Assembly: GCF_902168175.1 (NCBI RefSeq)
Contig: NZ_CABHOU010000108.1
Span: 124,001 to 188,000 of the forward strand
Direction of reading: 5' to 3'
Length of the DNA stretch: 64,000 bases
Origin: an uncultured Chitinophaga sp.
GTDB taxonomy: Bacteria; Bacteroidota; Bacteroidia; Chitinophagales; Chitinophagaceae
Below the pieces are notes generated by a model. The model searched no databases, was not told where the DNA came from, and saw only the letters and a program-made list of their open reading frames with translations. Position numbers and translations under genes: made by a program. Shown one piece after another: positions 1-64,000 of this stretch (position 1 is the stretch's first letter; each line of letters begins with the position of its first letter).

Positions 1-1
1 C

Positions 2-226
2 AATCAGCAGAACAATACATTTGTAGTGTTTAAGAGAGAGGGCGATAATGCACAGGTGGCGGAAGTGCCCGTATCTACCGACGAAAGCGATGGTTCCGAA
101 GTAACCGCTGTACCGCTTAGTCCCAAATTTCCCAATGGTCTTTTTGTAGCCATGAGCAATGGGAAAGTGTTTCATTACTACGACTGGCGTGACATTCAAC
201 AGAGAATTACCGCACAGCAAAAATAA
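2..226 (+). CDS. 3-phytase (beta-propeller phytase), C-terminal part
   Basis: Only the last 74 codons lie in the window; the frame is open from base 2 and ends at a TAA at 224-226. The visible part matches the end of beta-propeller phytases (BPP, Bacillus Phy type): an NNTFVVFKREGDN strand, then DGSEVTAVPLSPKFPNGLFV, which corresponds to the last propeller blade and the conserved P-x-GLFV strand, then a short WRDI tail. BPPs are secreted calcium-dependent enzymes that release phosphate from phytate. The signal peptide and most active-site residues are outside the window, so activity cannot be judged. A strong terminator follows, so this gene is separate from the ethanolamine operon. Confidence 0.8.
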   Translation, partial: NQQNNTFVVFKREGDNAQVAEVPVSTDESDGSEVTAVPLSPKFPNGLFVAMSNGKVFHYYDWRDIQQRITAQQK

Positions 227-233
227 CCGGGAA

Positions 234-261
234 GGCAGAAGTGTAAAGCTTCTGCCTTTTT
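234..261 (+). terminator. Rho-independent terminator after phytase gene
   Basis: A perfect 8-bp stem (GGCAGAAG / CTTCTGCC) with a 7-nt loop is followed by TTTTT. It starts 7 nt after the phytase stop codon. Confidence 0.85.
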
Positions 262-343
262 GTTTCCACCTACTGTAAATCTTCGGCGTATTTGAGTAAA
301 TTAACGGAGTTAGTCCGTTTTAATTAAAATCAACCAGAATCGT

Positions 344-1678
344 ATGCCCGAAGCGCAGGTAAGCCTGAAGAAAGCTATTCGTCCTATTCATTTGTGGGCC
401 ATTGCAGTAGGCCTTGTAATATCCGGTGAGTACTTTGGCTGGAACTATGGCTGGGGAGTGGCCGGTACCGTAGGTTTCCTGATTGCCACCCTGATAGTTA
501 CCGTATTGTACATCACTTTCATTTTCAGTTTTACCGAGTTAACCACGGCAATTCCGCATGCGGGAGGGCCTTTCGCCTATTCCTATAAAGCCTTGGGGCC
601 GATAGGCGGAGCCATTGCAGGATATGCTACCCTGGTAGAGTTTATGCTGGCCACGCCCGCTATTGCACTGGCATTGGGCAATTATATGCACTTTCTTTAT
701 CCTTCATTGCCTGTTATATGGACAGGCATTGGTTTTTACATAGCCCTAACGTTATTGAACTTTGCCGGTATTAAGGAGTCGGCAGTGTTTGCCCTTATTA
801 TTACGCTGCTGGCCGTGGGCGAATTACTGGTGTACATGGGCATTGTGGCGCCCGCCTTTAAAATGGAGAACTTCCTGCATAATTCCATGCCCTTTGGCTG
901 GACAGGCGTGTTTGCTGCATTACCTTTTGCCATGTGGTTATACGTTTGTATCGAAGGTGTGGCCATGGTGGCGGAAGAAGTGAAAGATCCGGCCCGCAAC
1001 ATCCCCAAAGGTTATATCTCCGGCATTCTTACCTTGATGCTGCTGGCCATTGGTGTAATGGTGCTTACCGGTGGGATAACAGACTGGCAGCTGCTTGCGA
1101 ATATCGATTATCCGTTGCCTGAATCGGTAGGTGTTGTATTGGGAAAGGATAGCAGCGCCACTAAATTCTTCGCCGGTATAGGGCTTTTCGGACTTATTGC
1201 ATCGCTGAATGGAATTATACTTGGATATTCAAGACAATTATATGCACTGGCCCGCAGTGGTTACCTGCCGGTGGTGTTGGCCAAAGTAGGCCGCAGGCGG
1301 CAAACGCCCGGTCCGGCGTTGTTGCTGGGGGCGGTGATAGGCATTGCTGCCCTGTTCCTTGGCAAAACCGACCAGCTCGTCATTTTATCGGTACTGGGCG
1401 CGGTGGTGATGTACATTTTAAGTATGATCAGTTTATTCATATTAAGAAAACGGGAACCTGCGTTGCCCAGGCCTTTTAAAGTACCTTTTTATCCCTGGTT
1501 TCCCGCGATCGCATTGCTGTTGTCGGTGGTAGCGCTGGTGGCCATTGTATATTACAATCCCTGGCTGGCACTTATTTTCCTGGCTGGCCTGGTGGCGGTG
1601 TTGGCCGTATTTATTATATCGGGTAAACACCGCGAACAGCAGGCGGCGGATGAAGTACTTCATGTAGAAAGAGCATAG
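344..1678 (+). CDS. eat: Ethanolamine permease (APC superfamily)
   Basis: A 444-residue, very hydrophobic protein with about 12 membrane segments, the usual size for APC-superfamily amine and amino-acid permeases of the ethanolamine permease type. The N-terminal GEYFGWNYGW segment and the following FTELTTAIPHAGGPFAY stretch are typical of this group. It probably brings ethanolamine across the inner membrane. The assignment is strengthened by context: eutB starts 2 nt after its stop codon and eutC overlaps eutB, so the three genes form one transcription unit. The C-terminus is a short charged cytoplasmic tail rich in E, H and R. No cobalamin riboswitch is recognisable in the 80 bp upstream. 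Confidence 0.9.
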   Translation: MPEAQVSLKKAIRPIHLWAIAVGLVISGEYFGWNYGWGVAGTVGFLIATLIVTVLYITFIFSFTELTTAIPHAGGPFAYSYKALGPIGGAIAGYATLVEFMLATPAIALALGNYMHFLYPSLPVIWTGIGFYIALTLLNFAGIKESAVFALIITLLAVGELLVYMGIVAPAFKMENFLHNSMPFGWTGVFAALPFAMWLYVCIEGVAMVAEEVKDPARNIPKGYISGILTLMLLAIGVMVLTGGITDWQLLANIDYPLPESVGVVLGKDSSATKFFAGIGLFGLIASLNGIILGYSRQLYALARSGYLPVVLAKVGRRRQTPGPALLLGAVIGIAALFLGKTDQLVILSVLGAVVMYILSMISLFILRKREPALPRPFKVPFYPWFPAIALLLSVVALVAIVYYNPWLALIFLAGLVAVLAVFIISGKHREQQAADEVLHVERA

Positions 1679-1680
1679 AT

Positions 1681-3054
1681 ATGGCTTATAAAACAACCAT
1701 ACGGAACCATACTTACCAGTTTAACGATCTGAAACAGTTGCTCGCAAAAGCTTCCCCTTTGCGTTCCGGTGATGTGTTGGCGGGCGTAACAGCGGCTTCG
1801 TATGAAGAACGCGTAGCCGCGCAGATTGCCCTGGCAGATGTACCGCTCAAAACGTTCCTGAGCGAAGCGGTGGTGCCGTACGAAGAGGATGAAATAACAA
1901 GATTGATAATTGATACGCACGATGCTGCAGCCTTTTCGCCCATATCTCATTTCACGGTAGGGGAGTTGCGTAACTGGTTATTGGGGGATGATGCGGATAC
2001 CCTTACACTACAACAACTCGCACCAGCTTTCACCCCCGAAATGATTGCCGCCGTTTCTAAACTGATGCGCAACCAGGACCTGATAGCAGTAGCGAAGAAA
2101 TGCGAGGTGGTAACCCGTTTCCGAAACACCCTTGGGCTGAAAGGCCGTATGGCGGTGCGTTTACAACCCAATCACACCACCGACGATCCTAAAGGTATTG
2201 CCGCCAGTATTATCGACGGTCTATTGTATGGCAGCGGCGATGCGGTGATAGGGATTAATCCCGCTACAGATAGTCCAGCGGCCAGTATCACGCTTATCAA
2301 TATGATCAGTCAGATGATCGAACGGTTCGATATTCCGACACAATCATGTGTGCTGAGTCATGTAACCACGGCATTAAAGATCATCGATAAAGCCCCGGTA
2401 GATTTGGTATTTCAGTCGATAGGCGGTACAGAGAAAACAAACAGCAGCTTCGGGGTAAATCTATCTATATTAAAAGAAGCACACGAAGCCGTGCTGGCAT
2501 TAGGCCGGGGCACAAAGGGCAATAATGTGATGTATTTTGAAACGGGGCAGGGTAGCTCGCTGTCTGCCAATGCCCATCACGGCGCAGACCAGCAAACCTG
2601 TGAAACCCGTGCCTACGCAGTAGCCCGACAGTTTAAACCATTATTGGTAAATACAGTGGTAGGTTTCATTGGCCCCGAATATTTATTTGATGGTAAGCAG
2701 ATCATACGTGCAGCGCTTGAAGATCACTGCTGCGGCAAGCTGTTAGGTTTGCCAATGGGCGTAGATGTATGTTACACGAACCACGCCGAAGCCGACCAGG
2801 ACGATATGGATAACCTGCTCACGCTTTTGGGTGTAGCCGGTTGTAATTACATCATGGGTGTGCCCGGTTCCGATGATATCATGCTCAGTTACCAGTCTAC
2901 CTCCTTTCACGACGCGCTGTATGTTCGCAAAGTATTGAATTTGCGGCCTGCGCCCGAGTTTGAGGCCTGGTTGTTAAAGCAGGGTATCATCAGCGAAACA
3001 GGTGATCTTTTGCCCGTTCATCAAAGTCATAAACTATTGAAATCGTGGATATGA
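1681..3054 (+). CDS. eutB: Ethanolamine ammonia-lyase, large (catalytic) subunit
   Basis: 457 residues, close to the family length of about 453. EutB is the TIM-barrel catalytic subunit of the adenosylcobalamin-dependent lyase that converts ethanolamine to acetaldehyde and ammonia. Recognisable conserved blocks are RLQPNHTTDDPKGI near residue 160, GDAVIGINPATDS near 190, FETGQGSSLSANAHHGADQQ near 280, FIGPEYLFDG near 325 and YIMGVPGSDDIMLSYQ near 405. The start ATG is only 2 nt after the permease stop, which implies translational coupling. No reactivating factor (EutA), aldehyde dehydrogenase or microcompartment shell gene is adjacent. Confidence 0.95.
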   Translation: MAYKTTIRNHTYQFNDLKQLLAKASPLRSGDVLAGVTAASYEERVAAQIALADVPLKTFLSEAVVPYEEDEITRLIIDTHDAAAFSPISHFTVGELRNWLLGDDADTLTLQQLAPAFTPEMIAAVSKLMRNQDLIAVAKKCEVVTRFRNTLGLKGRMAVRLQPNHTTDDPKGIAASIIDGLLYGSGDAVIGINPATDSPAASITLINMISQMIERFDIPTQSCVLSHVTTALKIIDKAPVDLVFQSIGGTEKTNSSFGVNLSILKEAHEAVLALGRGTKGNNVMYFETGQGSSLSANAHHGADQQTCETRAYAVARQFKPLLVNTVVGFIGPEYLFDGKQIIRAALEDHCCGKLLGLPMGVDVCYTNHAEADQDDMDNLLTLLGVAGCNYIMGVPGSDDIMLSYQSTSFHDALYVRKVLNLRPAPEFEAWLLKQGIISETGDLLPVHQSHKLLKSWI

Positions 3055-3824
3055 GTGAGTTGCAGCACTATATACCCGGCGTACAGGAAGATCCCTGGGA
3101 GGCGTTAAAAGCGTTTACCAGTGCGCGGATTGCTTTAGGGCGTACGGGGCAGGCAGTGCCGTTAAAGGAGGTGCTTAATTTCCGGCTCGCACACGCTCAT
3201 GCCCGCGATGCAGTGTATTCTGCGATGGAAACAGATATGCTAACAAATGCACTGCGGAGCAATGGGCACACCGTGCATTTGCTGCACAGCATGGCGGCCG
3301 ATCGTTACGAATACCTGCAACGCCCGGATAAAGGCCGCCGCCTCGATAAACATGCTGAGGAAACATTGAAGGAGGCAAATAAGGATAAAGACATTTGTTT
3401 TGTGATCACTGATGGACTTTCAGCTACAGCCATTAACGAGCAGGTACTTCCTTTACTGGGTGAATTGTTGCCTTTAATAAAAGCCGCAGGCTTTGGTTTG
3501 GGTGATTTTAACCTTGTGCAACAGGGAAGAGTGGCAGTGGGAGATGAGGTCGGGGCCTTGCAACGTGCCAGGGCGGTGATCGTACTAATCGGTGAACGGC
3601 CGGGACTTAGTGCTGCCGATAGTCTTGGCGCCTATCTTACCTATTCTCCGCAACCCGGGCTTACTGACGATGCGAGGAATTGCATCTCCAATATCAGGCC
3701 CGGGGGATTAACACCGCAAATGGCGGCCGGCACTATTATGTACCTGCTGAAAGAAGCGTTCAGGCTGCAATTGTCCGGTGTAAACCTGAAAGATGAATAC
3801 CAGTCCGGTTTGTCCGGCGGCTAA
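3051..3824 (+). CDS. eutC: Ethanolamine ammonia-lyase, small subunit
   Basis: EutC closes the cobalamin site of the EutB6C6 complex. Family blocks visible include ITDGLSATAINEQVLPLL in the middle and GERPGLSAADSLGAYLTYSP toward the C-terminus. The ATG at 3051 overlaps the eutB stop as ATGA, the classic coupled arrangement; a GTG two codons upstream (3045) is also in frame but less likely. At 257 residues it is shorter than the roughly 295-residue enterobacterial protein, mostly at the N-terminus, which is variable in this family. It overlaps the convergent DinB-type gene by 4 nt at its 3' end. Confidence 0.93.
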   Translation: MSELQHYIPGVQEDPWEALKAFTSARIALGRTGQAVPLKEVLNFRLAHAHARDAVYSAMETDMLTNALRSNGHTVHLLHSMAADRYEYLQRPDKGRRLDKHAEETLKEANKDKDICFVITDGLSATAINEQVLPLLGELLPLIKAAGFGLGDFNLVQQGRVAVGDEVGALQRARAVIVLIGERPGLSAADSLGAYLTYSPQPGLTDDARNCISNIRPGGLTPQMAAGTIMYLLKEAFRLQLSGVNLKDEYQSGLSGG

Positions 3825-4354
3825 CGCCTTCCCATCAATATATAGAACATGTAATCCGTCATAGGTGCATCGTGTAAACCCACCTGGTGGCCCATGGAAG
3901 TAAGTTGTCCGCGGTGGTACATGCTATGATGCATGGTATGCATCAGCATTTCCGCCCTCGGCCTGGCCGGCGTCATACCATGCGATTCCGTGAAGTTACA
4001 AGGCTCCGCAAGCGTTTCCTCGTCCAGCGATTCCACATACTCACTCAATACCTCCGCCTGCTCCAATACCCCGTCATACAACTCTTCGAGCGTACCGTCA
4101 AAGGTCTGCTGGATATTTACACATTCTCTGCCGGCCACCATCCACGAAAACCAATGTGCTTCCGTTGCCCATATGTGTAGCAGTGTATTACGCAGGCTGT
4201 AAAAGCTGGACTCCGTTTTGGCTTCTATAATGTGTGCCGGCTTACTTTTAAGCCACTTAATGAGGCGCTGGGTAGCCCATTGATTAAAGGCTGCATAGTC
4301 GCGGAGCAGTGCTGCTGCATTAAGCGTCGTGTCGGATTTTATGAGCTGTAACAT
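3821..4354 (-). CDS. DinB-family four-helix protein (putative metal-dependent)
   Basis: 177 residues, fitting the DinB/YfiT-like fold: four helices with a metal site of three histidines. Candidate ligands are H60 in the LLHIWATEAHW helix and H143 and H147 in HHSMYHRGQL, the typical HxxxHRGQ C-terminal motif. Known members of the superfamily act as thiol S-transferases (bacillithiol or mycothiol dependent) or have no known function. A bshC gene elsewhere in this window shows that the host makes bacillithiol, so a bacillithiol-linked role is possible but is inference. The gene is monocistronic and converges on eutC with a 4-nt overlap. Confidence 0.85.
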   Translation of the reverse strand: MLQLIKSDTTLNAAALLRDYAAFNQWATQRLIKWLKSKPAHIIEAKTESSFYSLRNTLLHIWATEAHWFSWMVAGRECVNIQQTFDGTLEELYDGVLEQAEVLSEYVESLDEETLAEPCNFTESHGMTPARPRAEMLMHTMHHSMYHRGQLTSMGHQVGLHDAPMTDYMFYILMGRR

Positions 4355-4441
4355 AACGTACTGATTTATGATACAAAGAAAATATGGGGTTGTGACAGCA
4401 GTATGTCAGTAGGAAAAAAGTTTTTTGTTGAAATGTTATTT

Positions 4442-4466
4442 TGCTAAAATATTTAGTAATTTAGTG
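4442..4466 (+). promoter_or_regulatory. Operator-like inverted repeat TGCTAA-N5-TTAGTA upstream of radical SAM gene
   Basis: TGCTAA at 4442-4447 faces TTAGTA at 4453-4458 across 5 nt, and a third half-site TTAGTG lies at 4461-4466. The block sits 5 nt before the ATG and overlaps TAATTTAG (4457-4464), a one-mismatch copy of the Bacteroidota -7 box. The same arrangement occurs upstream of the DUF763 gene at 33294-33310. A repressor site is the simplest reading. Confidence 0.55.
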
Positions 4467-4471
4467 TAGAT

Positions 4472-5731
4472 ATGTCGGACAGAATACGTGAGAAACTGCA
4501 AATACTGGCGGACGCCGCCAAATACGATGTTTCCTGCTCGTCGAGCGGCAGTAAACGGAAAAACGAGAATAAGGGACTGGGAGATGCCTGGGGAAGTGGT
4601 ATTTGCCATACTTATACCGAAGACGGGCGTTGCGTATCGTTGTTAAAAATACTGTTAACCAATTTCTGTATTTACGATTGTGCTTATTGTGTAACGCGCA
4701 AGAGTAGTGATATCAAACGGGTAGCCTTTACCGTTCAGGAAGTAGTTGACCTCACCATAAATTTTTACCGCCGTAACTACATCGAGGGCTTGTTCCTCAG
4801 TTCGGGAATATTTAAGAACGCTGACTATACGATGGAGCGCTTGGTGCAGGTCGCGAAGAAGCTGCGCACAGAACATAAGTTTAACGGTTATATCCATCTT
4901 AAATCCATCCCTGGTGCCAGCGACGAACTGATGCACGAGGCGGGATTGTATGCGGACAGGCTGAGTGTGAATATTGAGATACCCACCGAAACTGGCCTGA
5001 AGCTGTTAGCGCCTGATAAGGATCGCCGGGATATGATCAGACCGATGAATTACCTGAAAGGGGCCATCGAACAGCGCGAGGAAGAGCAGAAGGAGAAAAC
5101 TGCCAGGCCCGGGCGACTGTTTGCCCCGGCCGGGCAGAGTACGCAAATGATCATCGGCGCTACAGGCGAATCCGACAAAGAGATTATGTACACAGCGCAC
5201 CAGTTTTACAAAGGCTATAAACTGAAACGCGTGTATTACTCAGGTTATGTACCTGTGAGTGAGGATGCTCGTTTACCGGCCCTGCAAAGTAAAGTGCCCA
5301 TAATGCGGGAGAATCGCCTTTACCAGACCGACTGGCTGATGCGCTTCTATGGCTTCGATATCAGGGAGCTGCTGAACGATGCCAACCCGCAGCTCGAAAT
5401 GGATATCGATCCCAAACTCAGCTGGGCATTGAGAAATATGCACGTGTTCCCGGTAGATGTGAATAGCCATGATCTGCATATGATTCTTCGGGTACCGGGA
5501 ATAGGCGTACAATCTGCACACAAGATCGTAACTGCCCGCAGGTTCAACCGGTTAAGCCTGGAGCATTTAAAGAGGATCGGGGTGGCAGTGAACCGGGCCA
5601 GGTATTTCATAAGCTGCGATGGCGGTAATTACCATCGTGATCATCCGCAGGAGAGGATAAGGCAGTTTATTTTGAACGAGTCGAAGAGCAAGTACGAGCG
5701 GGGTGCAGTGCAGCAGGGGAGTTTGTTTTGA
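4472..5731 (+). CDS. Putative DNA modification/repair radical SAM protein (TIGR03916 type)
   Basis: 419 residues. The radical SAM signature CxxxCxxC is at C66, C70 and C73 (FCIYDCAYC) and would bind the 4Fe-4S cluster that cleaves S-adenosylmethionine. Near residues 333-365 there is a helix-hairpin-helix-like segment, RVPGIGVQSAHKIVTARRF, typical of non-specific DNA contact. This architecture is that of the predicted DNA modification/repair radical SAM family, which is usually found beside a TIGR03915/DUF4130 protein; that partner is the next gene. The reaction is not known to me. A palindromic operator-like sequence overlaps the promoter. The opposite-strand DinB gene starts 117 nt upstream, so the two are divergent. 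Confidence 0.88.
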   Translation: MSDRIREKLQILADAAKYDVSCSSSGSKRKNENKGLGDAWGSGICHTYTEDGRCVSLLKILLTNFCIYDCAYCVTRKSSDIKRVAFTVQEVVDLTINFYRRNYIEGLFLSSGIFKNADYTMERLVQVAKKLRTEHKFNGYIHLKSIPGASDELMHEAGLYADRLSVNIEIPTETGLKLLAPDKDRRDMIRPMNYLKGAIEQREEEQKEKTARPGRLFAPAGQSTQMIIGATGESDKEIMYTAHQFYKGYKLKRVYYSGYVPVSEDARLPALQSKVPIMRENRLYQTDWLMRFYGFDIRELLNDANPQLEMDIDPKLSWALRNMHVFPVDVNSHDLHMILRVPGIGVQSAHKIVTARRFNRLSLEHLKRIGVAVNRARYFISCDGGNYHRDHPQERIRQFILNESKSKYERGAVQQGSLF

Positions 5732-6094
5732 TGGCGTTGCTCCGTTGGGTACTTCGGATGGATGATTGGGACATCCTGGCTTTGTCTGTGCATTTCAGCT
5801 ATACTAATATATGATTATGGGTGAGAAGGAACAGGTGGCTTAGGCTGTTTGTCATGTTTCTGGTTTGAAAGGTTGCTTTTAAAGACAAGAATTAAAGAGC
5901 CGAAATCATGGGTTAGAAAGTCGTTGGTCGCCTGAATGTTTTGCGGCTTTCCCCGACCTGAAATATATTATCATGAAGAAAGGAATTAAAGATCCTTAAT
6001 TATGGGATGCCGGGAGTTGGTAGTACGGGGCTGTTCACTAAGGTCCTGATTCCAAATTAGTAAATGACCAAAGCCCTGACAAGGCTTGATTAAT
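5732..6094. repeat. 363-bp spacer with imperfect direct repeat (about 50 bp, copies near 5881 and 5974)
   Basis: No convincing ORF. Two related segments, 5881-5930 and 5974-6023, share AATTAAAGA, then ATGGG about 10 nt later and GTTGGT at the end, in the same order and nearly the same spacing, with a period of about 93 bp. A lone TTAGTA half-site lies at 6057-6062, 32 nt before the next gene. The spacer splits two genes that are normally adjacent. Confidence 0.5.
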
Positions 6095-6877
6095 ATGTCA
6101 AAGACGTGCATGGATGTAAATGTGATATATGACGGGACCTGGGCCGGCCTGCTGACCACCGTTTTCGAAACCTACGAACACCGCTGGGATGTAAAAGCAA
6201 TTCGTTCTTATGATAAGCCCGGTCAGCAGGACGTGTTTACGCAGGAAACTGAAGTGATTACCGATCCGGTAAAAGCCGCCAGGGTATGGAAAGGCCTGCA
6301 GTGCAAAGTGCCTGCTGCTGCCAGCCGACATCTTTATTGCTGTTATCTCTCTGAACAGGGAGGGGTTGAAAGGGTGATTTTATCTTGCATACAATTTTAC
6401 TTTTCAGGCGTTAAAGATCCGCATCTCGCTTATGCCAATAACGATGTACTACGCATTACGCAGCTGGCGAAATCGGTAGATCGTGAACGACACAGGATGA
6501 AAGCCTTTATACGTTTCCAGCGTGTGGACGATGACGTGTACTACGCCGGTGTAGAGCCAGACTTTAACGTATTGCCACTAATAATCGATCACTTTCGTGA
6601 TAGGTATGCCGATCAGCGTTGGCTGATATATGATCTTAAGAGAAAGTACGGGATTTATTACGATTTAAACACCGTAGAAGAAGTGTCGGTGGCATTTTCG
6701 GAAGGTCTTAATAAGGGCAGTGCAGTACATGCTGTATTCCATGAAAGCGAACAGCTGTACCAGGATCTTTGGAAGGATTACTTCCGGTATATAAATATTA
6801 GTGAGCGAAAAAATATGAAGCTACATCTTCAGCATGTGCCGAGGCGTTATTGGGGACGGTTGACGGAGAAGGGGTGA
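6095..6877 (+). CDS. TIGR03915-type putative DNA metabolism protein (DUF4130)
   Basis: 260 residues from ATG 6095; ATG 6110 is an alternative that starts at MDVNVIYDGTW, closer to the usual family start. The family hallmark is the N-terminal YDGTWAGLLTTVFE stretch, followed by a C-terminal DUF4130 domain (about residues 85-250) with HYAGVEPDFNVLP-like and RYGIYYDLN-like segments. The family co-occurs with the preceding radical SAM protein and is predicted to act with it on DNA; its chemistry is unknown. Unlike the usual tight pairing, 363 bp separate the two genes here, so it may have its own promoter. Confidence 0.82.
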   Translation: MSKTCMDVNVIYDGTWAGLLTTVFETYEHRWDVKAIRSYDKPGQQDVFTQETEVITDPVKAARVWKGLQCKVPAAASRHLYCCYLSEQGGVERVILSCIQFYFSGVKDPHLAYANNDVLRITQLAKSVDRERHRMKAFIRFQRVDDDVYYAGVEPDFNVLPLIIDHFRDRYADQRWLIYDLKRKYGIYYDLNTVEEVSVAFSEGLNKGSAVHAVFHESEQLYQDLWKDYFRYINISERKNMKLHLQHVPRRYWGRLTEKG

Positions 6878-6935
6878 GGGCGTTTAGAGAATATCGTGAG
6901 TAAATTATACCAGACGAATGAGAGCGTTGTAATTT

Positions 6936-7343
6936 CTACTCCTGTCTGTTGCATAGGTTTACAGGTAGGTGGTAAAGATACTTTACACCCCTCCCTCCTT
7001 GTCTCGCCGGTATCCATTTAGGCATTTTCAGTAGTAGCCGGTAACTCATTTTATCATATGCCAATGTCGTGTCCAGCTTTTTATTATCAAGTTTGGCGCT
7101 TGCCATTAAAACATCGCCCTGCTCGTTTATTACGAACGATAGATTGATTCTTTTAATAGGTAAATCTTTTATGCTGTCTGGTATGTACAGATGTTCGCGC
7201 AGATATTTCATTAGTCCGGGATCTCCACCGGGAAAGCGGGGAATGTATTCTGAAAATACTTGTTCTTTCAATGTGTCCTTTTGCGCAAATGCATGAGGAT
7301 GGATAAAAAGAAAAAGCGTCGCCAGGGATAACAGATATTTCAT
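6936..7343 (-). CDS. Exported protein with TonB C-terminal-like domain
   Basis: 135 residues with a signal peptide (MKYLLSLATLFLFIHPHAFA, cut before Q). The mature part resembles the TonB C-terminal fold: a FPGG segment near residue 38, a short helix (LMKYLREHLYIPDSI), then LSFVINEQGDVLMASAKLD and a final MPKWIPARQGG strand, the typical P-x-W-x-P-x-x-x-G motif. There is no transmembrane anchor or proline-rich linker, so it is not a complete energy transducer; such stand-alone domains are common in Bacteroidota. Divergent from the HipA-like kinase gene. Confidence 0.65.
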   Translation of the reverse strand: MKYLLSLATLFLFIHPHAFAQKDTLKEQVFSEYIPRFPGGDPGLMKYLREHLYIPDSIKDLPIKRINLSFVINEQGDVLMASAKLDNKKLDTTLAYDKMSYRLLLKMPKWIPARQGGRGVKYLYHLPVNLCNRQE

Positions 7344-7436
7344 GTCTGGTAGATTTTGAGGGATTTGATTTCCATATTCGGATTAAAAATAACGCACCTA
7401 TTTCAAAAAATGGGCTAAATTTCGCAGCATTAGCAC

Positions 7437-7452
7437 CCGCAGTCACCTGCGG
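7437..7452. promoter_or_regulatory. Perfect inverted repeat upstream of HipA-like kinase gene
   Basis: CCGCAG-TCAC-CTGCGG, 6-bp arms around 4 nt, ending 30 nt before the kinase ATG in the divergent region. It could be an operator or an mRNA hairpin; no repressor gene is adjacent. A purine-rich AGGAGAGG lies just before the start codon at 7473-7480, a rare Shine-Dalgarno-like sequence in this window. Confidence 0.35.
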
Positions 7453-7482
7453 AATATTGGAGATGTAAATTTAGGAGAGGAT

Positions 7483-8280
7483 ATGACAACACAAATACCA
7501 GTGCTCCGGAGCGTAAATGTAGTGCGTTATGTAACGCCCTTGCGCGAAGGAGGTTCGCTTCCTGCTATCGTGGAAGCAGACGACGGTTTTTTATATGTAT
7601 TAAAGTTCAGGGGTGCCGGGCAGGGTGTGAAGTCCCTGATTGCCGACCTTATTGGCGGAGAACTGGCCCGCGTACTGGGCTTTAAAGTGCCCGAAATCGT
7701 ATTTGCTAACCTCGATAGCTCATTCGGCCGTACCGAGCCGGATGAAGAGATCCAGGACCTGTTAAGGGCCAGTGAAGGTTTGAATCTCGCGCTGCATTAC
7801 CTTTCGGGGGCCATTACCTTCGAACCGGCAGTAACTAAGCTGGGCGAGCAACTATCGTCCCGGATAGTATGGCTCGACTGCCTGCTCACCAACGTTGACC
7901 GTACCGCCCGCAACACGAATATGCTCAGCTGGAACCGCGAACTCTGGCTGATAGATCATGGGGCATCGCTGTACTTCCATCATTCCTGGGATAACTGGGA
8001 AGAGCAGTCGCGCCGCCCGTTCGTGCAGGTGAAAGATCATGTATTACTACCCTGGGCAGCACATATCGAAGAAGCCGATAAGGAATTTAAAGCGATACTC
8101 AATCCCGAATTAATACGCAGTATCGTCGCACTGGTGCCGGATGAGTGGCTTACCGGCAACGGTATAGAGGCCCCGCCGGAAGAACGCCGCGAAGTGTACG
8201 CCAATTTCCTTATCACACGAATCAATTCTTCCGAAATCTTTGTAAAAGAAGCGCAAAATGCAAGAAAAACACTTATTTGA
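7483..8280 (+). CDS. HipA-like kinase family protein
   Basis: 265 residues, the compact HipA-like kinase rather than the roughly 440-residue toxin HipA. Kinase features are visible: a probable nucleotide-binding lysine in YVLKFRGAG (K41), a catalytic loop NVDRTARNTNM with D139, N144 and N146, and a metal-binding LIDHG (D158) in place of DFG. No HipB antitoxin-type helix-turn-helix gene is adjacent. Instead the gene overlaps the next one (DUF3037) by 23 nt, a recurrent pair. The substrate is unknown; HipA itself phosphorylates glutamyl-tRNA synthetase, but that should not be transferred automatically. Confidence 0.85.
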   Translation: MTTQIPVLRSVNVVRYVTPLREGGSLPAIVEADDGFLYVLKFRGAGQGVKSLIADLIGGELARVLGFKVPEIVFANLDSSFGRTEPDEEIQDLLRASEGLNLALHYLSGAITFEPAVTKLGEQLSSRIVWLDCLLTNVDRTARNTNMLSWNRELWLIDHGASLYFHHSWDNWEEQSRRPFVQVKDHVLLPWAAHIEEADKEFKAILNPELIRSIVALVPDEWLTGNGIEAPPEERREVYANFLITRINSSEIFVKEAQNARKTLI

Positions 8281-8644
8281 GTACGCCGTTATCCGCGTTG
8301 TACCAAGGGTGGAACGTGAAGAATTTATCAACGTCGGCATCATCGTTTACTGTAAAAAACAAAAATACCTGAAGGCCAGGTTCTCACTCATCGATGCCAA
8401 ACTACAGGTGTTCTGCTCACAAACCGATTGTGCAGAACTGCGTGAGTACCTGGCAGTAATAGAAAACATTTGCCTCGGTAATGCTACCACCGGTGGCCCC
8501 ATCGCAAAGCTGGACATGTCTACCCGCTTCCGCTGGATCACCGCTACACGAAGCACCGTGGTACAATCGTCCAAAGTACATCCGGGTCTTACCGACGACC
8601 TGGATCATACACTCGACAGATTGCACGAACAGCTAGTGTTATAA
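8258..8644 (+). CDS. DUF3037 protein, partner of HipA-like kinase
   Basis: 128 residues. The N-terminal AVIRVVPRVEREEFINVGIIVYC segment is typical of DUF3037 proteins (expected R-x-P-x-x-x-R-x-E-x-x-N-V-G pattern). It is small and soluble without membrane segments. The ATG lies inside the 3' end of the HipA-like kinase gene in another frame, so the two are translated from one mRNA, and the proteins probably work together. No biochemical role is known to me; antitoxin, adaptor or kinase substrate are all possible. Confidence 0.82.
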   Translation: MQEKHLFEYAVIRVVPRVEREEFINVGIIVYCKKQKYLKARFSLIDAKLQVFCSQTDCAELREYLAVIENICLGNATTGGPIAKLDMSTRFRWITATRSTVVQSSKVHPGLTDDLDHTLDRLHEQLVL

Positions 8645-8655
8645 GGCTTAACAAT

Positions 8656-8685
8656 TTTGTAATTAATCATTTTTGCCGTACTTTG
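8656..8685 (+). promoter_or_regulatory. Probable sigma-ABfr-type promoter of tRNA-Lys
   Basis: A TTTG at 8656-8659 and TACTTTG at 8679-8685 are separated by 19 bp, matching the Bacteroidota -33/-7 arrangement (TTTG / TAnnTTTG, here one base shorter). The expected start of transcription falls just before the tRNA at 8694. Confidence 0.5.
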
Positions 8686-8693
8686 CCTGCCAC

Positions 8694-8766
8694 GACTCCG
8701 TAGCTCAGTTGGTAGAGCAACAGACTCTTAATCTGTGGGCCCTCGGTTCGAACCCGAGCGGGGTCA
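8694..8766 (+). tRNA. tRNA-Lys (anticodon CTT)
   Basis: A 73-nt cloverleaf. The acceptor arm is 8694-8700 with 8759-8765 (one T-G pair). The D arm contains AGCTCAGTTGGTAGAGC. The anticodon stem ACAGA/TCTGT encloses the loop CTCTTAA, giving anticodon CTT for lysine AAG codons. The T arm contains GGTTCGAACCC. The discriminator base is A8766 and CCA is not encoded. A promoter precedes it and a terminator follows, so it is transcribed alone. Confidence 0.97.
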
Positions 8767-8767
8767 C

Positions 8768-8808
8768 AAAAAGCCCAGATTCTTTGTAATAAAGGATTTG
8801 GGCTTTTT
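8768..8808 (+). terminator. Terminator of tRNA-Lys
   Basis: AAAGCCCA at 8770-8777 pairs with TGGGCTTT at 8799-8806, followed by further T residues. The loop is long (21 nt). Confidence 0.7.
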
Positions 8809-8879
8809 CTTTGAATGTAAATTATAAGAAGCAGTAACCCGCTCCTGGCTCGAAATACCAGGGATTACAACAGCCTAAG

Positions 8880-9647
8880 CTATCTTCTAATCACTTCCAA
8901 CTCTTCCGCCACCTCGTCCCTCTCCCGAATAACAAGCTTACCACCCCTCAAAAACTCAAACGTCAAATCACGCTCCTTTGAAAAGAAAAAACCTTCCTTT
9001 TCAGGATACAATTCGAAACGTTTACCGCCAATCTCCATCAGCAATATCGCTTTCTCCGGCTTTATCACCATCTCCGTTGTTTGCGGACCTTTATAGCTGC
9101 CCGCGTAACTTTTTAACACCGAAGCAGGTAACACCGTCACGGTTCTTTGATTGATGTAAGGCGCAGGACCATGATCGTAACTCACTACCCGTGTCATCTT
9201 CCATAATCCATCTTTTAACAGCCACAGGTGTGTGAACCTGGCCAATCCTTCCGCCCGTTCTTTCTTCCCCTTTTCCTGCACGTAAAACAGGTGGTCGCCT
9301 GAAAGTACAGCCCCATATATAATGCCGGCTTTGCGCATTGGGAACACCTTGCAGGTAGCGGGCATCGGTTCCCTGCGCAGCCTGAAACTATCGGTATGAC
9401 TACAAACGCCGTCTTTGAACGACTTCGCCACATCCGCCGTGCCCAGCGTAATACCTCCTTTATCATGATAAAACTCAACGCCAGGGTCAAAGTAACTCAT
9501 CATTTTTTCTATATCACAATGATTATACGCCTGCCAGAACAGGCTGTCTTTTTCGAGGATAAGCGCCTTCAGTTCCTGATCGTTCTGCTGCGCATGTAGC
9601 AGCTGGCTGGTCGCTAAAAACAATAGGGGAAGCAGTCTTTTAATCAT
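8880..9647 (-). CDS. Exported SnoaL/NTF2-like protein with DUF3471-like tail
   Basis: 255 residues with a signal peptide ending LLHAQ. Residues 25-150 look like the SnoaL/NTF2 (DUF4440) fold: ALILEKDSLFWQAYNHCDIEKMMSYF, then a GITLG loop and HLWLLKDGLWKMTRVVSYDH. Residues about 170-250 form a beta-rich segment beginning LPASVLKSYAGSY, similar to the DUF3471 tail found on beta-lactamase-like proteins. Function is unknown; periplasmic location is inferred from the signal peptide. It stands alone, convergent with the tRNA. Confidence 0.7.
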   Translation of the reverse strand: MIKRLLPLLFLATSQLLHAQQNDQELKALILEKDSLFWQAYNHCDIEKMMSYFDPGVEFYHDKGGITLGTADVAKSFKDGVCSHTDSFRLRREPMPATCKVFPMRKAGIIYGAVLSGDHLFYVQEKGKKERAEGLARFTHLWLLKDGLWKMTRVVSYDHGPAPYINQRTVTVLPASVLKSYAGSYKGPQTTEMVIKPEKAILLMEIGGKRFELYPEKEGFFFSKERDLTFEFLRGGKLVIRERDEVAEELEVIRR

Positions 9648-9794
9648 GAATCAAAAATAAAAGAATAACCCACAGTCGCCGTACTTAAATATGGCTTGAT
9701 AATTTATACGCAATATTAAATTCTCCCCTTAGCAATCCCCTTTCGCTAATTATTTAATATTTTCGGTGAACGCACCCTTTAAAAACACTTGAGT

Positions 9795-10133
9795 ATGCGC
9801 AGAGAGAAGAACTTTAAACTGAACGAAGAGGATATAGAGGAACTGATCCCACCGATGGGAGGCTGCATTGCAACGGATAAAATTACGGTGGATGGCCTGC
9901 CTGTAATTGTGATGTACCGCGGCGAGCCTTACAACGACATGGACAGTGGCTGGCAGTTCTACTCAGGCACTGAAACCCAGGAGTACCTAGACGATGCGGG
10001 GAATTCTGAGATTTATGATGTGAACACCATTGCTAACTTCGATAAAGCCATCATTCCTTACCTGAATTTGCCAGTGGGTACCGAACTGGAAAGGGTGCCC
10101 GGCACGGATAAATTTGACATCGTTAGCGGCTGA
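9795..10133 (+). CDS. DUF2185 (Imm33-like) protein
   Basis: 112 residues from ATG 9795; an in-frame TTG at 9789 is a less likely start. The sequence resembles DUF2185: GGCIATDKITVDGLPVIVMYR, then DSGWQFYSG and a final YLNLPVGTELER. DUF2185 proteins are often called immunity proteins of polymorphic toxin systems (Imm33), but no toxin gene is near, so a housekeeping role is just as likely. Its stop codon overlaps the next start by one base (TGATG), so it is coupled to the following AraC regulator. Confidence 0.7.
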   Translation: MRREKNFKLNEEDIEELIPPMGGCIATDKITVDGLPVIVMYRGEPYNDMDSGWQFYSGTETQEYLDDAGNSEIYDVNTIANFDKAIIPYLNLPVGTELERVPGTDKFDIVSG

Positions 10134-10996
10134 TGGCAAGGAAAACAAGTATACCTGTCCACTCTATAAGCGACAGGAGTGAACTGGGGTTGGAAGTACG
10201 GAAGGTGAACCGGGTGACCATGCACGAGGAAAGCGCCTCAGAAACTGCTCACCGCGATGATCACTATCTGTTTGTATTCCACGAAAAAGGGACTACCCGG
10301 TTGATGCTCGACTTTGAGGAACTGGTGCTGGAAGGCAGCACGATTTTCTGTATCCTGCCCGGGCAGGTGCATCGCCTGGGCCAATCGGCCGATGGTGAGG
10401 GCTGGATGATAGCGGCCGAGATATCATGGGTCAATGAAATATACCTCGATGTGCTGGAGGCGCAGGTAAGCCAGTTGAGGCCTTTAGCATTGAATGAAGG
10501 GGAAGCGTCGGTGTTGCGGGATGCGATGCAGCTATTTAGCCGGGTAACTGAAAGGGCAGGTGCGTTTCCTCTGTCCTCACACATCATTCGTAACCTGGCC
10601 AATACGTGCATTGGCCTCTTCGCTGCGGCATACCTCGAAAAAGATCAAAGTACAGAAAATGCCGAATCGCGCCCGCGCAGCATTACCAGGCAGTTCCGGA
10701 AACTGGTGGCAAAGGAATATAAAACCCTGAAAAGTCCGGCCGCTTATGCCGCTGCGCTTAATATTTCACCCTCTTACCTCAATGAGGCGGTAAAGGATAA
10801 CACCGGCTTTCCCGTTAGCTACTGGATTCACCGCGAAATAACGATGGAAGCCCGCCGCATGCTCTATTACACCGACAATAACGTAAAGGAAATAGCCTGG
10901 GCACTTGGTTACGAGGACCCTGCCTATTTTACCCGTTTGTTTACCAAAGCAGCCGGCAGCTCTCCCCAGCAGTTTCGGAAAGATTACCGCAAATAG
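10133..10996 (+). CDS. AraC-family transcriptional regulator
   Basis: 287 residues. An N-terminal cupin-like sensing domain (residues 20-150, HRDDHYLFVFHEKGT and ILPGQVHRLG) is followed by a C-terminal double helix-turn-helix (residues about 185-287). The second helix-turn-helix carries the usual VKEIAWALGYEDPAYFTRLFTK pattern and ends SPQQFRKDYR. The ligand is unknown. It is coupled to the DUF2185 gene and lies 60 bp upstream of a siderophore-interacting flavoprotein gene on the same strand, so regulation of iron-linked genes is a reasonable guess. Confidence 0.88.
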   Translation: MARKTSIPVHSISDRSELGLEVRKVNRVTMHEESASETAHRDDHYLFVFHEKGTTRLMLDFEELVLEGSTIFCILPGQVHRLGQSADGEGWMIAAEISWVNEIYLDVLEAQVSQLRPLALNEGEASVLRDAMQLFSRVTERAGAFPLSSHIIRNLANTCIGLFAAAYLEKDQSTENAESRPRSITRQFRKLVAKEYKTLKSPAAYAAALNISPSYLNEAVKDNTGFPVSYWIHREITMEARRMLYYTDNNVKEIAWALGYEDPAYFTRLFTKAAGSSPQQFRKDYRK

Positions 10997-11056
10997 TCCA
11001 AGCTTTACTGCCTTTCGGTCATTGCCAGGCACCTGGCTTTGTCGTTGCTTTGCAGT

Positions 11057-11734
11057 ATGAATCTCGTTAAAAGAGCCGCAATATCACTGTTAGAGAATGC
11101 CTTGGGCAAAACCGGGACGGTACTTAGTGTCCGCAGCTGGCAACCAGCCACCTTCTTCGAAATTGAAGCGCATTTCCCTGAAATGTCCATGGACAAATGG
11201 ACGGTGGCGCAACATATGAAAGTAAAAGTAGCCGAAGGTGTTTACCGTGATTATACCCCTGCCTGCTGGGATGCCGCCGCAAAAGTGTGTACTTTACTGG
11301 TAGATGCCGTGCAGGATGGTCCTGGGGCCAATTGGGCGCGTAACCTGAAAGCAGGAGATGTAATAACGCACGTCGGCGTAGGCTCAGCTTTACACCGCCC
11401 CGAAACCACCGGTGCTATGTATGCGCTGGGCGATCTGAGCGCCCTTGGCCACTTCCTGGCACTGGCACAACTGGCCCAATCGCCGGTAACTACTGTAATA
11501 GCCGCCAAAGAGCCAATGCACCGCGAATATCTAGAGAAGTTCTCCGGCGTTACTCATGTGTTGCAGCATGATAAAGGAGGCGAAGCAGCGCTGCTGCAAT
11601 GGTGGCAGCAACATCAGCCCGGAAATGGAACGATATATGTGGCAGGCCATATGTACACCTGCATCGCGCTACGAAAAGCTATTAAAGCCGGAGGTTTTGA
11701 AGGAAGGATTAAAGTAGCCGGATTCTGGAAATAA
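11057..11734 (+). CDS. Siderophore-interacting FAD/NAD(P)H oxidoreductase family protein
   Basis: 225 residues from ATG 11057; the frame is open further but only a TTG lies upstream. The order fits siderophore-interacting proteins (ViuB/YqjH-like ferric reductases): an FAD-binding beta-barrel (residues 1-95), then an NAD(P)H-binding part with LGDLSALGHFLALAQ (residues about 120-135) and a C-terminal YVAGHMYTCIALRKAI strand-helix. They reduce ferric siderophores in the cytoplasm. The characteristic RxYTxR flavin motif is replaced by YRDYTPACWD near residues 60-69, as is usual in shorter members. It is followed 12 bp later by a CDF exporter. Confidence 0.82.
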   Translation: MNLVKRAAISLLENALGKTGTVLSVRSWQPATFFEIEAHFPEMSMDKWTVAQHMKVKVAEGVYRDYTPACWDAAAKVCTLLVDAVQDGPGANWARNLKAGDVITHVGVGSALHRPETTGAMYALGDLSALGHFLALAQLAQSPVTTVIAAKEPMHREYLEKFSGVTHVLQHDKGGEAALLQWWQQHQPGNGTIYVAGHMYTCIALRKAIKAGGFEGRIKVAGFWK

Positions 11735-11746
11735 AAACAACATCAC

Positions 11747-12691
11747 ATGGAACATCACGAACATAAAGGTTGCACGCATCATCACGATGAACATGATCAC
11801 GATCATGGCGGTATAATGCACGTCCACCCGGTAGTGAAAAACCTGCGTTTCGCATTCGCGCTTAACCTCGGCTTTTCGATTGTCGAGTTTGTGGGCGGCT
11901 TCCTCACCAACTCGGTGGCTATCCTTTCGGATGCTATTCACGATCTGGGAGATAGTGCGGCGATCGGCGCTTCGTTGTTGCTGGAGCGGCAGGCGGCGAA
12001 AGGTCGTACGCCTGAATTTACGTACGGAAAACGCCGATTCTCCATACTGGCCGCGTTCATTACCTCGCTGGTGTTAGTGATAGGCGCCACAGTGATCATT
12101 TTTGAAGCCATTCCCCGCTTCTTTCATATAGAACCGGTAAAGGTACAGGGCGTATTGTGGCTGGCCGTAGCGGGCCTGGTCTTTAATGGTCTGGCCGTAC
12201 TAAGACTGAAGTCCGGCAATAGTAAATCGCTGAACCAGCGGGCCGTTATGCTGCACCTGGTGGAAGATGTGTTGGGATGGGTGGCCGTACTGATCGGCGG
12301 TGTTATCATGTATTTCACAAAGTGGTACTGGATCGATCCCTTACTGTCGTTGGGTATCGCCGCATTCATCCTCTACAACGCTATCCCAAACATCATATCA
12401 GTGCTTAAGATATTCCTGCAGGCAGTGCCCAACGACTTTAACGAAGATGACCTGCGCAAATCCCTTACTGAGCTGCCTGGCGTGGTTGGTATTCACGACC
12501 TGCATGTATGGACGATGGACGGGGAAAAGAACGTACTCACCGTTCACCTGGTTGTAGACGCCGAATTAAACGCCACAGAGGTGTATACATTGAAGCAGGA
12601 CGCCCAAAAGCTCATGGCGGTAAAAAACATACAACATCCCACCCTGGAAATTGAACGTCCGGGTGAGAAGTGCAGGCTACAGGAATGTTAG
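11747..12691 (+). CDS. Cation diffusion facilitator, zinc exporter (CzcD/ZitB type)
   Basis: 314 residues. The N-terminus is histidine-rich (about ten His in the first 25 residues). It has six membrane segments and a C-terminal cytoplasmic dimerisation domain (residues 210-305, LPGVVGIHDLHVWTMDGEKN). Two HxxxD metal sites are present, HDLGD in TM2 and HLVED in TM5, the pattern expected for zinc-type CDFs. These exchange protons for Zn(II), and often Cd or Co, to detoxify the cytoplasm. It starts 12 nt after the siderophore-interacting protein gene, so the two are probably co-transcribed as a metal-homeostasis pair. It abuts the next gene, which converges. Confidence 0.92.
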   Translation: MEHHEHKGCTHHHDEHDHDHGGIMHVHPVVKNLRFAFALNLGFSIVEFVGGFLTNSVAILSDAIHDLGDSAAIGASLLLERQAAKGRTPEFTYGKRRFSILAAFITSLVLVIGATVIIFEAIPRFFHIEPVKVQGVLWLAVAGLVFNGLAVLRLKSGNSKSLNQRAVMLHLVEDVLGWVAVLIGGVIMYFTKWYWIDPLLSLGIAAFILYNAIPNIISVLKIFLQAVPNDFNEDDLRKSLTELPGVVGIHDLHVWTMDGEKNVLTVHLVVDAELNATEVYTLKQDAQKLMAVKNIQHPTLEIERPGEKCRLQEC

Positions 12692-13153
12692 TTATTTATG
12701 CAGCAAAAGCAGTTTCACGTCATCACTGCTGAAGTAATCTTCCAGTGTGAAACTATAAGGTTTGGCGTCCGGATGCTCCATCAGTTGTTGAAAGTAAGGG
12801 CGGAACAGTTGCATGTTGCTTTGCCAGTTGTTAAGGACGGTGTATAGATAATCTCCTTTCGGAATGGTATGATAAGGCAAACCAAGTTCTGCACCCTCGC
12901 CTGGCCGACTTTCCTTTACACAGGCCTTATAGGTCATTTCGGTACCTTCCAGCTGCGCCACGCCATAGATCTTACGCCCATCGAAACTGCCAATCGCATG
13001 CTCCAGCTGGTCGAACGCCTCGCCAATCTTCTCCTGTGGATCACATAACGTACCGACGTAAAAAGTGAGGATATCCTCCGTAATAGTGCAAGTATTAATT
13101 TCCATCAGCTGATCATTTCTCCAAAACTCCCGAATATTCACCAGTCGAAACAT
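12692..13153 (-). CDS. GyrI-like / effector-binding-domain protein (tentative)
   Basis: 153 residues from the first ATG; M17 (13105) could also be the start. The size and pattern suggest a GyrI-like small-molecule-binding fold: an N-terminal strand and helix (QEKIGEAFDQLEHAIG), a KIYGVAQLEG strand, YHTIPKGDYLYTVLNNW and a final helix before the YSFTLEDYF tail. No helix-turn-helix is seen, so it is a stand-alone effector domain. It converges on the CDF gene with no gap. Family assignment is by feel; function unknown. Confidence 0.5.
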   Translation of the reverse strand: MFRLVNIREFWRNDQLMEINTCTITEDILTFYVGTLCDPQEKIGEAFDQLEHAIGSFDGRKIYGVAQLEGTEMTYKACVKESRPGEGAELGLPYHTIPKGDYLYTVLNNWQSNMQLFRPYFQQLMEHPDAKPYSFTLEDYFSSDDVKLLLLHK

Positions 13154-13694
13154 GGCCTTCTACGTCAATTAAAGGGTCTTTTGCGGCGTTTGGTGTAATG
13201 GTGGCACCAGCATCGGAATAGCTCCCGGCCGCCGTTGCGACGCTCCCTTCAGCCTCCGTAACCATCCCCGGCGGGGTTGCACTGCTTCCCTAACTATGTA
13301 TACCCCGCTTGCTTCCCCATTAAAAGCTGCTCCCATCAACCTGAATAATGCCCCCGGGAGTAAGTATAAGCTCCTGTCGCAATACCCCCCGCGTACGCTA
13401 AAACATGCCTGAACCCTCCGCTTCGCCATACTCCTGGTCGGCTTCAATAATACAGCCTGAGAGTAACTTTCTATGATATAGGGAGCCTGTCAGCATACTA
13501 TAACCACACTATTACCACAAAGTCGGATTAGGATCGCATTAGGAAAACACTAGGAAAACATTAGAATAGCATTAGAATAACATTAGAATAAGACAATGCG
13601 AGGACAAGGTGTGCAAACGACTAGCATACGCTTTGGACACGTACGAACTACCCCCCGTTTCCCGCCATTGCATCCCTACATTCACATATTCCAT
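13154..13694. other. Gene-poor 540-bp stretch
   Basis: No convincing gene. The left part (13160-13440) is rich in short C/G runs and inverted repeats such as CCCCGGCGGGG near 13265. The right part carries an 11-bp tandem repeat (annotated separately). One 92-codon frame exists on the minus strand but looks like low-complexity noise. Confidence 0.6.
13527..13592 (+). repeat. Six tandem copies of an 11-bp repeat
   Basis: Successive units start at 13527, 13538, 13549, 13560, 13571 and 13582. All follow A-[TC]-T-A-G-[GA]-A-[AT]-[ACG]-[AG]-[CG], for example ATTAGGAAAAC and ATTAGAATAAC. The period of 11 bp puts each unit on almost the same face of the helix. It is about 110 bp upstream of the next gene. 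Confidence 0.85.
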
Positions 13695-13702
13695 TATATT
13701 TG
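13695..13702 (+). promoter_or_regulatory. Consensus -7 box TATATTTG directly before a start codon
   Basis: An exact TAnnTTTG match ends 6 nt before the ATG at 13709. With the usual -7 spacing, transcription would begin at or next to the start codon, giving a leaderless or nearly leaderless mRNA. A weak -33 candidate (TTG at 13668-13670) is 24 bp upstream, slightly too far. Confidence 0.5.
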
Positions 13703-13708
13703 CCGGCA

Positions 13709-14122
13709 ATGATAGACCTTGCAGACATTCGAATAGGTAATTACGTCTGGTATTACGACCGGAATATGGAAGAAACCGCCTTCCAGGTGGAGGCCATTTA
13801 TGAAGGCTATATCTACAACAGCCTGCTGCCGCTGAGTAAGTTGCCCGCTGATAAAGTCCACCCACTTATCCTCGACCTCAACCTGCTGCACCAGTTCGGT
13901 TTTATAAAGGGCGATCCGGAGTATGGGGAAAGTCCGGAGGTTTATTCGTTGAAATACAGTTATAAGGATAGCGTCCACATCCTTTACAGGAACGAAACGT
14001 TTCAGCCCCTGGTGCTGGTAGAGCAATTGCAACACCCGTACGGCAGGCCCATCGTACACGTTCATCAACTCCAGAACCTTTACCACGCACTTACCCGCGA
14101 CGAACTCGAGATATTTGAATGA
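13709..14122 (+). CDS. Conserved hypothetical protein (Bacteroidota IRIGNYV-type)
   Basis: 137 residues from ATG 13709. It begins MIDLADIRIGNYVWYYD, then has an LLPLSKLPADKVHPLIL stretch and a LLHQFGFIKGD segment. This order (IRxGN, a strand pair, PIxL, LxxxGF) is shared by a family of short proteins widespread in Bacteroidota genomes and their phages, with no known function. The C-terminal half has a YSLKYSYKDSVHILYRNETF hairpin and an HVHQLQNLYHALT helix. It is 17 nt upstream of an AraC gene and likely co-transcribed with it. Confidence 0.65.
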   Translation: MIDLADIRIGNYVWYYDRNMEETAFQVEAIYEGYIYNSLLPLSKLPADKVHPLILDLNLLHQFGFIKGDPEYGESPEVYSLKYSYKDSVHILYRNETFQPLVLVEQLQHPYGRPIVHVHQLQNLYHALTRDELEIFE

Positions 14123-14139
14123 TCCCTTAACTTTAAGGT

Positions 14140-15045
14140 ATGGAAACGAAGCTGCACCGTAAAAACGACGATGGTGAACTCAACGGCCTTTCATGGCATT
14201 GTGATGGTTTGGAAATCGGCCATTCTGTTTCTACGTTTAATAAACTGACCAGCTTTACCAGCGGAGGCAGCAGTAAAGATGTAGTGCGACTGCATTTCGG
14301 GCTTAAAGGCGATTACCGCTTCGACTACAAACAAATGGACCGCTCTTACGACCTCGTAGGGAGCCATCATAACATCATGTACACGAAGGATTTTGAGATT
14401 ACTGTGTACAATAAAACCCTGGAAATAGAAACCTTCGGTGTGCAGTTTCCCCGCGGTCAATTCCTTGCTTATACACAAAACGCCAGCGATACGCTTAAAC
14501 GTTTTGCGGAGCAGGTGATGGAAGGAAAAAATGTAATGTTGTCTGAGCATTGGGGCAGTATCGACGCTAATATTCAGGCGGTAATAGACCAGGTTATTCA
14601 CTGTCGTTACGGAGGCGATCTGAAAACGATGTTCCTGCTGTCTAAAAGCTTAGAACTGCTGGTATTGTGCGCCGACGCGTACGATGCTGCCACACAGCGT
14701 GGTGAACTGTTTATTAAAAGTAAAGCCGATAAGGAAAAGCTCATCGCCGTGCGTGATCTTATCAATGATAAGGTAACAAGCCCGCCTAATCTTTCTGAAA
14801 TTGCCCGTAGTGTTGGGCTTAATGAATACAAACTGAAACGTGGGTTTAAAGAGATATTTAATACTACTGTATTCGGCTATCTTACCGAACAGCGCCTGCA
14901 CCTGGCCCGGCGTTACCTGAACGATACACAGAAAACCGCGGCCGATATCTCCTATGAACTGGGCTACGCAACGCCGCAGCACTTCAATAACGCATTCCGC
15001 AAACGTTTTGGCCTGACGCCCAATGCGGTGAGAAATAATCCGTAA
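14140..15045 (+). CDS. AraC-family transcriptional regulator (PchR-like)
   Basis: 301 residues. The N-terminal 180 residues are the sensing part (HFGLKGDYRFDYK and TKDFEITVYN strands resemble the PchR-like arm). The C-terminal 100 residues carry two helix-turn-helix motifs, NLSEIARSVGLNEYKLKRGFK and AADISYELGYATPQHFNNAF, ending RFGLTPNAVR. Related proteins sense siderophores or other small molecules. The next gene in the same direction is an SRPBCC protein 62 bp away with an inverted repeat in between, a possible target. Confidence 0.85.
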   Translation: METKLHRKNDDGELNGLSWHCDGLEIGHSVSTFNKLTSFTSGGSSKDVVRLHFGLKGDYRFDYKQMDRSYDLVGSHHNIMYTKDFEITVYNKTLEIETFGVQFPRGQFLAYTQNASDTLKRFAEQVMEGKNVMLSEHWGSIDANIQAVIDQVIHCRYGGDLKTMFLLSKSLELLVLCADAYDAATQRGELFIKSKADKEKLIAVRDLINDKVTSPPNLSEIARSVGLNEYKLKRGFKEIFNTTVFGYLTEQRLHLARRYLNDTQKTAADISYELGYATPQHFNNAFRKRFGLTPNAVRNNP

Positions 15046-15077
15046 AACGCAATCGTCCCTCCCAAACAGGTGGTAAT

Positions 15078-15104
15078 ATTGTGTGATCACTTTAAAAACA
15101 CAAT
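15078..15104. promoter_or_regulatory. Inverted repeat upstream of SRPBCC gene
   Basis: ATTGTGT at 15078-15084 and ACACAAT at 15098-15104 are perfect 7-bp arms around 13 nt, ending 3 nt before the ATG at 15108. A candidate operator, perhaps for a neighbouring AraC or TetR regulator. Confidence 0.35.
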
Positions 15105-15107
15105 GAT

Positions 15108-15563
15108 ATGAGTACTCCGCTTATAGTGAAAAACACCGTCAACATTAATGCCCCGGCTGCGAAGGTTTGGGATATACTGGTTAACCCCGAACAAACAAAG
15201 AAATATATGTTTGGCTGCATCCCCGAAACCGACTGGCAGCCTGGTCACCAGGTGCTTTGGAAGGGCGTGTTCGACGGAGTGGAAATTACGGCTGTGAAGG
15301 GCGATGTGGTGCGTATTAGGCCGGGGCAGCATCTTTCTTATACTGTTATCGACCCCAATAACCCGGAAATACCTGATGTGCCGGAAAACTACCTGGTGGT
15401 AACGTACGACCTGGAAGAGCAGGCCGGAAGCACCACTTTTACGGTTACCCAGGGCGACTATAACAAAGTAGCGAACGGGGAAGCGCGGTATAAACACACT
15501 ACTGCCGAAGGTGGATGGCAGCCGATCGTGGAAGCTATTAAAGCATTGGCGGAGGAGCAGTAG
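15108..15563 (+). CDS. SRPBCC (AHSA1/START-like) protein
   Basis: 151 residues. It shows the typical START-like beginning, a beta strand then INAPAAKVWDILVNPEQTKKYMFG, and ends with the long C-terminal helix WQPIVEAIKALAEEQ after TAEGGW. This fold forms a hydrophobic cavity for lipid or other ligands. The specific role is unknown; similar small proteins are often stress-responsive. It lies between an AraC gene (same strand) and a TetR gene (convergent). A second SRPBCC protein is encoded at 23450, with an almost identical INAPAAxVWxxLxxP start. Confidence 0.85.
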   Translation: MSTPLIVKNTVNINAPAAKVWDILVNPEQTKKYMFGCIPETDWQPGHQVLWKGVFDGVEITAVKGDVVRIRPGQHLSYTVIDPNNPEIPDVPENYLVVTYDLEEQAGSTTFTVTQGDYNKVANGEARYKHTTAEGGWQPIVEAIKALAEEQ

Positions 15564-15587
15564 GAGGTCCGGGCACTGCAAGCTGCG

Positions 15588-16172
15588 TTACGGCTCCATA
15601 GCCGCAGTCGTATTTTTAATGATCTCGTTACACAACTTCCTGTCGGCACCTGCTTTTACAGAAATACTAATGCCGTACAGGCAATTTACCAGGTAACGCG
15701 CTGCCGCTCTTGGATGTACAATTTTGTTGATCTGGCGGTCGGCCACACCTTGTTTCAACAATTGGTAAAACACATCTTCATGGTCTTTCATACACTCCGA
15801 CACCAGGTTGATCAACTCCGTTTCACGCGGAGCCAGTTCTATGATGGAATTCACCATGAAACAGCCTTTGGGATGAATGTCTATAAAACATTCATCTACG
15901 GTCATGTTGAAGATCTTTCTGATAGACTGAAGCGCATTTACAGATTGTTGTTGTACGTTTTTAAGGTTAGCCGCGGTGTTCCGTTTGTACCGTTTTAATA
16001 CCTTGATGAACAGCGAGCGTTTATCGCCATAAGTGTCGTAGAGGCTGGAACGGCTGATGCCGAGTTGCTCGGTAAGTTCGCGGGGCGAGGTGCCCTGGTA
16101 ACCCTGCCTCCGGAAAAGCTCTACGGCTTTGTCAAGCACGGCATCTTCATCAAACTTTTTCGTTCTTACCAT
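15588..16172 (-). CDS. TetR/AcrR-family transcriptional regulator
   Basis: 194 residues. The N-terminal helix-turn-helix has the usual order: VLDKAVELFRRQGYQGTSPREL, then TEQLGISRSSLYDTYGDKRSLF (residues 10-55). The C-terminal ligand-binding helices include FMVNSIIELAPRE and an HPRAAARYLVNCLYGISISVKAG segment near 150-175. The ligand is unknown. A 20-bp inverted repeat lies 27 bp upstream of the start codon and is a likely autoregulatory operator. The gene converges on the SRPBCC gene. Confidence 0.9.
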   Translation of the reverse strand: MVRTKKFDEDAVLDKAVELFRRQGYQGTSPRELTEQLGISRSSLYDTYGDKRSLFIKVLKRYKRNTAANLKNVQQQSVNALQSIRKIFNMTVDECFIDIHPKGCFMVNSIIELAPRETELINLVSECMKDHEDVFYQLLKQGVADRQINKIVHPRAAARYLVNCLYGISISVKAGADRKLCNEIIKNTTAAMEP

Positions 16173-16199
16173 AAACGGGAATTTACCTAAAATTAAGAT

Positions 16200-16219
16200 A
16201 TTGGAACTGTAATTCCAAT
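16200..16219. promoter_or_regulatory. Probable TetR-family operator
   Basis: ATTGGAA-CTGTAA-TTCCAAT, perfect 7-bp arms around 6 nt, 27 bp upstream of the TetR start codon and between it and the Crp/Fnr gene. Size and symmetry are typical for TetR-family operators. Confidence 0.55.
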
Positions 16220-16223
16220 TAGC

Positions 16224-16811
16224 CTACTTAAGGGTCATCCGCTTCCTGATGCGGCTGAGCGATGGCCCCTGTATGCCCAGGTAAGAGGCGATGTGATACA
16301 GTGGGATGGCATTGAAAATGTCGGGGTGCTGCTGGAGCATTAAACGATACCGCTCCTCTGGTGTTTGCCAGAGAAAATCCTCCATGCGGTTCATGATCAG
16401 GTTAAAGGCCATTTCGGCCACCAGCCGGCCAAAATGTTCCCAATGGTGCGATTGCTGGTAGAGCCGGTACAGGTCGGTAATATGAATGTAGAGGATTGAT
16501 GATTCGGTCATCGATTCCGTTTGGTAATTGCAGGGCTGTTGGTTTACAAAACTCTTGTACGAAACGATGATCTGGTTGCTGGTAGAGAACAAGAGGTTCT
16601 TTTCTTCCCCGTTCTCAGTGTTCACGTAGTAGGTACGGAACACGCCGTCCAGTATAAAACCGAGGTGTTTGCACACGTTGCGGTATTCGTTATAAAATTC
16701 GCCCTTCTTATAATGTTTCTCCTGCCAGTAGGGCAGCGAAAGGTCAAAAGCCTGGTCGTCCATACCGGCAAACTGTTTAATACCCTGGCGAAGCGTGTCT
16801 AAGCCCTGCAT
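16224..16811 (-). CDS. Crp/Fnr-family transcriptional regulator
   Basis: 195 residues from M18 of the open frame (MQGLDTLRQGIKQF); upstream in-frame codons have poor coding character. A cyclic-nucleotide-binding-like cupin (residues 15-120, containing YKKGEFYNEYRNVCKHLGFILDG) is followed by a winged helix (residues 145-195) with IASYLGIQGPSLSRIRKRM. This short form is common in Bacteroidota, where ligand-binding residues for cAMP are usually absent. No cysteines arranged for an Fnr cluster are seen. Target unknown. Confidence 0.85.
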   Translation of the reverse strand: MQGLDTLRQGIKQFAGMDDQAFDLSLPYWQEKHYKKGEFYNEYRNVCKHLGFILDGVFRTYYVNTENGEEKNLLFSTSNQIIVSYKSFVNQQPCNYQTESMTESSILYIHITDLYRLYQQSHHWEHFGRLVAEMAFNLIMNRMEDFLWQTPEERYRLMLQQHPDIFNAIPLYHIASYLGIQGPSLSRIRKRMTLK

Positions 16812-17228
16812 GTTGCATATTTTAATAGCACGAATATCCTGGAAAATTATTAAAGATAACACGCTAAGTACGTAAGTCGTTATTGTTTCGGTAATGGGTG
16901 CCAGGCTGGGAAAGGGGGGAGATGATGGCCTAGTTGCTGTTTTTGCCGGCCAACGCCCGCCAGTTGCCGGGGGAGAGTCGTGTGTTGCTTACTTACGCCG
17001 TTCTTGTATCACAACTGGTACTTTTTAGTTCTGTTTTGTATATTACTTCCACGCCTTTAGAGGTGTGTATGCGCATATTGTTTGCCATTTCCTTTGTGGA
17101 TGTGTTTCTCTATATGGCCGTGGATATCCGTTTGATGATTGGGATATAGTTGCGGATAGCCTGCGGATTGTATGTTAAGGTATCGCGGGTACGAGCATGT
17201 TGTTTACACAGATTAGATTAAATACGTT
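16812..17228. other. 417-bp intergenic region, no supported gene
   Basis: Separates the Crp/Fnr gene (minus) from the GH78 gene (plus). A 71-codon frame at 16934-17149 starts with TTG and encodes hydrophobic segments, but has no recognisable family or start signal. I see no hairpin with a T tract. It probably holds the two divergent promoters. Confidence 0.5.
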
Positions 17229-19589
17229 ATGAAAAAGCTGTTCACGTCCATTTTTTTTGCGCTCTGGGCCTTTACCGTTATGGCTCAACAGGTTAATCCC
17301 AAACTGCTTTCGGGGCAGTGGCCTGCTAACTGGATTTATGATGCTTCAGCGCCTGCGCGTGATTATGGCATCTTTCATTTCCGTAAAACATTCGAACTGC
17401 CTGCCCGCCCATCCTCCTTCGTCATTAATGTATCGGCCGATAACCGCTATCGCCTGTTTGTAAACGGTACACCTGTTTGCAGCGGTCCCGCGCGCGGCGA
17501 TTTATATAACTGGTACTTCGAAACGCTGGACATCGCGCCTTACCTGCAACCTGGTAAAAACGTAATTGCGGCTTTAGTTTGGAATATGGGTACCGACGCG
17601 CCCGTGGCCCAGGTGAGTAATCAAACTGGTTTTGTATTACAGGGCAATGGGGAACAGGAGAAGATAGTGAACACCGATAATACATGGAGAGTACTGCACG
17701 ATACGGCTTACGCTCCCTGTTCGCAAGACAATGGAACACGCTTACGTACTTATATGGTGATAGGCCCCGGCGATAAAGTGAACGGGAGTGCCTATCCCTG
17801 GAACTGGGAAAAACCTGCGTACGACGATAGCAAATGGCACAACGCCAAAGGGATGGGTGGCGCGCCTGTGGCAGGTTACGGCACCGATAACCGCTGGACA
17901 TTAGTGCCGCGTAATATCCCTTTAATGGAAGAAACGCTGCAACGTATTCCCAAAGTTGCAAGGGCAAAAGGAGTGGAAGCTGCTAGTGCCTTCCTCGACG
18001 GTAAACACCCGCTCACCATTCCCGCCAATGCCACCGTCACCATCCTGCTCGATCAAAGTTTTAATACCGTGGCTTACCCGCAGCTGTTGGTGAGCAAAGG
18101 GGCGGGCAGCAGCATAAAAATCACTTATGCAGAAGCACTGTACAACAACCACCAGAAAGCGCATCGCGATAAGCTGGAGGGCATGGAGATCATGGGCAAC
18201 TATGATATTTTTGCGCCCGACGGGGGCGAGCAACGCATGTTCCGTCCTTTATGGCTGCGTACTTTCCGGTACCTGCAACTGGATATTACCACGGGGGCTC
18301 AGCCGTTAGTGATCAACGATCTTTACGGTATGTACACCGGTTATCCTTTCGAAGAAAAGGCCTCGTTCACTTCGAGCGACCCTTCGTTAACCGGGATATG
18401 GGAAGTGGGTTGGCGCACGGCGAGGCTGTGCGCAGGAGAAACGTACTACGACTGCCCTTACTACGAGCAGTTGCAGTACGAAGGCGATACCCGCATACAA
18501 TCATTGATCAGCCTCTACGTAACCGGCGACGACCGCCTGATGCGCAAAGCTATTCACGACTTCTATTGTTCCCGAGTACCGGAAGGACTTACACAGGGCC
18601 GTTACCCGAGTAACAGGCTGCAGGTAATACCGCCTTTCTCGCTCTATTTCATTTCTATGCTGCATGATTACTACATGCACCGCAAAGACGACCAGTTTAT
18701 CAGTCAATACCTCACAGCGATGACTGGTATACTGAACTGGTACGCCGCGCGGATGGACAGTTCGAAACAAATGTTAGGCCCCATGAAATGGTGGAACTTT
18801 ACCGACTGGAATAACGCGTTTCCTATGGGCACGCCCGATGGAGCAGAAGATGGGAATAGCAGTATTATCAGTCTGCAATATGCTTATACCTTGCAACAGG
18901 CTGCCGATCTGTACCAGGCGTTTGGCAACCCGGCTGCAGCACTGGCCGCGCGTAATAATGCGGCCATTATCAATAAAGCGGTATATACACTTTGCTTTAA
19001 TGCCAGCCGTAACGCCATGGCCAACACGCCGTTGAAGAATACATACAGTCAGCATGCGGGTATCATTGCCGTATTGTCGGGGGCTATCCCCGCTGCGCAA
19101 CAGCAACAGGTATTAAAAACAGTGATGGGCGATGCTTCGCTGAGCCAGGCTACTGCTTATTATCGCTTTTACCTGATGCGGGCATTGAAGAAAGCGGGTT
19201 TGGCCGATATGTATTATGAACAGTTGCAACCGTGGCGGGAAATGCTGAAACTGGGGCTCACTACTTTTGCGGAAAAAGATGAGCCTACACGCTCTGATTG
19301 TCATGCCTGGAGCGCCAGTCCTAATTATGATTTCCTGGCCACCATATGCGGTATCATGCCTGGGAGTCCGGGTTTTGCCACGGTGCGTATAGAACCGGCG
19401 CTGGGCGGCCTGTCTGCCGCCACAGGCAAAATGCCCATACCGGCGGGAGAGGTGTCGGTAGCACTGAAACGAAATGGGGCAGGCGGCATAACGGCCGACA
19501 TCATATTGCCCAAAGGAGTAACGGGAGCATTTGTTTGGAAGGGCAGAACGGTAAAGTTAAAAGAAGGCGCACAACAAGTTAAGCAATAG
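17229..19589 (+). CDS. Alpha-L-rhamnosidase (GH78-like), secreted
   Basis: 786 residues with a signal peptide ending TVMAQ. Order: N-terminal beta-sandwich with an FRKTFELPARPSSFVINVSAD stretch (residues 45-150), a middle sandwich domain (residues 230-370), an (alpha/alpha)6 barrel (residues about 390-690) and a C-terminal beta domain. The barrel has the GH78 catalytic region YYDCPYYEQLQYEGDTR, equivalent to DCPxRxExxGWTGD, in which the acidic residues act as general acid and substrate contacts. GH78 enzymes remove terminal alpha-rhamnose from pectins or glycosides in the periplasm. No SusC/SusD pair is adjacent, but a GH16-like lipoprotein and an oxidoreductase follow. Confidence 0.87.
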   Translation: MKKLFTSIFFALWAFTVMAQQVNPKLLSGQWPANWIYDASAPARDYGIFHFRKTFELPARPSSFVINVSADNRYRLFVNGTPVCSGPARGDLYNWYFETLDIAPYLQPGKNVIAALVWNMGTDAPVAQVSNQTGFVLQGNGEQEKIVNTDNTWRVLHDTAYAPCSQDNGTRLRTYMVIGPGDKVNGSAYPWNWEKPAYDDSKWHNAKGMGGAPVAGYGTDNRWTLVPRNIPLMEETLQRIPKVARAKGVEAASAFLDGKHPLTIPANATVTILLDQSFNTVAYPQLLVSKGAGSSIKITYAEALYNNHQKAHRDKLEGMEIMGNYDIFAPDGGEQRMFRPLWLRTFRYLQLDITTGAQPLVINDLYGMYTGYPFEEKASFTSSDPSLTGIWEVGWRTARLCAGETYYDCPYYEQLQYEGDTRIQSLISLYVTGDDRLMRKAIHDFYCSRVPEGLTQGRYPSNRLQVIPPFSLYFISMLHDYYMHRKDDQFISQYLTAMTGILNWYAARMDSSKQMLGPMKWWNFTDWNNAFPMGTPDGAEDGNSSIISLQYAYTLQQAADLYQAFGNPAAALAARNNAAIINKAVYTLCFNASRNAMANTPLKNTYSQHAGIIAVLSGAIPAAQQQQVLKTVMGDASLSQATAYYRFYLMRALKKAGLADMYYEQLQPWREMLKLGLTTFAEKDEPTRSDCHAWSASPNYDFLATICGIMPGSPGFATVRIEPALGGLSAATGKMPIPAGEVSVALKRNGAGGITADIILPKGVTGAFVWKGRTVKLKEGAQQVKQ

Positions 19590-19593
19590 CGTA

Positions 19594-19628
19594 AAGCGGC
19601 GATAGCAAACGCTATCGCCGCTTTTTTT
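19594..19628 (+). terminator. Rho-independent terminator after rhamnosidase gene
   Basis: A perfect 12-bp stem AGCGGCGATAGC / GCTATCGCCGCT (19595-19606 with 19611-19622), 4-nt loop AAAC, then TTTTTT. Confidence 0.92.
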
Positions 19629-19818
19629 ATACCTGGTTTATGCGGTGAAATAGCAGCATAAAATTAAATGTCAATTTTACATTCATTTTTCCTATCTTAA
19701 TACTACCAGAAGAACCGTTAACCGTTTGTAAGCTAGTCAGCAAATTTTAGTCAATTCCACAGGTCACAGGTTTTATCATTTTTCCACATTGTTAATTATC
19801 TAATTCCAAACCCACATT

Positions 19819-20667
19819 ATGAAACTGATTCTAAGAGTCTTACCCGCTATCATGGCCCTTTTTATGCTTTCCTGTAACAAAGAAAAGGAACGCACGCCTG
19901 AGCAACAGGAAACAATTACCCTCGACGATCAAAAAGCCGCAGTGGCGGCAGCTACCTGGGAAACGGTGCTGGATGCATCGAGTTTTGCGAGTTACACTGC
20001 CTTCGAAGCGGCCTGGAACTACCTGTATCCATGGGGTTCTGACCACAATGGCAGCGCACGTATGTACGCCAGCACTACCGATCATAATCACGTGTACCTG
20101 AGTGGCAGCGTGCTTACGATCAAAGCCACAAAGATCACCTGGAATGAAGGTAATAGTACCTCTACGCCATACTATGCCATTAAATACCATTCCGGCGCCG
20201 TCAACACAAAATTACATGTATTGGTAAACGACCAGTTCCCTAACTGGGAAGTGAAGGGCGAATTTCAGGCGCCCTCTGTAAAAGGCTCCTGGCCTGCCTT
20301 CTGGCTGACCGGCGTAAACAGCTGGCCGCCGGAAAGCGACATTATGGAGTTTAAAGGAAATGCCAATAACTGGCAGAATACTTTCCGTACTTCTTCCGAT
20401 GTAAGCAGCACGATCACCGCAGTATCCAGTCCGGCCAACTGGCATACCTACCGCGTATGGATTTCGAAATCCACCGCCACGGATGTAATTATACACTATT
20501 ACATTGATGGTGTATGGAAGGCCCAGCACACCGCCAATTTTGTTGGCAAACCGATGTACGTGATCATTAATATGCAGATGGAAGGTTCCAGCGGAACCCC
20601 TGGCCCAACTGCCGATACGTACCTGAAAGCGCGTAATATTTATATTGGGCGCACCAGGGCATATTAA
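19819..20667 (+). CDS. GH16-family-like glycan hydrolase, lipoprotein
   Basis: 282 residues. The signal peptide ends in a lipobox LFMLSC, so the protein is likely anchored to a membrane by Cys19. The body resembles the concanavalin-like jelly roll of GH16: WEVKGEFQAPSVKGSWPAFWL, then ESDIMEFKG around residues 177-185, then an HTYRVWISK strand. The GH16 catalytic pattern E-x-D-x-x-E is kept (E-S-D-I-M-E), although the usual small hydrophobic residue after the first Glu is a Ser. Substrate cannot be predicted; laminarin, agar-like or other beta-glycans are typical. It has its own upstream region and follows the rhamnosidase terminator. Confidence 0.72.
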   Translation: MKLILRVLPAIMALFMLSCNKEKERTPEQQETITLDDQKAAVAAATWETVLDASSFASYTAFEAAWNYLYPWGSDHNGSARMYASTTDHNHVYLSGSVLTIKATKITWNEGNSTSTPYYAIKYHSGAVNTKLHVLVNDQFPNWEVKGEFQAPSVKGSWPAFWLTGVNSWPPESDIMEFKGNANNWQNTFRTSSDVSSTITAVSSPANWHTYRVWISKSTATDVIIHYYIDGVWKAQHTANFVGKPMYVIINMQMEGSSGTPGPTADTYLKARNIYIGRTRAY

Positions 20668-20692
20668 TGTTTAGTGGTAAAACCTGTGATCT

Positions 20693-22357
20693 TTATAACG
20701 TCTGTGAAAGTTCCAACCGCTGTTTATCCTGAATTAACTTAGCCTTTAGTTTATTGTAATCAATATCCTGTATGGCCTTTTTAGTATCGATGGCCTGTGC
20801 TGCTGCAGTGGCGGCGCTTTGCCCCAGTATCATAAATACGGGTTCCATGCGTATAGAGCCGTAAGCGATGTGTGAACTGGATACACATACCGGTACCAGC
20901 AGGTTCTCGCACTCAGCTTTTTTGGGAACGATAGAGCCGTAGGAAATGCGGTAGGGAGTAGGCGCACCTATTCCAATATCACCCTCGTTTTGCACATATC
21001 CGTCGGGTTTTACGTAACGCTGCGCATTGTGGGAGTCGAGGGTATAAGAGCCCATCCCGACGGATTGATTGACTGCACGTTTGCTGAGGGTTTCATGTTC
21101 GGTCATTACGTGCATGCCTATCATTCGGCGGGCTTCGCGGATGTAAAGCTGGTGAGGCCAGTTGCCGTTGTCCTTAAATTCATCTTTGGCCAAACCCCAT
21201 TTCTGCATCTGGTACTTAACATCGCGGGGTACGCGGGGATCGTAGGCTACGAAGTACAACCAGCCTTTCTGATAGTTCTCATGTTCCTTAATGATCTCAC
21301 GCCTGCGTGGGTAATCAGCTTCCGGATAATCGTAGTTCATGCCGATGTTATCGAAACTAAATGGACCATGGTTGTTTACATCCGTTTTAAGATTGGGGAT
21401 GGGATCGAACTTGTTAAAAGTTTCGCGCCAGCCGGAGTCGAATACACGTAGTAACAGTTCGTACTGGCGGGGATCGTAGCCAGGTGGTTTCTGGAAAGTT
21501 ATTTTGTTGGCGGGCTCTTTTGTGAGGCAAAGCCTGAAACAATAAGCCTGTATCCTTTTGTCGCCATCACCACGTTTACCAGGGTTGGCAGCTGATATTC
21601 GCGGCAGTAAACCGCTTTTGGGATCGCCGGGCACCACATATGGGCTTATCTTTTTACTGAAATTATGACCATGATGTAAAACACCTACCTGTATGCCATT
21701 CCATGTTTCGTCATACACGCTGTTAGCCTCACGGCCTACATGGTACTTTACGCCCGCTGCGGCCATCAGGTCGCCTTCGTAAGTAGCGTCGATAAACATC
21801 TTTCCTTTGAATGTAGCGCCGCTTAACATCTTAATGGAAACAATACGGCCTTTGGATTTCTCCACCCCGTTTTTCCTGTCGAGCCATTCGTTGCGGTACA
21901 CGTACAGGTTGTTTTCCTCCACAAAGTCCTCGAATATCTTTTCAGCAACATGCGGTTCAAATATCCACATGGTACGTTCGGAGCCATCCATAGCAGGTGT
22001 GCCCTGTCCTTTGTTGCCGTAATCATCTTTCTCCTGCCACACCCAGGAGGAGGAGTTTTGGTAGTGCATGTACACCCTGTGATAGAACTCCCTGGCTAGG
22101 CCTCCTATGGCCGATTTGTTCCCGGTGTCGGTGAACCCGAGTCCGCCAGACGATAAGCCGCCGAGGTGTTTGTCGGGAGAAACAATGATGACGGATTTCC
22201 CCATCCTGTGGGCCTGCACTGCGGCTGTAACAGCGGCGGAAGTACCACCATAAATAATGATGTCTGCCTCGTACCGGGGTGCTGAATGGGCAGCAGTACG
22301 CCCTGGCATAATAAGTTGGAAAACAGCCAGGACTGCTACCAGCAGTATATTTTTCAT
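20693..22357 (-). CDS. Exported FAD-dependent oxidoreductase (FAD_oxidored family)
   Basis: 554 residues with a signal peptide (ends RTAAHS). The N-terminal dinucleotide fold reads ADIIIYGGTSAAVTAAVQAHRMG followed by VSPDKHLGGLSSGGLG, the pattern of FAD_oxidored (PF12831) proteins that are common in Bacteroidota polysaccharide loci and sometimes mislabelled xanthan lyase. The C-terminus has PVCVSSSHIAYGSIRMEPVFM-type FAD contacts. Substrate is unknown; oxidation of a sugar or polyol is plausible. It converges on the GH16-like gene with a 25-bp gap. The first glycine of the usual GxGxxG motif is a tyrosine-glycine-glycine variant, normal for this family. Confidence 0.82.
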   Translation of the reverse strand: MKNILLVAVLAVFQLIMPGRTAAHSAPRYEADIIIYGGTSAAVTAAVQAHRMGKSVIIVSPDKHLGGLSSGGLGFTDTGNKSAIGGLAREFYHRVYMHYQNSSSWVWQEKDDYGNKGQGTPAMDGSERTMWIFEPHVAEKIFEDFVEENNLYVYRNEWLDRKNGVEKSKGRIVSIKMLSGATFKGKMFIDATYEGDLMAAAGVKYHVGREANSVYDETWNGIQVGVLHHGHNFSKKISPYVVPGDPKSGLLPRISAANPGKRGDGDKRIQAYCFRLCLTKEPANKITFQKPPGYDPRQYELLLRVFDSGWRETFNKFDPIPNLKTDVNNHGPFSFDNIGMNYDYPEADYPRRREIIKEHENYQKGWLYFVAYDPRVPRDVKYQMQKWGLAKDEFKDNGNWPHQLYIREARRMIGMHVMTEHETLSKRAVNQSVGMGSYTLDSHNAQRYVKPDGYVQNEGDIGIGAPTPYRISYGSIVPKKAECENLLVPVCVSSSHIAYGSIRMEPVFMILGQSAATAAAQAIDTKKAIQDIDYNKLKAKLIQDKQRLELSQTL

Positions 22358-22573
22358 AATAAATTACCTTTACTCGTAGTTGTTAGTTGGACAATATTTT
22401 GGGGTGCTTATACGCCAGATGTCGGACCACTCTGTTCAATAAATATACCACATAGATACGGCTTTTTATAAAAACATTAACAGGAACGCTCATCCGGGAA
22501 ATTGTGAACGTTGCTTATATTAGTAGTGGCCGCTCACGATGGGCCATTACCTGTGCCGCTAAACCAATAACCC

Positions 22574-23095
22574 ATGACATTTCTTCGTTGGTTAATTTTC
22601 ACTATCGCCTTACTTTATACCGTTTCTGCCATTTTCTCCATCACCATAGGGCAGGATGTACCTTATGAGTTCCGGGACCTCAGGTGGCGAAGGCTCTACT
22701 TTTCCAATATGACCTGGATGTTGCCGGTGGCCATACTGGCTACAATGACCGTGACTATCCGCGAAAGATTTGGTACTGGCAGAAATACCTTTATGCTGGT
22801 TGTTACGATGGCCGCTGCGGTGTTCGCCCTGTTTACGATGCTTATATCCATATCACCGGATTTTGCTAACTGGGCCGACACAGGCAGTAGCTGGGAATTG
22901 CGCGATAACCGCCAGGTGCGGGTGGCCGAACAGGTAACGGATTTAGGGGCAATGGCAGGCGGAAGTACGCGACAGGTAAAACTTACACCGTTTTTAGGTA
23001 TTTTTAATAAAGTAGAAGGGATCGATATCAGTAAACTGGACAAACGAGGCTGGGTTAAAATCATAAGGCCCGGCATCATCAAATTTCCCGAGTAA
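22574..23095 (+). CDS. Membrane protein of unknown function (3 TM)
   Basis: 173 residues. Three hydrophobic segments are visible: residues 3-22 (LRWLIFTIALLYTVSAIFSI), about 43-62 (WMLPVAILATMTVTI) and about 74-95 (LVVTMAAAVFALFTMLIS). A soluble C-terminal domain of about 75 residues follows. I do not recognise the family. Its TAA stop overlaps the next ATG by one base, so it is translationally coupled to a small soluble protein. Confidence 0.6.
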   Translation: MTFLRWLIFTIALLYTVSAIFSITIGQDVPYEFRDLRWRRLYFSNMTWMLPVAILATMTVTIRERFGTGRNTFMLVVTMAAAVFALFTMLISISPDFANWADTGSSWELRDNRQVRVAEQVTDLGAMAGGSTRQVKLTPFLGIFNKVEGIDISKLDKRGWVKIIRPGIIKFPE

Positions 23096-23433
23096 TGATC
23101 AATTATCATAATAAAACATTTCGCCCGGTAAGTAATACGGAAAATGGCGAGACCTCTGCGGAAACATTGTTCCTGTATCAACAGAAAAATAACATTTTAA
23201 CTTCCTCTTATGCGGGTGGCAGGATCATTGCAGGGCACCTGATAGGAATTGTAGATGAACAGGGCAACATCGATATGCGCTACCACCAGGTAAACGACCA
23301 TGGGGAACTGATGACGGGCATATGCAGGTCAACGCCCGAAGTACAACCCGACGGTAAAATACGGCTGTACGAACATTGGCGCTGGACAAGCGGCGATGGC
23401 AGTGAGGGCCATTCGGTGTTGGAAGAAGTTTAA
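23095..23433 (+). CDS. Small conserved hypothetical protein (beta-rich, lipocalin-like)
   Basis: 112 residues without signal peptide or membrane segment. Its strand-turn pattern (YAGGRIIAGHLIGIVDEQG, MRYHQVND, IRLYEHWRWTSGDGSEG) fits the small beta-barrel proteins that genome pipelines often name n-acetylglutamate synthase without evidence; no acetyltransferase motif is present. It overlaps the previous membrane-protein gene by one base and is 16 nt upstream of an SRPBCC gene, so the three may be one operon. Confidence 0.6.
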   Translation: MINYHNKTFRPVSNTENGETSAETLFLYQQKNNILTSSYAGGRIIAGHLIGIVDEQGNIDMRYHQVNDHGELMTGICRSTPEVQPDGKIRLYEHWRWTSGDGSEGHSVLEEV

Positions 23434-23449
23434 CTAAAAATACAAGCTT

Positions 23450-23899
23450 ATGGAAAAACTTTTCGTAGAACAATCCATCGTTATTAATGCCCCGGCGGCC
23501 ATCGTTTGGGAGGTACTTACACACCCCGGGCTGAACGTGCAGTGGATCCGGGAATGGTGGCCGGAAATTAAGGAAGTAAAATCAGAATGGAAAACCGCCG
23601 GGCCCGTAACCTGGATAACTGAAGACGGGGAAACAGGAGCAGAGGGTAAAGTGTTTATATCCAGTCCGCCGGTGATGCTAAGTTTCAGTTTTAAAGTGAA
23701 TGTGCCGGATATGGAGAAGCAGGAAGACATTACGTACAAACTGGAAGAAACGGAGTGTGATACCACTTTATACGTATCTGTAGGCGATTTTGGCGATACG
23801 CCCGAACATATGGCCTGCTACCCCGGAGCAGTGGAAAGCTGGGAAAAATCACTTCCACAAATTAAACGTTTGGCCGAACAGAGTATCGTGCAGTTATAA
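23450..23899 (+). CDS. SRPBCC (AHSA1-like) protein
   Basis: 149 residues. It begins with a strand and INAPAAIVWEVLTHPGLNVQWIREWWPE, the AHSA1-type start, and ends with a C-terminal helix (VESWEKSLPQIKRLAEQ). The fold would hold a hydrophobic ligand; function unknown. It is the last gene of a three-gene same-strand cluster (22574-23899). It is a paralogue-like match to the 15108 protein. Confidence 0.85.
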   Translation: MEKLFVEQSIVINAPAAIVWEVLTHPGLNVQWIREWWPEIKEVKSEWKTAGPVTWITEDGETGAEGKVFISSPPVMLSFSFKVNVPDMEKQEDITYKLEETECDTTLYVSVGDFGDTPEHMACYPGAVESWEKSLPQIKRLAEQSIVQL

Positions 23900-24035
23900 C
23901 ATCCCTTTCTCCCTCATTACTTCTTCCTGCCCTTCTTCAGAAATGTACATTACGGTCTGTGGTTATCGTTGCCATGGTGGTCCGTTTTCAGGATTCCTCT
24001 AAAATTAAGTCATGAATGCGGCTTAGCAGGCGCAG

Positions 24036-24380
24036 CTACTGATAAATCTTTACCATCTGTTTTAATATCTTATTCAGTTCTTTAATGGGAAGATCTTTTG
24101 ATGGGTCGAGTAAAAAGATCTTCATGCGTGCCCGCTTTTCTTCCAGCAGATCGGGGTGCTCTATAAGTTTACCTTCCACCACGCCCAAATAAGGTTGCCC
24201 CCATTTTTTATGAATCCATAAATAGCAGCACATTTTGCCGTTATAGCAATACATAGGCATCCTGTATTTCCAGGCCTCGGTGATATTGGGGTTATAATGA
24301 AGCAGGTAGTTGCGCATTGCCAGCAGACAGCTTTTTACCGGCTCTTCTTTGTAATGGAAATATTGGTCGATATCACGCAT
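24036..24380 (-). CDS. DUF1801 (YdhG-like) protein
   Basis: 114 residues from M19 of the open frame (MRDIDQYFHYKEEP); upstream codons have no coding character and would overlap the divergent promoter. Pattern: a first helix with EEPVKSCLLAMRNYLL, then NITEAWKYRMPMYCYNGKMCCYLWIH and GVVEGKLIEHPDLLEE, typical of DUF1801 (YdhG fold, related to phage-like frataxin folds). The role is unknown; some relatives bind iron. Divergent from the DUF1080 gene with 57 bp between. Confidence 0.8.
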   Translation of the reverse strand: MRDIDQYFHYKEEPVKSCLLAMRNYLLHYNPNITEAWKYRMPMYCYNGKMCCYLWIHKKWGQPYLGVVEGKLIEHPDLLEEKRARMKIFLLDPSKDLPIKELNKILKQMVKIYQ

Positions 24381-24437
24381 AAAGTTTCGTGGATTATTAT
24401 ATCTTGTACGCCGATCATTAAACGTACACCGCAAGTT

Positions 24438-25247
24438 ATGAAATATACAGTATATGGCCTTCTGTTAGTGCTGTTCTGCACCGCCTGCAAAAGCGCAAAA
24501 CCGACTGCCTCCGCAAACGGGCAATGGATAAAATTATTTAACGGGAAAGATATCAATGACTGGTTCGTAAAGATCCATCACCATGAAGTGGGCGAGAACT
24601 ATGGGCAGACGTTCCGGGTAGAAGATAGTATGATCAAAGTGCGGTACGACCAGTACGGATCGTTCAACGACCAGTTCGGCCATCTTTATTATAAAGTACC
24701 TTATTCCTATTATCACCTGAAGCTTGAATACCGTTTTGTTGGCGAATTACACCGTGGCGCCCCGAGTTACACCCTACGTAACAGCGGCGTTATGTACCAC
24801 TCACAAGATCCGCGTACCATGCCGAAAGAACAGGACTGGCCTATTTCTATCGAAATGCAGTTCCTGGGTGGTTTAGGAGATGGGAAAGAGCGTACCACAG
24901 GTAATATGTGTTCGCCCGGCACCCACATTGTGTACGAAGGTAAACTGGACACACGGCACTGTATCAATTCTACCTCTAAAACGTACGAAGGCGACCAGTG
25001 GGTAAAGGCAGAACTGATCGTACTCGGCGATTCGCTGATCACCCATATTATTAATGGTGATACGGTTATGCAGTACTCAAAACCGCAAATCGGCGGCGAT
25101 GTAGCCAACCGTTACGACCCCAAAGAAAAACAGGATGGAAAGATATTGAACAAGGGTTTCATCGCCCTGCAGAGCGAAGGCCAGCCTATCGACTTTCGTC
25201 GCGTAGAATTGCTTGACCTGAGCCCGAAATACAAAAATCCCAGGTAA
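24438..25247 (+). CDS. DUF1080 (3-keto-disaccharide hydrolase-like) lipoprotein
   Basis: 269 residues from ATG 24438, chosen because it gives a clean lipoprotein signal peptide (LLLVLFCTAC); the frame is open for 47 more codons upstream. DUF1080/PF06439 proteins have a concanavalin-like jelly roll; some hydrolyse 3-keto-glucosides. Family hallmarks here are WIKLFNGKDINDW at the start of the mature protein, YHSQDPRTMPKEQDWP and IEMQFLGG in the middle, and KGFIALQSEGQPIDFRRVEL at the end. It is probably periplasmic or surface-anchored. Confidence 0.88.
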   Translation: MKYTVYGLLLVLFCTACKSAKPTASANGQWIKLFNGKDINDWFVKIHHHEVGENYGQTFRVEDSMIKVRYDQYGSFNDQFGHLYYKVPYSYYHLKLEYRFVGELHRGAPSYTLRNSGVMYHSQDPRTMPKEQDWPISIEMQFLGGLGDGKERTTGNMCSPGTHIVYEGKLDTRHCINSTSKTYEGDQWVKAELIVLGDSLITHIINGDTVMQYSKPQIGGDVANRYDPKEKQDGKILNKGFIALQSEGQPIDFRRVELLDLSPKYKNPR

Positions 25248-25263
25248 GACTACCGGGGATTTT
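25234..25263 (+). terminator. Terminator overlapping the DUF1080 stop codon
   Basis: AAAATCCC (25234-25241) pairs with GGGATTTT (25256-25263) around a loop that includes the TAA stop. Usable in both directions, toward the convergent gene as well. Confidence 0.5.
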
Positions 25264-25297
25264 CAATATTCAGCATTCCCACGTCCTGGGAGCTAAG

Positions 25298-25804
25298 TTA
25301 TCGAAGCACAGTCGTGATGGCTGTGCTTTCTTTTTTAGTATCCTCGTTAAAACCCGTAGTCCGGGATTTGGAACTAATGCCTGCCAGCATACGGCCCTTA
25401 GGCAGTTCCTTCGCGGCATAATGGAGGTTAAGTACGCCATTATTCGCCTTTTTAACAGCCAGCAGTTCCTTAACAGGGATGGTCATGCCCGCCTTTTTAT
25501 CATCGGTATCCGCGAAATTCCACTCTTTTAACACTTTGCCATTTTCATCGCGTATGGTAATAGACCGGCCCTTGCCCACGCTGCCGCAATGGCTGTAATA
25601 CACCACCAGATGGTCGGTAGCGGTCACATTGTCCAGTGGCAGGTCCTTCATGCTCAGTGGTTCCAGTACATTGCGTTCGAGGATAAGTTTGTTGTTCAGG
25701 AAAATGCGGTAGTATTCACCACCAGCCCCGGCTTTGGCGGAAAGAGAGAACAGGGAGATGAGCAGTACCGCGATGGCATTCATCTTTAGCATAAAACGTT
25801 GCAT
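25298..25804 (-). CDS. Exported protein of unknown function
   Basis: 168 residues from M23 of the open frame; this start gives a signal peptide (MLKMNAIAVLLISLFSLSAKAG). The mature part is beta-rich with YYRIFLNNKLILERNVLEP and a HLVVYYSHCGSVGKGRSI segment, then NGVLNLHYAAKELPKGRML. I do not recognise the family; the pattern occurs in small exported Bacteroidota proteins. It has one Cys in the mature chain. It converges on the DUF1080 gene. Confidence 0.6.
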   Translation of the reverse strand: MQRFMLKMNAIAVLLISLFSLSAKAGAGGEYYRIFLNNKLILERNVLEPLSMKDLPLDNVTATDHLVVYYSHCGSVGKGRSITIRDENGKVLKEWNFADTDDKKAGMTIPVKELLAVKKANNGVLNLHYAAKELPKGRMLAGISSKSRTTGFNEDTKKESTAITTVLR

Positions 25805-26220
25805 ATAAATCAGTTTTTGGTTAAGAATTACGATACAAAGCAATGCTTTTAAAAGGCCCGTTCCCGGCAACTTTGATGAAATGAAAACTCCGCGTGACGT
25901 ACAGCGCGAAATGTCCGCATTCGCACAACATTGCCCGATATTGTACGGCCCCGAACATGGAAACTAAATGTTTTGTACTGATAATCATGTAGTTGTTATG
26001 TGGCATTATGATTGAATCATCCATGACGCACTCCTGTTGCTTACCGTCATTCGGAGCGGGAGTGTTCACGATAATGCGTCCGCCCTATGGCGGGTTGCGT
26101 TTTTGGTTTAGCGATGGCCTTTCCAGGCTAGCCCCGCAGTGCGTTGACAACATCTATATCGGGGTTAAACAAAGACTATGGCCGCGTATTTTTACGCGGC
26201 TTTTTTCTTTACCTTGTAGT
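25805..26220. other. 416-bp region with orphan terminator, possible small RNA
   Basis: No recognised gene. The frame of the downstream AraC gene is open back to 25993, but the translation is not protein-like. The right end has a strong plus-strand terminator (26181-26206) although no plus-strand gene precedes it within 900 bp, and a shorter CCGCC-CTAT-GGCGG hairpin lies near 26080-26095. Either a small RNA ends here or the hairpin attenuates the AraC gene. Confidence 0.4.
26181..26206 (+). terminator. Strong hairpin-T6 terminator just upstream of AraC gene
   Basis: A perfect 8-bp stem GCCGCGTA / TACGCGGC, loop TTTT, then TTTTTT at 26201-26206. It lies 14 nt before the ATG of the AraC gene, so it either ends an unannotated transcript or acts in the 5' leader. 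Confidence 0.7.
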
Positions 26221-27024
26221 ATGCGATACCACAAATATCCACCACCTCCGGCGTTAGCCGCCTTTGTCCGCTGCTTCTGGATCATGGAAGGCAATGGTGG
26301 AAACGGAGATCCGTCTTTGTACCGGCTGTTCGCTTCGAGTTGTCCCGAACTGGTGGTGCAATACCGCAACCGTTTCACCGATTTTGACCGGCATGGGCAA
26401 AGTTCTCTTTCGCCGCTGGTGCATTTGTACGGGCAAACCCAGGAGTATAGAGAAACGATGGTGGCAGGAGAATATGGCATTGCGGGCGCATACTTATATC
26501 CATACGCGGTAAAAGCGTTAACAGGTATGCCTGCTTCGGAAATGAGCAACCGGGTAATGGACATGGGCAGCAATGATGTGGCAGCACGAATGTCGGAAGC
26601 GGGGAGTGATCAGGCGCGGATAAAAGTGTTTAGTGATTATTTGCTGAGTACTTTCAGGAGTGCGGCCGAACCCGATAAAGGTTTGCAGGCTTGTATATGG
26701 CAGCTAATACATACAAAGGGGGCTACAGATATTGGGTCGATGGCAGATATGTTGTTTGTTTCGGGGCGGCAGCTGGAGCGCAGGTTTCAACAGGGTCTGG
26801 GTTTATCGCCCAAACTGTGCTCGCGGATCATCCGGTTTCAAAGTACACTGCATGTGCAGGAAAGAGAACCGGGTAAAAGGCTGACCGATATTGCCTATGA
26901 AAGTGGCTACTTTGATCAGTCTCATTTTATCCGTGAGTTCAGGGAGTTTTCCGGTTTCAGCCCGAAGGATTACTTTTTGGAAGACCCTGATGAAATTGCT
27001 GACAGCTTTATAAAAATATCCTGA
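26221..27024 (+). CDS. AraC-family transcriptional regulator (DUF6597-type sensing domain)
   Basis: 267 residues from ATG 26221. The start MRYHKYPPPPALAAFVRCFW is typical of regulators with the DUF6597 N-terminal domain; a longer upstream frame is not protein-like and contains the terminator hairpin. The C-terminal helix-turn-helix pair is at residues about 165-255, with MADMLFVSGRQLERRFQQGLG and LTDIAYESGYFDQSHFIREF. The ligand and targets are unknown. It ends 2 bp before the convergent ferritin gene. Confidence 0.85.
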   Translation: MRYHKYPPPPALAAFVRCFWIMEGNGGNGDPSLYRLFASSCPELVVQYRNRFTDFDRHGQSSLSPLVHLYGQTQEYRETMVAGEYGIAGAYLYPYAVKALTGMPASEMSNRVMDMGSNDVAARMSEAGSDQARIKVFSDYLLSTFRSAAEPDKGLQACIWQLIHTKGATDIGSMADMLFVSGRQLERRFQQGLGLSPKLCSRIIRFQSTLHVQEREPGKRLTDIAYESGYFDQSHFIREFREFSGFSPKDYFLEDPDEIADSFIKIS

Positions 27025-27025
27025 C

Positions 27026-27550
27026 TTAGTGTTTTTTGCCACCGCCAGCACCTTGCTGGTTGCGGTAGAACATGATATCACGGTCGAACAGGTACAGACC
27101 ACTTTTGTCTTCCCCGATCAGTTCCAGTTTATCGTTCAGCGTACGCGCCAGTCTTTCTTCTTCGATCTGCTCAGATACGTACCATTGCAGGAAGTTATAA
27201 GTGGCATAATCCTTTTCTTTCAGGGCCAGGTCTACCAGGTCGTTAATGCTTTCAGAAACCTGCAGTTCGTGACGCAGGAACTCTTCAAACACTCTTTTCA
27301 GGGACTGGTAAGTGATGATAGGTTGCTCAAGTGCAGGTACCACAGCAAAACCGCCACGTTCGTTAATGTACTTCAGCAGCTTCAGCATGTGCACACGCTC
27401 TTCTTCGGCCTGTTTGTCGAAAAAGTCGGCCACACCCTGTAAGCCTGGCTGAATATCTGCCCAGGAGTGCATGGCGAGGTAAGCTTGTGAAGAAGCAGCT
27501 TCCAGCGCCAGTTGTTTGTTCAGTGCTTCTTGTAATGTTTTGCTAAGCAT
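27026..27550 (-). CDS. ftnA: Non-heme ferritin
   Basis: 174 residues, the family length. Four-helix bundle with ferroxidase ligands visible: E17 (LEAASSQAYLAM), E50 and H53 (EEERVHML) and later glutamates in the EEFLRHELQVSE and VSEQIEEERL helices. It oxidises Fe(II) and stores iron in a 24-mer shell. The C-terminal tail is glycine- and lysine-rich (GAGGGKKH). The gene lies 40 bp downstream of murI on the same strand. Confidence 0.95.
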   Translation of the reverse strand: MLSKTLQEALNKQLALEAASSQAYLAMHSWADIQPGLQGVADFFDKQAEEERVHMLKLLKYINERGGFAVVPALEQPIITYQSLKRVFEEFLRHELQVSESINDLVDLALKEKDYATYNFLQWYVSEQIEEERLARTLNDKLELIGEDKSGLYLFDRDIMFYRNQQGAGGGKKH

Positions 27551-27590
27551 AAGTATCAGCGGTTTTAGTTAAATATACGTTTTTGTATCA

Positions 27591-28415
27591 TTATAAACTC
27601 AGGTGTTTTGACGTTACAGGCGCATCAAAAAATACAGATGCCTGTTTGTCGAAACCCTCCGGAGCATCGGTGGTGTAGAAGGTGCGCGTACTATTCTTAC
27701 TGCATACGGCCTCTATTTCCGGGTGACGTTGTAAATAATCCGCCAGGCTTTCAGCAACAATTGTACCTTGCGAAAGGATAGTCATTCCCTCCGGAACAAA
27801 GCGTTTTATCTTGTTAAGCAACAAGGGGTAATGTGTGCAGCCCAGCACGATCGTGTCAATGTCAGGTGAACGGGAGAGAAGTTGTCCAATGTACTTGCGG
27901 ATGAAATAATCAGCACCGGCATCGTTCCACTCATTATTTTCTACCAGTGGTACCCACATGGGGCATGCCTGCTGGTGAACGGTAATATCAGGAAAGAACT
28001 TTTCAATTTCTATAGGGTACGATTCGGAAGCGATAGTGCCGGCAGTACCCATTACGCCCACTTTGCGGCTTTTGCTGTAGTTGCCTACTATTTCGGCGGT
28101 AGGTCTTATCACGCCGAGTACCCTTCTGTCTGGATCAATGCGCGGCAGGTCATTTTGCTGGATGCTGCGTAGTGCTTTAGCCGAAGCCGTATTGCAGGCA
28201 AGTACTACCAGTCTGCAGCCCATATCGAACAGGTGTTGCACACACTCCAGCGTGTAGTGGTAAACGGTATCGAACGAACGCGTACCATAAGGGGCGCGGG
28301 CGTTATCGCCCAGATAAATATAATCGTACTGCGGGAGCTTTTTTACCAGTTCCTTCATAACGGTGAGGCCACCATAACCGGAATCAAATACGCCTATCGG
28401 TCCTTGTTTATACAT
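27591..28415 (-). CDS. murI: Glutamate racemase
   Basis: 274 residues. The two catalytic cysteines are present, C74 in VLACNTASAKA and C193 in LGCTHYPLL, together with the FDSGYGGLTV substrate loop (D11, S12). The enzyme makes D-glutamate for peptidoglycan in the cytoplasm. The start codon is 11 nt after the stop of the ABC-2 permease gene, so a housekeeping cell-wall gene appears to be in the same transcription unit as an export system. Length and order are normal. Confidence 0.96.
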   Translation of the reverse strand: MYKQGPIGVFDSGYGGLTVMKELVKKLPQYDYIYLGDNARAPYGTRSFDTVYHYTLECVQHLFDMGCRLVVLACNTASAKALRSIQQNDLPRIDPDRRVLGVIRPTAEIVGNYSKSRKVGVMGTAGTIASESYPIEIEKFFPDITVHQQACPMWVPLVENNEWNDAGADYFIRKYIGQLLSRSPDIDTIVLGCTHYPLLLNKIKRFVPEGMTILSQGTIVAESLADYLQRHPEIEAVCSKNSTRTFYTTDAPEGFDKQASVFFDAPVTSKHLSL

Positions 28416-28426
28416 TCGTTCAAATA

Positions 28427-29608
28427 TTATCCTGGTCCGAAAGTTACGGCTTTATCGGAAATTACGGTGAGGCGCTTCATCTTCCATAAACAAATTAAGG
28501 TATAAGACAGCCATAAAATGGCCAGGTGAACCAGCGCCGGCGCCCTGTCGCTTATGTCCGCGCCCTGCTGTACGATGCCCTGATAAAGTTCCAGGAAGGG
28601 CGTGGTGGGCAGCAGGGCGGAAAAGGCTTTTAAAGCAGGCGGCAGCTTCTCCAGCGGCCAGGTATAACCTGTTACCAGGAAAAAAGGATAGGTAGAAAAT
28701 GCCATGATCTGTGTGCAGAGCAGTTGCGAACGGAACATCCACCCTATAAAAAGCCCCATGGGAATTAGGGTGAGCAGGAAAAGCAACATTACAACAGCCA
28801 GCTGCCAGCCACTGCCGCGCATATCGATATGCAGGATGTTAAAGTTCACCTGCGTAAAAAAGAACGCATAACAGCAGAAGAGTACCAGGTAAAACAAACC
28901 CTTTCCCCAAAGGGCAGCAGATATGTTGTAACCGGCAGACTGCATCAGCCCGTTAAATGTACCGCGCCCCCTTTCGGCAGCCGCTCCTCCTGAAATGCCT
29001 ATCAATAAAGTCTGTTGAAGAATTAATGCCAGTAAACCCGGCAGCAGAAAGGCCCCATAGCTTGCCTGCTCATTAAACAGCGGCCGGTAATCGAGAATAA
29101 CAGGTTGTGTTTCCTGCATAGCCATTTCATTATTCAGGCCGCCCATCTGGCTATATTTTAATCTTACGCCTGCACCCACAGTAAGTCCCACCCGCGTAAT
29201 GGCCGCCAGTAAATCGCTGGAGGGCAGGAAACGGGCGGCGTTAAGCGCCACCACCATATGTGCCTGCTGCATCGACATCACCTTTCGTTCCATGCCCTTT
29301 TCGATGTATAGAAGTCCCTGGCTTACGCCCGCTTTAATGTTCTCCTGTGCCGTTTGCAGGTCGGGCACATAAGTGATCTGTACCATCTGCGTAAGTCCGA
29401 TCTGTTCCACCAGTTGTCGTGAAAGTGCCGAACGGTCGTCATCTACCACCGATAAAGGAACTTTTTCTTCCAGTTTATAAGAATAAATGCTGCCATAGAA
29501 AAAGGCGTACAGCAGCGGGGCTATAAGCAGCGTAAGCAGCAGGCTATGGTCGGTAGCTACTAGTTTGACCTCGCGGAGCAGTACCCGTATGATATTACTT
29601 AGCGGCAT
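28427..29608 (-). CDS. ABC-2-type transporter permease (second of pair)
   Basis: 393 residues. One N-terminal membrane segment (LLTLLIAPLLYAFFYGSIYSY), a periplasmic domain of about 140 residues, then five membrane segments near the C-terminus, the layout of YhhJ/YbhS/YbhR-type ABC-2 permeases. Its start overlaps the end of the other permease gene by 14 nt. No ATP-binding subunit is encoded in this operon. It probably exports a hydrophobic compound together with the HlyD and TolC proteins encoded upstream. Confidence 0.88.
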   Translation of the reverse strand: MPLSNIIRVLLREVKLVATDHSLLLTLLIAPLLYAFFYGSIYSYKLEEKVPLSVVDDDRSALSRQLVEQIGLTQMVQITYVPDLQTAQENIKAGVSQGLLYIEKGMERKVMSMQQAHMVVALNAARFLPSSDLLAAITRVGLTVGAGVRLKYSQMGGLNNEMAMQETQPVILDYRPLFNEQASYGAFLLPGLLALILQQTLLIGISGGAAAERGRGTFNGLMQSAGYNISAALWGKGLFYLVLFCCYAFFFTQVNFNILHIDMRGSGWQLAVVMLLFLLTLIPMGLFIGWMFRSQLLCTQIMAFSTYPFFLVTGYTWPLEKLPPALKAFSALLPTTPFLELYQGIVQQGADISDRAPALVHLAILWLSYTLICLWKMKRLTVISDKAVTFGPG

Positions 29609-30767
29609 AGGCAGGCTGTCGTTTAAATTGAAGGCGTAAAAAGAATACCGCGACGAAGAACGTGAAGCCGATAAAGAGCATCAGTTTAGTGATTTCCGGA
29701 AATGCGTAATGCAGTGGTAATTGCATAAAATGAACTTTAAAGAACGCATCCAGGAAAAAGGTGTAGGGCATCAGGTTCGCATAATACTGATCGTACCATG
29801 GCATTGCCCAGCGTGGGAACGTGAAACCGCTGAATACGAAAGCGGGCGAGGTGTAAAAGAGCGCTACGTCACATGCCAGCATTACATCTTTTGCCAGTAC
29901 CGAAATCATTAACCCGATGCCTATGCATGCCAGGACAAGGAAATTAAAGAGGATGAACAGGTTGAAAGTGCTGCCTGTCCGGTTAAGTCCAAATATCGGG
30001 AATACGATACCCGCCACCAGCACAAAATTGATCCAGGCAACACCCAGGTGCGCGAGCGTTTTACCGGCAATCACAGCGCCTGCATTATCGTTCGCCAGTC
30101 TTCTTAATTCTTGCATGGTGCCATCCTTCCATTCTATGTTGATGAGCAACACCGCCACCATAATGATCATCATTTGCAGGGCCACCGTTACTAATCCCGG
30201 CACGAGGTATTGCTGGTAGTTATAATCGGGATTGTAAAGCGGGTAGGTTACCATCTGCACCGGCATCACCAGTGCCATAGCCTTTGCAGCCGGCATACCT
30301 GTTTTGATCAGCTTTTGCAGTATCACACCCGAGCCGGCAGTAATAATCACCTGGACGGCATCTTTATAAATCAGTTTGCCTGGCACCAGCGAGGCGGTGT
30401 TGGTATAAAGCGTAATGCGCACTGGGTGGTGGCTTTTGATATCGCTTTCCATACCCTTGGCGAAGTGTATGGCGCCAAGAATATGGCCTTCACGCACCTG
30501 TTGCCTGAGCTCCGTAATGCTCTGCACCTGTTGGGTGATGTGAATACTTTCGGCCTGTTCGAGCATAAACGTCAACTGCCGCGAAAGTGGGCCACGATCT
30601 TCATCCCAGATCGCCACCGGCAGATCGGCGATTTTCTGTTCGCGGTAAATGTTGGCGTAAAAGAAAAAAAGCAGCGGGGGCAACACTACCAGTACGAGGT
30701 AGTATTCCGGCCGCGAGAAAATGCGTTTCCATTCGCGCCAAGTGATCTGGAAAATCGCTTTCATCAT
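29595..30767 (-). CDS. ABC-2-type transporter permease (first of pair)
   Basis: 390 residues with the same layout as its neighbour: an N-terminal segment (YYLVLVVLPPLLFFFYANIY), a periplasmic domain of about 150 residues and five C-terminal membrane segments, including ALQMMIIMVAVLLI. The pair is distantly related and presumably forms a heterodimer. The start codon overlaps the stop of the HlyD gene as ATGATGA. Homologous operons in other bacteria, such as E. coli yhiI-rbbA-yhhJ and ybhGFSR, include an ATPase that is missing here. Confidence 0.88.
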   Translation of the reverse strand: MMKAIFQITWREWKRIFSRPEYYLVLVVLPPLLFFFYANIYREQKIADLPVAIWDEDRGPLSRQLTFMLEQAESIHITQQVQSITELRQQVREGHILGAIHFAKGMESDIKSHHPVRITLYTNTASLVPGKLIYKDAVQVIITAGSGVILQKLIKTGMPAAKAMALVMPVQMVTYPLYNPDYNYQQYLVPGLVTVALQMMIIMVAVLLINIEWKDGTMQELRRLANDNAGAVIAGKTLAHLGVAWINFVLVAGIVFPIFGLNRTGSTFNLFILFNFLVLACIGIGLMISVLAKDVMLACDVALFYTSPAFVFSGFTFPRWAMPWYDQYYANLMPYTFFLDAFFKVHFMQLPLHYAFPEITKLMLFIGFTFFVAVFFLRLQFKRQPAYAAK

Positions 30768-31750
30768 GGTATCAGGGCGGCTGTCATTCCTGCACGCAAA
30801 CCGCTGATAGCGTTCAGGTTTTGTGGGGTAACTTCAATGGTGAATGTCCTGAGTTCGAAGCTGCCTTTTTCTTTCGCAGGTACCCAGTTAGCATATTCCA
30901 GTGCGGGTGCTACGCTACTTACTTCCGCATCAAACTGTTCGGGTTCGCAGCCTGGTATTTGCAGTCGTACTTTGGTGCCAGGCGTCAGTTTGGCCGCTTT
31001 ATCCTGCCGTATGTTAAACCTGGCCATAAACGAATTGTTTTTCTGAAGGGTCATCATCGGATAACCGATCGATACGATTTCACCTTCATGAATGATGAGA
31101 GAAGAAATGATACCATCGGCAGGAGCGTAGATGCGGGTATTATCGGTTAATGCCTTTGTCAGTTCGTAACCCTGCTCGGCCTGGCGCAGTATAGCAGTAG
31201 CGGTTTGCAGCAGTTCGGGTTGTGTTCCTTTCTCCAACATTTGCTGGTTGAGGCGGGCGATTTCCATTTCCTTTCTGGCCGCCTGGTACTTAAAGTGAAT
31301 CAGGTCGCGCTCCGTGCCGGATACAACACTGTCCTGGTAAAGGCTTTCCAGCCGTTCGTAGGTTTTCCTGGCGAGGTCGTACTGGTCCTGCGCGATCTTA
31401 TAAATGTTACCGGCCGATTGTACCATCTCTGGCCTGGCACCTTTCTGTAACAGCTTTAACTGGCCCTGTGCGGCGTCGATGGCGGCGCGGGCCTGTTCGC
31501 GTACGGCATTGATCTCGGTGGTCCTTAAAACCCCTAAAAGCTGGCCTTTATGCACCGTGTCGCCCTGGTGTACCAGCAGCGAATCGAGGCGACCGGGAAA
31601 TTCAGCGGCTACATCTATGTAAGCAGCATCTACCATACCCAGTGGCAGCTCGTTGTTTGGGCGGTTGCCGCGTATGAGGAATAACAATGCAGCCAGCAGT
31701 ATTACGACGGGGATGAGCAATGCCCAGTATTGTTTCAGAAAATCTTTCAT
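30764..31750 (-). CDS. HlyD-family periplasmic adaptor (membrane fusion protein)
   Basis: 328 residues. A single N-terminal anchor (YWALLIPVVILLAALLFLI), a lipoyl half-motif with VDAAYIDVAAEFPGRLDSLLVHQGDTVHKGQ, a long alpha-hairpin (about residues 70-190, rich in A/Q/L/E) and the second lipoyl half TRIYAPADGIISSLIIHEGEIV, followed by a beta-barrel. It connects the inner-membrane permeases to the TolC channel. It overlaps the tolC-like gene upstream and the permease downstream by 4 nt each, so all four are translationally coupled. Confidence 0.92.
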   Translation of the reverse strand: MKDFLKQYWALLIPVVILLAALLFLIRGNRPNNELPLGMVDAAYIDVAAEFPGRLDSLLVHQGDTVHKGQLLGVLRTTEINAVREQARAAIDAAQGQLKLLQKGARPEMVQSAGNIYKIAQDQYDLARKTYERLESLYQDSVVSGTERDLIHFKYQAARKEMEIARLNQQMLEKGTQPELLQTATAILRQAEQGYELTKALTDNTRIYAPADGIISSLIIHEGEIVSIGYPMMTLQKNNSFMARFNIRQDKAAKLTPGTKVRLQIPGCEPEQFDAEVSSVAPALEYANWVPAKEKGSFELRTFTIEVTPQNLNAISGLRAGMTAALIP

Positions 31751-33198
31751 TGTATAACAGATGCAATTTTTTCAGGCGTTCCGATAATGTTGTAATATTC
31801 GGCCAGTGCCAGGTAGTAGCCCAGCACGGCGGTGTAATATGTTTTTCCTATTTCTTCTTCTACCAGTAATGATTCGTTTACGTCTTTTACGGACGAGAGT
31901 TCTTCTTTCACTCTTTGTTGTATAAGACTGGTAGATGTTTGCGCCTGCACACGCGCCATGTTAAGTACTTCAATATCTTTTTCAAGGGCAGTTACTTTGT
32001 TATGAGCCATGGCCGCACCCGCCTGCAAAAGGTATTTGGTGTTCTCTGCGGCCAGCCGCGCTTCTTCCACCAATTGCTCGGTGGCTTTCCGTTTCCGGTA
32101 GTTGGAAAGGCCGCTGAAGATGGTCCATTGAGCCTCTACACCCACGAGCCACGGTGGAATGGTGACGGGTAAGTCGTTCTGGTACAGGTTAAGGCTGGCA
32201 ATGCCGAATATGTTGGGCATCGATAATGACTTGCTGGCTTTCACGGCCGATTCGGCCAGTGCCGTTTTACTGTTGATCGATTTGTAGGTAGCGTTCTGTA
32301 ACCAGAAGTTGTCAGTAACAGTTACAGCCGATTTGACTGCATAGCGAAGCGTGTCATTTATTTCAAGTGCTGAGTCCTGCGGCAACTGCAACAGTCGCCG
32401 CATTTCGATGAGCGCATTTGTTTTTTCCAGTTCCTGGTTGTGTTGCCGGGTAATGGCCTGGGCCAAAGCCACCGTAGCCCAGTTCCGGAGGTAGGGCGGT
32501 ATTAACTCCTGCTTCACCATAGCGGCCGCGTACTGTTCGTTTTTGCTCATCGCTTCTACAATAGCAGCCTGTGACCTCAAAATTGTATTTAGGTAAAGGA
32601 TGCGGATGTAAGTGGCCGCCACCAGGAAGTCCAGCTCCTTTTGCACCAGTTCTACATTCACCACGCCCGATTCGTAGGTGGCCTTCGCAATATCGCGTGC
32701 CGTGTTGAGTTTGCCGCCAAGGTAAATTGGCTGGCGTAAGCCCAGTGCCGCTGTAAAGTATTGTTGTTTGCTAAGGGGAGGGTTATAGTTTGGGTAGATG
32801 CCGTTAATAGCATCTTTGGAGATTTGCTGTATACGGTCCCGTACATTCTGGGGCATATCATTGCCGGTGATCTCTTTGAAAACTTCGCCTGCAGCGGCTG
32901 TACTTTGGGCGGAGGAGCCGTTAACGATGCCATTCCGTACTGTTTGCAGGTTTATTTCCAGCGGTTTGCCAAGGTAATTATAGCCGGCCAGCAGGTCGAG
33001 TTTAGGAAGATAACTTACTTCTTCGGCCCTGAGCTGGTATTGCCGGGCAGTGAGTGAACGACGCGCCTGTTCTATACTGATATTACGCTCGCGCGCTAGC
33101 CGTAAACATTCATCCAGCCGGGTGCCCGGCTGCGCAACAAGCTGCGAAGAGCAAAGAGATAAAAAGAAAAGGTGGCGGGTCAGTAAGCTTAACTTCAT
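31747..33198 (-). CDS. TolC-family outer-membrane efflux protein
   Basis: 483 residues from ATG 33198 (M44 of the open frame), chosen because it gives a signal peptide MKLSLLTRHLFFLSLCSSQLVA. Two repeats of alpha-helical hairpins with beta segments, including LDECLRLARERNISIEQARRSL at the start and an RKRKATEQLVEEARLAAENTKYLLQAG helix near the second repeat, identify an OEP (TolC) protein. First gene of the four-gene exporter operon. The upstream region is shared with the divergent DUF763 gene and contains a palindromic operator-like sequence. Confidence 0.9.
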   Translation of the reverse strand: MKLSLLTRHLFFLSLCSSQLVAQPGTRLDECLRLARERNISIEQARRSLTARQYQLRAEEVSYLPKLDLLAGYNYLGKPLEINLQTVRNGIVNGSSAQSTAAAGEVFKEITGNDMPQNVRDRIQQISKDAINGIYPNYNPPLSKQQYFTAALGLRQPIYLGGKLNTARDIAKATYESGVVNVELVQKELDFLVAATYIRILYLNTILRSQAAIVEAMSKNEQYAAAMVKQELIPPYLRNWATVALAQAITRQHNQELEKTNALIEMRRLLQLPQDSALEINDTLRYAVKSAVTVTDNFWLQNATYKSINSKTALAESAVKASKSLSMPNIFGIASLNLYQNDLPVTIPPWLVGVEAQWTIFSGLSNYRKRKATEQLVEEARLAAENTKYLLQAGAAMAHNKVTALEKDIEVLNMARVQAQTSTSLIQQRVKEELSSVKDVNESLLVEEEIGKTYYTAVLGYYLALAEYYNIIGTPEKIASVIQ

Positions 33199-33271
33199 TC
33201 GTTTGTCCGGTTGTTTTAAAGGATATTTCTTACAACACAGGAAGCGGCTTTTTGTTAAGGATAAAAATTTG

Positions 33272-33304
33272 TTGACAAATAAATTAGCAAAAATGCTAAA
33301 TTTG
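33272..33304 (+). promoter_or_regulatory. Probable promoter of DUF763 gene (TTG / TAAATTTG)
   Basis: TTG at 33272-33274 and TAAATTTG (exact TAnnTTTG) at 33297-33304, 22 bp apart. Only 5 nt separate the -7 box from the ATG at 33310, so the mRNA should be leaderless or nearly so. Overlaps the operator-like repeats. Confidence 0.55.
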
Positions 33305-33310
33305 TTAGTA
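33284..33310 (+). promoter_or_regulatory. Operator-like triple half-site upstream of DUF763 gene
   Basis: TTAGCA (33284-33289), TGCTAA (33294-33299) and TTAGTA (33305-33310, its last base being the A of the start codon). The first two form a perfect inverted repeat around AAAA; the last two form TGCTAA-N5-TTAGTA, identical to the site upstream of the radical SAM gene at 4442-4458. The site covers the -7 box. Confidence 0.6.
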
Positions 33311-34518
33311 TGAATAGATCCGGACATGCAGACCTTCCTTTACATTATGGCCACGTCCCAAAATGGCTGGCCGAACGAATGACCGCGTTGGGCGGGGCTA
33401 TTGTAGAGGCGATCGTGATGGATTACGGAAAGTCCGCCGTACTGCAGCGCCTTAGTGATCCCTGCTGGTTTCAGGCGTTAGGTTGTGTAATGGGAATGGA
33501 TTGGCATTCTTCCGGGATCACCACCTCGGTAATGGGCGCGCTCAAAAGGGCGATTAACCCAATGTCCGGGGCGCTGGGCATTTATGTATGTGGCGGCCGC
33601 GGAACGCATTCGCGTAAAACACCGGAGGAACTGCTTCGGCTTGGCGACAGAAATGGCATAGACGGTAAGGCCATGGTGCATCATAGCCGGTTGGCGGCCA
33701 AAGTAGATAATACAGCTATCCAGGATGGTTTCCAGTTGTATCTCCATAACTTTATTGTAACAGACGAAGGGGAGTGGGCGGTGGTGCAGCAGGGCATGAA
33801 CGAGCAATCCCGTATGGCCCGGCGTTATCACTGGCATGCGCCGATGGTCAGGTCTTTTGTAGATGCGCCGCATGCAGGCATCTACGGCCCGAACCAGGGG
33901 ATGATCATGAACCTGGTACATCAGCAGGCGGATGTAACGCGTAACAGTATCGTAAACATGGTGCAGCGCGATCCTTCACAGATATTACCGGTATACCGGG
34001 AGCTGGTAATGCCTGATCACCACGAAGTAAGGGCGAAGGACGTGCAACTGAAACGCCTGGGCGCTGTACTAGCGTTGGCTTACGAGCGGCCGCCTGAAGA
34101 TTTTGAAAGCCTGCTGCTGCTCGAAGGGGTAGGACCGCGCACCCTGCAATCTTTAACGCTGGTGAGCGAGGTAATTCATGGTACCCCATCCCGTTTTACA
34201 GACCCTGCCCGCTTTTCATTTGCGCATGGTGGTAAAGACGGTCATCCTTTTCCCGTACCTGTTAACGTATACGACGAAACTATCGGTATCCTTAAAGGCG
34301 CTGTCTACAAAGCCAAAATCGGCCAGCAGGACAAACACGATGCTATTCGTAAATTATCTGATTTCGCAGCCTCACTGGAGAAAGATTTCGAACCTAATAA
34401 CCAGTTCGATGAATGGGTACAGCACGAGCGTGATACATCTTACCTGTACGGCGGGCGTACGGTTATGGGAAAAGCGAAGGCTCCGGTGAAGGAGGATGTG
34501 CAGTTGAAGTTGTTTTAG
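33310..34518 (+). CDS. DUF763 protein
   Basis: 402 residues, the usual size for DUF763, a family present in archaea and scattered bacteria with no established function. Family features: an N-terminal GHADLPLHYGHVPKWLAERM stretch, an HHSRLAAKVDNTAIQDGFQ segment near residue 120, and near residue 275 LLLLEGVGPRTLQSLTLVSE, which looks like a helix-hairpin-helix (GVGPRT) and suggests nucleic-acid contact. Then FSFAHGGKDGHPFPV. It starts directly after a TAAATTTG box. The shared operator with the radical SAM gene suggests a DNA-repair-type role, which is inference. Confidence 0.9.
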   Translation: MNRSGHADLPLHYGHVPKWLAERMTALGGAIVEAIVMDYGKSAVLQRLSDPCWFQALGCVMGMDWHSSGITTSVMGALKRAINPMSGALGIYVCGGRGTHSRKTPEELLRLGDRNGIDGKAMVHHSRLAAKVDNTAIQDGFQLYLHNFIVTDEGEWAVVQQGMNEQSRMARRYHWHAPMVRSFVDAPHAGIYGPNQGMIMNLVHQQADVTRNSIVNMVQRDPSQILPVYRELVMPDHHEVRAKDVQLKRLGAVLALAYERPPEDFESLLLLEGVGPRTLQSLTLVSEVIHGTPSRFTDPARFSFAHGGKDGHPFPVPVNVYDETIGILKGAVYKAKIGQQDKHDAIRKLSDFAASLEKDFEPNNQFDEWVQHERDTSYLYGGRTVMGKAKAPVKEDVQLKLF

Positions 34519-34570
34519 AATGAATGATGGTGTTCTTATCTTACCGGGTGGTTGCTGCTGTGCGGGATAA

Positions 34571-34606
34571 AAAAATCCCTGTCCATTAAAACGAACAGGG
34601 ATTTTG
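34571..34606. terminator. Bidirectional terminator between DUF763 and FAD/Fe-S dehydrogenase genes
   Basis: An 11-bp perfect stem AAAATCCCTGT / ACAGGGATTTT (34572-34582 with 34595-34605) between two convergent genes, with A and T tracts on the outer sides. Confidence 0.8.
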
Positions 34607-34625
34607 TATGATGATGTTATGAAAC

Positions 34626-37559
34626 TTAAGCCAATGCATCAAATAAAATCTCTACCGGGTGCAAAGCATGTTTGCCCGTTCCATCTTTTATCTGGTGCCT
34701 GCAACTGGTGCCCGGCGCGGCAATCAGTGTATCTTCACTGGCATTACGTACAGCAGGGAACAACACCATTTCACCTATCTGCATAGAAAGGTCATAGTGT
34801 TCTTTCTCGTACCCGAAGGAGCCTGCCATGCCACAGCAGCCGGAAGGGATGACCTCTACGCTGTAGTTTTCAGGCAGGGAGAGTATTTTTTTACTGTGCA
34901 AAACCGACGAGAGGGACTTTTGCTGGCAATGGCCGTGGAGTTTTACCTTACGTGGCTCGCGGGAGAACATATCTTTATGTATATGTCCCTGTTCTGCCTC
35001 TATAGAAAGGAATTCGTCAACCATGTATACGTTACGTGCCAGTAGTTTCGCCGTTTCACGTAATTCTGCGCTTACCAGGTCAGGGTATTCGTCGCGGAAG
35101 CTCAGAATGGCGGACGGTTCTACACCTAGTAACGGTATATCGTTGGTGATGATATCTTTAAACAACCGCACATTTTTCTCTGCAATGGTGCGGGCTTTGC
35201 GCAGCATACCTTTAGACATATAAGCGCGGGCGCTTTCGGGGTGTTCGGTCATCACTACGGTGTACCCAAGTTTCCGGAGAAGCTCCACTGCTTTTATACC
35301 AATGTGCGTATCGTTGAAGTTCGTGAACTCGTCGCAGAAAATATAAACCGTCTTTTTCCCGCCGCCGTGCTGGCCGAGTGTGGGTTTGTTTTTATCAAAC
35401 CATTTCCTCCAGGTTGTATCCTGTAACGTAGGCATAGAGCGGTTGGCCGCAAAGCCGGCAATACGTTTAATAAGGCCGCTGGTAACTTTGGTGTTCACCA
35501 TCCAGTTGTACACGCCTGGTGCAATAGCCGCCAGGTTGTTCATCATCGCGTAATTGCCGATCAGGCGGTTGCGGAAGGGCACGCCGTTGGCATCATAATA
35601 ATGCTGGAGGAACTCCATTTTCAGTTTGGCCATATCTACGTTAGACGGGCACTCTGATTTACAGCCTTTGCAGGCAAGGCAGAGGTCGAGTACTTCGTAA
35701 ATTTCTTTATGATCAAACTTGTTTTCTTTGGTGGAATTCGTGAGGAACTCGCGGAGGATGTTCGCCCGGGCGCGTGTGGTATCCTTCTCATCGCGTGTGG
35801 CCATGTAGCTGGGGCACATGGTACCGCCGCTCAGCTGCGTTTTACGGCAGTCGCCAGACCCGTTACATTGTTCGGCGTGCTGTAAAAGCGTCTGGTCGGG
35901 AAAGTGAAAGATGGTTTTAAGGTTTGGTGCGGGTTTGTCGGGCTCGTAACGCAGCATACTGTTCATAGACGGGGTGTCCACGATTTTATGCGGGTTAAAG
36001 ATGTTTTCCGGGTCCCATGTATATTTCAGGGTCCGCATCAGCTGGTAGTTCTTTTCGCCCACCATCTGGCGGATAAACTCGCCGCGCAGGCGGCCATCGC
36101 CATGTTCGCCGCTCAGGGAGCCCTGGAATTTCTTCACGAGGGTGGCAATTTCCTCCGCAATCTTCCTGAACAACATATTGCCTTCGGCAGTTTTCAGGTT
36201 GATGATAGGCCTCAGGTGTATTTCACCGCTACCTGCATGGGCATAGTGAACAGAGTAAAGGCCATATTTTTTGAGGATCTCATTAAACTCAGCAATATAC
36301 GCTGGCAGGTCTTCCACATCTACCGCAGTATCCTCAATTACCGGAACGGCCTTTTCATCGCCGGGCAGGTTACTTAACAGGCCAAGGCCGGCTTTACGCA
36401 ACGTCCATATCTTCTTGGTATCCTCGCCGAACAGGAGGGGGAAGTGATAACCCAGTCCTGCCGCTTCCATCGCCTGTTGCATTTGCGAGGCAATGGCTTC
36501 AATTTCTTCGCGGGTATTGCGGCAAAACTCCACCACCAGTATGGCGCCTGGGTCACCTTTTACGAAAAAGCGGTTCTTACGTTGTTCAATATTATCCTTG
36601 GTACACTCCAGGATGAAGTGGTCAATCAGTTCACTGGCGCTGGGTTTAAAGCGCATCGCGATAATATTTGCCCGCAGCGATTCGTCGATCGTATTAAAAT
36701 GTACGCACATCAGGCCCGCTTCTTTAGGGGGGATGGGCGATACGTTCAGTTTTATTTCAGTAAGGAAAGCCAGGGTACCTTCGGAGCCGGCAATCAGTTT
36801 GCAAAAGTTGAAGTCCTCGGCACCCAGTGTAAACGGAGCTGTTTCCAGCAGCATATCTACCGCATAACCGGTATTTCTGCGAAGGATGCTCTTACGGGGA
36901 AATTCGCGGCGGATCTCGTCCTGGTTAGAAGTATTACTTAATAATCCGCGGATTTGTTTATACACCGTGGTTTCCATGGAGTTATCGTTCGCTTCACACT
37001 TCGCGTGGAACTCATCGATGTTCATGCTTTTGAAGTGCGCTTCAGAGCCATCACTCAAAAGGGCTTTTACTTCCAGCAGGTGTTCGCGTGTGCTGCCGTA
37101 TACAACAGAATTGGAGCCACAGGAGTTATTGCCCACCATGCCGCCGATCATGGCCCGGTTGGCGGTGGAAGTTTCCGGGCCGAAATAAAGACCATGAGGT
37201 TTCAGGAACATGTTCAGCTCATCGCGGATTACGCCGGGCTGCACGCGTACCCAATGTTCTTCTTTATTGAGTTCCAGTATTTTAGTGAATTTCTTGGACA
37301 CATCCACGATAATGCCGTTACCCACTACCTGTCCGGCCAGCGAGGTGCCAGCGGTACGGGGAATCAGGGATGTCTTTTCGCGGCGCGCAAAGGCGATCAG
37401 CTTTTTAATGTCGCTAGTATTTTCGGGGATGGCCACGGCCAGGGGCATTTCGCGATAGGCGGAAGCATCCGTGGCATAGAGCGTCCTTGTAGTAAGGTCA
37501 TCGTAAAAGGTCCCGTCCAGTTGGCTGGCCAGTTCCTGCAGTTTTTCACGCTTCATCAT
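34626..37559 (-). CDS. FAD-linked oxidase fused to Fe-S/CCG subunit (D-lactate/glycolate dehydrogenase-like)
   Basis: 977 residues, a fusion of GlcD/Dld-type FAD-binding PCMH domain and FAD-linked oxidase C-terminal domain (residues 1-530) with a GlpC/LutA-like iron-sulfur part. The PCMH domain shows TSLAGQVVGNGIIVD and MVGNNSCGSNSVVYG; the FAD C-terminal domain has HYAHAGSGEIHLRP and GEHGDGRLR. Two 4Fe-4S motifs follow, CNGSGDC then MCPSY near residues 560-580, and CLACKGCKSECP near 630. A CCG domain ends the protein (SGCCGMAGSFG). It probably oxidises a 2-hydroxy acid such as D-lactate and passes electrons to quinone. A second ATG immediately follows the first. Confidence 0.9.
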   Translation of the reverse strand: MMKREKLQELASQLDGTFYDDLTTRTLYATDASAYREMPLAVAIPENTSDIKKLIAFARREKTSLIPRTAGTSLAGQVVGNGIIVDVSKKFTKILELNKEEHWVRVQPGVIRDELNMFLKPHGLYFGPETSTANRAMIGGMVGNNSCGSNSVVYGSTREHLLEVKALLSDGSEAHFKSMNIDEFHAKCEANDNSMETTVYKQIRGLLSNTSNQDEIRREFPRKSILRRNTGYAVDMLLETAPFTLGAEDFNFCKLIAGSEGTLAFLTEIKLNVSPIPPKEAGLMCVHFNTIDESLRANIIAMRFKPSASELIDHFILECTKDNIEQRKNRFFVKGDPGAILVVEFCRNTREEIEAIASQMQQAMEAAGLGYHFPLLFGEDTKKIWTLRKAGLGLLSNLPGDEKAVPVIEDTAVDVEDLPAYIAEFNEILKKYGLYSVHYAHAGSGEIHLRPIINLKTAEGNMLFRKIAEEIATLVKKFQGSLSGEHGDGRLRGEFIRQMVGEKNYQLMRTLKYTWDPENIFNPHKIVDTPSMNSMLRYEPDKPAPNLKTIFHFPDQTLLQHAEQCNGSGDCRKTQLSGGTMCPSYMATRDEKDTTRARANILREFLTNSTKENKFDHKEIYEVLDLCLACKGCKSECPSNVDMAKLKMEFLQHYYDANGVPFRNRLIGNYAMMNNLAAIAPGVYNWMVNTKVTSGLIKRIAGFAANRSMPTLQDTTWRKWFDKNKPTLGQHGGGKKTVYIFCDEFTNFNDTHIGIKAVELLRKLGYTVVMTEHPESARAYMSKGMLRKARTIAEKNVRLFKDIITNDIPLLGVEPSAILSFRDEYPDLVSAELRETAKLLARNVYMVDEFLSIEAEQGHIHKDMFSREPRKVKLHGHCQQKSLSSVLHSKKILSLPENYSVEVIPSGCCGMAGSFGYEKEHYDLSMQIGEMVLFPAVRNASEDTLIAAPGTSCRHQIKDGTGKHALHPVEILFDALA

Positions 37560-37621
37560 GTCGTCCGTACAATTGTGAGAAGGCGAAATTATAATGTTAA
37601 TCCCGAAATGTGAAACGATTA

Positions 37622-38527
37622 CTAAAATAAGGTATTACCGTTCACAAATGCGGGCTTTTGCAGCTTCAGGCCGCAGGCTGCGTTCAGTTTGTCCACCATA
37701 TAAACGGTCAGCTCAGGCGAAAAGGCCTCGTCGTGCATGTGCATAAAGAAATAAAGTTCTTTTAGCCCATGGTCCAGCCAGAATTTAATGCGGTTAATCC
37801 AGTCGTCGATACGGGTATAGTCTGTCGGGTGTAAACTGTTACCTACGTATCGGATAAATGCTCCGCTGGTGGGCAGGTGCATATGACAAACATCGCGGCG
37901 GCCGGCCGTATCGGTAATTACTGCGCCCACGTTGAGTTCGCGCAGCGTACCGAAGAGTTCTTTGCTTATCGCAGCATCAGCAAACCATTCGGGATGCCTT
38001 ACTTCCAGGTAAAAACTGAGGTCTTTGGGCAGGGAGTCGAGGTATTTAAAAAGGTTGTCTTTACGGTTGGGGCTGTATTTATCGCTTACCTGCAGAAAAA
38101 TCGGTCCCAGCTGGTCTTCCAGTGCCATTACTCCCTCCAGGAATGCAGTGGTTTGTACATCGGCGTTCACCAGGGTGCTATAGTGGCTGATCGACTGCGG
38201 CACTTTCGGGCAAAACTTAAAGTTCTTACCCTTTGCCTTTTCTCCCCATTTCCGGATATCGGCGGGGGAGTAGATTTTATAATGTGTGGCGTTAAGTTCT
38301 ATACTATTATAATGGTGTACGTACTGTTCCAGGAAGTCTTTTTCCTTGGTGCCTTTGGGATAGATTTTCCCTATCCATTCCTTACGGCCCCATTTAGCAC
38401 AGCCAAGGTAGATTTCCGGCTTCTTTACGGGTTTGCCTTTCAGTACCTGTTTGTTAAACAGCGGTTCTGCAGACAGTTTGAAGTCAATTTCATCGAGCAG
38501 GGTTTCGTCTACGCGTCCAAAATCCAT
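37622..38527 (-). CDS. DUF72 (YecE-like) protein
   Basis: 301 residues, the normal length. Hallmarks are IYLGCAKWGRKEWIGKIYP near residue 40, YNSIELNATHYKIYS, FCPKVPQSISHY and a C-terminal FMHMHDEAFSPE. YecE/DUF72 proteins adopt a TIM-barrel-like fold; their enzymatic role is not known to me. The gene lies on the same strand 62 bp upstream of the FAD/Fe-S dehydrogenase gene, although a clear operon link is not established. Confidence 0.9.
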   Translation of the reverse strand: MDFGRVDETLLDEIDFKLSAEPLFNKQVLKGKPVKKPEIYLGCAKWGRKEWIGKIYPKGTKEKDFLEQYVHHYNSIELNATHYKIYSPADIRKWGEKAKGKNFKFCPKVPQSISHYSTLVNADVQTTAFLEGVMALEDQLGPIFLQVSDKYSPNRKDNLFKYLDSLPKDLSFYLEVRHPEWFADAAISKELFGTLRELNVGAVITDTAGRRDVCHMHLPTSGAFIRYVGNSLHPTDYTRIDDWINRIKFWLDHGLKELYFFMHMHDEAFSPELTVYMVDKLNAACGLKLQKPAFVNGNTLF

Positions 38528-38708
38528 AATGCGGTGTTTTATGACTGCAATTTAGGGATTGAGGTTGATAATACGTCATCGGGGCAAGGCATCCGGCAGC
38601 TGCCAGTTGGCTGCCGGGTATCGACAGCAGGCATCCGGGTATGAGCACTAACACTACCGCACCGCTACTGTCAACAGGGCGCAGACAGGGGCGGTGCGGT
38701 ATAAAATA
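38528..38708. repeat. 181-bp spacer with nested palindromes
   Basis: CCGGCAGC ... GGCTGCCGG lies near 38591-38618, and ACCGCACCGC (about 38657-38666) pairs with GCGGTGCGGT (about 38692-38701), enclosing an inner CTGTC/GACAG pair. No T tract follows on either strand. REP-like or structured 3' ends are possible. Confidence 0.5.
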
Positions 38709-39533
38709 CTAGTATTTAAAGAAGGCAGTATCTGTAGCGTGGAGCTCCGGATGTCCGGGGAAATCGACTATAGCTATCAGTTTATTGATCTTCTTTCCTG
38801 TAATTTCATATTTCTGCTGGTCTATCCTGTCGACTTTGGGCGTGCCTCCGTTTAACTGCGCTGTTCTGCGAAGTTTAGCAGGCAACCTATTCATGCTGCT
38901 GATAACCGGGTAGTTGTAAATAGCGTAAAACTCGGAGAGGTAAGTATTCACAAATACCCATGGGCTAACGCTATATTCATCGGAGTAGGCTTCAATGTCC
39001 CAGGTGTATTTATGCTGGCCATCCAGCGTTACGACACGGGTAATGAGGTTCTGGGCATTGTACTGATACGTGGAGGTGCCCCTGTGTTTAGTACCGGCTT
39101 CATTAATTACATAGAACTTTTGTTCCGCTACCTGGCCCTTGCTGTTATAGGTATATTCCAGGGAGTACGAAGTGCCAGGTATGGTTTCGACCTGTTTGAT
39201 GTGCATTTTAATTACCCGGTTATTATTGTCGTACGTGTAGAGTGTGGTGTGCAGGGAGCCTACATAACCCGTCTTCACCAGCTTTTTATCCTGGTAATCG
39301 AAAAAGGTTTCCTGGCCGGCACTGCCGTTCTCGTAAATAATTGTTTTGATTGAACTGTCTGTATTATAGGTTAGCCACCCATTAATGCCAGATTTGTATT
39401 CGATCTTTTTTAAGAGGAACTGCGGGGCAGTTTGTACGGGATGGGGCTTTGATGGTGTTTGTCCTTCTTCCTTTTTGCAGGATGTGATTGTTAGTACCAG
39501 CAGGCATGCAGCTTTTAAATAACCATGTTTCAT
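38709..39533 (-). CDS. Lipoprotein with RHS/YD-like beta repeats (DUF4595-like)
   Basis: 274 residues. The signal peptide ends in lipobox LTITSC (C19). The mature chain has repeated strand-turn units such as YNTDSSIKTIIYENGS, YDNNNRVIKMHI, YNSKGQVAEQKFY and YNAQNLITRVVTLDGQ, at about 20-35 residue spacing, as in RHS/YD-like or DUF4595 proteins of Bacteroidota. These form beta-sheet shells; function here is unknown. Its own short upstream region and a palindromic spacer downstream suggest a single-gene unit. Confidence 0.72.
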   Translation of the reverse strand: MKHGYLKAACLLVLTITSCKKEEGQTPSKPHPVQTAPQFLLKKIEYKSGINGWLTYNTDSSIKTIIYENGSAGQETFFDYQDKKLVKTGYVGSLHTTLYTYDNNNRVIKMHIKQVETIPGTSYSLEYTYNSKGQVAEQKFYVINEAGTKHRGTSTYQYNAQNLITRVVTLDGQHKYTWDIEAYSDEYSVSPWVFVNTYLSEFYAIYNYPVISSMNRLPAKLRRTAQLNGGTPKVDRIDQQKYEITGKKINKLIAIVDFPGHPELHATDTAFFKY

Positions 39534-39638
39534 GTTAAATAGGTTTAAAATGTTAGCGCTGCATGGTCGAAAGAAGGCCGTTTACCAGTGTCGGGGCTGG
39601 GGTGTTTATATATATGAAACGAGGGGGAGGAAGGAATG

Positions 39639-39839
39639 TTACATTACGAAAAATTTAAATTCTGATACTTGCGCCTTAAGGGCTCGTTCATAACCCAGGC
39701 ACTCAATGATATCTTTATTCCGCATCTGGTTGGCGATAATAATATCACTATTGCCTGCATTCCTAACCATGCCTGTTAGCGAAATGTAATCCTGTGTTCG
39801 GGTAAAATATGTCCAGCCCTTGGTAATTCTTGCAAACAT
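39639..39839 (-). CDS. Small protein of unknown function (66 aa)
   Basis: A short frame with an ATG start (MFARITKGWTYFTRTQDYIS...) and ordinary amino-acid composition, containing an NSDIIIANQMRNKDIIECLGYERAL helix-like segment. No signal peptide. The gene would lie alone in a 430-bp gap between two exported-protein genes. I do not recognise the family; it may be a real small gene, but no other evidence supports it. Confidence 0.4.
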   Translation of the reverse strand: MFARITKGWTYFTRTQDYISLTGMVRNAGNSDIIIANQMRNKDIIECLGYERALKAQVSEFKFFVM

Positions 39840-39970
39840 ATAGTTGCTTTACTGAACTACATTTAGATAATTGAATGAGCTCATTCTTTCTGTAGCTGTT
39901 GTAACCCGTGCCCGGCCCCATGTAAAGGCGCGCCGCTATCTTATTTTAAACATTTAAAAAATTCAAACCC

Positions 39971-40471
39971 ATGAGAATTGTATCAAGATTGCTCATCGTA
40001 TTCCTGTGCGCTACCCTGTCCGTTTCCGCAAAGGCCGGAAACCGCACCATTTTCGAATTGATTCCTCAGCTTAACCAGGTACAGCACACATTTGGAGGTG
40101 CTACCTACACTACTTACTACAAAAGCTTTACATCTTCCAACACAGTACCCATCGTTGGCGGTACTATTACCGGTAGCTATACTGCGGCCGTAACGGTGGT
40201 GAATTATGGAACTTATGGAGGTATATCGACGATCTCGATATCACCACGCACATTCTATTATACTGGTTCAACTACGGCATTTTACCCTTACGGCACCAGT
40301 TATATTTCCCAATACTACGCTACGGAAACAGGCGATTGCTGGGTGAAAGATTCTGCTAACAATAACCTGTTCCAGTTCAATTTTACGCTGTGGACAAGCA
40401 TCAACGGGGTTATTGTAAATCCTAACATCACCAGCACATTTACCATTAATTCGGTATCATACGTTCCTTAA
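39971..40471 (+). CDS. Small exported protein of unknown function
   Basis: 166 residues with a signal peptide (MRIVSRLLIVFLCATLSVSA, cut before KAG). The mature part is very rich in Thr, Ser, Tyr and Gly with alternating strands (YTTYYKSFTSSNTVPIVGGT, GTYGGISTISISPRTFYYTG) and no recognised domain; a single Cys pair is absent. It looks like a small secreted or surface beta protein. It is followed by two hairpins before glgA, so it is a separate unit. Confidence 0.6.
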   Translation: MRIVSRLLIVFLCATLSVSAKAGNRTIFELIPQLNQVQHTFGGATYTTYYKSFTSSNTVPIVGGTITGSYTAAVTVVNYGTYGGISTISISPRTFYYTGSTTAFYPYGTSYISQYYATETGDCWVKDSANNNLFQFNFTLWTSINGVIVNPNITSTFTINSVSYVP

Positions 40472-40493
40472 CGTCTTTATTTATCATATCAAA

Positions 40494-40525
40494 CAGGGGC
40501 TGCTTCGCTAACGGGGCAGCCCCTG
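40494..40525 (+). terminator. Hairpin after exported-protein gene
   Basis: A 10-bp stem CAGGGGCTGC / GCAGCCCCTG. The T tract is poor (TGCGTTTG), so termination is only probable. Confidence 0.5.
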
Positions 40526-40615
40526 TGCGTTTGTATTCTTTCGCTTTTAGTAAGTCTATTACACATTCTGGTTTGGTAACTGGGCTTTAACGACTTAAAT
40601 TGCTCTTAAATAAGT

Positions 40616-40641
40616 AAGGGCTTTTTGGCAAGCCCTTTGTT
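40616..40641 (+). terminator. Hairpin upstream of glgA
   Basis: An 8-bp stem AAGGGCTT / AAGCCCTT with a 5-nt loop, then TGTTTT. Lies about 45 nt before the glgA start and could end the upstream transcript or sit in the glgA leader. Confidence 0.55.
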
Positions 40642-40685
40642 TTATGGATTTTCCTCTTTAACTTATATCATTCTCAATCATAGGC

Positions 40686-42104
40686 ATGGAAATATTACAC
40701 GTTAGCGCGGAATGTTACCCGGTAGCAAAAGTCGGCGGACTAGCCGATGTCGTAGGGGCGTTGCCCAAATATCAACATGATGAAGGTCATGTGGCCAAGG
40801 TGGTGATGCCGGCTTACAGGAACAAATTCCTTAGCGAAAACTCCTTTGAACTTGTTCACCAGGCAGGCATGTGGCTGGGTCACGACTGGTACCACTTCAA
40901 TGTTCTTAAGGAAACGGAGAATGTACTGGGGTTCGACCTGTACCTGGTAGACATACCCGGGCTGCTTGACAAAGAAGGGGTTTACGGTCATTACAACGAT
41001 ACAGAACGTTTCCTGGGCTTCCAGGTGGCCGTTTGCGATTGGGTGAACGAATGGCAACACCAGCCCGACGTGATGCATTGCCATGATCATCATACGGGCA
41101 TGATCCCCTTTTTGCTGAAATATGGATACAAATACTCCCGGCTGGCCACTACGCCTACCGTGCTTACTATTCATAATGCGCAATACCAGGGGCAGTTTGG
41201 ATGGGATAAATTGTACCTGCTGCCCTCATTCGACTTGTGGAAAGTGGGTATGCTGGACTGGAACGGGGCTATCAATCCATTGGCCGCTGCTATCAAATGC
41301 GCCTGGAGAGTAACCACCGTATCGCCCAGTTATATGCAGGAACTGCTGTCTAATGCCAACGGGCTGGAAGCACTGCTTAACTATGAGGTGGGCAAAACCT
41401 CGGGTATACTAAACGGAATTGATACAAAGGTTTGGGACCCTTCCTCAGACCCGATGCTGGACGTTAACTACACGGCTACCACGGTTGAAAAAGGCAAAAA
41501 GGAAACGAAACTGCGTTTATGCGAAAAGTTTAACCTGGACCCCGCACTGCCGCTAATCATTTTTATTGGCAGGCTTGTTGATGATAAAGGCGCCGATCTG
41601 CTGCCAGAAATCATCGGCCGTTCTCTCCACGAAACGGGGAACAAAGTGAGTTTCCTGGTACTGGGCAGCGGCGATAAGCATATTGAATGGAGATTGGAAC
41701 AGACGCGGAATTTCGCCCCCTCCGGACTGGCGCTCTACATTGGCTACAATGAAGCGCTGGCGCACCAGTTGTACGCCGGGGCTGACTTCCTGCTGATGCC
41801 TTCGAGGGTAGAACCCTGTGGGCTGAACCAGATGTATGCCCTCCGATACGGCACCATCCCGATGGTGCGTGTTACAGGTGGGCTCAAAGATACCGTAATC
41901 GATTATGGTGATAAGGGTGGTTTCGGTATCCGATTTGTACATGCCTCGATATGGGATACTTGCCATGCGGTAAGAAGAGCATTAGAATTATTTGAAAACA
42001 GGACCACGTTTAACAGGATCAGAAAAACGATACTCAAACTCGATCACTCCTGGAACAAGTCCGCGCAGGAATACATAGATCTCTACACCAGTCTTAAAAG
42101 TTAA
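40686..42104 (+). CDS. glgA: Glycogen synthase (ADP-glucose type, GT5)
   Basis: 472 residues. The N-terminal ADP-glucose motif K-V-G-G-L is at residues 15-19, and the C-terminal half has the GT-B hallmarks FIGRLVDDKGADLLPEI and MPSRVEPCGLNQMYALRYG with the catalytic EPCGL segment. It extends alpha-1,4-glucan chains. The next gene, glgC, starts 3 nt after its stop and supplies ADP-glucose, so the two are a tight operon. No branching enzyme or phosphorylase gene follows. Confidence 0.96.
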   Translation: MEILHVSAECYPVAKVGGLADVVGALPKYQHDEGHVAKVVMPAYRNKFLSENSFELVHQAGMWLGHDWYHFNVLKETENVLGFDLYLVDIPGLLDKEGVYGHYNDTERFLGFQVAVCDWVNEWQHQPDVMHCHDHHTGMIPFLLKYGYKYSRLATTPTVLTIHNAQYQGQFGWDKLYLLPSFDLWKVGMLDWNGAINPLAAAIKCAWRVTTVSPSYMQELLSNANGLEALLNYEVGKTSGILNGIDTKVWDPSSDPMLDVNYTATTVEKGKKETKLRLCEKFNLDPALPLIIFIGRLVDDKGADLLPEIIGRSLHETGNKVSFLVLGSGDKHIEWRLEQTRNFAPSGLALYIGYNEALAHQLYAGADFLLMPSRVEPCGLNQMYALRYGTIPMVRVTGGLKDTVIDYGDKGGFGIRFVHASIWDTCHAVRRALELFENRTTFNRIRKTILKLDHSWNKSAQEYIDLYTSLKS

Positions 42105-42107
42105 AGT

Positions 42108-43379
42108 ATGTCGAACCAGGTTATTTCAGTTATTCTCGGCGGTGGAGCCGGAACACGTTTGTATCCCCTCACCCGCAAACGCTCGAAACCGGCAGTACCG
42201 GTTGGAGGCAAATACCGTTTGGTGGATATTCCTATTTCCAACTGTCTCAACGCAGACCTGCACCGCATATTTGTGCTTACGCAGTTCAACTCGGCGTCAC
42301 TGAACAAACACATCAAAAACACTTACTACTTCTCCAACTTCAGTAAAGCCTTCGTAGATATTCTGGCGGCGGAACAAACCCCGGATAATCCTACCTGGTA
42401 TCAGGGAACGGCTGATGCGGTGCGCCAAAGCCTGCACCACCTGGAAAACTTCGATTTTGAGTATGTACTCATCCTTTCGGGCGACCAGCTTTACCAGATG
42501 GACTTCTGCGAGATGATAGACCATCACATTGCACAGGGGGCTGATATCTCTATCGCTACCATCCCTGTTAATGCCAAAGATGCTACGGACTTCGGTATTC
42601 TTAAAACAGACGACAAGGGATTCATTACTTCGTTCATCGAAAAGCCTAAAACGGGCCTCGAAGATTGGACTTCGCCGGTAAGCGACGAAATGGATGCACT
42701 AGGTCGCAAATACCTGGCCTCGATGGGGATTTATATTTTCAACCGTAAACTGCTGTTCGATCTGCTGTTGCAGGACCAGGCCGGTGCGGCAGACTTCGGT
42801 AAGGAAATACTTCCTTATTCCATCAACCACCATAAAGTACTTAGTTTCCAATACACCGGCTACTGGACTGATATCGGTAACATCGGATCGTTCTTCGAAG
42901 CTAACCTGGGCCTTACGGACGAAATTCCACAATTCAACCTGTTTGATGAAACGCAAACCATCTTCTCCCGCGCCCGTATGCTGCCACCGGCCAAGGTATC
43001 GGTAGCCAGCATGGAACGTACGCTCATTTCCGATGGTTGCATTGTGCAGGCCACCAAACTCGAGCGCTGTGTGCTTGGTATCCGCTCTCGTATTGGTAAA
43101 GGGACTATCGTAACCAATACGTATATTATGGGTAACGACTTTTTCCAGACGCTGGAGGAAATTGCGGCCTTTAAGGAGAAGGGCGTACCGCCGATCGGTA
43201 TCGGGGAAAATTGTGAGATCAATAACGCGATTATCGATAAAAACGCCTGCATCGGCAACAACGTACGCATCAATGGTGGCGACCATATGACAGACGGGGA
43301 GTTTGAAAAATACACTGTGAAAGATGGCATTGTAGTTGTGAAGAAAGGGTCGGTATTGCCGGATGGGTTCACTATTTAG
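42108..43379 (+). CDS. glgC: Glucose-1-phosphate adenylyltransferase
   Basis: 423 residues. The nucleotide-binding start GGGAGTRLYPLTRKRSKPAV is followed by GKYRLVDIPISNCLNA, the substrate region around YQGTADAVRQ, the metal and glucose-phosphate site GDQLYQMDF, and the C-terminal left-handed beta-helix (residues about 300-420). It makes ADP-glucose, the first committed step of bacterial glycogen. It directly follows glgA. Confidence 0.97.
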   Translation: MSNQVISVILGGGAGTRLYPLTRKRSKPAVPVGGKYRLVDIPISNCLNADLHRIFVLTQFNSASLNKHIKNTYYFSNFSKAFVDILAAEQTPDNPTWYQGTADAVRQSLHHLENFDFEYVLILSGDQLYQMDFCEMIDHHIAQGADISIATIPVNAKDATDFGILKTDDKGFITSFIEKPKTGLEDWTSPVSDEMDALGRKYLASMGIYIFNRKLLFDLLLQDQAGAADFGKEILPYSINHHKVLSFQYTGYWTDIGNIGSFFEANLGLTDEIPQFNLFDETQTIFSRARMLPPAKVSVASMERTLISDGCIVQATKLERCVLGIRSRIGKGTIVTNTYIMGNDFFQTLEEIAAFKEKGVPPIGIGENCEINNAIIDKNACIGNNVRINGGDHMTDGEFEKYTVKDGIVVVKKGSVLPDGFTI

Positions 43380-43485
43380 GCAATCCCAACCGAATGCATC
43401 ACCAATAGTAATGGTTTATAAAATCCAAACCGGAATAAGGTGACCAGATTGGTTTAAAAGTTGAAGGATTTTAAAACAGTAGCTT

Positions 43486-44958
43486 ATGAGACTCTCCATA
43501 GAGCGCCAGAGTACCAAGATTTACCCTGACATGAAACGTGTAGTTGCACGTTTCTTCTATAACGGCGAACCAAGGGCTAAAGGAATTATTCAGCAGGTGT
43601 TAGATATGACAGATGCGGAAGCAGACATTATCATAACGCCCATCCTGAGGGAGTTCTCGAAACGGCACCGTAATATTACACGCATCTTCGAACGACATTG
43701 CGATAAACTTAAGAACCTCTTTACTTCAATGAAGATCGATATGAGCAGCCTGTCGTACAAACGCCGGCTGCTCATCGGATCTTACTTCACCAATGAATAC
43801 TCCATAGAATCTGCCGCTTTTTTCAATCCTTCCATCGTGGAAGATGTTGACCAGAGCGGGCTGGAAGAAGGGGAAAAGCGGGTGATCATCAGCTTTCGTG
43901 CCGTAGGGGAAGGGCACGTGTCGTCCATCGTATTCCGGCGCGGTCTGATCGATAAAAACAATATTGTTTCCTTTGTTCCTTCGGGTAGTTATGTGGATGA
44001 ACCGGATATTATACGCAACTCCATCTACCAGAAAAGCATTTTTTTCCAGAACGCTGTTTCGATCAAACTGCCCGATGCAGTAATGAAGGAAGTGCAGGAC
44101 AAATTGCCCGATAACTTCGAGTACGTTGCCCTCAAGCAAGTGATCCGTGAAATGCAGCAGCGCTACCAGATTGATCATTTGCTGAAGAAAGGCCTCGAAC
44201 GCCTGTTGTGGCTGGCGGATTCCTACTATGAGATCAATTTTTCGCTTGATACAGATATTTCGGACCGTGTAATTTTTCCTTATTCAGACGCTGAAAGCCG
44301 TGGTATTGAAGACGCACGTTTCGTAAGGTATACGAATGAAAAAGGAGAGGTACGCTTTTATGCTACGTACACAGCTTTCGATGGTATCACCATTCAGCCA
44401 AAACTGCTGGAAACACGTGATTTCTATCATTTCAACATTATGCCCCTTTATGGTGAGGGCGCTGCGAATAAGAACCTGGCGCTGTTCCCGAGAAAGATAA
44501 ACGGCAAATATGCTATGTTGTCGCGCATAGACGGAATTAACAACTATATCATGTACTCCGATAAGATCAATATCTGGGAAAAGCCGCAGATATTGCAAAC
44601 GCCCCGTTACCCGTGGGAATTTGTGCAGATAGGCAACTGCGGTTCGCCCATCGAAACGGAGGAGGGGTGGTTGCTGATCACTCACGGTGTTGGTCCAATG
44701 CGCACATACTGCATTGGCGCCAGCCTGTTCGACCTCGATAATCCGCAGAAAGAAATTGGTCGCCTGCGGCAGCCGCTGATATTACCTAATAAAGATGAAA
44801 GGGAAGGGTATGTGCCCAATGTGCTGTATTCATGCGGTTCTATGGTGAACAACGATGTGCTTATCATCCCGTACGGCCTGTCCGACTATGCTTCGGGTTT
44901 TGCTAATGTTCCCCTAAGTAAATTGCTGAATAAGATTAAAGAGGATGGCCTTGGATAG
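43486..44958 (+). CDS. GH130-family glycoside phosphorylase (mannoside phosphorylase-like)
   Basis: 490 residues, longer than the usual 320-400 of GH130. The N-terminal 120 residues are an all-alpha extension (QVLDMTDAEADIIITPILREF...). The five-bladed beta-propeller follows (from about residue 130). A catalytic-region motif G-I-E-D-A-R-F at about residue 273 matches the GH130 G-x-E-D-P-R segment, in which the Asp is the general acid. GH130 enzymes phosphorolyse, or in some cases hydrolyse, beta-mannosides. It is 106 bp downstream of glgC on the same strand and faces two glycosyltransferase genes, so a role in a storage or cell-surface mannoglycan is plausible. Confidence 0.8.
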   Translation: MRLSIERQSTKIYPDMKRVVARFFYNGEPRAKGIIQQVLDMTDAEADIIITPILREFSKRHRNITRIFERHCDKLKNLFTSMKIDMSSLSYKRRLLIGSYFTNEYSIESAAFFNPSIVEDVDQSGLEEGEKRVIISFRAVGEGHVSSIVFRRGLIDKNNIVSFVPSGSYVDEPDIIRNSIYQKSIFFQNAVSIKLPDAVMKEVQDKLPDNFEYVALKQVIREMQQRYQIDHLLKKGLERLLWLADSYYEINFSLDTDISDRVIFPYSDAESRGIEDARFVRYTNEKGEVRFYATYTAFDGITIQPKLLETRDFYHFNIMPLYGEGAANKNLALFPRKINGKYAMLSRIDGINNYIMYSDKINIWEKPQILQTPRYPWEFVQIGNCGSPIETEEGWLLITHGVGPMRTYCIGASLFDLDNPQKEIGRLRQPLILPNKDEREGYVPNVLYSCGSMVNNDVLIIPYGLSDYASGFANVPLSKLLNKIKEDGLG

Positions 44959-45001
44959 TGATAGATAGCATTTTTGTCTGACTAAAAACGATTTCATGAT
45001 A

Positions 45002-45041
45002 AAACAATAGCCGGCTGAACTTACTCAGCCGGCTATTGTTT
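45002..45041. terminator. Bidirectional terminator, 17-bp perfect stem
   Basis: AAACAATAGCCGGCTGA (45002-45018) pairs perfectly with TCAGCCGGCTATTGTTT (45025-45041) around 6 nt. Located between the convergent GH130 and GT4 genes. Confidence 0.9.
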
Positions 45042-45058
45042 CTTTCAGTCAATGTATA

Positions 45059-46072
45059 TTAATGGCTCAACATCTGCTCATAAACAGTGATATAGTCTTC
45101 CACCATTTTCTCGCGACTAAACTTCTGCACGGCATGCTCCCGGCAGTTGCTGCGCGGTAGGTTGCTGAGCATGGCTACTTTTTCAACCGCTTCCTGTTCG
45201 GAGTTAACGAGGTAACCCGTGCTGCCATCTATAATTAGTTCTTCCATTGAACCACGCTTGTAAGCAATTACAGGCGTACCGCACATCATGGCTTCCGCCA
45301 CGCTAAGTCCAAATGGTTCGTCGAAGTGGATAGGGTGCAGTAGGGCTTTCGCATTACCCAGTAGTTTATTGCGTACCTCCGGTCCTGCAGGACCAACGTA
45401 TTGCACCTGCCCGTCATCAATGAACGGCTCTACCTGCTCGCGGAAATAAGCCTCATCCTGCACAATGCCAGCTATTATGATCTGGTGCCCGCTTGCTTTC
45501 GCTATCCGGATCGCATCGGCTGTGCCTTTATGCGGATGGATGCGACCGAAATAAAGCAGGTAATCACCGTCTGGCTGCGAAGTAAAACTGAACTGGGAGG
45601 TGTCGAGCCCATTATACACCGTTGCTGCATAATGCAGCGACGGGTGGCGATCACTATTACTGATAGATACGTAGTGATTGCTGTTGTTAAAACGCTGGTA
45701 AACAGGGATTATCTTTTCTGAGGAAAAGCCATGTATCGTGGTTACCATGGGTGTTTTAATAAAGGGAGTATAGGTGAGGGGCAGAAAGTCGAAATGGTTG
45801 TGAAGAATGTCGAACTCGCGGGCATGCTGCATAAAGTAACTGATATGCATACACTCCAGCACTTTCGCGTCCTGGCTTCGATCTTCTTCATAACCTTTCG
45901 GGCAAATGGAACGTAATGTTCCGTTAGTCTGGGAATCACCGGTGGCGAAGAGGCTTACTTCAAACCCTCTTGCCACCAGCCCTTCCGCAACATTGGAGGC
46001 TACCTGTTCCCAGGGTCCGTAATGTTGCGGAGGGGTGCGCCAGGCTACCGGCGCAAGTATGGCTATTTTCAT
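45059..46072 (-). CDS. GT4-family glycosyltransferase
   Basis: 337 residues with two Rossmann lobes (GT-B). Motifs: APVAWRTPPQHYGPWEQVASNVAEGL at the N-terminus and, for the C-terminal lobe, FGRIHPHKGTADAI, then EPFGLSVAEAMMCGTPVIAYKRGSMEEL with the E-x7-E pattern that defines retaining GT4 enzymes. Donor is not predictable, mannose or glucose are typical. It is 12 nt downstream of a larger fused glycosyltransferase gene on the same strand, so they are an operon. Confidence 0.9.
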   Translation of the reverse strand: MKIAILAPVAWRTPPQHYGPWEQVASNVAEGLVARGFEVSLFATGDSQTNGTLRSICPKGYEEDRSQDAKVLECMHISYFMQHAREFDILHNHFDFLPLTYTPFIKTPMVTTIHGFSSEKIIPVYQRFNNSNHYVSISNSDRHPSLHYAATVYNGLDTSQFSFTSQPDGDYLLYFGRIHPHKGTADAIRIAKASGHQIIIAGIVQDEAYFREQVEPFIDDGQVQYVGPAGPEVRNKLLGNAKALLHPIHFDEPFGLSVAEAMMCGTPVIAYKRGSMEELIIDGSTGYLVNSEQEAVEKVAMLSNLPRSNCREHAVQKFSREKMVEDYITVYEQMLSH

Positions 46073-46084
46073 CTATTATTTCGC

Positions 46085-48373
46085 TTAACTGATTTTACTG
46101 CTTAACACGCTGGTAGAAATAAGCGTGGTTTGCACCGGCTTCTCCTGTCTTATTACATCTGCTTCTTTTAATACAGCCAGATGGGAGATAAGGTATGCCA
46201 GCGTACTTTCCGCGCCCTGGTTGCGATTTATGCTGCCTTGCTGAAGGCCATCGCAGCAACCATGCGTTTCACTATCGTACAGGGGCACACGCAGTGAGTT
46301 GTCGCCTAGGAACCAGCGGTAAGCGGTATACATTTTTTCAAGATGATGACGCTCTTTGCTTACCTCGTAAGCCTGTTGGTACAATAGTACCATTGCCATG
46401 GTTTCTATCGCCTGCTGGTCGTACTTCGGACTGCATTTGCCAGGCTGGTGCCAGCCATCGTTTCCAACTGGTGTAAGGTGCCCGTCACACATAGTAATTT
46501 CTTCCAGGAAGGCAAGTGTTTTCATTGCTACGTCGTATGTTCTTTCATCACCGGTAACTTCGTAGGCATGTAATAATGCCAGCGGAAGTATACCATTATC
46601 GTAACTCATATTGTATTCGAACCACTGCCAGTCTTTGGTGCTGTTCTGTTCAAAACCTGCCAGCAGCGGCTCTATTAGTACGTTTAACAGTTTGAACATG
46701 CCTTCGTCGGTAGGGTGGTAAGCCAGGTAATGGCTAACGCCGATGGCTGCATTGGCGCGACCACGCATATGTTCAAGTGTGGCAAAGTGCTGGGTGCTGC
46801 GCTGGAACAATTCCTGTGCAAATTCGCGGTAGGAGTTGTTAGGCGCGTAACGAACCAGGTACCCCAGAGCCCACACTGTACGTCCAAAGCTATCTTCGGA
46901 ACCTATTTCGTCTAAGTATTGCCTGCTAAAGCTCAGGAAGTTGCGGAAGTTCCCGTCCTCCCGTTGCATATATTGTATGAAGCTCAGGTAGGTGGTGATG
47001 AGGTCCATTGATTCTTTAGGACGGCGGTACTGTTGCGCCATCAGCATCATCATCAATGCCCTTGAGTTATCATCGAGGCAATAGCCCTCTTTCAGATTAG
47101 GAATACCGAATTTCGCGTGTTGTACAATACCGGTGTTATCGGTAAGGCGGCGTACATGCGAAAGGTTTAATGGTGTTAAGTTCGATACGTCGGGTACAGG
47201 TTTAGTGTTTACAACGGTAGGGCGGGGAGTGGCCAATATTTTACGCGCCATCTGGCGGTAACGGGCGCCCATCTGCGACCATTGCAGCTGCCTGCCGTAA
47301 GCGGCCGCTGTGAACTTCAATTGTTTCAGTTCGGCAGGGTTGTCCAGCAAACTGTTCATGGTATTTGCCAGTTCGTTACTGTTCTTGAAGTCGAATAATT
47401 TTCCACGCCCATCTGCCAGTAATTCCTTTGCATACCAATATGGAGTAGAAAGTACAGCAGAACCTGCGCCCAGCGCATAAGTAAGGGTGCCACTGGTGAT
47501 TTGCGCCTCGTTTAAGTACGGCGTAACGTAGATGTCGCACTGCGTGAGGTACGCAAATAATTCCTGCTCTGATAAAAAGTGGTTTAGAAATATCACATGA
47601 TTTTCCAATTGAAGGTCTTCTACCATCTTTTCCAGGCTCTCCCTGTATTCCTCACCCGCATGCCTTACTACCGCAGGGTGGGTAGTACCCGCCACAACGT
47701 ACAACACTTCGGGGTGTTTGGCAATCACTTTGGGCATGGCCTGTATCACGGTTTCTATGCCCTTATTACGGCTCAATAACCCAAAGGTGAATACCAGTTT
47801 GCGCTTCCACGTATTGGAAACAAGGTATTGCTGCGGATTGGTCAGTTCGGAGAAGTCGGGTACCCCATGTTCGATCAATGATATTTTGTCGGACGATACG
47901 CCGTAGATATTACTGAGGAAGTCGATGGCCAATTGGCTCATCACCACTATCTTAGATGCACGCTGTGCGATCTCGCGTATAATGGATTTTTGTATGAATG
48001 AAGGTTCTTTCAGAACAGTGTGGAAGGTAACGATGAAGGGAATTTCAAGCGCATGCAGCAACGGCAGCAGGTAAACGCCGTTGTCGCCGCCAAAAATGCC
48101 GAATTCATGTTGAACAATGCAGATATCCGCGCCGCTCTGGTTAATGAAACGGGCCGCTTCATGATAGTCTTCCAGCTGATGCTGGCGTATTACATGTTCT
48201 ACCTCTTTAGGATAATCGTAAACCTGTTCGCTGTCGTTGATCGCAATAACAGATACTTCCTGTTTCTTACCTTCCTCTTTAGGACTGTTTGTCATGGACT
48301 GCACCAGGTGCCTGGTAAATGTGGCAATCCCGCATTCTCTTGGCGGATACGAGGCTATGTACGCTATCTTCAT
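46085..48373 (-). CDS. GT4 glycosyltransferase fused to an alpha-toroid domain
   Basis: 762 residues. Residues 1-390 are a GT4 domain (IASYPPRECGIATFTRHL at the start, FGLLSRNKGIETVIQAM, and a sugar-nucleotide region with SAVLSTPYWYAKELLADGRG). Residues about 400-745 are all-alpha with hairpin-like repeats, consistent with an (alpha/alpha)6 toroid as in glycosidases or epimerases; DNSRALMMMLMAQQYR and SYDNGILPLALLHAYEVTGDE are examples. The fusion suggests that one protein builds and trims or binds the same glycan. It is co-transcribed with the smaller GT4 downstream. The substrate is unknown. Confidence 0.82.
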   Translation of the reverse strand: MKIAYIASYPPRECGIATFTRHLVQSMTNSPKEEGKKQEVSVIAINDSEQVYDYPKEVEHVIRQHQLEDYHEAARFINQSGADICIVQHEFGIFGGDNGVYLLPLLHALEIPFIVTFHTVLKEPSFIQKSIIREIAQRASKIVVMSQLAIDFLSNIYGVSSDKISLIEHGVPDFSELTNPQQYLVSNTWKRKLVFTFGLLSRNKGIETVIQAMPKVIAKHPEVLYVVAGTTHPAVVRHAGEEYRESLEKMVEDLQLENHVIFLNHFLSEQELFAYLTQCDIYVTPYLNEAQITSGTLTYALGAGSAVLSTPYWYAKELLADGRGKLFDFKNSNELANTMNSLLDNPAELKQLKFTAAAYGRQLQWSQMGARYRQMARKILATPRPTVVNTKPVPDVSNLTPLNLSHVRRLTDNTGIVQHAKFGIPNLKEGYCLDDNSRALMMMLMAQQYRRPKESMDLITTYLSFIQYMQREDGNFRNFLSFSRQYLDEIGSEDSFGRTVWALGYLVRYAPNNSYREFAQELFQRSTQHFATLEHMRGRANAAIGVSHYLAYHPTDEGMFKLLNVLIEPLLAGFEQNSTKDWQWFEYNMSYDNGILPLALLHAYEVTGDERTYDVAMKTLAFLEEITMCDGHLTPVGNDGWHQPGKCSPKYDQQAIETMAMVLLYQQAYEVSKERHHLEKMYTAYRWFLGDNSLRVPLYDSETHGCCDGLQQGSINRNQGAESTLAYLISHLAVLKEADVIRQEKPVQTTLISTSVLSSKIS

Positions 48374-48637
48374 ATAATTAAGGTTTTTTTTACTAGTTGT
48401 GCCAGAAAAAAGTTTTCAAAAGGGGGCAGGCTCTCGCTTCTCAGATGAAAGTGAATTATTCAAAAAGCCAGCCATTTATTTATTTATAATACGTTCGGGG
48501 CCAGGATGTGAATAGTGTAGGTCAGGAGTAAAAAGTAACCGATAAACAGCGGATTGGCACGGTTAAACCAAAAAGTGGGCGTTCCACCATCAAATTCCCT
48601 AAATTCGTGCATTCAATTTTTGACCACAAGCGCAATT

Positions 48638-50233
48638 ATGAAGCAGGGCGTTCATCATATCCCTTACCGGGAAACAGGTTTTTTCAGCCAGTTAGTTATC
48701 GATTTTCTGTCGGAGCATCCATCAGTCAGGCCTTTTTATCAGTATTCTCCTGTTAAACCGGATTATGAGGGGGCGATACGAGCGAAAAGTACACAGCCGC
48801 TGGATAGAGAGTTATTAGTGCGGGCGCTGGAGGAACAATATACAGCTTTAAATCCGGAAGAGACGGTTAAAAATAATATCAGGCTGCTCGGCCAGAGCAA
48901 TACATTCAGCATTTGCACCGCGCATCAGCCTAATATTTTCACCGGTTACCTGTACTTCGTATATAAAATTCTGCAAACTGTTAAATTGGCGGCTGACCTA
49001 AAGCAACAGTTCCCGGAAAAGAACTTTGTACCTGTTTACTATATGGGCAGCGAAGATGCTGACCTCGACGAGTTGGGCAGTATTTATCTTGATGATAAAA
49101 AACTTACCTGGAACACGGGCCAGCAGGGGGCCGTTGGTCGCATGAATACCAAAGGGCTGGAAGTAATCACGGAAGAAATCGTTAAAAAGCTGAGTTTTGC
49201 GCCTTTCGGCGAAGAAGTCAAAGAGATACTTGAAACGGCTTACGGTCAGCACGATACCATTCAGCAGGCGACACTTTACCTCGTTAACCGGCTTTTCGGC
49301 CGTTATGGCCTCGTGGTGCTAATTCCCGACACGCCGCTGTTTAAGAAACAGATTAAACATATTCTTAAAGAAGAACTCTGGCAACAATCCTCTCATAAAA
49401 TTGTTTCGGGCACTACCGAGGAAATATTACAGCATCACAAAGTGCAGGCTTCGCCCAGGGAGATAAATTTATTCTACCTGCAGGAAAATTCCAGGGAACG
49501 TATCGTGAAAGATGGGGAATTGTGGAAAGTGTTGCACACTCCGTTGGTGTTCGACGAACAGGGTTTAAAAGCTGAAATCGAGCAGCACCCGGAACGTTTT
49601 AGTCCCAATGTGATCTTACGTGGTATTCTGCAGGAAACTATACTGCCCAACGTTGCCTTCATTGGCGGTGGTGGCGAAATCGCTTACTGGATTGAGTTAA
49701 AGGCCCTGTTCGAGCATTACAGCGTACCCTATCCCATTTTGTTACTGCGTAATTCTTTTTTATGGGTGGATAAATTTTCTTCAGAACGTCTACAGAAACT
49801 GAATATCTCCATCACGGAATTTTTCCAGGAAACAGAACTATTGATCAACAGTTACGTGCATAAAAACACGAATAATAACCTGGTGCTGAAAAAGGAATAT
49901 GAGGATATTGAGATACTGTTCGCACAACTCGAAACGAAAGCGAAGAGTATAGACGTAACGCTGGTGGCCTCTGTAAATGCCGAACTTAAACGGGCGATGA
50001 AATCGCTCGGTAAGGTGGAGCATAAATTCCTGCGTGCTGAGAAGAAGAAGTTTGAATGGCAAACGGAGCAAATACGGCAGCTGAAAGCTCGTTTATTCCC
50101 CTCAAATTCTTTGCAGGAGCGTCGCGAGAACTTCCTGCCTTACTATGCACAATTCGGCCCGGCCTTTTTCGACCGTTTACTGGAAGCCATGACGCCCGTA
50201 ACCGATCAGTTTTGCGTGATAGCCGAGGCGTGA
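48638..50233 (+). CDS. bshC: Bacillithiol biosynthesis cysteine-adding enzyme
   Basis: 531 residues from ATG 48638 (MKQGVHHIPYRETGFFSQL), M29 of the open frame; this matches the usual BshC start. The core is a Rossmann-like domain with HQPNIFTGYLYFVYKI and YYMGSEDADLDELGSI, a middle segment with RNSFLWVD, and a long coiled coil near residues 380-470. BshC ligates cysteine to glucosaminyl-malate to form bacillithiol, the thiol used by many Bacteroidota. No other bsh genes are in the window. It overlaps the convergent FUSC gene by 28 nt. Confidence 0.93.
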   Translation: MKQGVHHIPYRETGFFSQLVIDFLSEHPSVRPFYQYSPVKPDYEGAIRAKSTQPLDRELLVRALEEQYTALNPEETVKNNIRLLGQSNTFSICTAHQPNIFTGYLYFVYKILQTVKLAADLKQQFPEKNFVPVYYMGSEDADLDELGSIYLDDKKLTWNTGQQGAVGRMNTKGLEVITEEIVKKLSFAPFGEEVKEILETAYGQHDTIQQATLYLVNRLFGRYGLVVLIPDTPLFKKQIKHILKEELWQQSSHKIVSGTTEEILQHHKVQASPREINLFYLQENSRERIVKDGELWKVLHTPLVFDEQGLKAEIEQHPERFSPNVILRGILQETILPNVAFIGGGGEIAYWIELKALFEHYSVPYPILLLRNSFLWVDKFSSERLQKLNISITEFFQETELLINSYVHKNTNNNLVLKKEYEDIEILFAQLETKAKSIDVTLVASVNAELKRAMKSLGKVEHKFLRAEKKKFEWQTEQIRQLKARLFPSNSLQERRENFLPYYAQFGPAFFDRLLEAMTPVTDQFCVIAEA

Positions 50234-52446
50234 ACCGCCGCTTTTTTCATGTCTTTTAGTACCGAGTAAATCGCGTGCAGCTGGTCGCGTACGTGTTTTA
50301 TTTCCAGCATTTCCTCGCGGGCAGGTGTGTGACCTTGTCCCTGGTTAATCTGTTCCTGGCGAAGCGCTACCACATTGTCCAGGTGCGATTCCAGTTCCTG
50401 GAAAGCGCCCAGCTTCGGCATGTCTTCCAGGTGTTCGCCGGTTTTCATGAAATGTTCTACCTGGTCGATGATGGTGGTAATATATTGAGCGATGCCCGCA
50501 TATTCAGGCCGCTGGTATTTAATCTGGTGCTGCAACGCATAGTGCGCCAACTGAGCGATGTGGGATGATAGGGAATGACTTAATACCACGAAATGATACA
50601 CTTCTGAACCGTTCTTCTGTTTGTTTTTCGGCTCCGATAACATTCGCTGGAAAGCCGCCATCAGGTTGGCTGTACTTACATGCACATCTTTCCTTGATAA
50701 TTTATAATCTGTAAGCGAAAAATCCTGTGCGGTATACAACTTCATGATCTGCTCAAAATATTGCCGGTTGGTGTGCAGCATTTTAAACATATAGTCGGGC
50801 AGGAACTTGTACTCCCAGCTTGGCCAGAAGATGTAATTATAGGTAAACGCAATGGCTCCGCCAATGAGCGTGTCCAGCACACGCTGGCTGATGTTTTGAA
50901 AGTCGGCAGGGTAGAGGTAATGTAGCAGGAATACGATAAATGGTGTTGTAAAAACCACGCTCACCGTATAGTTGTAAGTCATAAAGCTGTACGAGCCGAT
51001 AATGCAGATAAGCATAATGACGAATATGGCCGTTGGGTTTTGCGTAACAAACAGTACGCCTACCGCGAACAAAGCCCCTATGATGGTGCCTATCATACGC
51101 TGATAACTGCGCGATTTGGTAAGGCTGAAGCCCGGTTTCATGATCACTACGATGGTCAGTAGTATCCAGTAAGTACGGCTGATGTCCAGCGCGTGGCCAA
51201 GCAGGTAGCCTGTTACAATGGCCAGGCTGGTGCGTACGCCGTGGCGGAATAAGTGCGAGTTGAAAGACAGGTTGTTGCGGAATGTTTCGAAATCGTAACG
51301 CTGGCGTGTCGTGAATTTAGCCAACTCCAGCTGCGGATCTATTTCTTCGTCTTTCACCCTTTCGAGCCTGGTAAGGCGGTGCAGGTTGTAAATACGCTGG
51401 GCAATGTGCTGCAGGTTGTCGACAATGTTGTTCAGCGGTATTAATCTTACACTTCGTTCTTTCAGGGTGGGAATGGTGGCGCCGATCGCCCGTATTTCCT
51501 TCTCCAGTTTTCCTATTTCCAGCTTTAGGTTCATTTTGGGCAGCGACCGTTGTCCTGAAGCAACTGACATACCGATCGATTCGAGTTCCTCGGTTACCTG
51601 TAAAATGGTGTTGTGCAATTGGGTGAGCAGGGGCGTGCCTTTCAGGCTCTTCTGGAGTGATGTGTAATCGATCTGGGAGGCCATAATTTCTTCCTGCATA
51701 TCCACCATATGCAGGAAGATAAGCACCATGCTTTTACTGATACTCGTAGTGCCTTGTTGCGCAGAACGCATTTTCAGTAATAATTCGCGCACAGCCTCCT
51801 GCCGTTCGTTTACCAGTACCTGCTGCGACAGTACGGCTTTATAATTTTCGGTGATATCAATGTCATCTTTATAGAAATTAGCCCTTAACCGCAGGTAATC
51901 TGCCGTTTCCTGTATACAATCGCCCAGGGTTTGCTGAATGGTGAGATAGGGCCGTATTTGCCATAATAACAAGGCCAGCAGCGAATACCAGATACAACCG
52001 GATAATACGAGGAAAGAGGCTTCCAGTGCCTTCGCCATCGGAAACTGCTCGCCAATGGTCGATACCATGACCAGTAAACAGCCAATACCAATATTGCCGC
52101 CGCGGTTGCCATATACCAGCAACATGGCGTAAAAAAAGCTGCAAATGGCCACCCATCCGGTAGTGAGCCAGGGGTTAGTGCTTACAATGCCTGTTACCAG
52201 GGCAGTAATGAAAATTAAACCCGTACTAATGAGCAGCCCATTCCGTTTATGGATGATGGTGCCGGGTATATCGGCCAGGGCTGTACATAATGCGCCCATG
52301 GAAATGGAAATGCCCACATCCAGCCGTCCCTGTGCTGCGAAAATAACCGAAGGTACCACCACACTCAGGGAAACGCGCAGGCCATTACTGAAATGATAAC
52401 TGTAGAGAAATGCCTTTACTTCTTTGAGCCAACGTTCTGTCTGCAA
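50206..52446 (-). CDS. FUSC-family inner-membrane protein (YccS/YhfK-like)
   Basis: 746 residues with the two-module FUSC layout: an N-terminal block of about six membrane segments (residues 20-170), a soluble alpha-helical part (residues 170-400), a second six-segment block (residues 410-530, IVTGYLLGHALDISRTYWIL, VVIMKPGF) and a C-terminal soluble domain of about 200 residues. Related proteins (aromatic-acid exporters AaeB, YccS) are thought to export small organic acids or to maintain the envelope. It is divergent from smc and overlaps bshC by 28 nt at its 3' end. Confidence 0.88.
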   Translation of the reverse strand: MQTERWLKEVKAFLYSYHFSNGLRVSLSVVVPSVIFAAQGRLDVGISISMGALCTALADIPGTIIHKRNGLLISTGLIFITALVTGIVSTNPWLTTGWVAICSFFYAMLLVYGNRGGNIGIGCLLVMVSTIGEQFPMAKALEASFLVLSGCIWYSLLALLLWQIRPYLTIQQTLGDCIQETADYLRLRANFYKDDIDITENYKAVLSQQVLVNERQEAVRELLLKMRSAQQGTTSISKSMVLIFLHMVDMQEEIMASQIDYTSLQKSLKGTPLLTQLHNTILQVTEELESIGMSVASGQRSLPKMNLKLEIGKLEKEIRAIGATIPTLKERSVRLIPLNNIVDNLQHIAQRIYNLHRLTRLERVKDEEIDPQLELAKFTTRQRYDFETFRNNLSFNSHLFRHGVRTSLAIVTGYLLGHALDISRTYWILLTIVVIMKPGFSLTKSRSYQRMIGTIIGALFAVGVLFVTQNPTAIFVIMLICIIGSYSFMTYNYTVSVVFTTPFIVFLLHYLYPADFQNISQRVLDTLIGGAIAFTYNYIFWPSWEYKFLPDYMFKMLHTNRQYFEQIMKLYTAQDFSLTDYKLSRKDVHVSTANLMAAFQRMLSEPKNKQKNGSEVYHFVVLSHSLSSHIAQLAHYALQHQIKYQRPEYAGIAQYITTIIDQVEHFMKTGEHLEDMPKLGAFQELESHLDNVVALRQEQINQGQGHTPAREEMLEIKHVRDQLHAIYSVLKDMKKAAVHASAITQN

Positions 52447-52759
52447 ACGAATGAAATTGATTTATTTACAAAGGTACAATTAACTGACTATCCGCAAGCG
52501 TCAAATGCTGTGCCTGTTATAGGGAGCGTTGTATTTTTTCGCTGTTGCTCAGTTGATTAAGCAGCCATGGCCAACGCTTATCAACAACTGTGTATAAATA
52601 AACGGGGGTTATTAAAGAGAGAAAATTAAATTACGAATCCTTTTGCACCATATCTGGCTCACAAACCTGGCTAACCCCTTGGTTCACAAGCTGATGGCTA
52701 AATTTACCGGCTATATGGTTTAAAATTATATCTTTGACGGCTTATTTAAAAAAGGACCA
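52447..52759. other. 313-bp divergent region between FUSC and smc genes
   Basis: No gene. Contains DnaA-box-like sequences, TTATCAACA at 52578-52586 and TTATACACA on the minus strand at 52589-52597, as a close inverted pair, then an A/T-rich stretch (52597-52660). The right end holds the smc promoter. Confidence 0.5.
52729..52736 (+). promoter_or_regulatory. Probable -7 box of smc promoter (TATCTTTG)
   Basis: An exact TAnnTTTG match, 23 nt before the GTG start. A TTTA at 52703-52706 is a possible -33 element, 22 bp upstream. Confidence 0.5.
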
Positions 52760-55700
52760 GTGCGCTTAAAAACACTAGAGATTAAAGGATTTAAAAGTTT
52801 TGCCGATAAAACGGTGTTACACTTCGATGAGGGTGTAACTGGCGTAATCGGGCCTAACGGCTGCGGCAAAAGTAATATCATCGACTCTATCCGCTGGGTG
52901 ATAGGGGAACATAAGATCAGCAACCTGCGTTCGGAGAACCAGGCCGGGCTGGTGTTTAACGGTTCCCGTACCCGCTCCGCCAGTGGTATGGCGGAAGTGA
53001 GCCTTACCTTCGAAAATACCAAAAACGTACTTCCTACCGAGTTTACTACGGTAACTATTACACGTAAATTTTATAAGAACGGCGATAGCGAATACCGCCT
53101 TAACGATGTGGCCTGCCGCCTTAAAGACATCCACAACCTCTTTATGGACACCGGGGTAAGCACTGACTCCTACGCCATTATCGAGCTGGGCATGGTAGAC
53201 GATATCATCAAGGATAAGGAGAACAGCCGCCGCCGCATGCTGGAGCAGGCCGCTGGTATCTCCATCTACAAAACCCGTAAAAAAGAAGCTAAATCCAAAC
53301 TGGATGCCACCGAAGGTGACCTCAACCGTATCGAGGACCTGCTGTTTGAGATCAACAACAACTTAAAAACGCTCGAAAGCCAGGCCCGTAAGGCGGAACG
53401 CTTCTACGAAATCAAGAAGGAATACAAAGAGATCAGTATAGAACTGGCCAAAGCTGCCCTCGAAGGCTTTAACGTAACGTTTAAGGACCTTACCGACCAG
53501 CAGCAGGCGGAAATAGACAAGAAATCGGCCCTGGAAGCGGAAATAGCCACTGAAGAGGCGTCCGTGGAAGAGGACAAACTGCACTTTGTTGCCAAGGAAC
53601 GCGAACTGCAGGTGTTGCAGCGCTCCTTCAACGAACTGGTATCTACCATCCGTACTAAAGAGAATGATAAGAACCTTGCCTCGCAGCAACTCACTTATCT
53701 GCGCGAGAGGGAAAAGAATCTCAGCGACTTCCTGAACAATGCGGAAAGTAACCTGCAGGGCTTAACAGAGTCTATCAGTTTTACCCAAAGGCAGGGCGAA
53801 GAAGAAGCCGAGGTGTTCGAATCAATGCAGGACGAACTGGAAACGCTCCAGGAAATGGTGGATGGCAAGAAGGAACAGTTCCATCAAAAGAAACAAAACC
53901 TCGAAAACCTGCGCCGCGACCAGCAACAATGGCAACGCCAGCAATTTGAAGCGGAAAAGAAAGTAGCGGTGGCCGATACATCTGTACAGAACCTGCAAAG
54001 GAGCATTCAACAGTTACAGGAAGAAAAGACGGCCCGCGAAACACAGATCCAGCAACTGAAAGAAGAGAAGGAAATTCTCCAGGATACCGTAGATACCCGC
54101 AAAGACGAACTGGAAGAAATGGTGCGTTTCCAGGAAGAAACGAAAGGCAAGATACTGGCCACCCAGGGCGATATTGAAGCACTGCGTGATAAACTGGTGG
54201 ACGAAAACCGTAAACTGGACAGCCGCAAGAACGAATACGACCTGTTAAAATCGCTAGTGGATAGTCTCGAAGGTTATCCGGAGAGCATCAAGTTCCTGAA
54301 AAAGAATAACGAGTGGAATAACAAAGCACCCATCCTCAGTGATGTGTTTTTCTGTAAAGAAGAATACCGCACCTGCGTGGAGAACCTGTTGGAACCGTAT
54401 CTCAACTATTACGTAGTAAACAATGCAGCAGAGGCCATACAGGCTATTCACCTGCTGGATGCTAATAAAAAGGGTAAAGCCAATTTCTTTATCCTCGATC
54501 AGTTCAATCACCAGGCGGGCGCGCTGTTTACGCCCCCAGGTACTATTTCCGCACTTGATGTGGTGGAGATAGATGAAAAATACAGGGGACTGGGTAACTA
54601 CCTGCTCGCCAAAGTATTTATCTCGGAAGATGTTACTGCTATTGATTTTGACCAACTGCCTGAAAAGGATGTGCTGATCATTGAGAAAAGCGGCCGTATG
54701 CATCGTGGTAAATACAGCTTCAGCGGTGGATCGGTAGGTGCCTTCGAAGGTAAAAAACTGGGCCGTGCAAAGAACCTGGAAAAACTGGAAGCGGAAATCC
54801 GCGACCTGGAAAATACGGTGGGCGACCTTCGTGATGCCATCCAGGCGAAACATAATGAAGTGCTGGGTTACAACAGCCAGCTGAACGAGAATAATATTAA
54901 TGCTGCCAAAGAGCGTATCAACCAGTTAAACAACCAGGTGTTCGGCCTCCAGAACAGGATCGAGAACTTTCATCACCTGATAGAAACCGGCGATAAACGC
55001 CTGGCGGAAATGCAGCAATCGCTGCAGGATAACCAGGACAGCATTTCTGATGTTCGTGATGAGCTGGATACACTCAACGACCGCGTACATGTTCTGCACG
55101 ACAGCATCGTAGAAGCTGATCGCGCTGCTCAGGACGCAGAATCGCAGTTTAACCAGGCCAACGTGCAATTTAATAACCAGAACCTGCAGCATACCCGTCA
55201 GCAAAGCAAAGTGGCCGGCCTGGCGCAGGAACTGGAGTTCAAACGTAAACAACTGAGCGATCTGCATATTCAGATCACTAACAATAAAGCCCAGCTGGAA
55301 GACACGGTAGCTAACCTGTCGGCGGCTGAGGATAAACTGGGTACTGCGGAAGATGGCCTGCTTGACCTGTTCCGTAAGAAAGAAGAAGAAGAGAAAGAGC
55401 TGAACGAGAAAGACCAGGAATACTACAACTTCCGTAACGGACTCCAGGAAAGAGAAACCGCCCTGCGTGCCAAACAACGCAGCCGTGAGCAGATGGACCA
55501 GGCCCTCACCCTTATCAAAGACAAGGTGAATGAACTCAAACTGCAACTGGCCTCTATGAAAGAGCGCCTGAGCGTGGAGTTCAAAGTAAACCTGGATGAG
55601 ATCCTTGACGAGGCCCGCAGCAGCACGCTGTCTGCCGACGAACTGCAGGGTAGTGCCGAGCGTTTGAAAAAACGTCTCGAAAATATGGGGGAGATCAACC

Positions 55701-56290
55701 CAACCGCCATTGAAGCCTACACCGAAATGCGCAAACGTTACGAGTTCATCCTCGAACAGAAAAACGACCTTGTAAGTGCGAAAGAATCACTCCTCGCCAC
55801 AATACAGGAAGTAGAAACCACTGCCAACCAGAAGTTCCTCGATACCTTTAACCAGGTAAAAGAAAACTTCGTTCGCGTATTTAAGGCACTGTTTACTGAA
55901 GAAGACCAGTGTGATATGATCCTTAACGACCCGTCCAACCTGGCGGATACCGGTATCGAGATCATCGCCAAACCGAAAGGCAAACGCCCTGCCGCCATCA
56001 CCCAGCTGTCTGGTGGTGAAAAAACACTCACCGCTACGGCACTATTGTTCGCTATTTACCTGATCAAACCTGCACCGTTCTGTATCCTCGATGAGGTGGA
56101 CGCACCGCTGGATGACGCAAACGTTGGTAAATTCACGAACATGATCCGCAAATTCTCCGATAACTCTCAGTTCATCATTGTTACGCACAACAAGCAAACA
56201 ATGGCCTCTGTAGACGTTATTTACGGTGTAACCATGCAGGAGCCCGGGGTGAGCAAGCTGGTGCCGGTGGATTTCAGAAGCCTGAACTAA
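52760..56290 (+). CDS. smc: Chromosome segregation ATPase SMC
   Basis: 1176 residues, the full family length. Walker A GPNGCGKS at residues 31-38; two long coiled-coil arms (about 170-500 and 665-1010) around a hinge (about 510-640); C-terminal signature QLSGGEKTLTATAL followed by the Walker B strand PFCILDEVDAPLDD. SMC forms the condensin ring that organises and separates chromosomes. The start is GTG: MRLKTLEIKGFKSFADKTV is the canonical beginning, so the GTG is secure. ScpA and ScpB are not in the window. A promoter precedes it and a terminator follows, so it is transcribed alone. Confidence 0.98.
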   Translation: MRLKTLEIKGFKSFADKTVLHFDEGVTGVIGPNGCGKSNIIDSIRWVIGEHKISNLRSENQAGLVFNGSRTRSASGMAEVSLTFENTKNVLPTEFTTVTITRKFYKNGDSEYRLNDVACRLKDIHNLFMDTGVSTDSYAIIELGMVDDIIKDKENSRRRMLEQAAGISIYKTRKKEAKSKLDATEGDLNRIEDLLFEINNNLKTLESQARKAERFYEIKKEYKEISIELAKAALEGFNVTFKDLTDQQQAEIDKKSALEAEIATEEASVEEDKLHFVAKERELQVLQRSFNELVSTIRTKENDKNLASQQLTYLREREKNLSDFLNNAESNLQGLTESISFTQRQGEEEAEVFESMQDELETLQEMVDGKKEQFHQKKQNLENLRRDQQQWQRQQFEAEKKVAVADTSVQNLQRSIQQLQEEKTARETQIQQLKEEKEILQDTVDTRKDELEEMVRFQEETKGKILATQGDIEALRDKLVDENRKLDSRKNEYDLLKSLVDSLEGYPESIKFLKKNNEWNNKAPILSDVFFCKEEYRTCVENLLEPYLNYYVVNNAAEAIQAIHLLDANKKGKANFFILDQFNHQAGALFTPPGTISALDVVEIDEKYRGLGNYLLAKVFISEDVTAIDFDQLPEKDVLIIEKSGRMHRGKYSFSGGSVGAFEGKKLGRAKNLEKLEAEIRDLENTVGDLRDAIQAKHNEVLGYNSQLNENNINAAKERINQLNNQVFGLQNRIENFHHLIETGDKRLAEMQQSLQDNQDSISDVRDELDTLNDRVHVLHDSIVEADRAAQDAESQFNQANVQFNNQNLQHTRQQSKVAGLAQELEFKRKQLSDLHIQITNNKAQLEDTVANLSAAEDKLGTAEDGLLDLFRKKEEEEKELNEKDQEYYNFRNGLQERETALRAKQRSREQMDQALTLIKDKVNELKLQLASMKERLSVEFKVNLDEILDEARSSTLSADELQGSAERLKKRLENMGEINPTAIEAYTEMRKRYEFILEQKNDLVSAKESLLATIQEVETTANQKFLDTFNQVKENFVRVFKALFTEEDQCDMILNDPSNLADTGIEIIAKPKGKRPAAITQLSGGEKTLTATALLFAIYLIKPAPFCILDEVDAPLDDANVGKFTNMIRKFSDNSQFIIVTHNKQTMASVDVIYGVTMQEPGVSKLVPVDFRSLN

Positions 56291-56366
56291 CCAGATTTTT
56301 ACCGTTCCTCCCGTTTAATCGATTTTTAAGGAGATTGTTTTGAATTTCCTTTTATTTTAGCGCCAG

Positions 56367-56398
56367 ACCGCACTTTAGATAACTAAAGGCGGTTTTTT
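56367..56398 (+). terminator. Rho-independent terminator after smc
   Basis: ACCGC / GCGGT and CTTTAG / CTAAAG form an 11-bp stem with one bulged A and a 4-nt loop, followed by TTTTT. Confidence 0.85.
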
Positions 56399-56414
56399 GC
56401 AATCGATAGAATAA

Positions 56415-58712
56415 ATGAAGTACAACAGCCAAATTCACGTATTACTGGCCGCCGCCTGTTTCCTCGTTACAGCCTGCAACCAGTCACCTGCTACCGACAA
56501 TAAAAGAGCGGCCGACTCCCTGGCCGCCCGAAAGGAATTTGCGAATTCCCCGGTGGTATCCGCTGAGCAATCCCTGAAGCATTTACAGATCGAAAAGGGT
56601 TTTTCCATCGGCCTCGTCGCCTCCGAACCGCAGGTAATTGCACCCGTTGCCATGACCTTCGACGAACACGGACGCATGTGGGTGGTGGAAATGACGGGGT
56701 ATATGCCCGATACTGTTGGCACAGGGGAAGATCTGAAAGATGGTAAGGTGGTGATCCTTGAAGATACCGACAAGGACGGACGCGTGGATAAACGTACCGT
56801 ATTCCTGGACTCTCTTGTAATGCCCCGCGCCGTATGTCTTATTGAAAATGGCGTACTCATTGCCGAGCCGCCATACCTGTGGTTTGTAGAGCGCGACGGC
56901 GACAAGCCCGGCCGCAAAACCCTGGTAGACGCCGCGTATGCGCCGGATGGCAATGTAGAACATCAACCCAATGGTCTTTTACGCGCCATGGATAATTGGA
57001 TTTATAATGCCAAATCGGACACACGTTACCGTAAAAAAGGTAACCAGTGGCTGATAGAGAAAACACATTTCCGCGGACAATGGGGCATCACGCAGGACAA
57101 CTATGGCCGGCTGTACGTCAACAACAACTCTGTAAATCTCGAAGGGGATTTCTTTCCGCCCGGCTTCGGTGCTGCCAATGAAAACCAGCGAAGCGTTGCC
57201 GGTTATAAAGAACGCATTGTAAAAAATAACCGCGTATATCCTATCCGTGCTACACCGGGTGTAAACCGTGGTTACTCAAAAGGTACGCTCAGTGACAGCC
57301 TGCGCCTGGTGAACTTCACCGCCGCCTGCGGACCGATGATCTACCGTGGCGGCCTGTTTGGAAAGGACTATGACCAAAACGCCTTTGTTGCCGAGCCTTC
57401 TGCCAACCTTATTAAACGCAATATCCTGCACGATAGTGATTATGCGGTAGTAGGTAAACAGGCGTATGCCGATAGTGAGTTTGTGGCCAGTACAGATGAG
57501 CGCTTCCGCCCGGTAAACCTCTTCACCGGTCCCGATGGCGCTATGTATGTATTAGATATGTACCGCGGGATCATTCAGCATAAAACCTTCCTCACAGACT
57601 ATCTGAAGAATGAAATACGTATGCGCAACCTTACGCTGCCGCTGAACTGTGGCCGTATTTACCGCATTGCACCGACGAATAAAACAGCTACAGTGCCCGA
57701 TTTCAACGTTCCATCCGGTAGTTTGGTAGCGCTGTTAGATCATCCTAATGGCTGGGTGCGCGATAAGGCGCAACAGTTGCTGGTAGATAAACATCCGGCC
57801 GATGCTGTTCCATTATTGAAGGAACGACTGCTTAATACCTCGAAGCCAATTGGCCTCCTGCACGCGCTGTGGACGCTGGAAGGGATGAACGTGCTGAACT
57901 TCGATATCGTAAAACCTTTGTTACTACAGGGTGATGGTCAGCTTAAACTACAGGCAATGGCCACGCTGCCCTCGATACTAAATGCAGGCAACCAGGCAGC
58001 CATTATCGGCTTGTTGAAAACTTTTGACACCGATCCCCGCACTGCGCCTTTACTGGGCTATTTGCTGCCTTTCCTGCGTAAATATGATGCCCCGGCTGCG
58101 GATGCATTACTTACGCAGTTGAGCCGCCTGTACGCCAACAACCGTTTCGTGGCCGATGCGGTCATCAGCGCTTCGCAGAACCATGAAAAGGAACTCCTGC
58201 AAGATATCCGCGCCTGGAACCCGGATACGGCACTGGTCATCAATAAGCGTTTGCAGAAAGTGATGCGCGATATTGAAGAAAGTAAGAACGCTAAACTGAG
58301 TGACGCGGTATTGAACGACTATCCGCGCGGTTATAAAATATTCACAACCGTTTGCCAAACCTGCCATGGCCCGGATGGTAACGGTATACAATCGCTGGCG
58401 CCGCCGTTAAACGAATCGCAATGGGTTACCGGCGAAAGGCAAAGGCTGATCGCCATCGTATTGCATGGCTTAACCGGCCCTGTGGAAGTAAATGGGAAGC
58501 TCTATAAGGCGCCTGAATATGGTGGCGATATGCCCGGTATTGGTAATAATGACGAGTTCTCCGATGCAGACATTGCGCAGCTACTCAGCTTTATCAGAAA
58601 CGCCTGGAGCAATAACGCGGAGAAGATAACCGCGAAAGATATCCAGGATGTGCGTAAACGTTTAAAAGGCAGGCAAAAGGCCTTCACCATTGAAGAAATT
58701 CTAAAATTGTGA
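56415..58712 (+). CDS. Membrane-anchored dehydrogenase with C-terminal cytochrome c
   Basis: 765 residues. The lipoprotein signal peptide has a VTAC lipobox (C21). Residues about 50-420 form a beta-propeller of the PVC/Bacteroidota membrane-bound dehydrogenase type (FDEHGRMWVVEMTGYMP, ILEDTDKDGRVDKRT, then VLDMYRGIIQHKTFLTDYL). Residues about 440-610 look like HEAT-type alpha repeats. The C-terminal 110 residues carry a c-type heme motif C-x-x-C-H (VCQTCHGPDGNG) near residue 652. Such proteins are thought to oxidise sugars or sugar alcohols in the periplasm. Substrate and electron acceptor are unknown. Confidence 0.83.
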   Translation: MKYNSQIHVLLAAACFLVTACNQSPATDNKRAADSLAARKEFANSPVVSAEQSLKHLQIEKGFSIGLVASEPQVIAPVAMTFDEHGRMWVVEMTGYMPDTVGTGEDLKDGKVVILEDTDKDGRVDKRTVFLDSLVMPRAVCLIENGVLIAEPPYLWFVERDGDKPGRKTLVDAAYAPDGNVEHQPNGLLRAMDNWIYNAKSDTRYRKKGNQWLIEKTHFRGQWGITQDNYGRLYVNNNSVNLEGDFFPPGFGAANENQRSVAGYKERIVKNNRVYPIRATPGVNRGYSKGTLSDSLRLVNFTAACGPMIYRGGLFGKDYDQNAFVAEPSANLIKRNILHDSDYAVVGKQAYADSEFVASTDERFRPVNLFTGPDGAMYVLDMYRGIIQHKTFLTDYLKNEIRMRNLTLPLNCGRIYRIAPTNKTATVPDFNVPSGSLVALLDHPNGWVRDKAQQLLVDKHPADAVPLLKERLLNTSKPIGLLHALWTLEGMNVLNFDIVKPLLLQGDGQLKLQAMATLPSILNAGNQAAIIGLLKTFDTDPRTAPLLGYLLPFLRKYDAPAADALLTQLSRLYANNRFVADAVISASQNHEKELLQDIRAWNPDTALVINKRLQKVMRDIEESKNAKLSDAVLNDYPRGYKIFTTVCQTCHGPDGNGIQSLAPPLNESQWVTGERQRLIAIVLHGLTGPVEVNGKLYKAPEYGGDMPGIGNNDEFSDADIAQLLSFIRNAWSNNAEKITAKDIQDVRKRLKGRQKAFTIEEILKL

Positions 58713-58765
58713 AAATATATATGGAAAAGGAGGAGGAGTGCATCTTCCTCCTAAATTCCTGGTAT

Positions 58766-59143
58766 ATGAAGAAACTAATTTTGTCTTGTATGGCGCTTAG
58801 TTTTGCAGGCATCGTTGCCGCGCAAGAGAAGAAGGCCGAGCAGGTGAAGTTCACACCACCTGTGATAAAAAAGGATACGGAGCCGGTTAAATTTAAACCG
58901 CCTGTTATTAAAAAAGACGAGGAGAGGCCTGTGCCGCCACCACCTCCACCCAAAATGAAAAAGGCACCATCTCCGGCCGTGTCCGGGTCGCCTAAAGCGC
59001 CGCCGCCACCACCGAAAGTGGAGAAGGTGAAGTTTGCACCTCCTAAAATAAAGGAAACGCCACCTCCGCCTCCGCCAGCTCCTCCTAAAGTAAAAGAAGT
59101 TCCTCCTCCTCCGCCACCAGTACCACCAGCAAAAAAAGATTAA
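58766..59143 (+). CDS. Proline-rich repetitive exported protein
   Basis: 125 residues from ATG 58766 (M20 of the open frame), chosen because it gives a signal peptide (MKKLILSCMALSFAGIVAA, cut before Q). The mature protein is a repeat of VKF-x-PP-x-IKK-like and P5-P6 runs, for example VKFTPPVIKKD, VKFKPPVIKKD and VKFAPPKIKE, alternating with PPPPPPKMKK-type blocks. It is about one third Pro and one fifth Lys and should form an extended polyproline II rod, perhaps a periplasmic spacer. It has no TonB domain. A strong terminator follows. Confidence 0.72.
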   Translation: MKKLILSCMALSFAGIVAAQEKKAEQVKFTPPVIKKDTEPVKFKPPVIKKDEERPVPPPPPPKMKKAPSPAVSGSPKAPPPPPKVEKVKFAPPKIKETPPPPPPAPPKVKEVPPPPPPVPPAKKD

Positions 59144-59160
59144 TCAGATAAATAAAAAAA

Positions 59161-59191
59161 AGGTTGCTCAGTTTTGAGTAACCTCTTTTTT
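59161..59191 (+). terminator. Terminator after proline-rich protein gene
   Basis: A 10-bp stem AGGTTGCTCA / TGAGTAACCT (one G-T pair), 4-nt loop, then C and TTTTTT. Confidence 0.8.
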
Positions 59192-59208
59192 ATTGGGATA
59201 CATGGCAG

Positions 59209-59718
59209 TTACTTACTGGTTGTAAAAGCTATCTTATCGCCAAATACGATCTTGTGTTTATCAATAAATCCGGCATTCACTTCTACCACGTACATCGCGT
59301 CTTTATAAGATGGCAAACTTTCTTCAGAAAGGGGCGTAGCGTACTTCTGCACTGATACAATTTCCTTATCAGCATTTACATATACGATGTCAAGCGAGAT
59401 GTAGGTGTTCTTCATATAAAATGATTGTTGTCCGGCTTCGGGGAAGATGAACAACATGCCCTGCGATTCATCCATGGACTTGCGGTACATTAAACCGGTA
59501 GCCCGTTGTTCATTGGTGGTGGCCAGTTCTACGTCTATGCTACGTATCGTATCGCCGGTGGCTTTACTAATGAAGGATAACTCGCCTTGTTTGTTAAATG
59601 CGGGCGCACTTGCCGTAGTGGTTTCGGTACTGGTGTTAGCGGGTGCTTTCCTGTCGCCGCATGCTGCTGCGTTTACTACCAGGGCAATGCCCAGCAGGAT
59701 TTTCTGTATAATGGCCAT
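59209..59718 (-). CDS. DUF192 lipoprotein
   Basis: 169 residues from ATG at 59718; a GTG 2 codons upstream is less likely. The signal peptide has a lipobox (VNAAC, Cys about 20). The DUF192 fold follows at residues 50-169: LATTNEQRATGLMYRKSMDESQGMLFIF, then QSFYMKNTYISLDIVYVNADKEI, and YVVEVNAGFIDKH. DUF192 proteins are small beta-barrels of unknown enzymatic role, typically exported. It is flanked by terminators on both sides. Confidence 0.9.
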   Translation of the reverse strand: MAIIQKILLGIALVVNAAACGDRKAPANTSTETTTASAPAFNKQGELSFISKATGDTIRSIDVELATTNEQRATGLMYRKSMDESQGMLFIFPEAGQQSFYMKNTYISLDIVYVNADKEIVSVQKYATPLSEESLPSYKDAMYVVEVNAGFIDKHKIVFGDKIAFTTSK

Positions 59719-59760
59719 AATCACTATTTTTCTGCACCTTAAGATAAGAAAAGCTGGTAA

Positions 59761-59789
59761 ACAAAAAGGCCTGCATCGCGCAGGCCTTT
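59761..59789 (-). terminator. Terminator of mqnE (minus strand)
   Basis: A 10-bp stem AAAGGCCTGC / GCAGGCCTTT with a 5-nt loop; on the minus strand it is followed by a T tract (TTTTTGTTT). Confidence 0.8.
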
Positions 59790-59796
59790 CTGATAT

Positions 59797-60981
59797 CTAG
59801 TTTTTGGATAAGATTTCCGTATCGGTAAATTCTACATCCGTATAATCTTTGATCTCATTGTACACGGTATCTCTTTCTACCGGCCTTCTGCCTGCCTGGC
59901 GAATTAGTAACGCCAGTTGCGCGGTGTTCATCGAAGGTGTTTGTTCTTCTGAACCGGCCATAGAATAGATTTTCGTAGTATCGTCAATGGTGCCGTCCAG
60001 GTCGTTAACGCCGAAAGACAGGGTGAGCTGGGCGCTGTTCCTTCCCAGCATCGGCCAATAGGCTTTCAGGTGGGGGATGTTATCCATGTAAAGACGGGCG
60101 ATAGCATACAAACGAAGGTCTTCTATTACAGAAGATTCGGGGATGTGCGCCATATCATTGTCCTTATTGCGGAACTTCAGCGGAATAAAAGTATTAAAGC
60201 CGTGTGTTTCATCCTGGAGGTTACGCAAACGCTCCATATGATCTACACGGTGCCAGAATTTTTCTACATGGCCATACAACATAGTACAGTTGCTATGCAT
60301 ACCCAGGGCATGGGCCGTACGGTGAATTTTCAGCCAGCCTTCTGCATCTACCTTATCATGGCAAATCTCGGAACGTACATCGGGATGAAAGATTTCGGCC
60401 CCACCGCCTGGCATAGATTGCAGGCCGGCATCATGCAGTTTTTTCATGCCTTCTTCTACCGTCAGTTTGGCTTTGCGGAACATGTAGTCCAGCTCAACCG
60501 GTGTAAAGGCTTTAATATGAAGGTCCGGGCGATGTGTGCGGATGCGTTGTAACAGTTCGCAGAAGAAGTCGAGGTCCATTTTAGGATGTACGCCACCTAC
60601 GATATGTACTTCTGTAACCGGCTGGTTGTCGTATTTCTGCACGATGTGCATCATCTGGTCTACGCTCAGTTCCCAGCCATCTTCGCGGTTTTTGTACAGT
60701 TTTGAGTAAGAACAGAATTTGCAGGTAAACACGCAAACGTTCGTGGGCTCTATATGGAAGTTCCTGTTAAAATAAGTTTTATCGCCATGCATCCTCTCCC
60801 TCACGTGGTTGGCCAATGCGCCTACGAACCCCAGTTCTCCCTTCTCAAACAGTATTATGCCTTCTTCCTGTGTCAGTCTTTCCTGTGCTAATACCTTATC
60901 TGCAATCTGTTTTAACCTTTTATCGAGCGATGCTTCCTGGAGAATAGTTGGCAGGGCAGGATACGTTTCTTTCGTCATCAT
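59797..60981 (-). CDS. mqnE: Aminodeoxyfutalosine synthase
   Basis: 394 residues, a radical SAM enzyme with CxxxCxxC at C83, C87 and C90 (CVFTCKFC). The HIEPTNVCVFTCKFCSYSKL and SMPGGGAEIFHPDVR segments are characteristic of MqnE, which joins an adenosyl radical to 3-(1-carboxyvinyloxy)benzoate to form aminofutalosine in the futalosine route to menaquinone. The MqnC-type reading is less likely because of the length and the C-terminal YSMAGSEEQ segment. Its ATG overlaps the stop of the upstream M43 protease gene (ATGATGA), so the two are translationally coupled. Confidence 0.92.
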   Translation of the reverse strand: MMTKETYPALPTILQEASLDKRLKQIADKVLAQERLTQEEGIILFEKGELGFVGALANHVRERMHGDKTYFNRNFHIEPTNVCVFTCKFCSYSKLYKNREDGWELSVDQMMHIVQKYDNQPVTEVHIVGGVHPKMDLDFFCELLQRIRTHRPDLHIKAFTPVELDYMFRKAKLTVEEGMKKLHDAGLQSMPGGGAEIFHPDVRSEICHDKVDAEGWLKIHRTAHALGMHSNCTMLYGHVEKFWHRVDHMERLRNLQDETHGFNTFIPLKFRNKDNDMAHIPESSVIEDLRLYAIARLYMDNIPHLKAYWPMLGRNSAQLTLSFGVNDLDGTIDDTTKIYSMAGSEEQTPSMNTAQLALLIRQAGRRPVERDTVYNEIKDYTDVEFTDTEILSKN

Positions 60982-63113
60982 TGTGCTTTCACTATTTTAA
61001 AAGTCCTTACCTTGTTCTTATAGAATAACTTCACAAAGTAAACACCATTTGGCTCATTTACCAAATCAAAAGTGATGCGGTTGTTCACCAGCGCGGTTTG
61101 CCTCATACTGCGCACCAGCCTGCCCGAAACGTTATATACACCTACACTTTCGAGCTCGTCCGGGTACTCCAGGAACTCTACATAAAGCATTGAAGAAAAA
61201 GGGTTTGGACGTATCAGTACGCCCTTTTCCACCAGGTTAGGGTTTACGCTGCGGGTGATCAGGTTAATATTATCTAGATAGATGTTGTTTTCATAGTTGG
61301 TGGTGTTGCGGAAGGCCACGCGGAACTTCGAATTACGCACAAAGGGCGTAAGGTCTACGCTGTCGCGCCGCCACTCACTGGCCGTAGGTATGAACTCTGC
61401 GGGGGTGGGCACAGTACGCGTCACCAGCGTTTTACCCCATCTTTTATACCCGGTAGGGATGAAGGTTTGTCCGCAGTCCATCGTCACCAGTACTTCCAGG
61501 GTATCCCATACATTGCCTGTTTCGCTGGCCGCTGTTTGGGCCGCGGCTGCCAGGTCAAAGAACACGAACAGGGAGTCCCCCGCACTTCCGTCAAACACGG
61601 GCGACAGGAGATCGTCTACCGGGCCGTTGGAGGCATAACCCAGGTTACGCATCACTACTGAACTGGTGCCTGATCTGGCCGCTTCTGTGGTTAATTCCCA
61701 GGTGAAGCTGTTGTCGGCGTTGTTACGGCTCCAGCCATATGGCGGGAACACGCCGCTTTCAAAACCTTCTGTATAAGGGAAAGTACCTTCATTATCATAA
61801 TTAAAGCTGGCCCTGGCCGTATCGTTGGTCTGGTCCTGGTCGGCGGCGCCGTTGGGCAGGGTAGAGTAGGCGGAAATAACGTGCTGACCCTCGGAGGCGG
61901 TGAAGTTGGCTAACTGCACCGTGGTGCCTTGTAACGACGCCAGTGACCCCGTCCAGGTGTAACTTACTTCCTGCCCGTTATCTATTTTATACCTGATAAT
62001 GGTGGAGGTGAGAACATTGGTACCCTTGTTTTTCAATTGGACCATCGGTGTTTGACCGGTCACGCATATTTTACCGTTGGGGGAGCTTACTACTTCCACG
62101 GCGGCGTCCAGCGCTTTCTGGTTTACCGGGCTGCATCCATTGGAGCTGAGCAGCGACGAGCGGGAGGAGGAGGCCAGCGCATTCTGCATGCGCACGGCCT
62201 GGCCTGCGGTAAACAGGCTCATACAGGCATCGTCGGTATAGTCCATGAAGTTCATGAACATTTTACCCGGCGCTGCCGGCGAGCATTGGTCGGTGGTAGG
62301 GAACGAGGGACAATTGTAAGTATTGCCGGCCTGGTTAGGCGTATCGTCTACATAATCGCTGCCTGCACAACCGTTATCATCACCCCAGATATGGATAAGA
62401 CCAAAGTAGTGGCCTATTTCATGCGTACAGGTGCGGCCTTTGTTAAAGGGCGAACGGGCAGAACCACTGGAGCCAAATGCGGTACTGGTTACCACAATGC
62501 CTTCTTCTGCTGCCGGAAACACGTTGCCGGGCGGAGTAGCCACGCCTATATAGCTGTCGTTCAGCACACAAACCCATATGTTCAGGTAACGCCTGTAATC
62601 CCATGCATCATCGCCACCGGTAGCGTTGTACTTCACGTCCTGCGCACTGTTGCCTGCCCCGGGCACGTCGAAGCCTGTCCTGCTGGTTACTTTGCGTATA
62701 ATGCCGGTGCTGGGATCGCCATTGGGCGTGCGCTGAGCCAGACAAAACTGTATTTGTGCATCGCCGATAATGGGTTGCCATACATTGGGCACATTTGCGA
62801 TGTCGGTATTACTGGCGGAGAAGTCGGCATTCAGCATTTGCAGTTGCTCATATACCTGCGCATCGGTTACCAGCGAGGGGTTTTGCATAACGATGTGTAC
62901 TACCACGGGAACAGTAACGGTGGCGGCAGTTTTAGCGAACTGCAGGGGGCGTACACGCTGTAATTCCTGCTCTGTAACTTGCATGCGCAACTGCAATTTT
63001 GGATTGGCCTGTATTTTTTGTTGTAATACTTCGGCAGTACCGCATTTTCGTTGTGCAGTTGCAGGTAGCCAGAAAAAGGTGCTCAACAGGAGCAGAAAGG
63101 TCGCGGTACGCAA
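60978..63113 (-). CDS. M43-family secreted zinc metalloprotease with T9SS sorting domain
   Basis: 711 residues from TTG at 63113. The signal peptide is FLLLLSTFFWLPATAQ. Residues about 60-320 are the M43 (pappalysin-type) catalytic domain with the zinc motif HEIGHYFGLIH and a downstream YVDDTPNQ-type Met-turn neighbourhood (MNFMDYTDDACM). Then a beta-rich domain (CARDB-like, 340-440), a jelly-roll (MAM-like, 445-620) and a C-terminal T9SS type A sorting domain (about 630-711, NPFSSMLYVEF and GVYFVKLF). No ATG is available; the frame opens just after a TAG as ATC-GAC-AAA-AAA-CTG. It is exported and probably attached to or released from the surface. Confidence 0.88.
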   Translation of the reverse strand: MRTATFLLLLSTFFWLPATAQRKCGTAEVLQQKIQANPKLQLRMQVTEQELQRVRPLQFAKTAATVTVPVVVHIVMQNPSLVTDAQVYEQLQMLNADFSASNTDIANVPNVWQPIIGDAQIQFCLAQRTPNGDPSTGIIRKVTSRTGFDVPGAGNSAQDVKYNATGGDDAWDYRRYLNIWVCVLNDSYIGVATPPGNVFPAAEEGIVVTSTAFGSSGSARSPFNKGRTCTHEIGHYFGLIHIWGDDNGCAGSDYVDDTPNQAGNTYNCPSFPTTDQCSPAAPGKMFMNFMDYTDDACMSLFTAGQAVRMQNALASSSRSSLLSSNGCSPVNQKALDAAVEVVSSPNGKICVTGQTPMVQLKNKGTNVLTSTIIRYKIDNGQEVSYTWTGSLASLQGTTVQLANFTASEGQHVISAYSTLPNGAADQDQTNDTARASFNYDNEGTFPYTEGFESGVFPPYGWSRNNADNSFTWELTTEAARSGTSSVVMRNLGYASNGPVDDLLSPVFDGSAGDSLFVFFDLAAAAQTAASETGNVWDTLEVLVTMDCGQTFIPTGYKRWGKTLVTRTVPTPAEFIPTASEWRRDSVDLTPFVRNSKFRVAFRNTTNYENNIYLDNINLITRSVNPNLVEKGVLIRPNPFSSMLYVEFLEYPDELESVGVYNVSGRLVRSMRQTALVNNRITFDLVNEPNGVYFVKLFYKNKVRTFKIVKAQ

Positions 63114-63189
63114 AGGGAACAGTTTTTTGTCGATCTATGGTTATATCCGTTGCGGGCAGCGGTTGTTCCCCCTGCCCGGTATTCGTTTT

Positions 63190-64000
63190 TTAAGTAAGCG
63201 CACCTGCAATACAACCGCACATCAGGCACGCAATGGTCCCGCCTATCAGGGCTCTTATACCCAATTCCGTAAGGTTTTTACGCTGGTTGGGCGCCAGTTG
63301 ACTAATCCCCCCGATCTGGATGCCTATGGAGGCAAAGTTAGCAAATCCGCAAAGGGCATAGGTGGATATCAGGATGGACTTCGGATTAACGAGTATTCCC
63401 GCCTGTGTCATATCTGCCAGGTGACCATAAGCCACAAATTCGTTCAGGATCGTCTTTTCGCCCAGCAATTGCCCCACGGATGTTATGTCGGGCGTAGGCA
63501 CACCTATGAGCCATGCCACGGGCGAGAATATATAACCCAGCATAAACTGCAGGCTTAACTCTTTATACCTTCCCCCGGTAAGTACGTCAATTTGAGGATT
63601 AAGGTTGGTTATACCACCTCCCCAGGCCAGCATTTCGTTTACTACCCACATCATGGCGGTAAATACGATTAGCATGGCGGCCACGTTTACGGCCAGTTTC
63701 AAACCATCGGTGGTACCCATCGACAAAGCATCGAGGAAGTTATCGCCCAGTTTCTCCCGTGGTACTTTCAGGTCCTTGGATATTTCGAACCCTGTTGGCT
63801 GGGGGAATAGTATTTTAGAACACACGATAGCTGCCGGCGCACTCATGATACTCTGACTAAGCATGTGCAGGGCGAACATCTGCTTCTGCGAAGGGTCGGA
63901 ACCACCTAACATTTCTACATAAGCCGCCATAACACTGCCTGCGGTATTGGCCATGCCGCCGATCATGATACATAGTATTTCCGACCGGGTCATTTTGTCG
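63190..64000 (-). CDS. NupC-type concentrative nucleoside transporter, C-terminal part
   Basis: The last 270 residues of a protein that continues beyond the window; the frame is open through base 64000. Membrane segments and the CNT C-terminal domain are visible: the ECxxMGGxANTAGSVMAAY-like region (LCIMIGGMANTAGSV), SAPAAIVCSKILFPQ, LNEFVAYGHLADM, a tract with YALCGFANFASIGIQIGG (the conserved G-F-x-N-x-x-S-I-G-I-Q-I-G-G signature) and a final LGIRALIGGTIACLMCGCIAG. These proteins import nucleosides with H+ or Na+. The M43 protease gene is next on the same strand. Confidence 0.92.
   Translation of the reverse strand, partial: DKMTRSEILCIMIGGMANTAGSVMAAYVEMLGGSDPSQKQMFALHMLSQSIMSAPAAIVCSKILFPQPTGFEISKDLKVPREKLGDNFLDALSMGTTDGLKLAVNVAAMLIVFTAMMWVVNEMLAWGGGITNLNPQIDVLTGGRYKELSLQFMLGYIFSPVAWLIGVPTPDITSVGQLLGEKTILNEFVAYGHLADMTQAGILVNPKSILISTYALCGFANFASIGIQIGGISQLAPNQRKNLTELGIRALIGGTIACLMCGCIAGALT

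Follow-up and report, generated by a model that had tools for sequence, protein, structure and literature searches.

The system closest to the locus described here is the SOS regulon of the Bacteroidetes, in which a non-canonical LexA recognizes the palindrome CTAA-N5-TTAG; this LexA is an S24 protein whose N-terminal domain is CI-like (Sanchez-Osuna et al. 2021, PMC8565304). The Pontibacter actiniarum protein was assayed by EMSA with arm and spacer mutants of the motif, and RT-qPCR showed mitomycin C induction in the CTAA-N5-TTAG group; binding and damage response are published for P. actiniarum and other species (PMC8565304). The genes that the main text of that paper places under the motif are dinB, imuA-imuB-dnaE2, radC, splB, topoisomerase IV and COG1573-COG4277.

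Aravind and colleagues (2013, PMC3765255) described DUF4130 as a predicted mutagenesis-related enzyme and linked it to SplB-like radical SAM proteins. A C-terminal Q-L-x-L-F is the consensus for the beta clamp, and this motif is found mainly on transposases and on replication or repair enzymes (PMC4549789). In Flavobacterium psychrophilum, the -7 promoter element has the consensus TAnnTTTG and lies at -12 to -5, and leaderless mRNAs make up just 5.5% of cases (PMC9723704).

The window, a stretch of 64,000 nucleotides from the genome of an uncultured Chitinophaga sp., carries two boxes of the form TGCTAA-N5-TTAGTA, one before a gene for a TIGR03916-family radical SAM protein and the other at the start codon of a DUF763 gene (Table 1). 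They were first reported as two motifs of identical pattern, and this was confirmed: both are exact copies, the only two in the window, where 0.03 are expected, and none of 100 shuffles contained two. Both boxes also have the CTAA-N5-TTAG core with its 5-nt spacer and lie in an upstream region. They are very probably SOS operators of the known type.

Table 1. Positions of features in the window and of boxed genes elsewhere in the same genome.
Feature	Position	Strand	Remarks
DinB-superfamily gene	3821-4354	-	divergent neighbor at box 1
Box 1, SOS-type, TGCTAA-AATAT-TTAGTA	4442-4458	+	exact match; ends 13 bases before the ATG at 4472
Extra half-site TTAG	4461-4464	+	2 nt downstream of box 1; may be chance
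TIGR03916 putative DNA modification/repair radical SAM protein, 419 aa	4472-5731	+	NCBIfam TIGR03916, 665 bits (cut-off 343.5); Pfam Radical_SAM
C-terminal QQGSLF of the TIGR03916 protein	5711-5728	+	variant (weaker) of the QLxLF clamp-type tail
TIGR03915/DUF4130 putative DNA repair protein	6086-6877	+	354 bp downstream of TIGR03916; start codon uncertain; unboxed
Outer-membrane efflux gene	31747-33327	-	divergent neighbor at box 2
Extra half-site TTAG	33284-33287	+	upstream of box 2; may be chance
Box 2, SOS-type, TGCTAA-ATTTG-TTAGTA	33294-33310	+	last A is the A of the DUF763 ATG at 33310
-7 promoter element TAAATTTG	33297-33304	+	inside box 2; consensus TAnnTTTG from PMC9723704
DUF763 protein, 402 aa	33310-34518	+	Pfam PF05559, 449.7 bits
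C-terminal QLKLF of the DUF763 protein	34501-34515	+	beta-clamp-binding consensus
235-aa ORF	L001:1528-2232 (G000:C2:39425)		directly behind an exact box
dinB	L002		box upstream
HTH-S24 (LexA-like) repressor gene	L003 (G000:C10)		box upstream
2'-5' RNA ligase-like gene	L004 (G000:C21:89612)		near a box
GyrB/ParE-type topoisomerase subunit	L005		box upstream; partial sequence, below curated cut-offs
PA0069-family radical SAM gene	L006:1545-2624 (G000:C95), L006 and L007		two boxes upstream
TIGR03916 gene of the window	L008		box 1
DUF763 gene of the window	L009		box 2
radC	L010		box upstream
HATPase gene	L022 (G000:C59:90443)		behind a box; 489 aa, open at locus end
Boxes with unsure gene assignment	L020 and L023		127-181 bp from the nearest start

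Some details of the initial annotation have to be corrected. The asymmetry shared by the two boxes (TG on one arm, TA on the other) had been listed as a common feature but is incidental: in the genome sites and in the orthologues, each arm may carry TG or TA, and other flanks are seen in a few cases. A third half-site was said to follow 2-4 nt further on in both cases, which is true of box 1, but at box 2 the extra half-site lies upstream. Similarly, overlap with a -7 element holds for box 2, which contains the full TAAATTTG, but not for box 1, which merely touches TAATTTAG at 4457. Segments judged by eye to be helix-hairpin-helix-like are GIGVQSAHKI and GVGPRTLQSL.

The motif had also been thought to be missing before other genes, but genes outside the window have it as well. 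In the whole genome (6.65 Mb in 109 contigs), TGCTAA-N5-TTAGTA occurs nine times, compared to none for a reversed control, and the wider TRCTAA-N5-TTAGYA is found at 13 places, compared to two. For the bare core, the genome shows no enrichment (55 matches versus 51 for the control), so the flanking bases are informative here, unlike in PMC8565304, where dyad-adjacent changes are described as having no effect on binding. This lack of enrichment, together with the absence of any excess in the window when up to two mismatches to TGCTAA-N5-TTAGTA are allowed (five found, 5.9 expected), is what could be said for a pair of chance matches in AT-rich promoter DNA. Chance is nevertheless a negligible prospect, already contradicted by the exact copies in the window and the genome and by the conservation before DUF763 and TIGR03916 (controls of 0-1), which is described below.

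SOS or repair-type genes lie behind eight of the 13 TRCTAA-N5-TTAGYA places, the window's two genes among them (Table 1); the remaining five are those at L001, L004, L020, L022 and L023. The imuA-like gene has two sites, each one base off this pattern, and its ImuA match scores 75 bits, short of the 150 set as cut-off. A second CTAA-N5-TTAG site is present both at dinB and at the repressor gene. Among the lexA-, imuA/imuB-, dinB- and recA-like genes that had been named as candidates for carrying the motif, HTH-S24, dinB and imuA-like genes do so, but recA is not among the genes behind the 13 places. The 2'-5' RNA ligase-like gene and the HATPase gene are possible further members of the regulon. 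The 235-aa ORF matched nothing in Pfam or NCBIfam at the thresholds applied.

The likeness to the regulon described in PMC8565304 thus extends from the core and spacer to an HTH-S24 repressor with its own boxes, to dinB, an imuA-like gene, radC and a topoisomerase subunit behind a box, and to double boxes at several promoters. The proposal of a common DNA-damage repressor is supported by the boxes before the HTH-S24, dinB, imuA-like and radC genes and by a core identical to the published LexA-bound site.

The related proposal, that the motif defines a regulon of two gene families, stands only in part: the regulon has already been published, apparently including the radical SAM gene. We take COG4277 to be the TIGR03916 family and COG1415 to be DUF763; since COG4277 is in the published list, box 1 would therefore belong to the published class. 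The main text of PMC8565304 contains neither DUF763 nor COG1415, although its heat map could include DUF763. The placement of DUF763 in the CTAA-N5-TTAG regulon in several genera, based on its upstream boxes, is apparently new.

The candidate regulator is the L003 protein of 250 aa, which matches HTH_3 and Peptidase_S24 and has two boxes upstream of its start. The S24 self-cleavage columns (Ala-Gly, Ser and Lys) are kept in all 36 aligned orthologues, 30 from the family and six from named genomes, which were picked by their GDSM segment, so that the count for Ser holds by construction. In 28 of the 30 family loci, the best-scoring ones and also picked by GDSM, a box is found within 150 bp upstream of the repressor gene. 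Of the 80 DUF763-bearing family genomes, 51 have a clear repressor orthologue, with E values of 7.5e-89 or lower (the next best match has 8.7e-39), and these 51 genomes contain 356 extended boxes versus 106 for the reversed control. The 29 family genomes that lack the orthologue have 43 versus 45. Some box-bearing genomes nevertheless have no overall excess of the extended box, such as G293 (five versus six in the control).

A relative of the repressor with 42-47% identity was found in all six of the searched named genomes with a DUF763 box, and is itself boxed in five of them; two searched named genomes without a DUF763 box gave weaker repressor matches only. Within the family, the DUF763 box is present in 22 of 50 genomes with the repressor orthologue and in 1 of 29 without it (Fisher p = 7e-5, weakened by shared descent, with few pairs in a tree-based pair test). 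In two genomes of genus code g4 (G165 and G570), the numbers of extended boxes are unusually high (25 and 32, compared to two and two for the control), and DUF763 is unboxed.

Paralogy is common in the group (PMC8565304), and several family genomes contain further HTH-S24 matches. A different HTH-S24 protein, or some other regulator with a near-identical site, might thus control both genes in place of the SOS repressor. However, a search of the window's genome with the L003 protein gives just one match at the E limit of 0.001, and the L003 gene is itself doubly boxed, which makes such a regulator unlikely. One case on its side is G469, which lacks a clear repressor orthologue but has a boxed DUF763 (L160). 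The G469 protein is nearest to that of G293, which has another genus code, and so transfer or another regulator would account for its box.

Control by the SOS repressor remains the preferred reading. The window's family is represented by 394 genomes, of which 91 encode DUF763. Leaving out a fragment (G399) and a split gene (G596), 89 loci were read, and five of these without the N-terminal anchor (L099, L105, L109, L157 and L176) were also removed, leaving 84. The exact core precedes DUF763 in 25 of these 84 promoters, while each of ten control words, made up of other spacers and other palindromes, is found in none. The 25 boxed loci span ten genus codes, with the box at -14 to -20 in 23 and at -39 in two. 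In a set of 80 named-genome loci, for which protein similarity was the sole criterion of choice, 36 have the core before DUF763 (controls 0-1), including 15 of 15 in Mucilaginibacter and 11 of 12 in Pedobacter. It is also found in Hufsiella, Pararcticibacter, Niastella, Filimonas, Deminuibacter and Flavitalea and, at other distances, in Fulvivirga and a Flammeovirgaceae MAG. In an order-wide sample, 28 genomes gave 29 DUF763 matches, and 26 of these loci were read. Five have the exact core within 300 bp: four near the start, all belonging to the window's family, and a fifth, from elsewhere, at -170; none of the 16 loci from other families had a box near the DUF763 start.

Conservation before orthologues, on which the initial annotation had made its case depend, is therefore strong in several genera but missing in many other lineages, including 59 of the 84 family loci. 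In a tree of 83 DUF763 proteins, from which L134 was left out (start unresolved, no core anywhere in the locus), the state of the box changes at least six times and follows branches and genera. In the window's own genus, only the window's genome and G253 have the DUF763 box (2 of 7). In the other five genomes, the DUF763 protein belongs to another branch and its gene is unboxed, although the repressor orthologue is present. In four of these five, but not in G285, DUF763 lies behind an MgtC-family gene (identified by Pfam for two and by eye for two). A hidden box before the upstream gene was considered and rejected, as there is no core within about 1.49 kb upstream in the five genomes.

For TIGR03916, the other boxed gene of the window, 34 family loci were read from 59 genomes over the cut-off, and 16 of them have the exact core within the 250 bp before the gene, with controls at 0-1. 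In the order sample, it was found in 10 of 30 loci, from family codes f1 and f21, compared to 2 of 30 for an N6 control spacer. For the PA0069 family, 119 genomes scored over the cut-off; 30 loci were read, and 4 of them had a box. Both boxes of the window sit between divergent genes and might serve the neighbors on the minus strand, the outer-membrane efflux gene and the DinB-superfamily gene. However, the place of the box at the DUF763 start codon is kept across families, and the TIGR03916 box recurs in nearly half of the loci read, so that this explanation is very improbable. The DUF4130 gene that adjoins TIGR03916 in the window resembles the system of DUF4130, SplB-like radical SAM protein and uracil-DNA glycosylase in PMC3765255, the text of which, unlike the present proposal, includes neither DUF763 nor the clamp.

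At DUF763, the box and the promoter appear to be built into each other. A TAnnTT(T/C)G element lies within the box in 23 of the 25 boxed family loci, and many of the box-less orthologues have, by eye, a similar TAAnTT stretch just before the ATG but no palindrome. The DUF763 operator therefore looks like a -7 element that has been made symmetrical. If the -7 spacing of F. psychrophilum is applied to the window, transcription of DUF763 would begin at about 33309, a single base ahead of the ATG, and give an almost leaderless mRNA. A repressor bound at this position would exclude RNA polymerase.

The second feature of DUF763 is its C-terminus. DUF763 proteins end in a strict tail, defined as Q[LMI]x[LMIV]F, in 82 of 84 cases from the family and in 69 of 80 from named genomes, and the remaining 11 named proteins mostly end in QLxLW. 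Among the named loci, QLxLW rather than QLxLF is the usual tail in Bacteroides, Dysgonomonas and their relatives. The strict tail was also found in 31 of 34 family orthologues of TIGR03916 and in 26 of 30 of PA0069, and the L006 protein ends in QLKLF. Among the 80 ORFs of at least 150 codons in the window, only DUF763 has it. It was not seen on the DinB, repressor, RNA ligase-like, RadC, imuA-like and 235-aa ORF proteins of the regulon. The tail is missing from all 15 DUF763 loci read on plasmids, of which 13 are alphaproteobacterial, one is from Legionella and one is haloarchaeal, and is therefore not universal in the DUF763 family. The QLKLF of DUF763 fits the consensus in PMC4549789, as do most TIGR03916 and PA0069 tails; unlike the cases found there, these belong to DUF763 and radical SAM proteins. 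The clamp-type tails, a predicted feature common to DUF763, TIGR03916 and the third regulon member PA0069, are new content.

DUF763 proteins are found in Bacteroidota, on rhizobial megaplasmids and in archaea. No relative was confirmed in viral_contigs, and there was no match in phage records. An AlphaFold2 model of DUF763, built with 51 sequences that are 61-69% identical to the window protein, was of middling quality (mean pLDDT 68.2, pTM 0.71). With this model, Foldseek gave no match at E 0.001, and both Foldseek and VIA-align (best Z 4.4) returned weak, scattered matches only; a PDB profile search gave one match, at E 0.62. No function for DUF763 was found in the literature searched. On the Rhodopseudomonas plasmid pBAL398.3 (L308:3387-5257), DUF763 directly follows alkB, with one base shared, a repair context outside the Bacteroidota. 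At three of 13 alphaproteobacterial loci (Sinorhizobium chiapasense and two Ensifer; L309, L311 and L319), DUF763 is preceded at about -60 by GAAC-N7-GAAC, which we take to be the LexA box of the Alphaproteobacteria. These loci are few and closely related, and the motif was set aside as cross-phylum support.

Repressor binding and damage induction of these genes would follow the published homologue. The L003 protein, as a non-canonical LexA with a Cro/CI-type HTH and an S24 peptidase, would bind CTAA-N5-TTAG and block RNA polymerase, with the DUF763 operator covering the -7 element. Upon DNA damage, RecA-stimulated self-cleavage would remove the repressor and so allow the synthesis of DUF763 and the TIGR03916 radical SAM protein along with Pol IV, the imuA-like protein and RadC. 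If the C-terminal tails bind the clamp, they may hold DUF763, TIGR03916 and PA0069 at replication or repair sites, where the proteins would carry out a putative repair chemistry. We give an even chance to the reading that DUF763 is an SOS DNA-repair protein recruited by the beta clamp, part of one clamp-tethered damage-response set with TIGR03916 and PA0069.

The conserved SOS operator and the clamp-type tail offer a concrete, testable pathway for DUF763, and the common tails suggest a route to DNA for two repair-like radical SAM families of unknown substrate.
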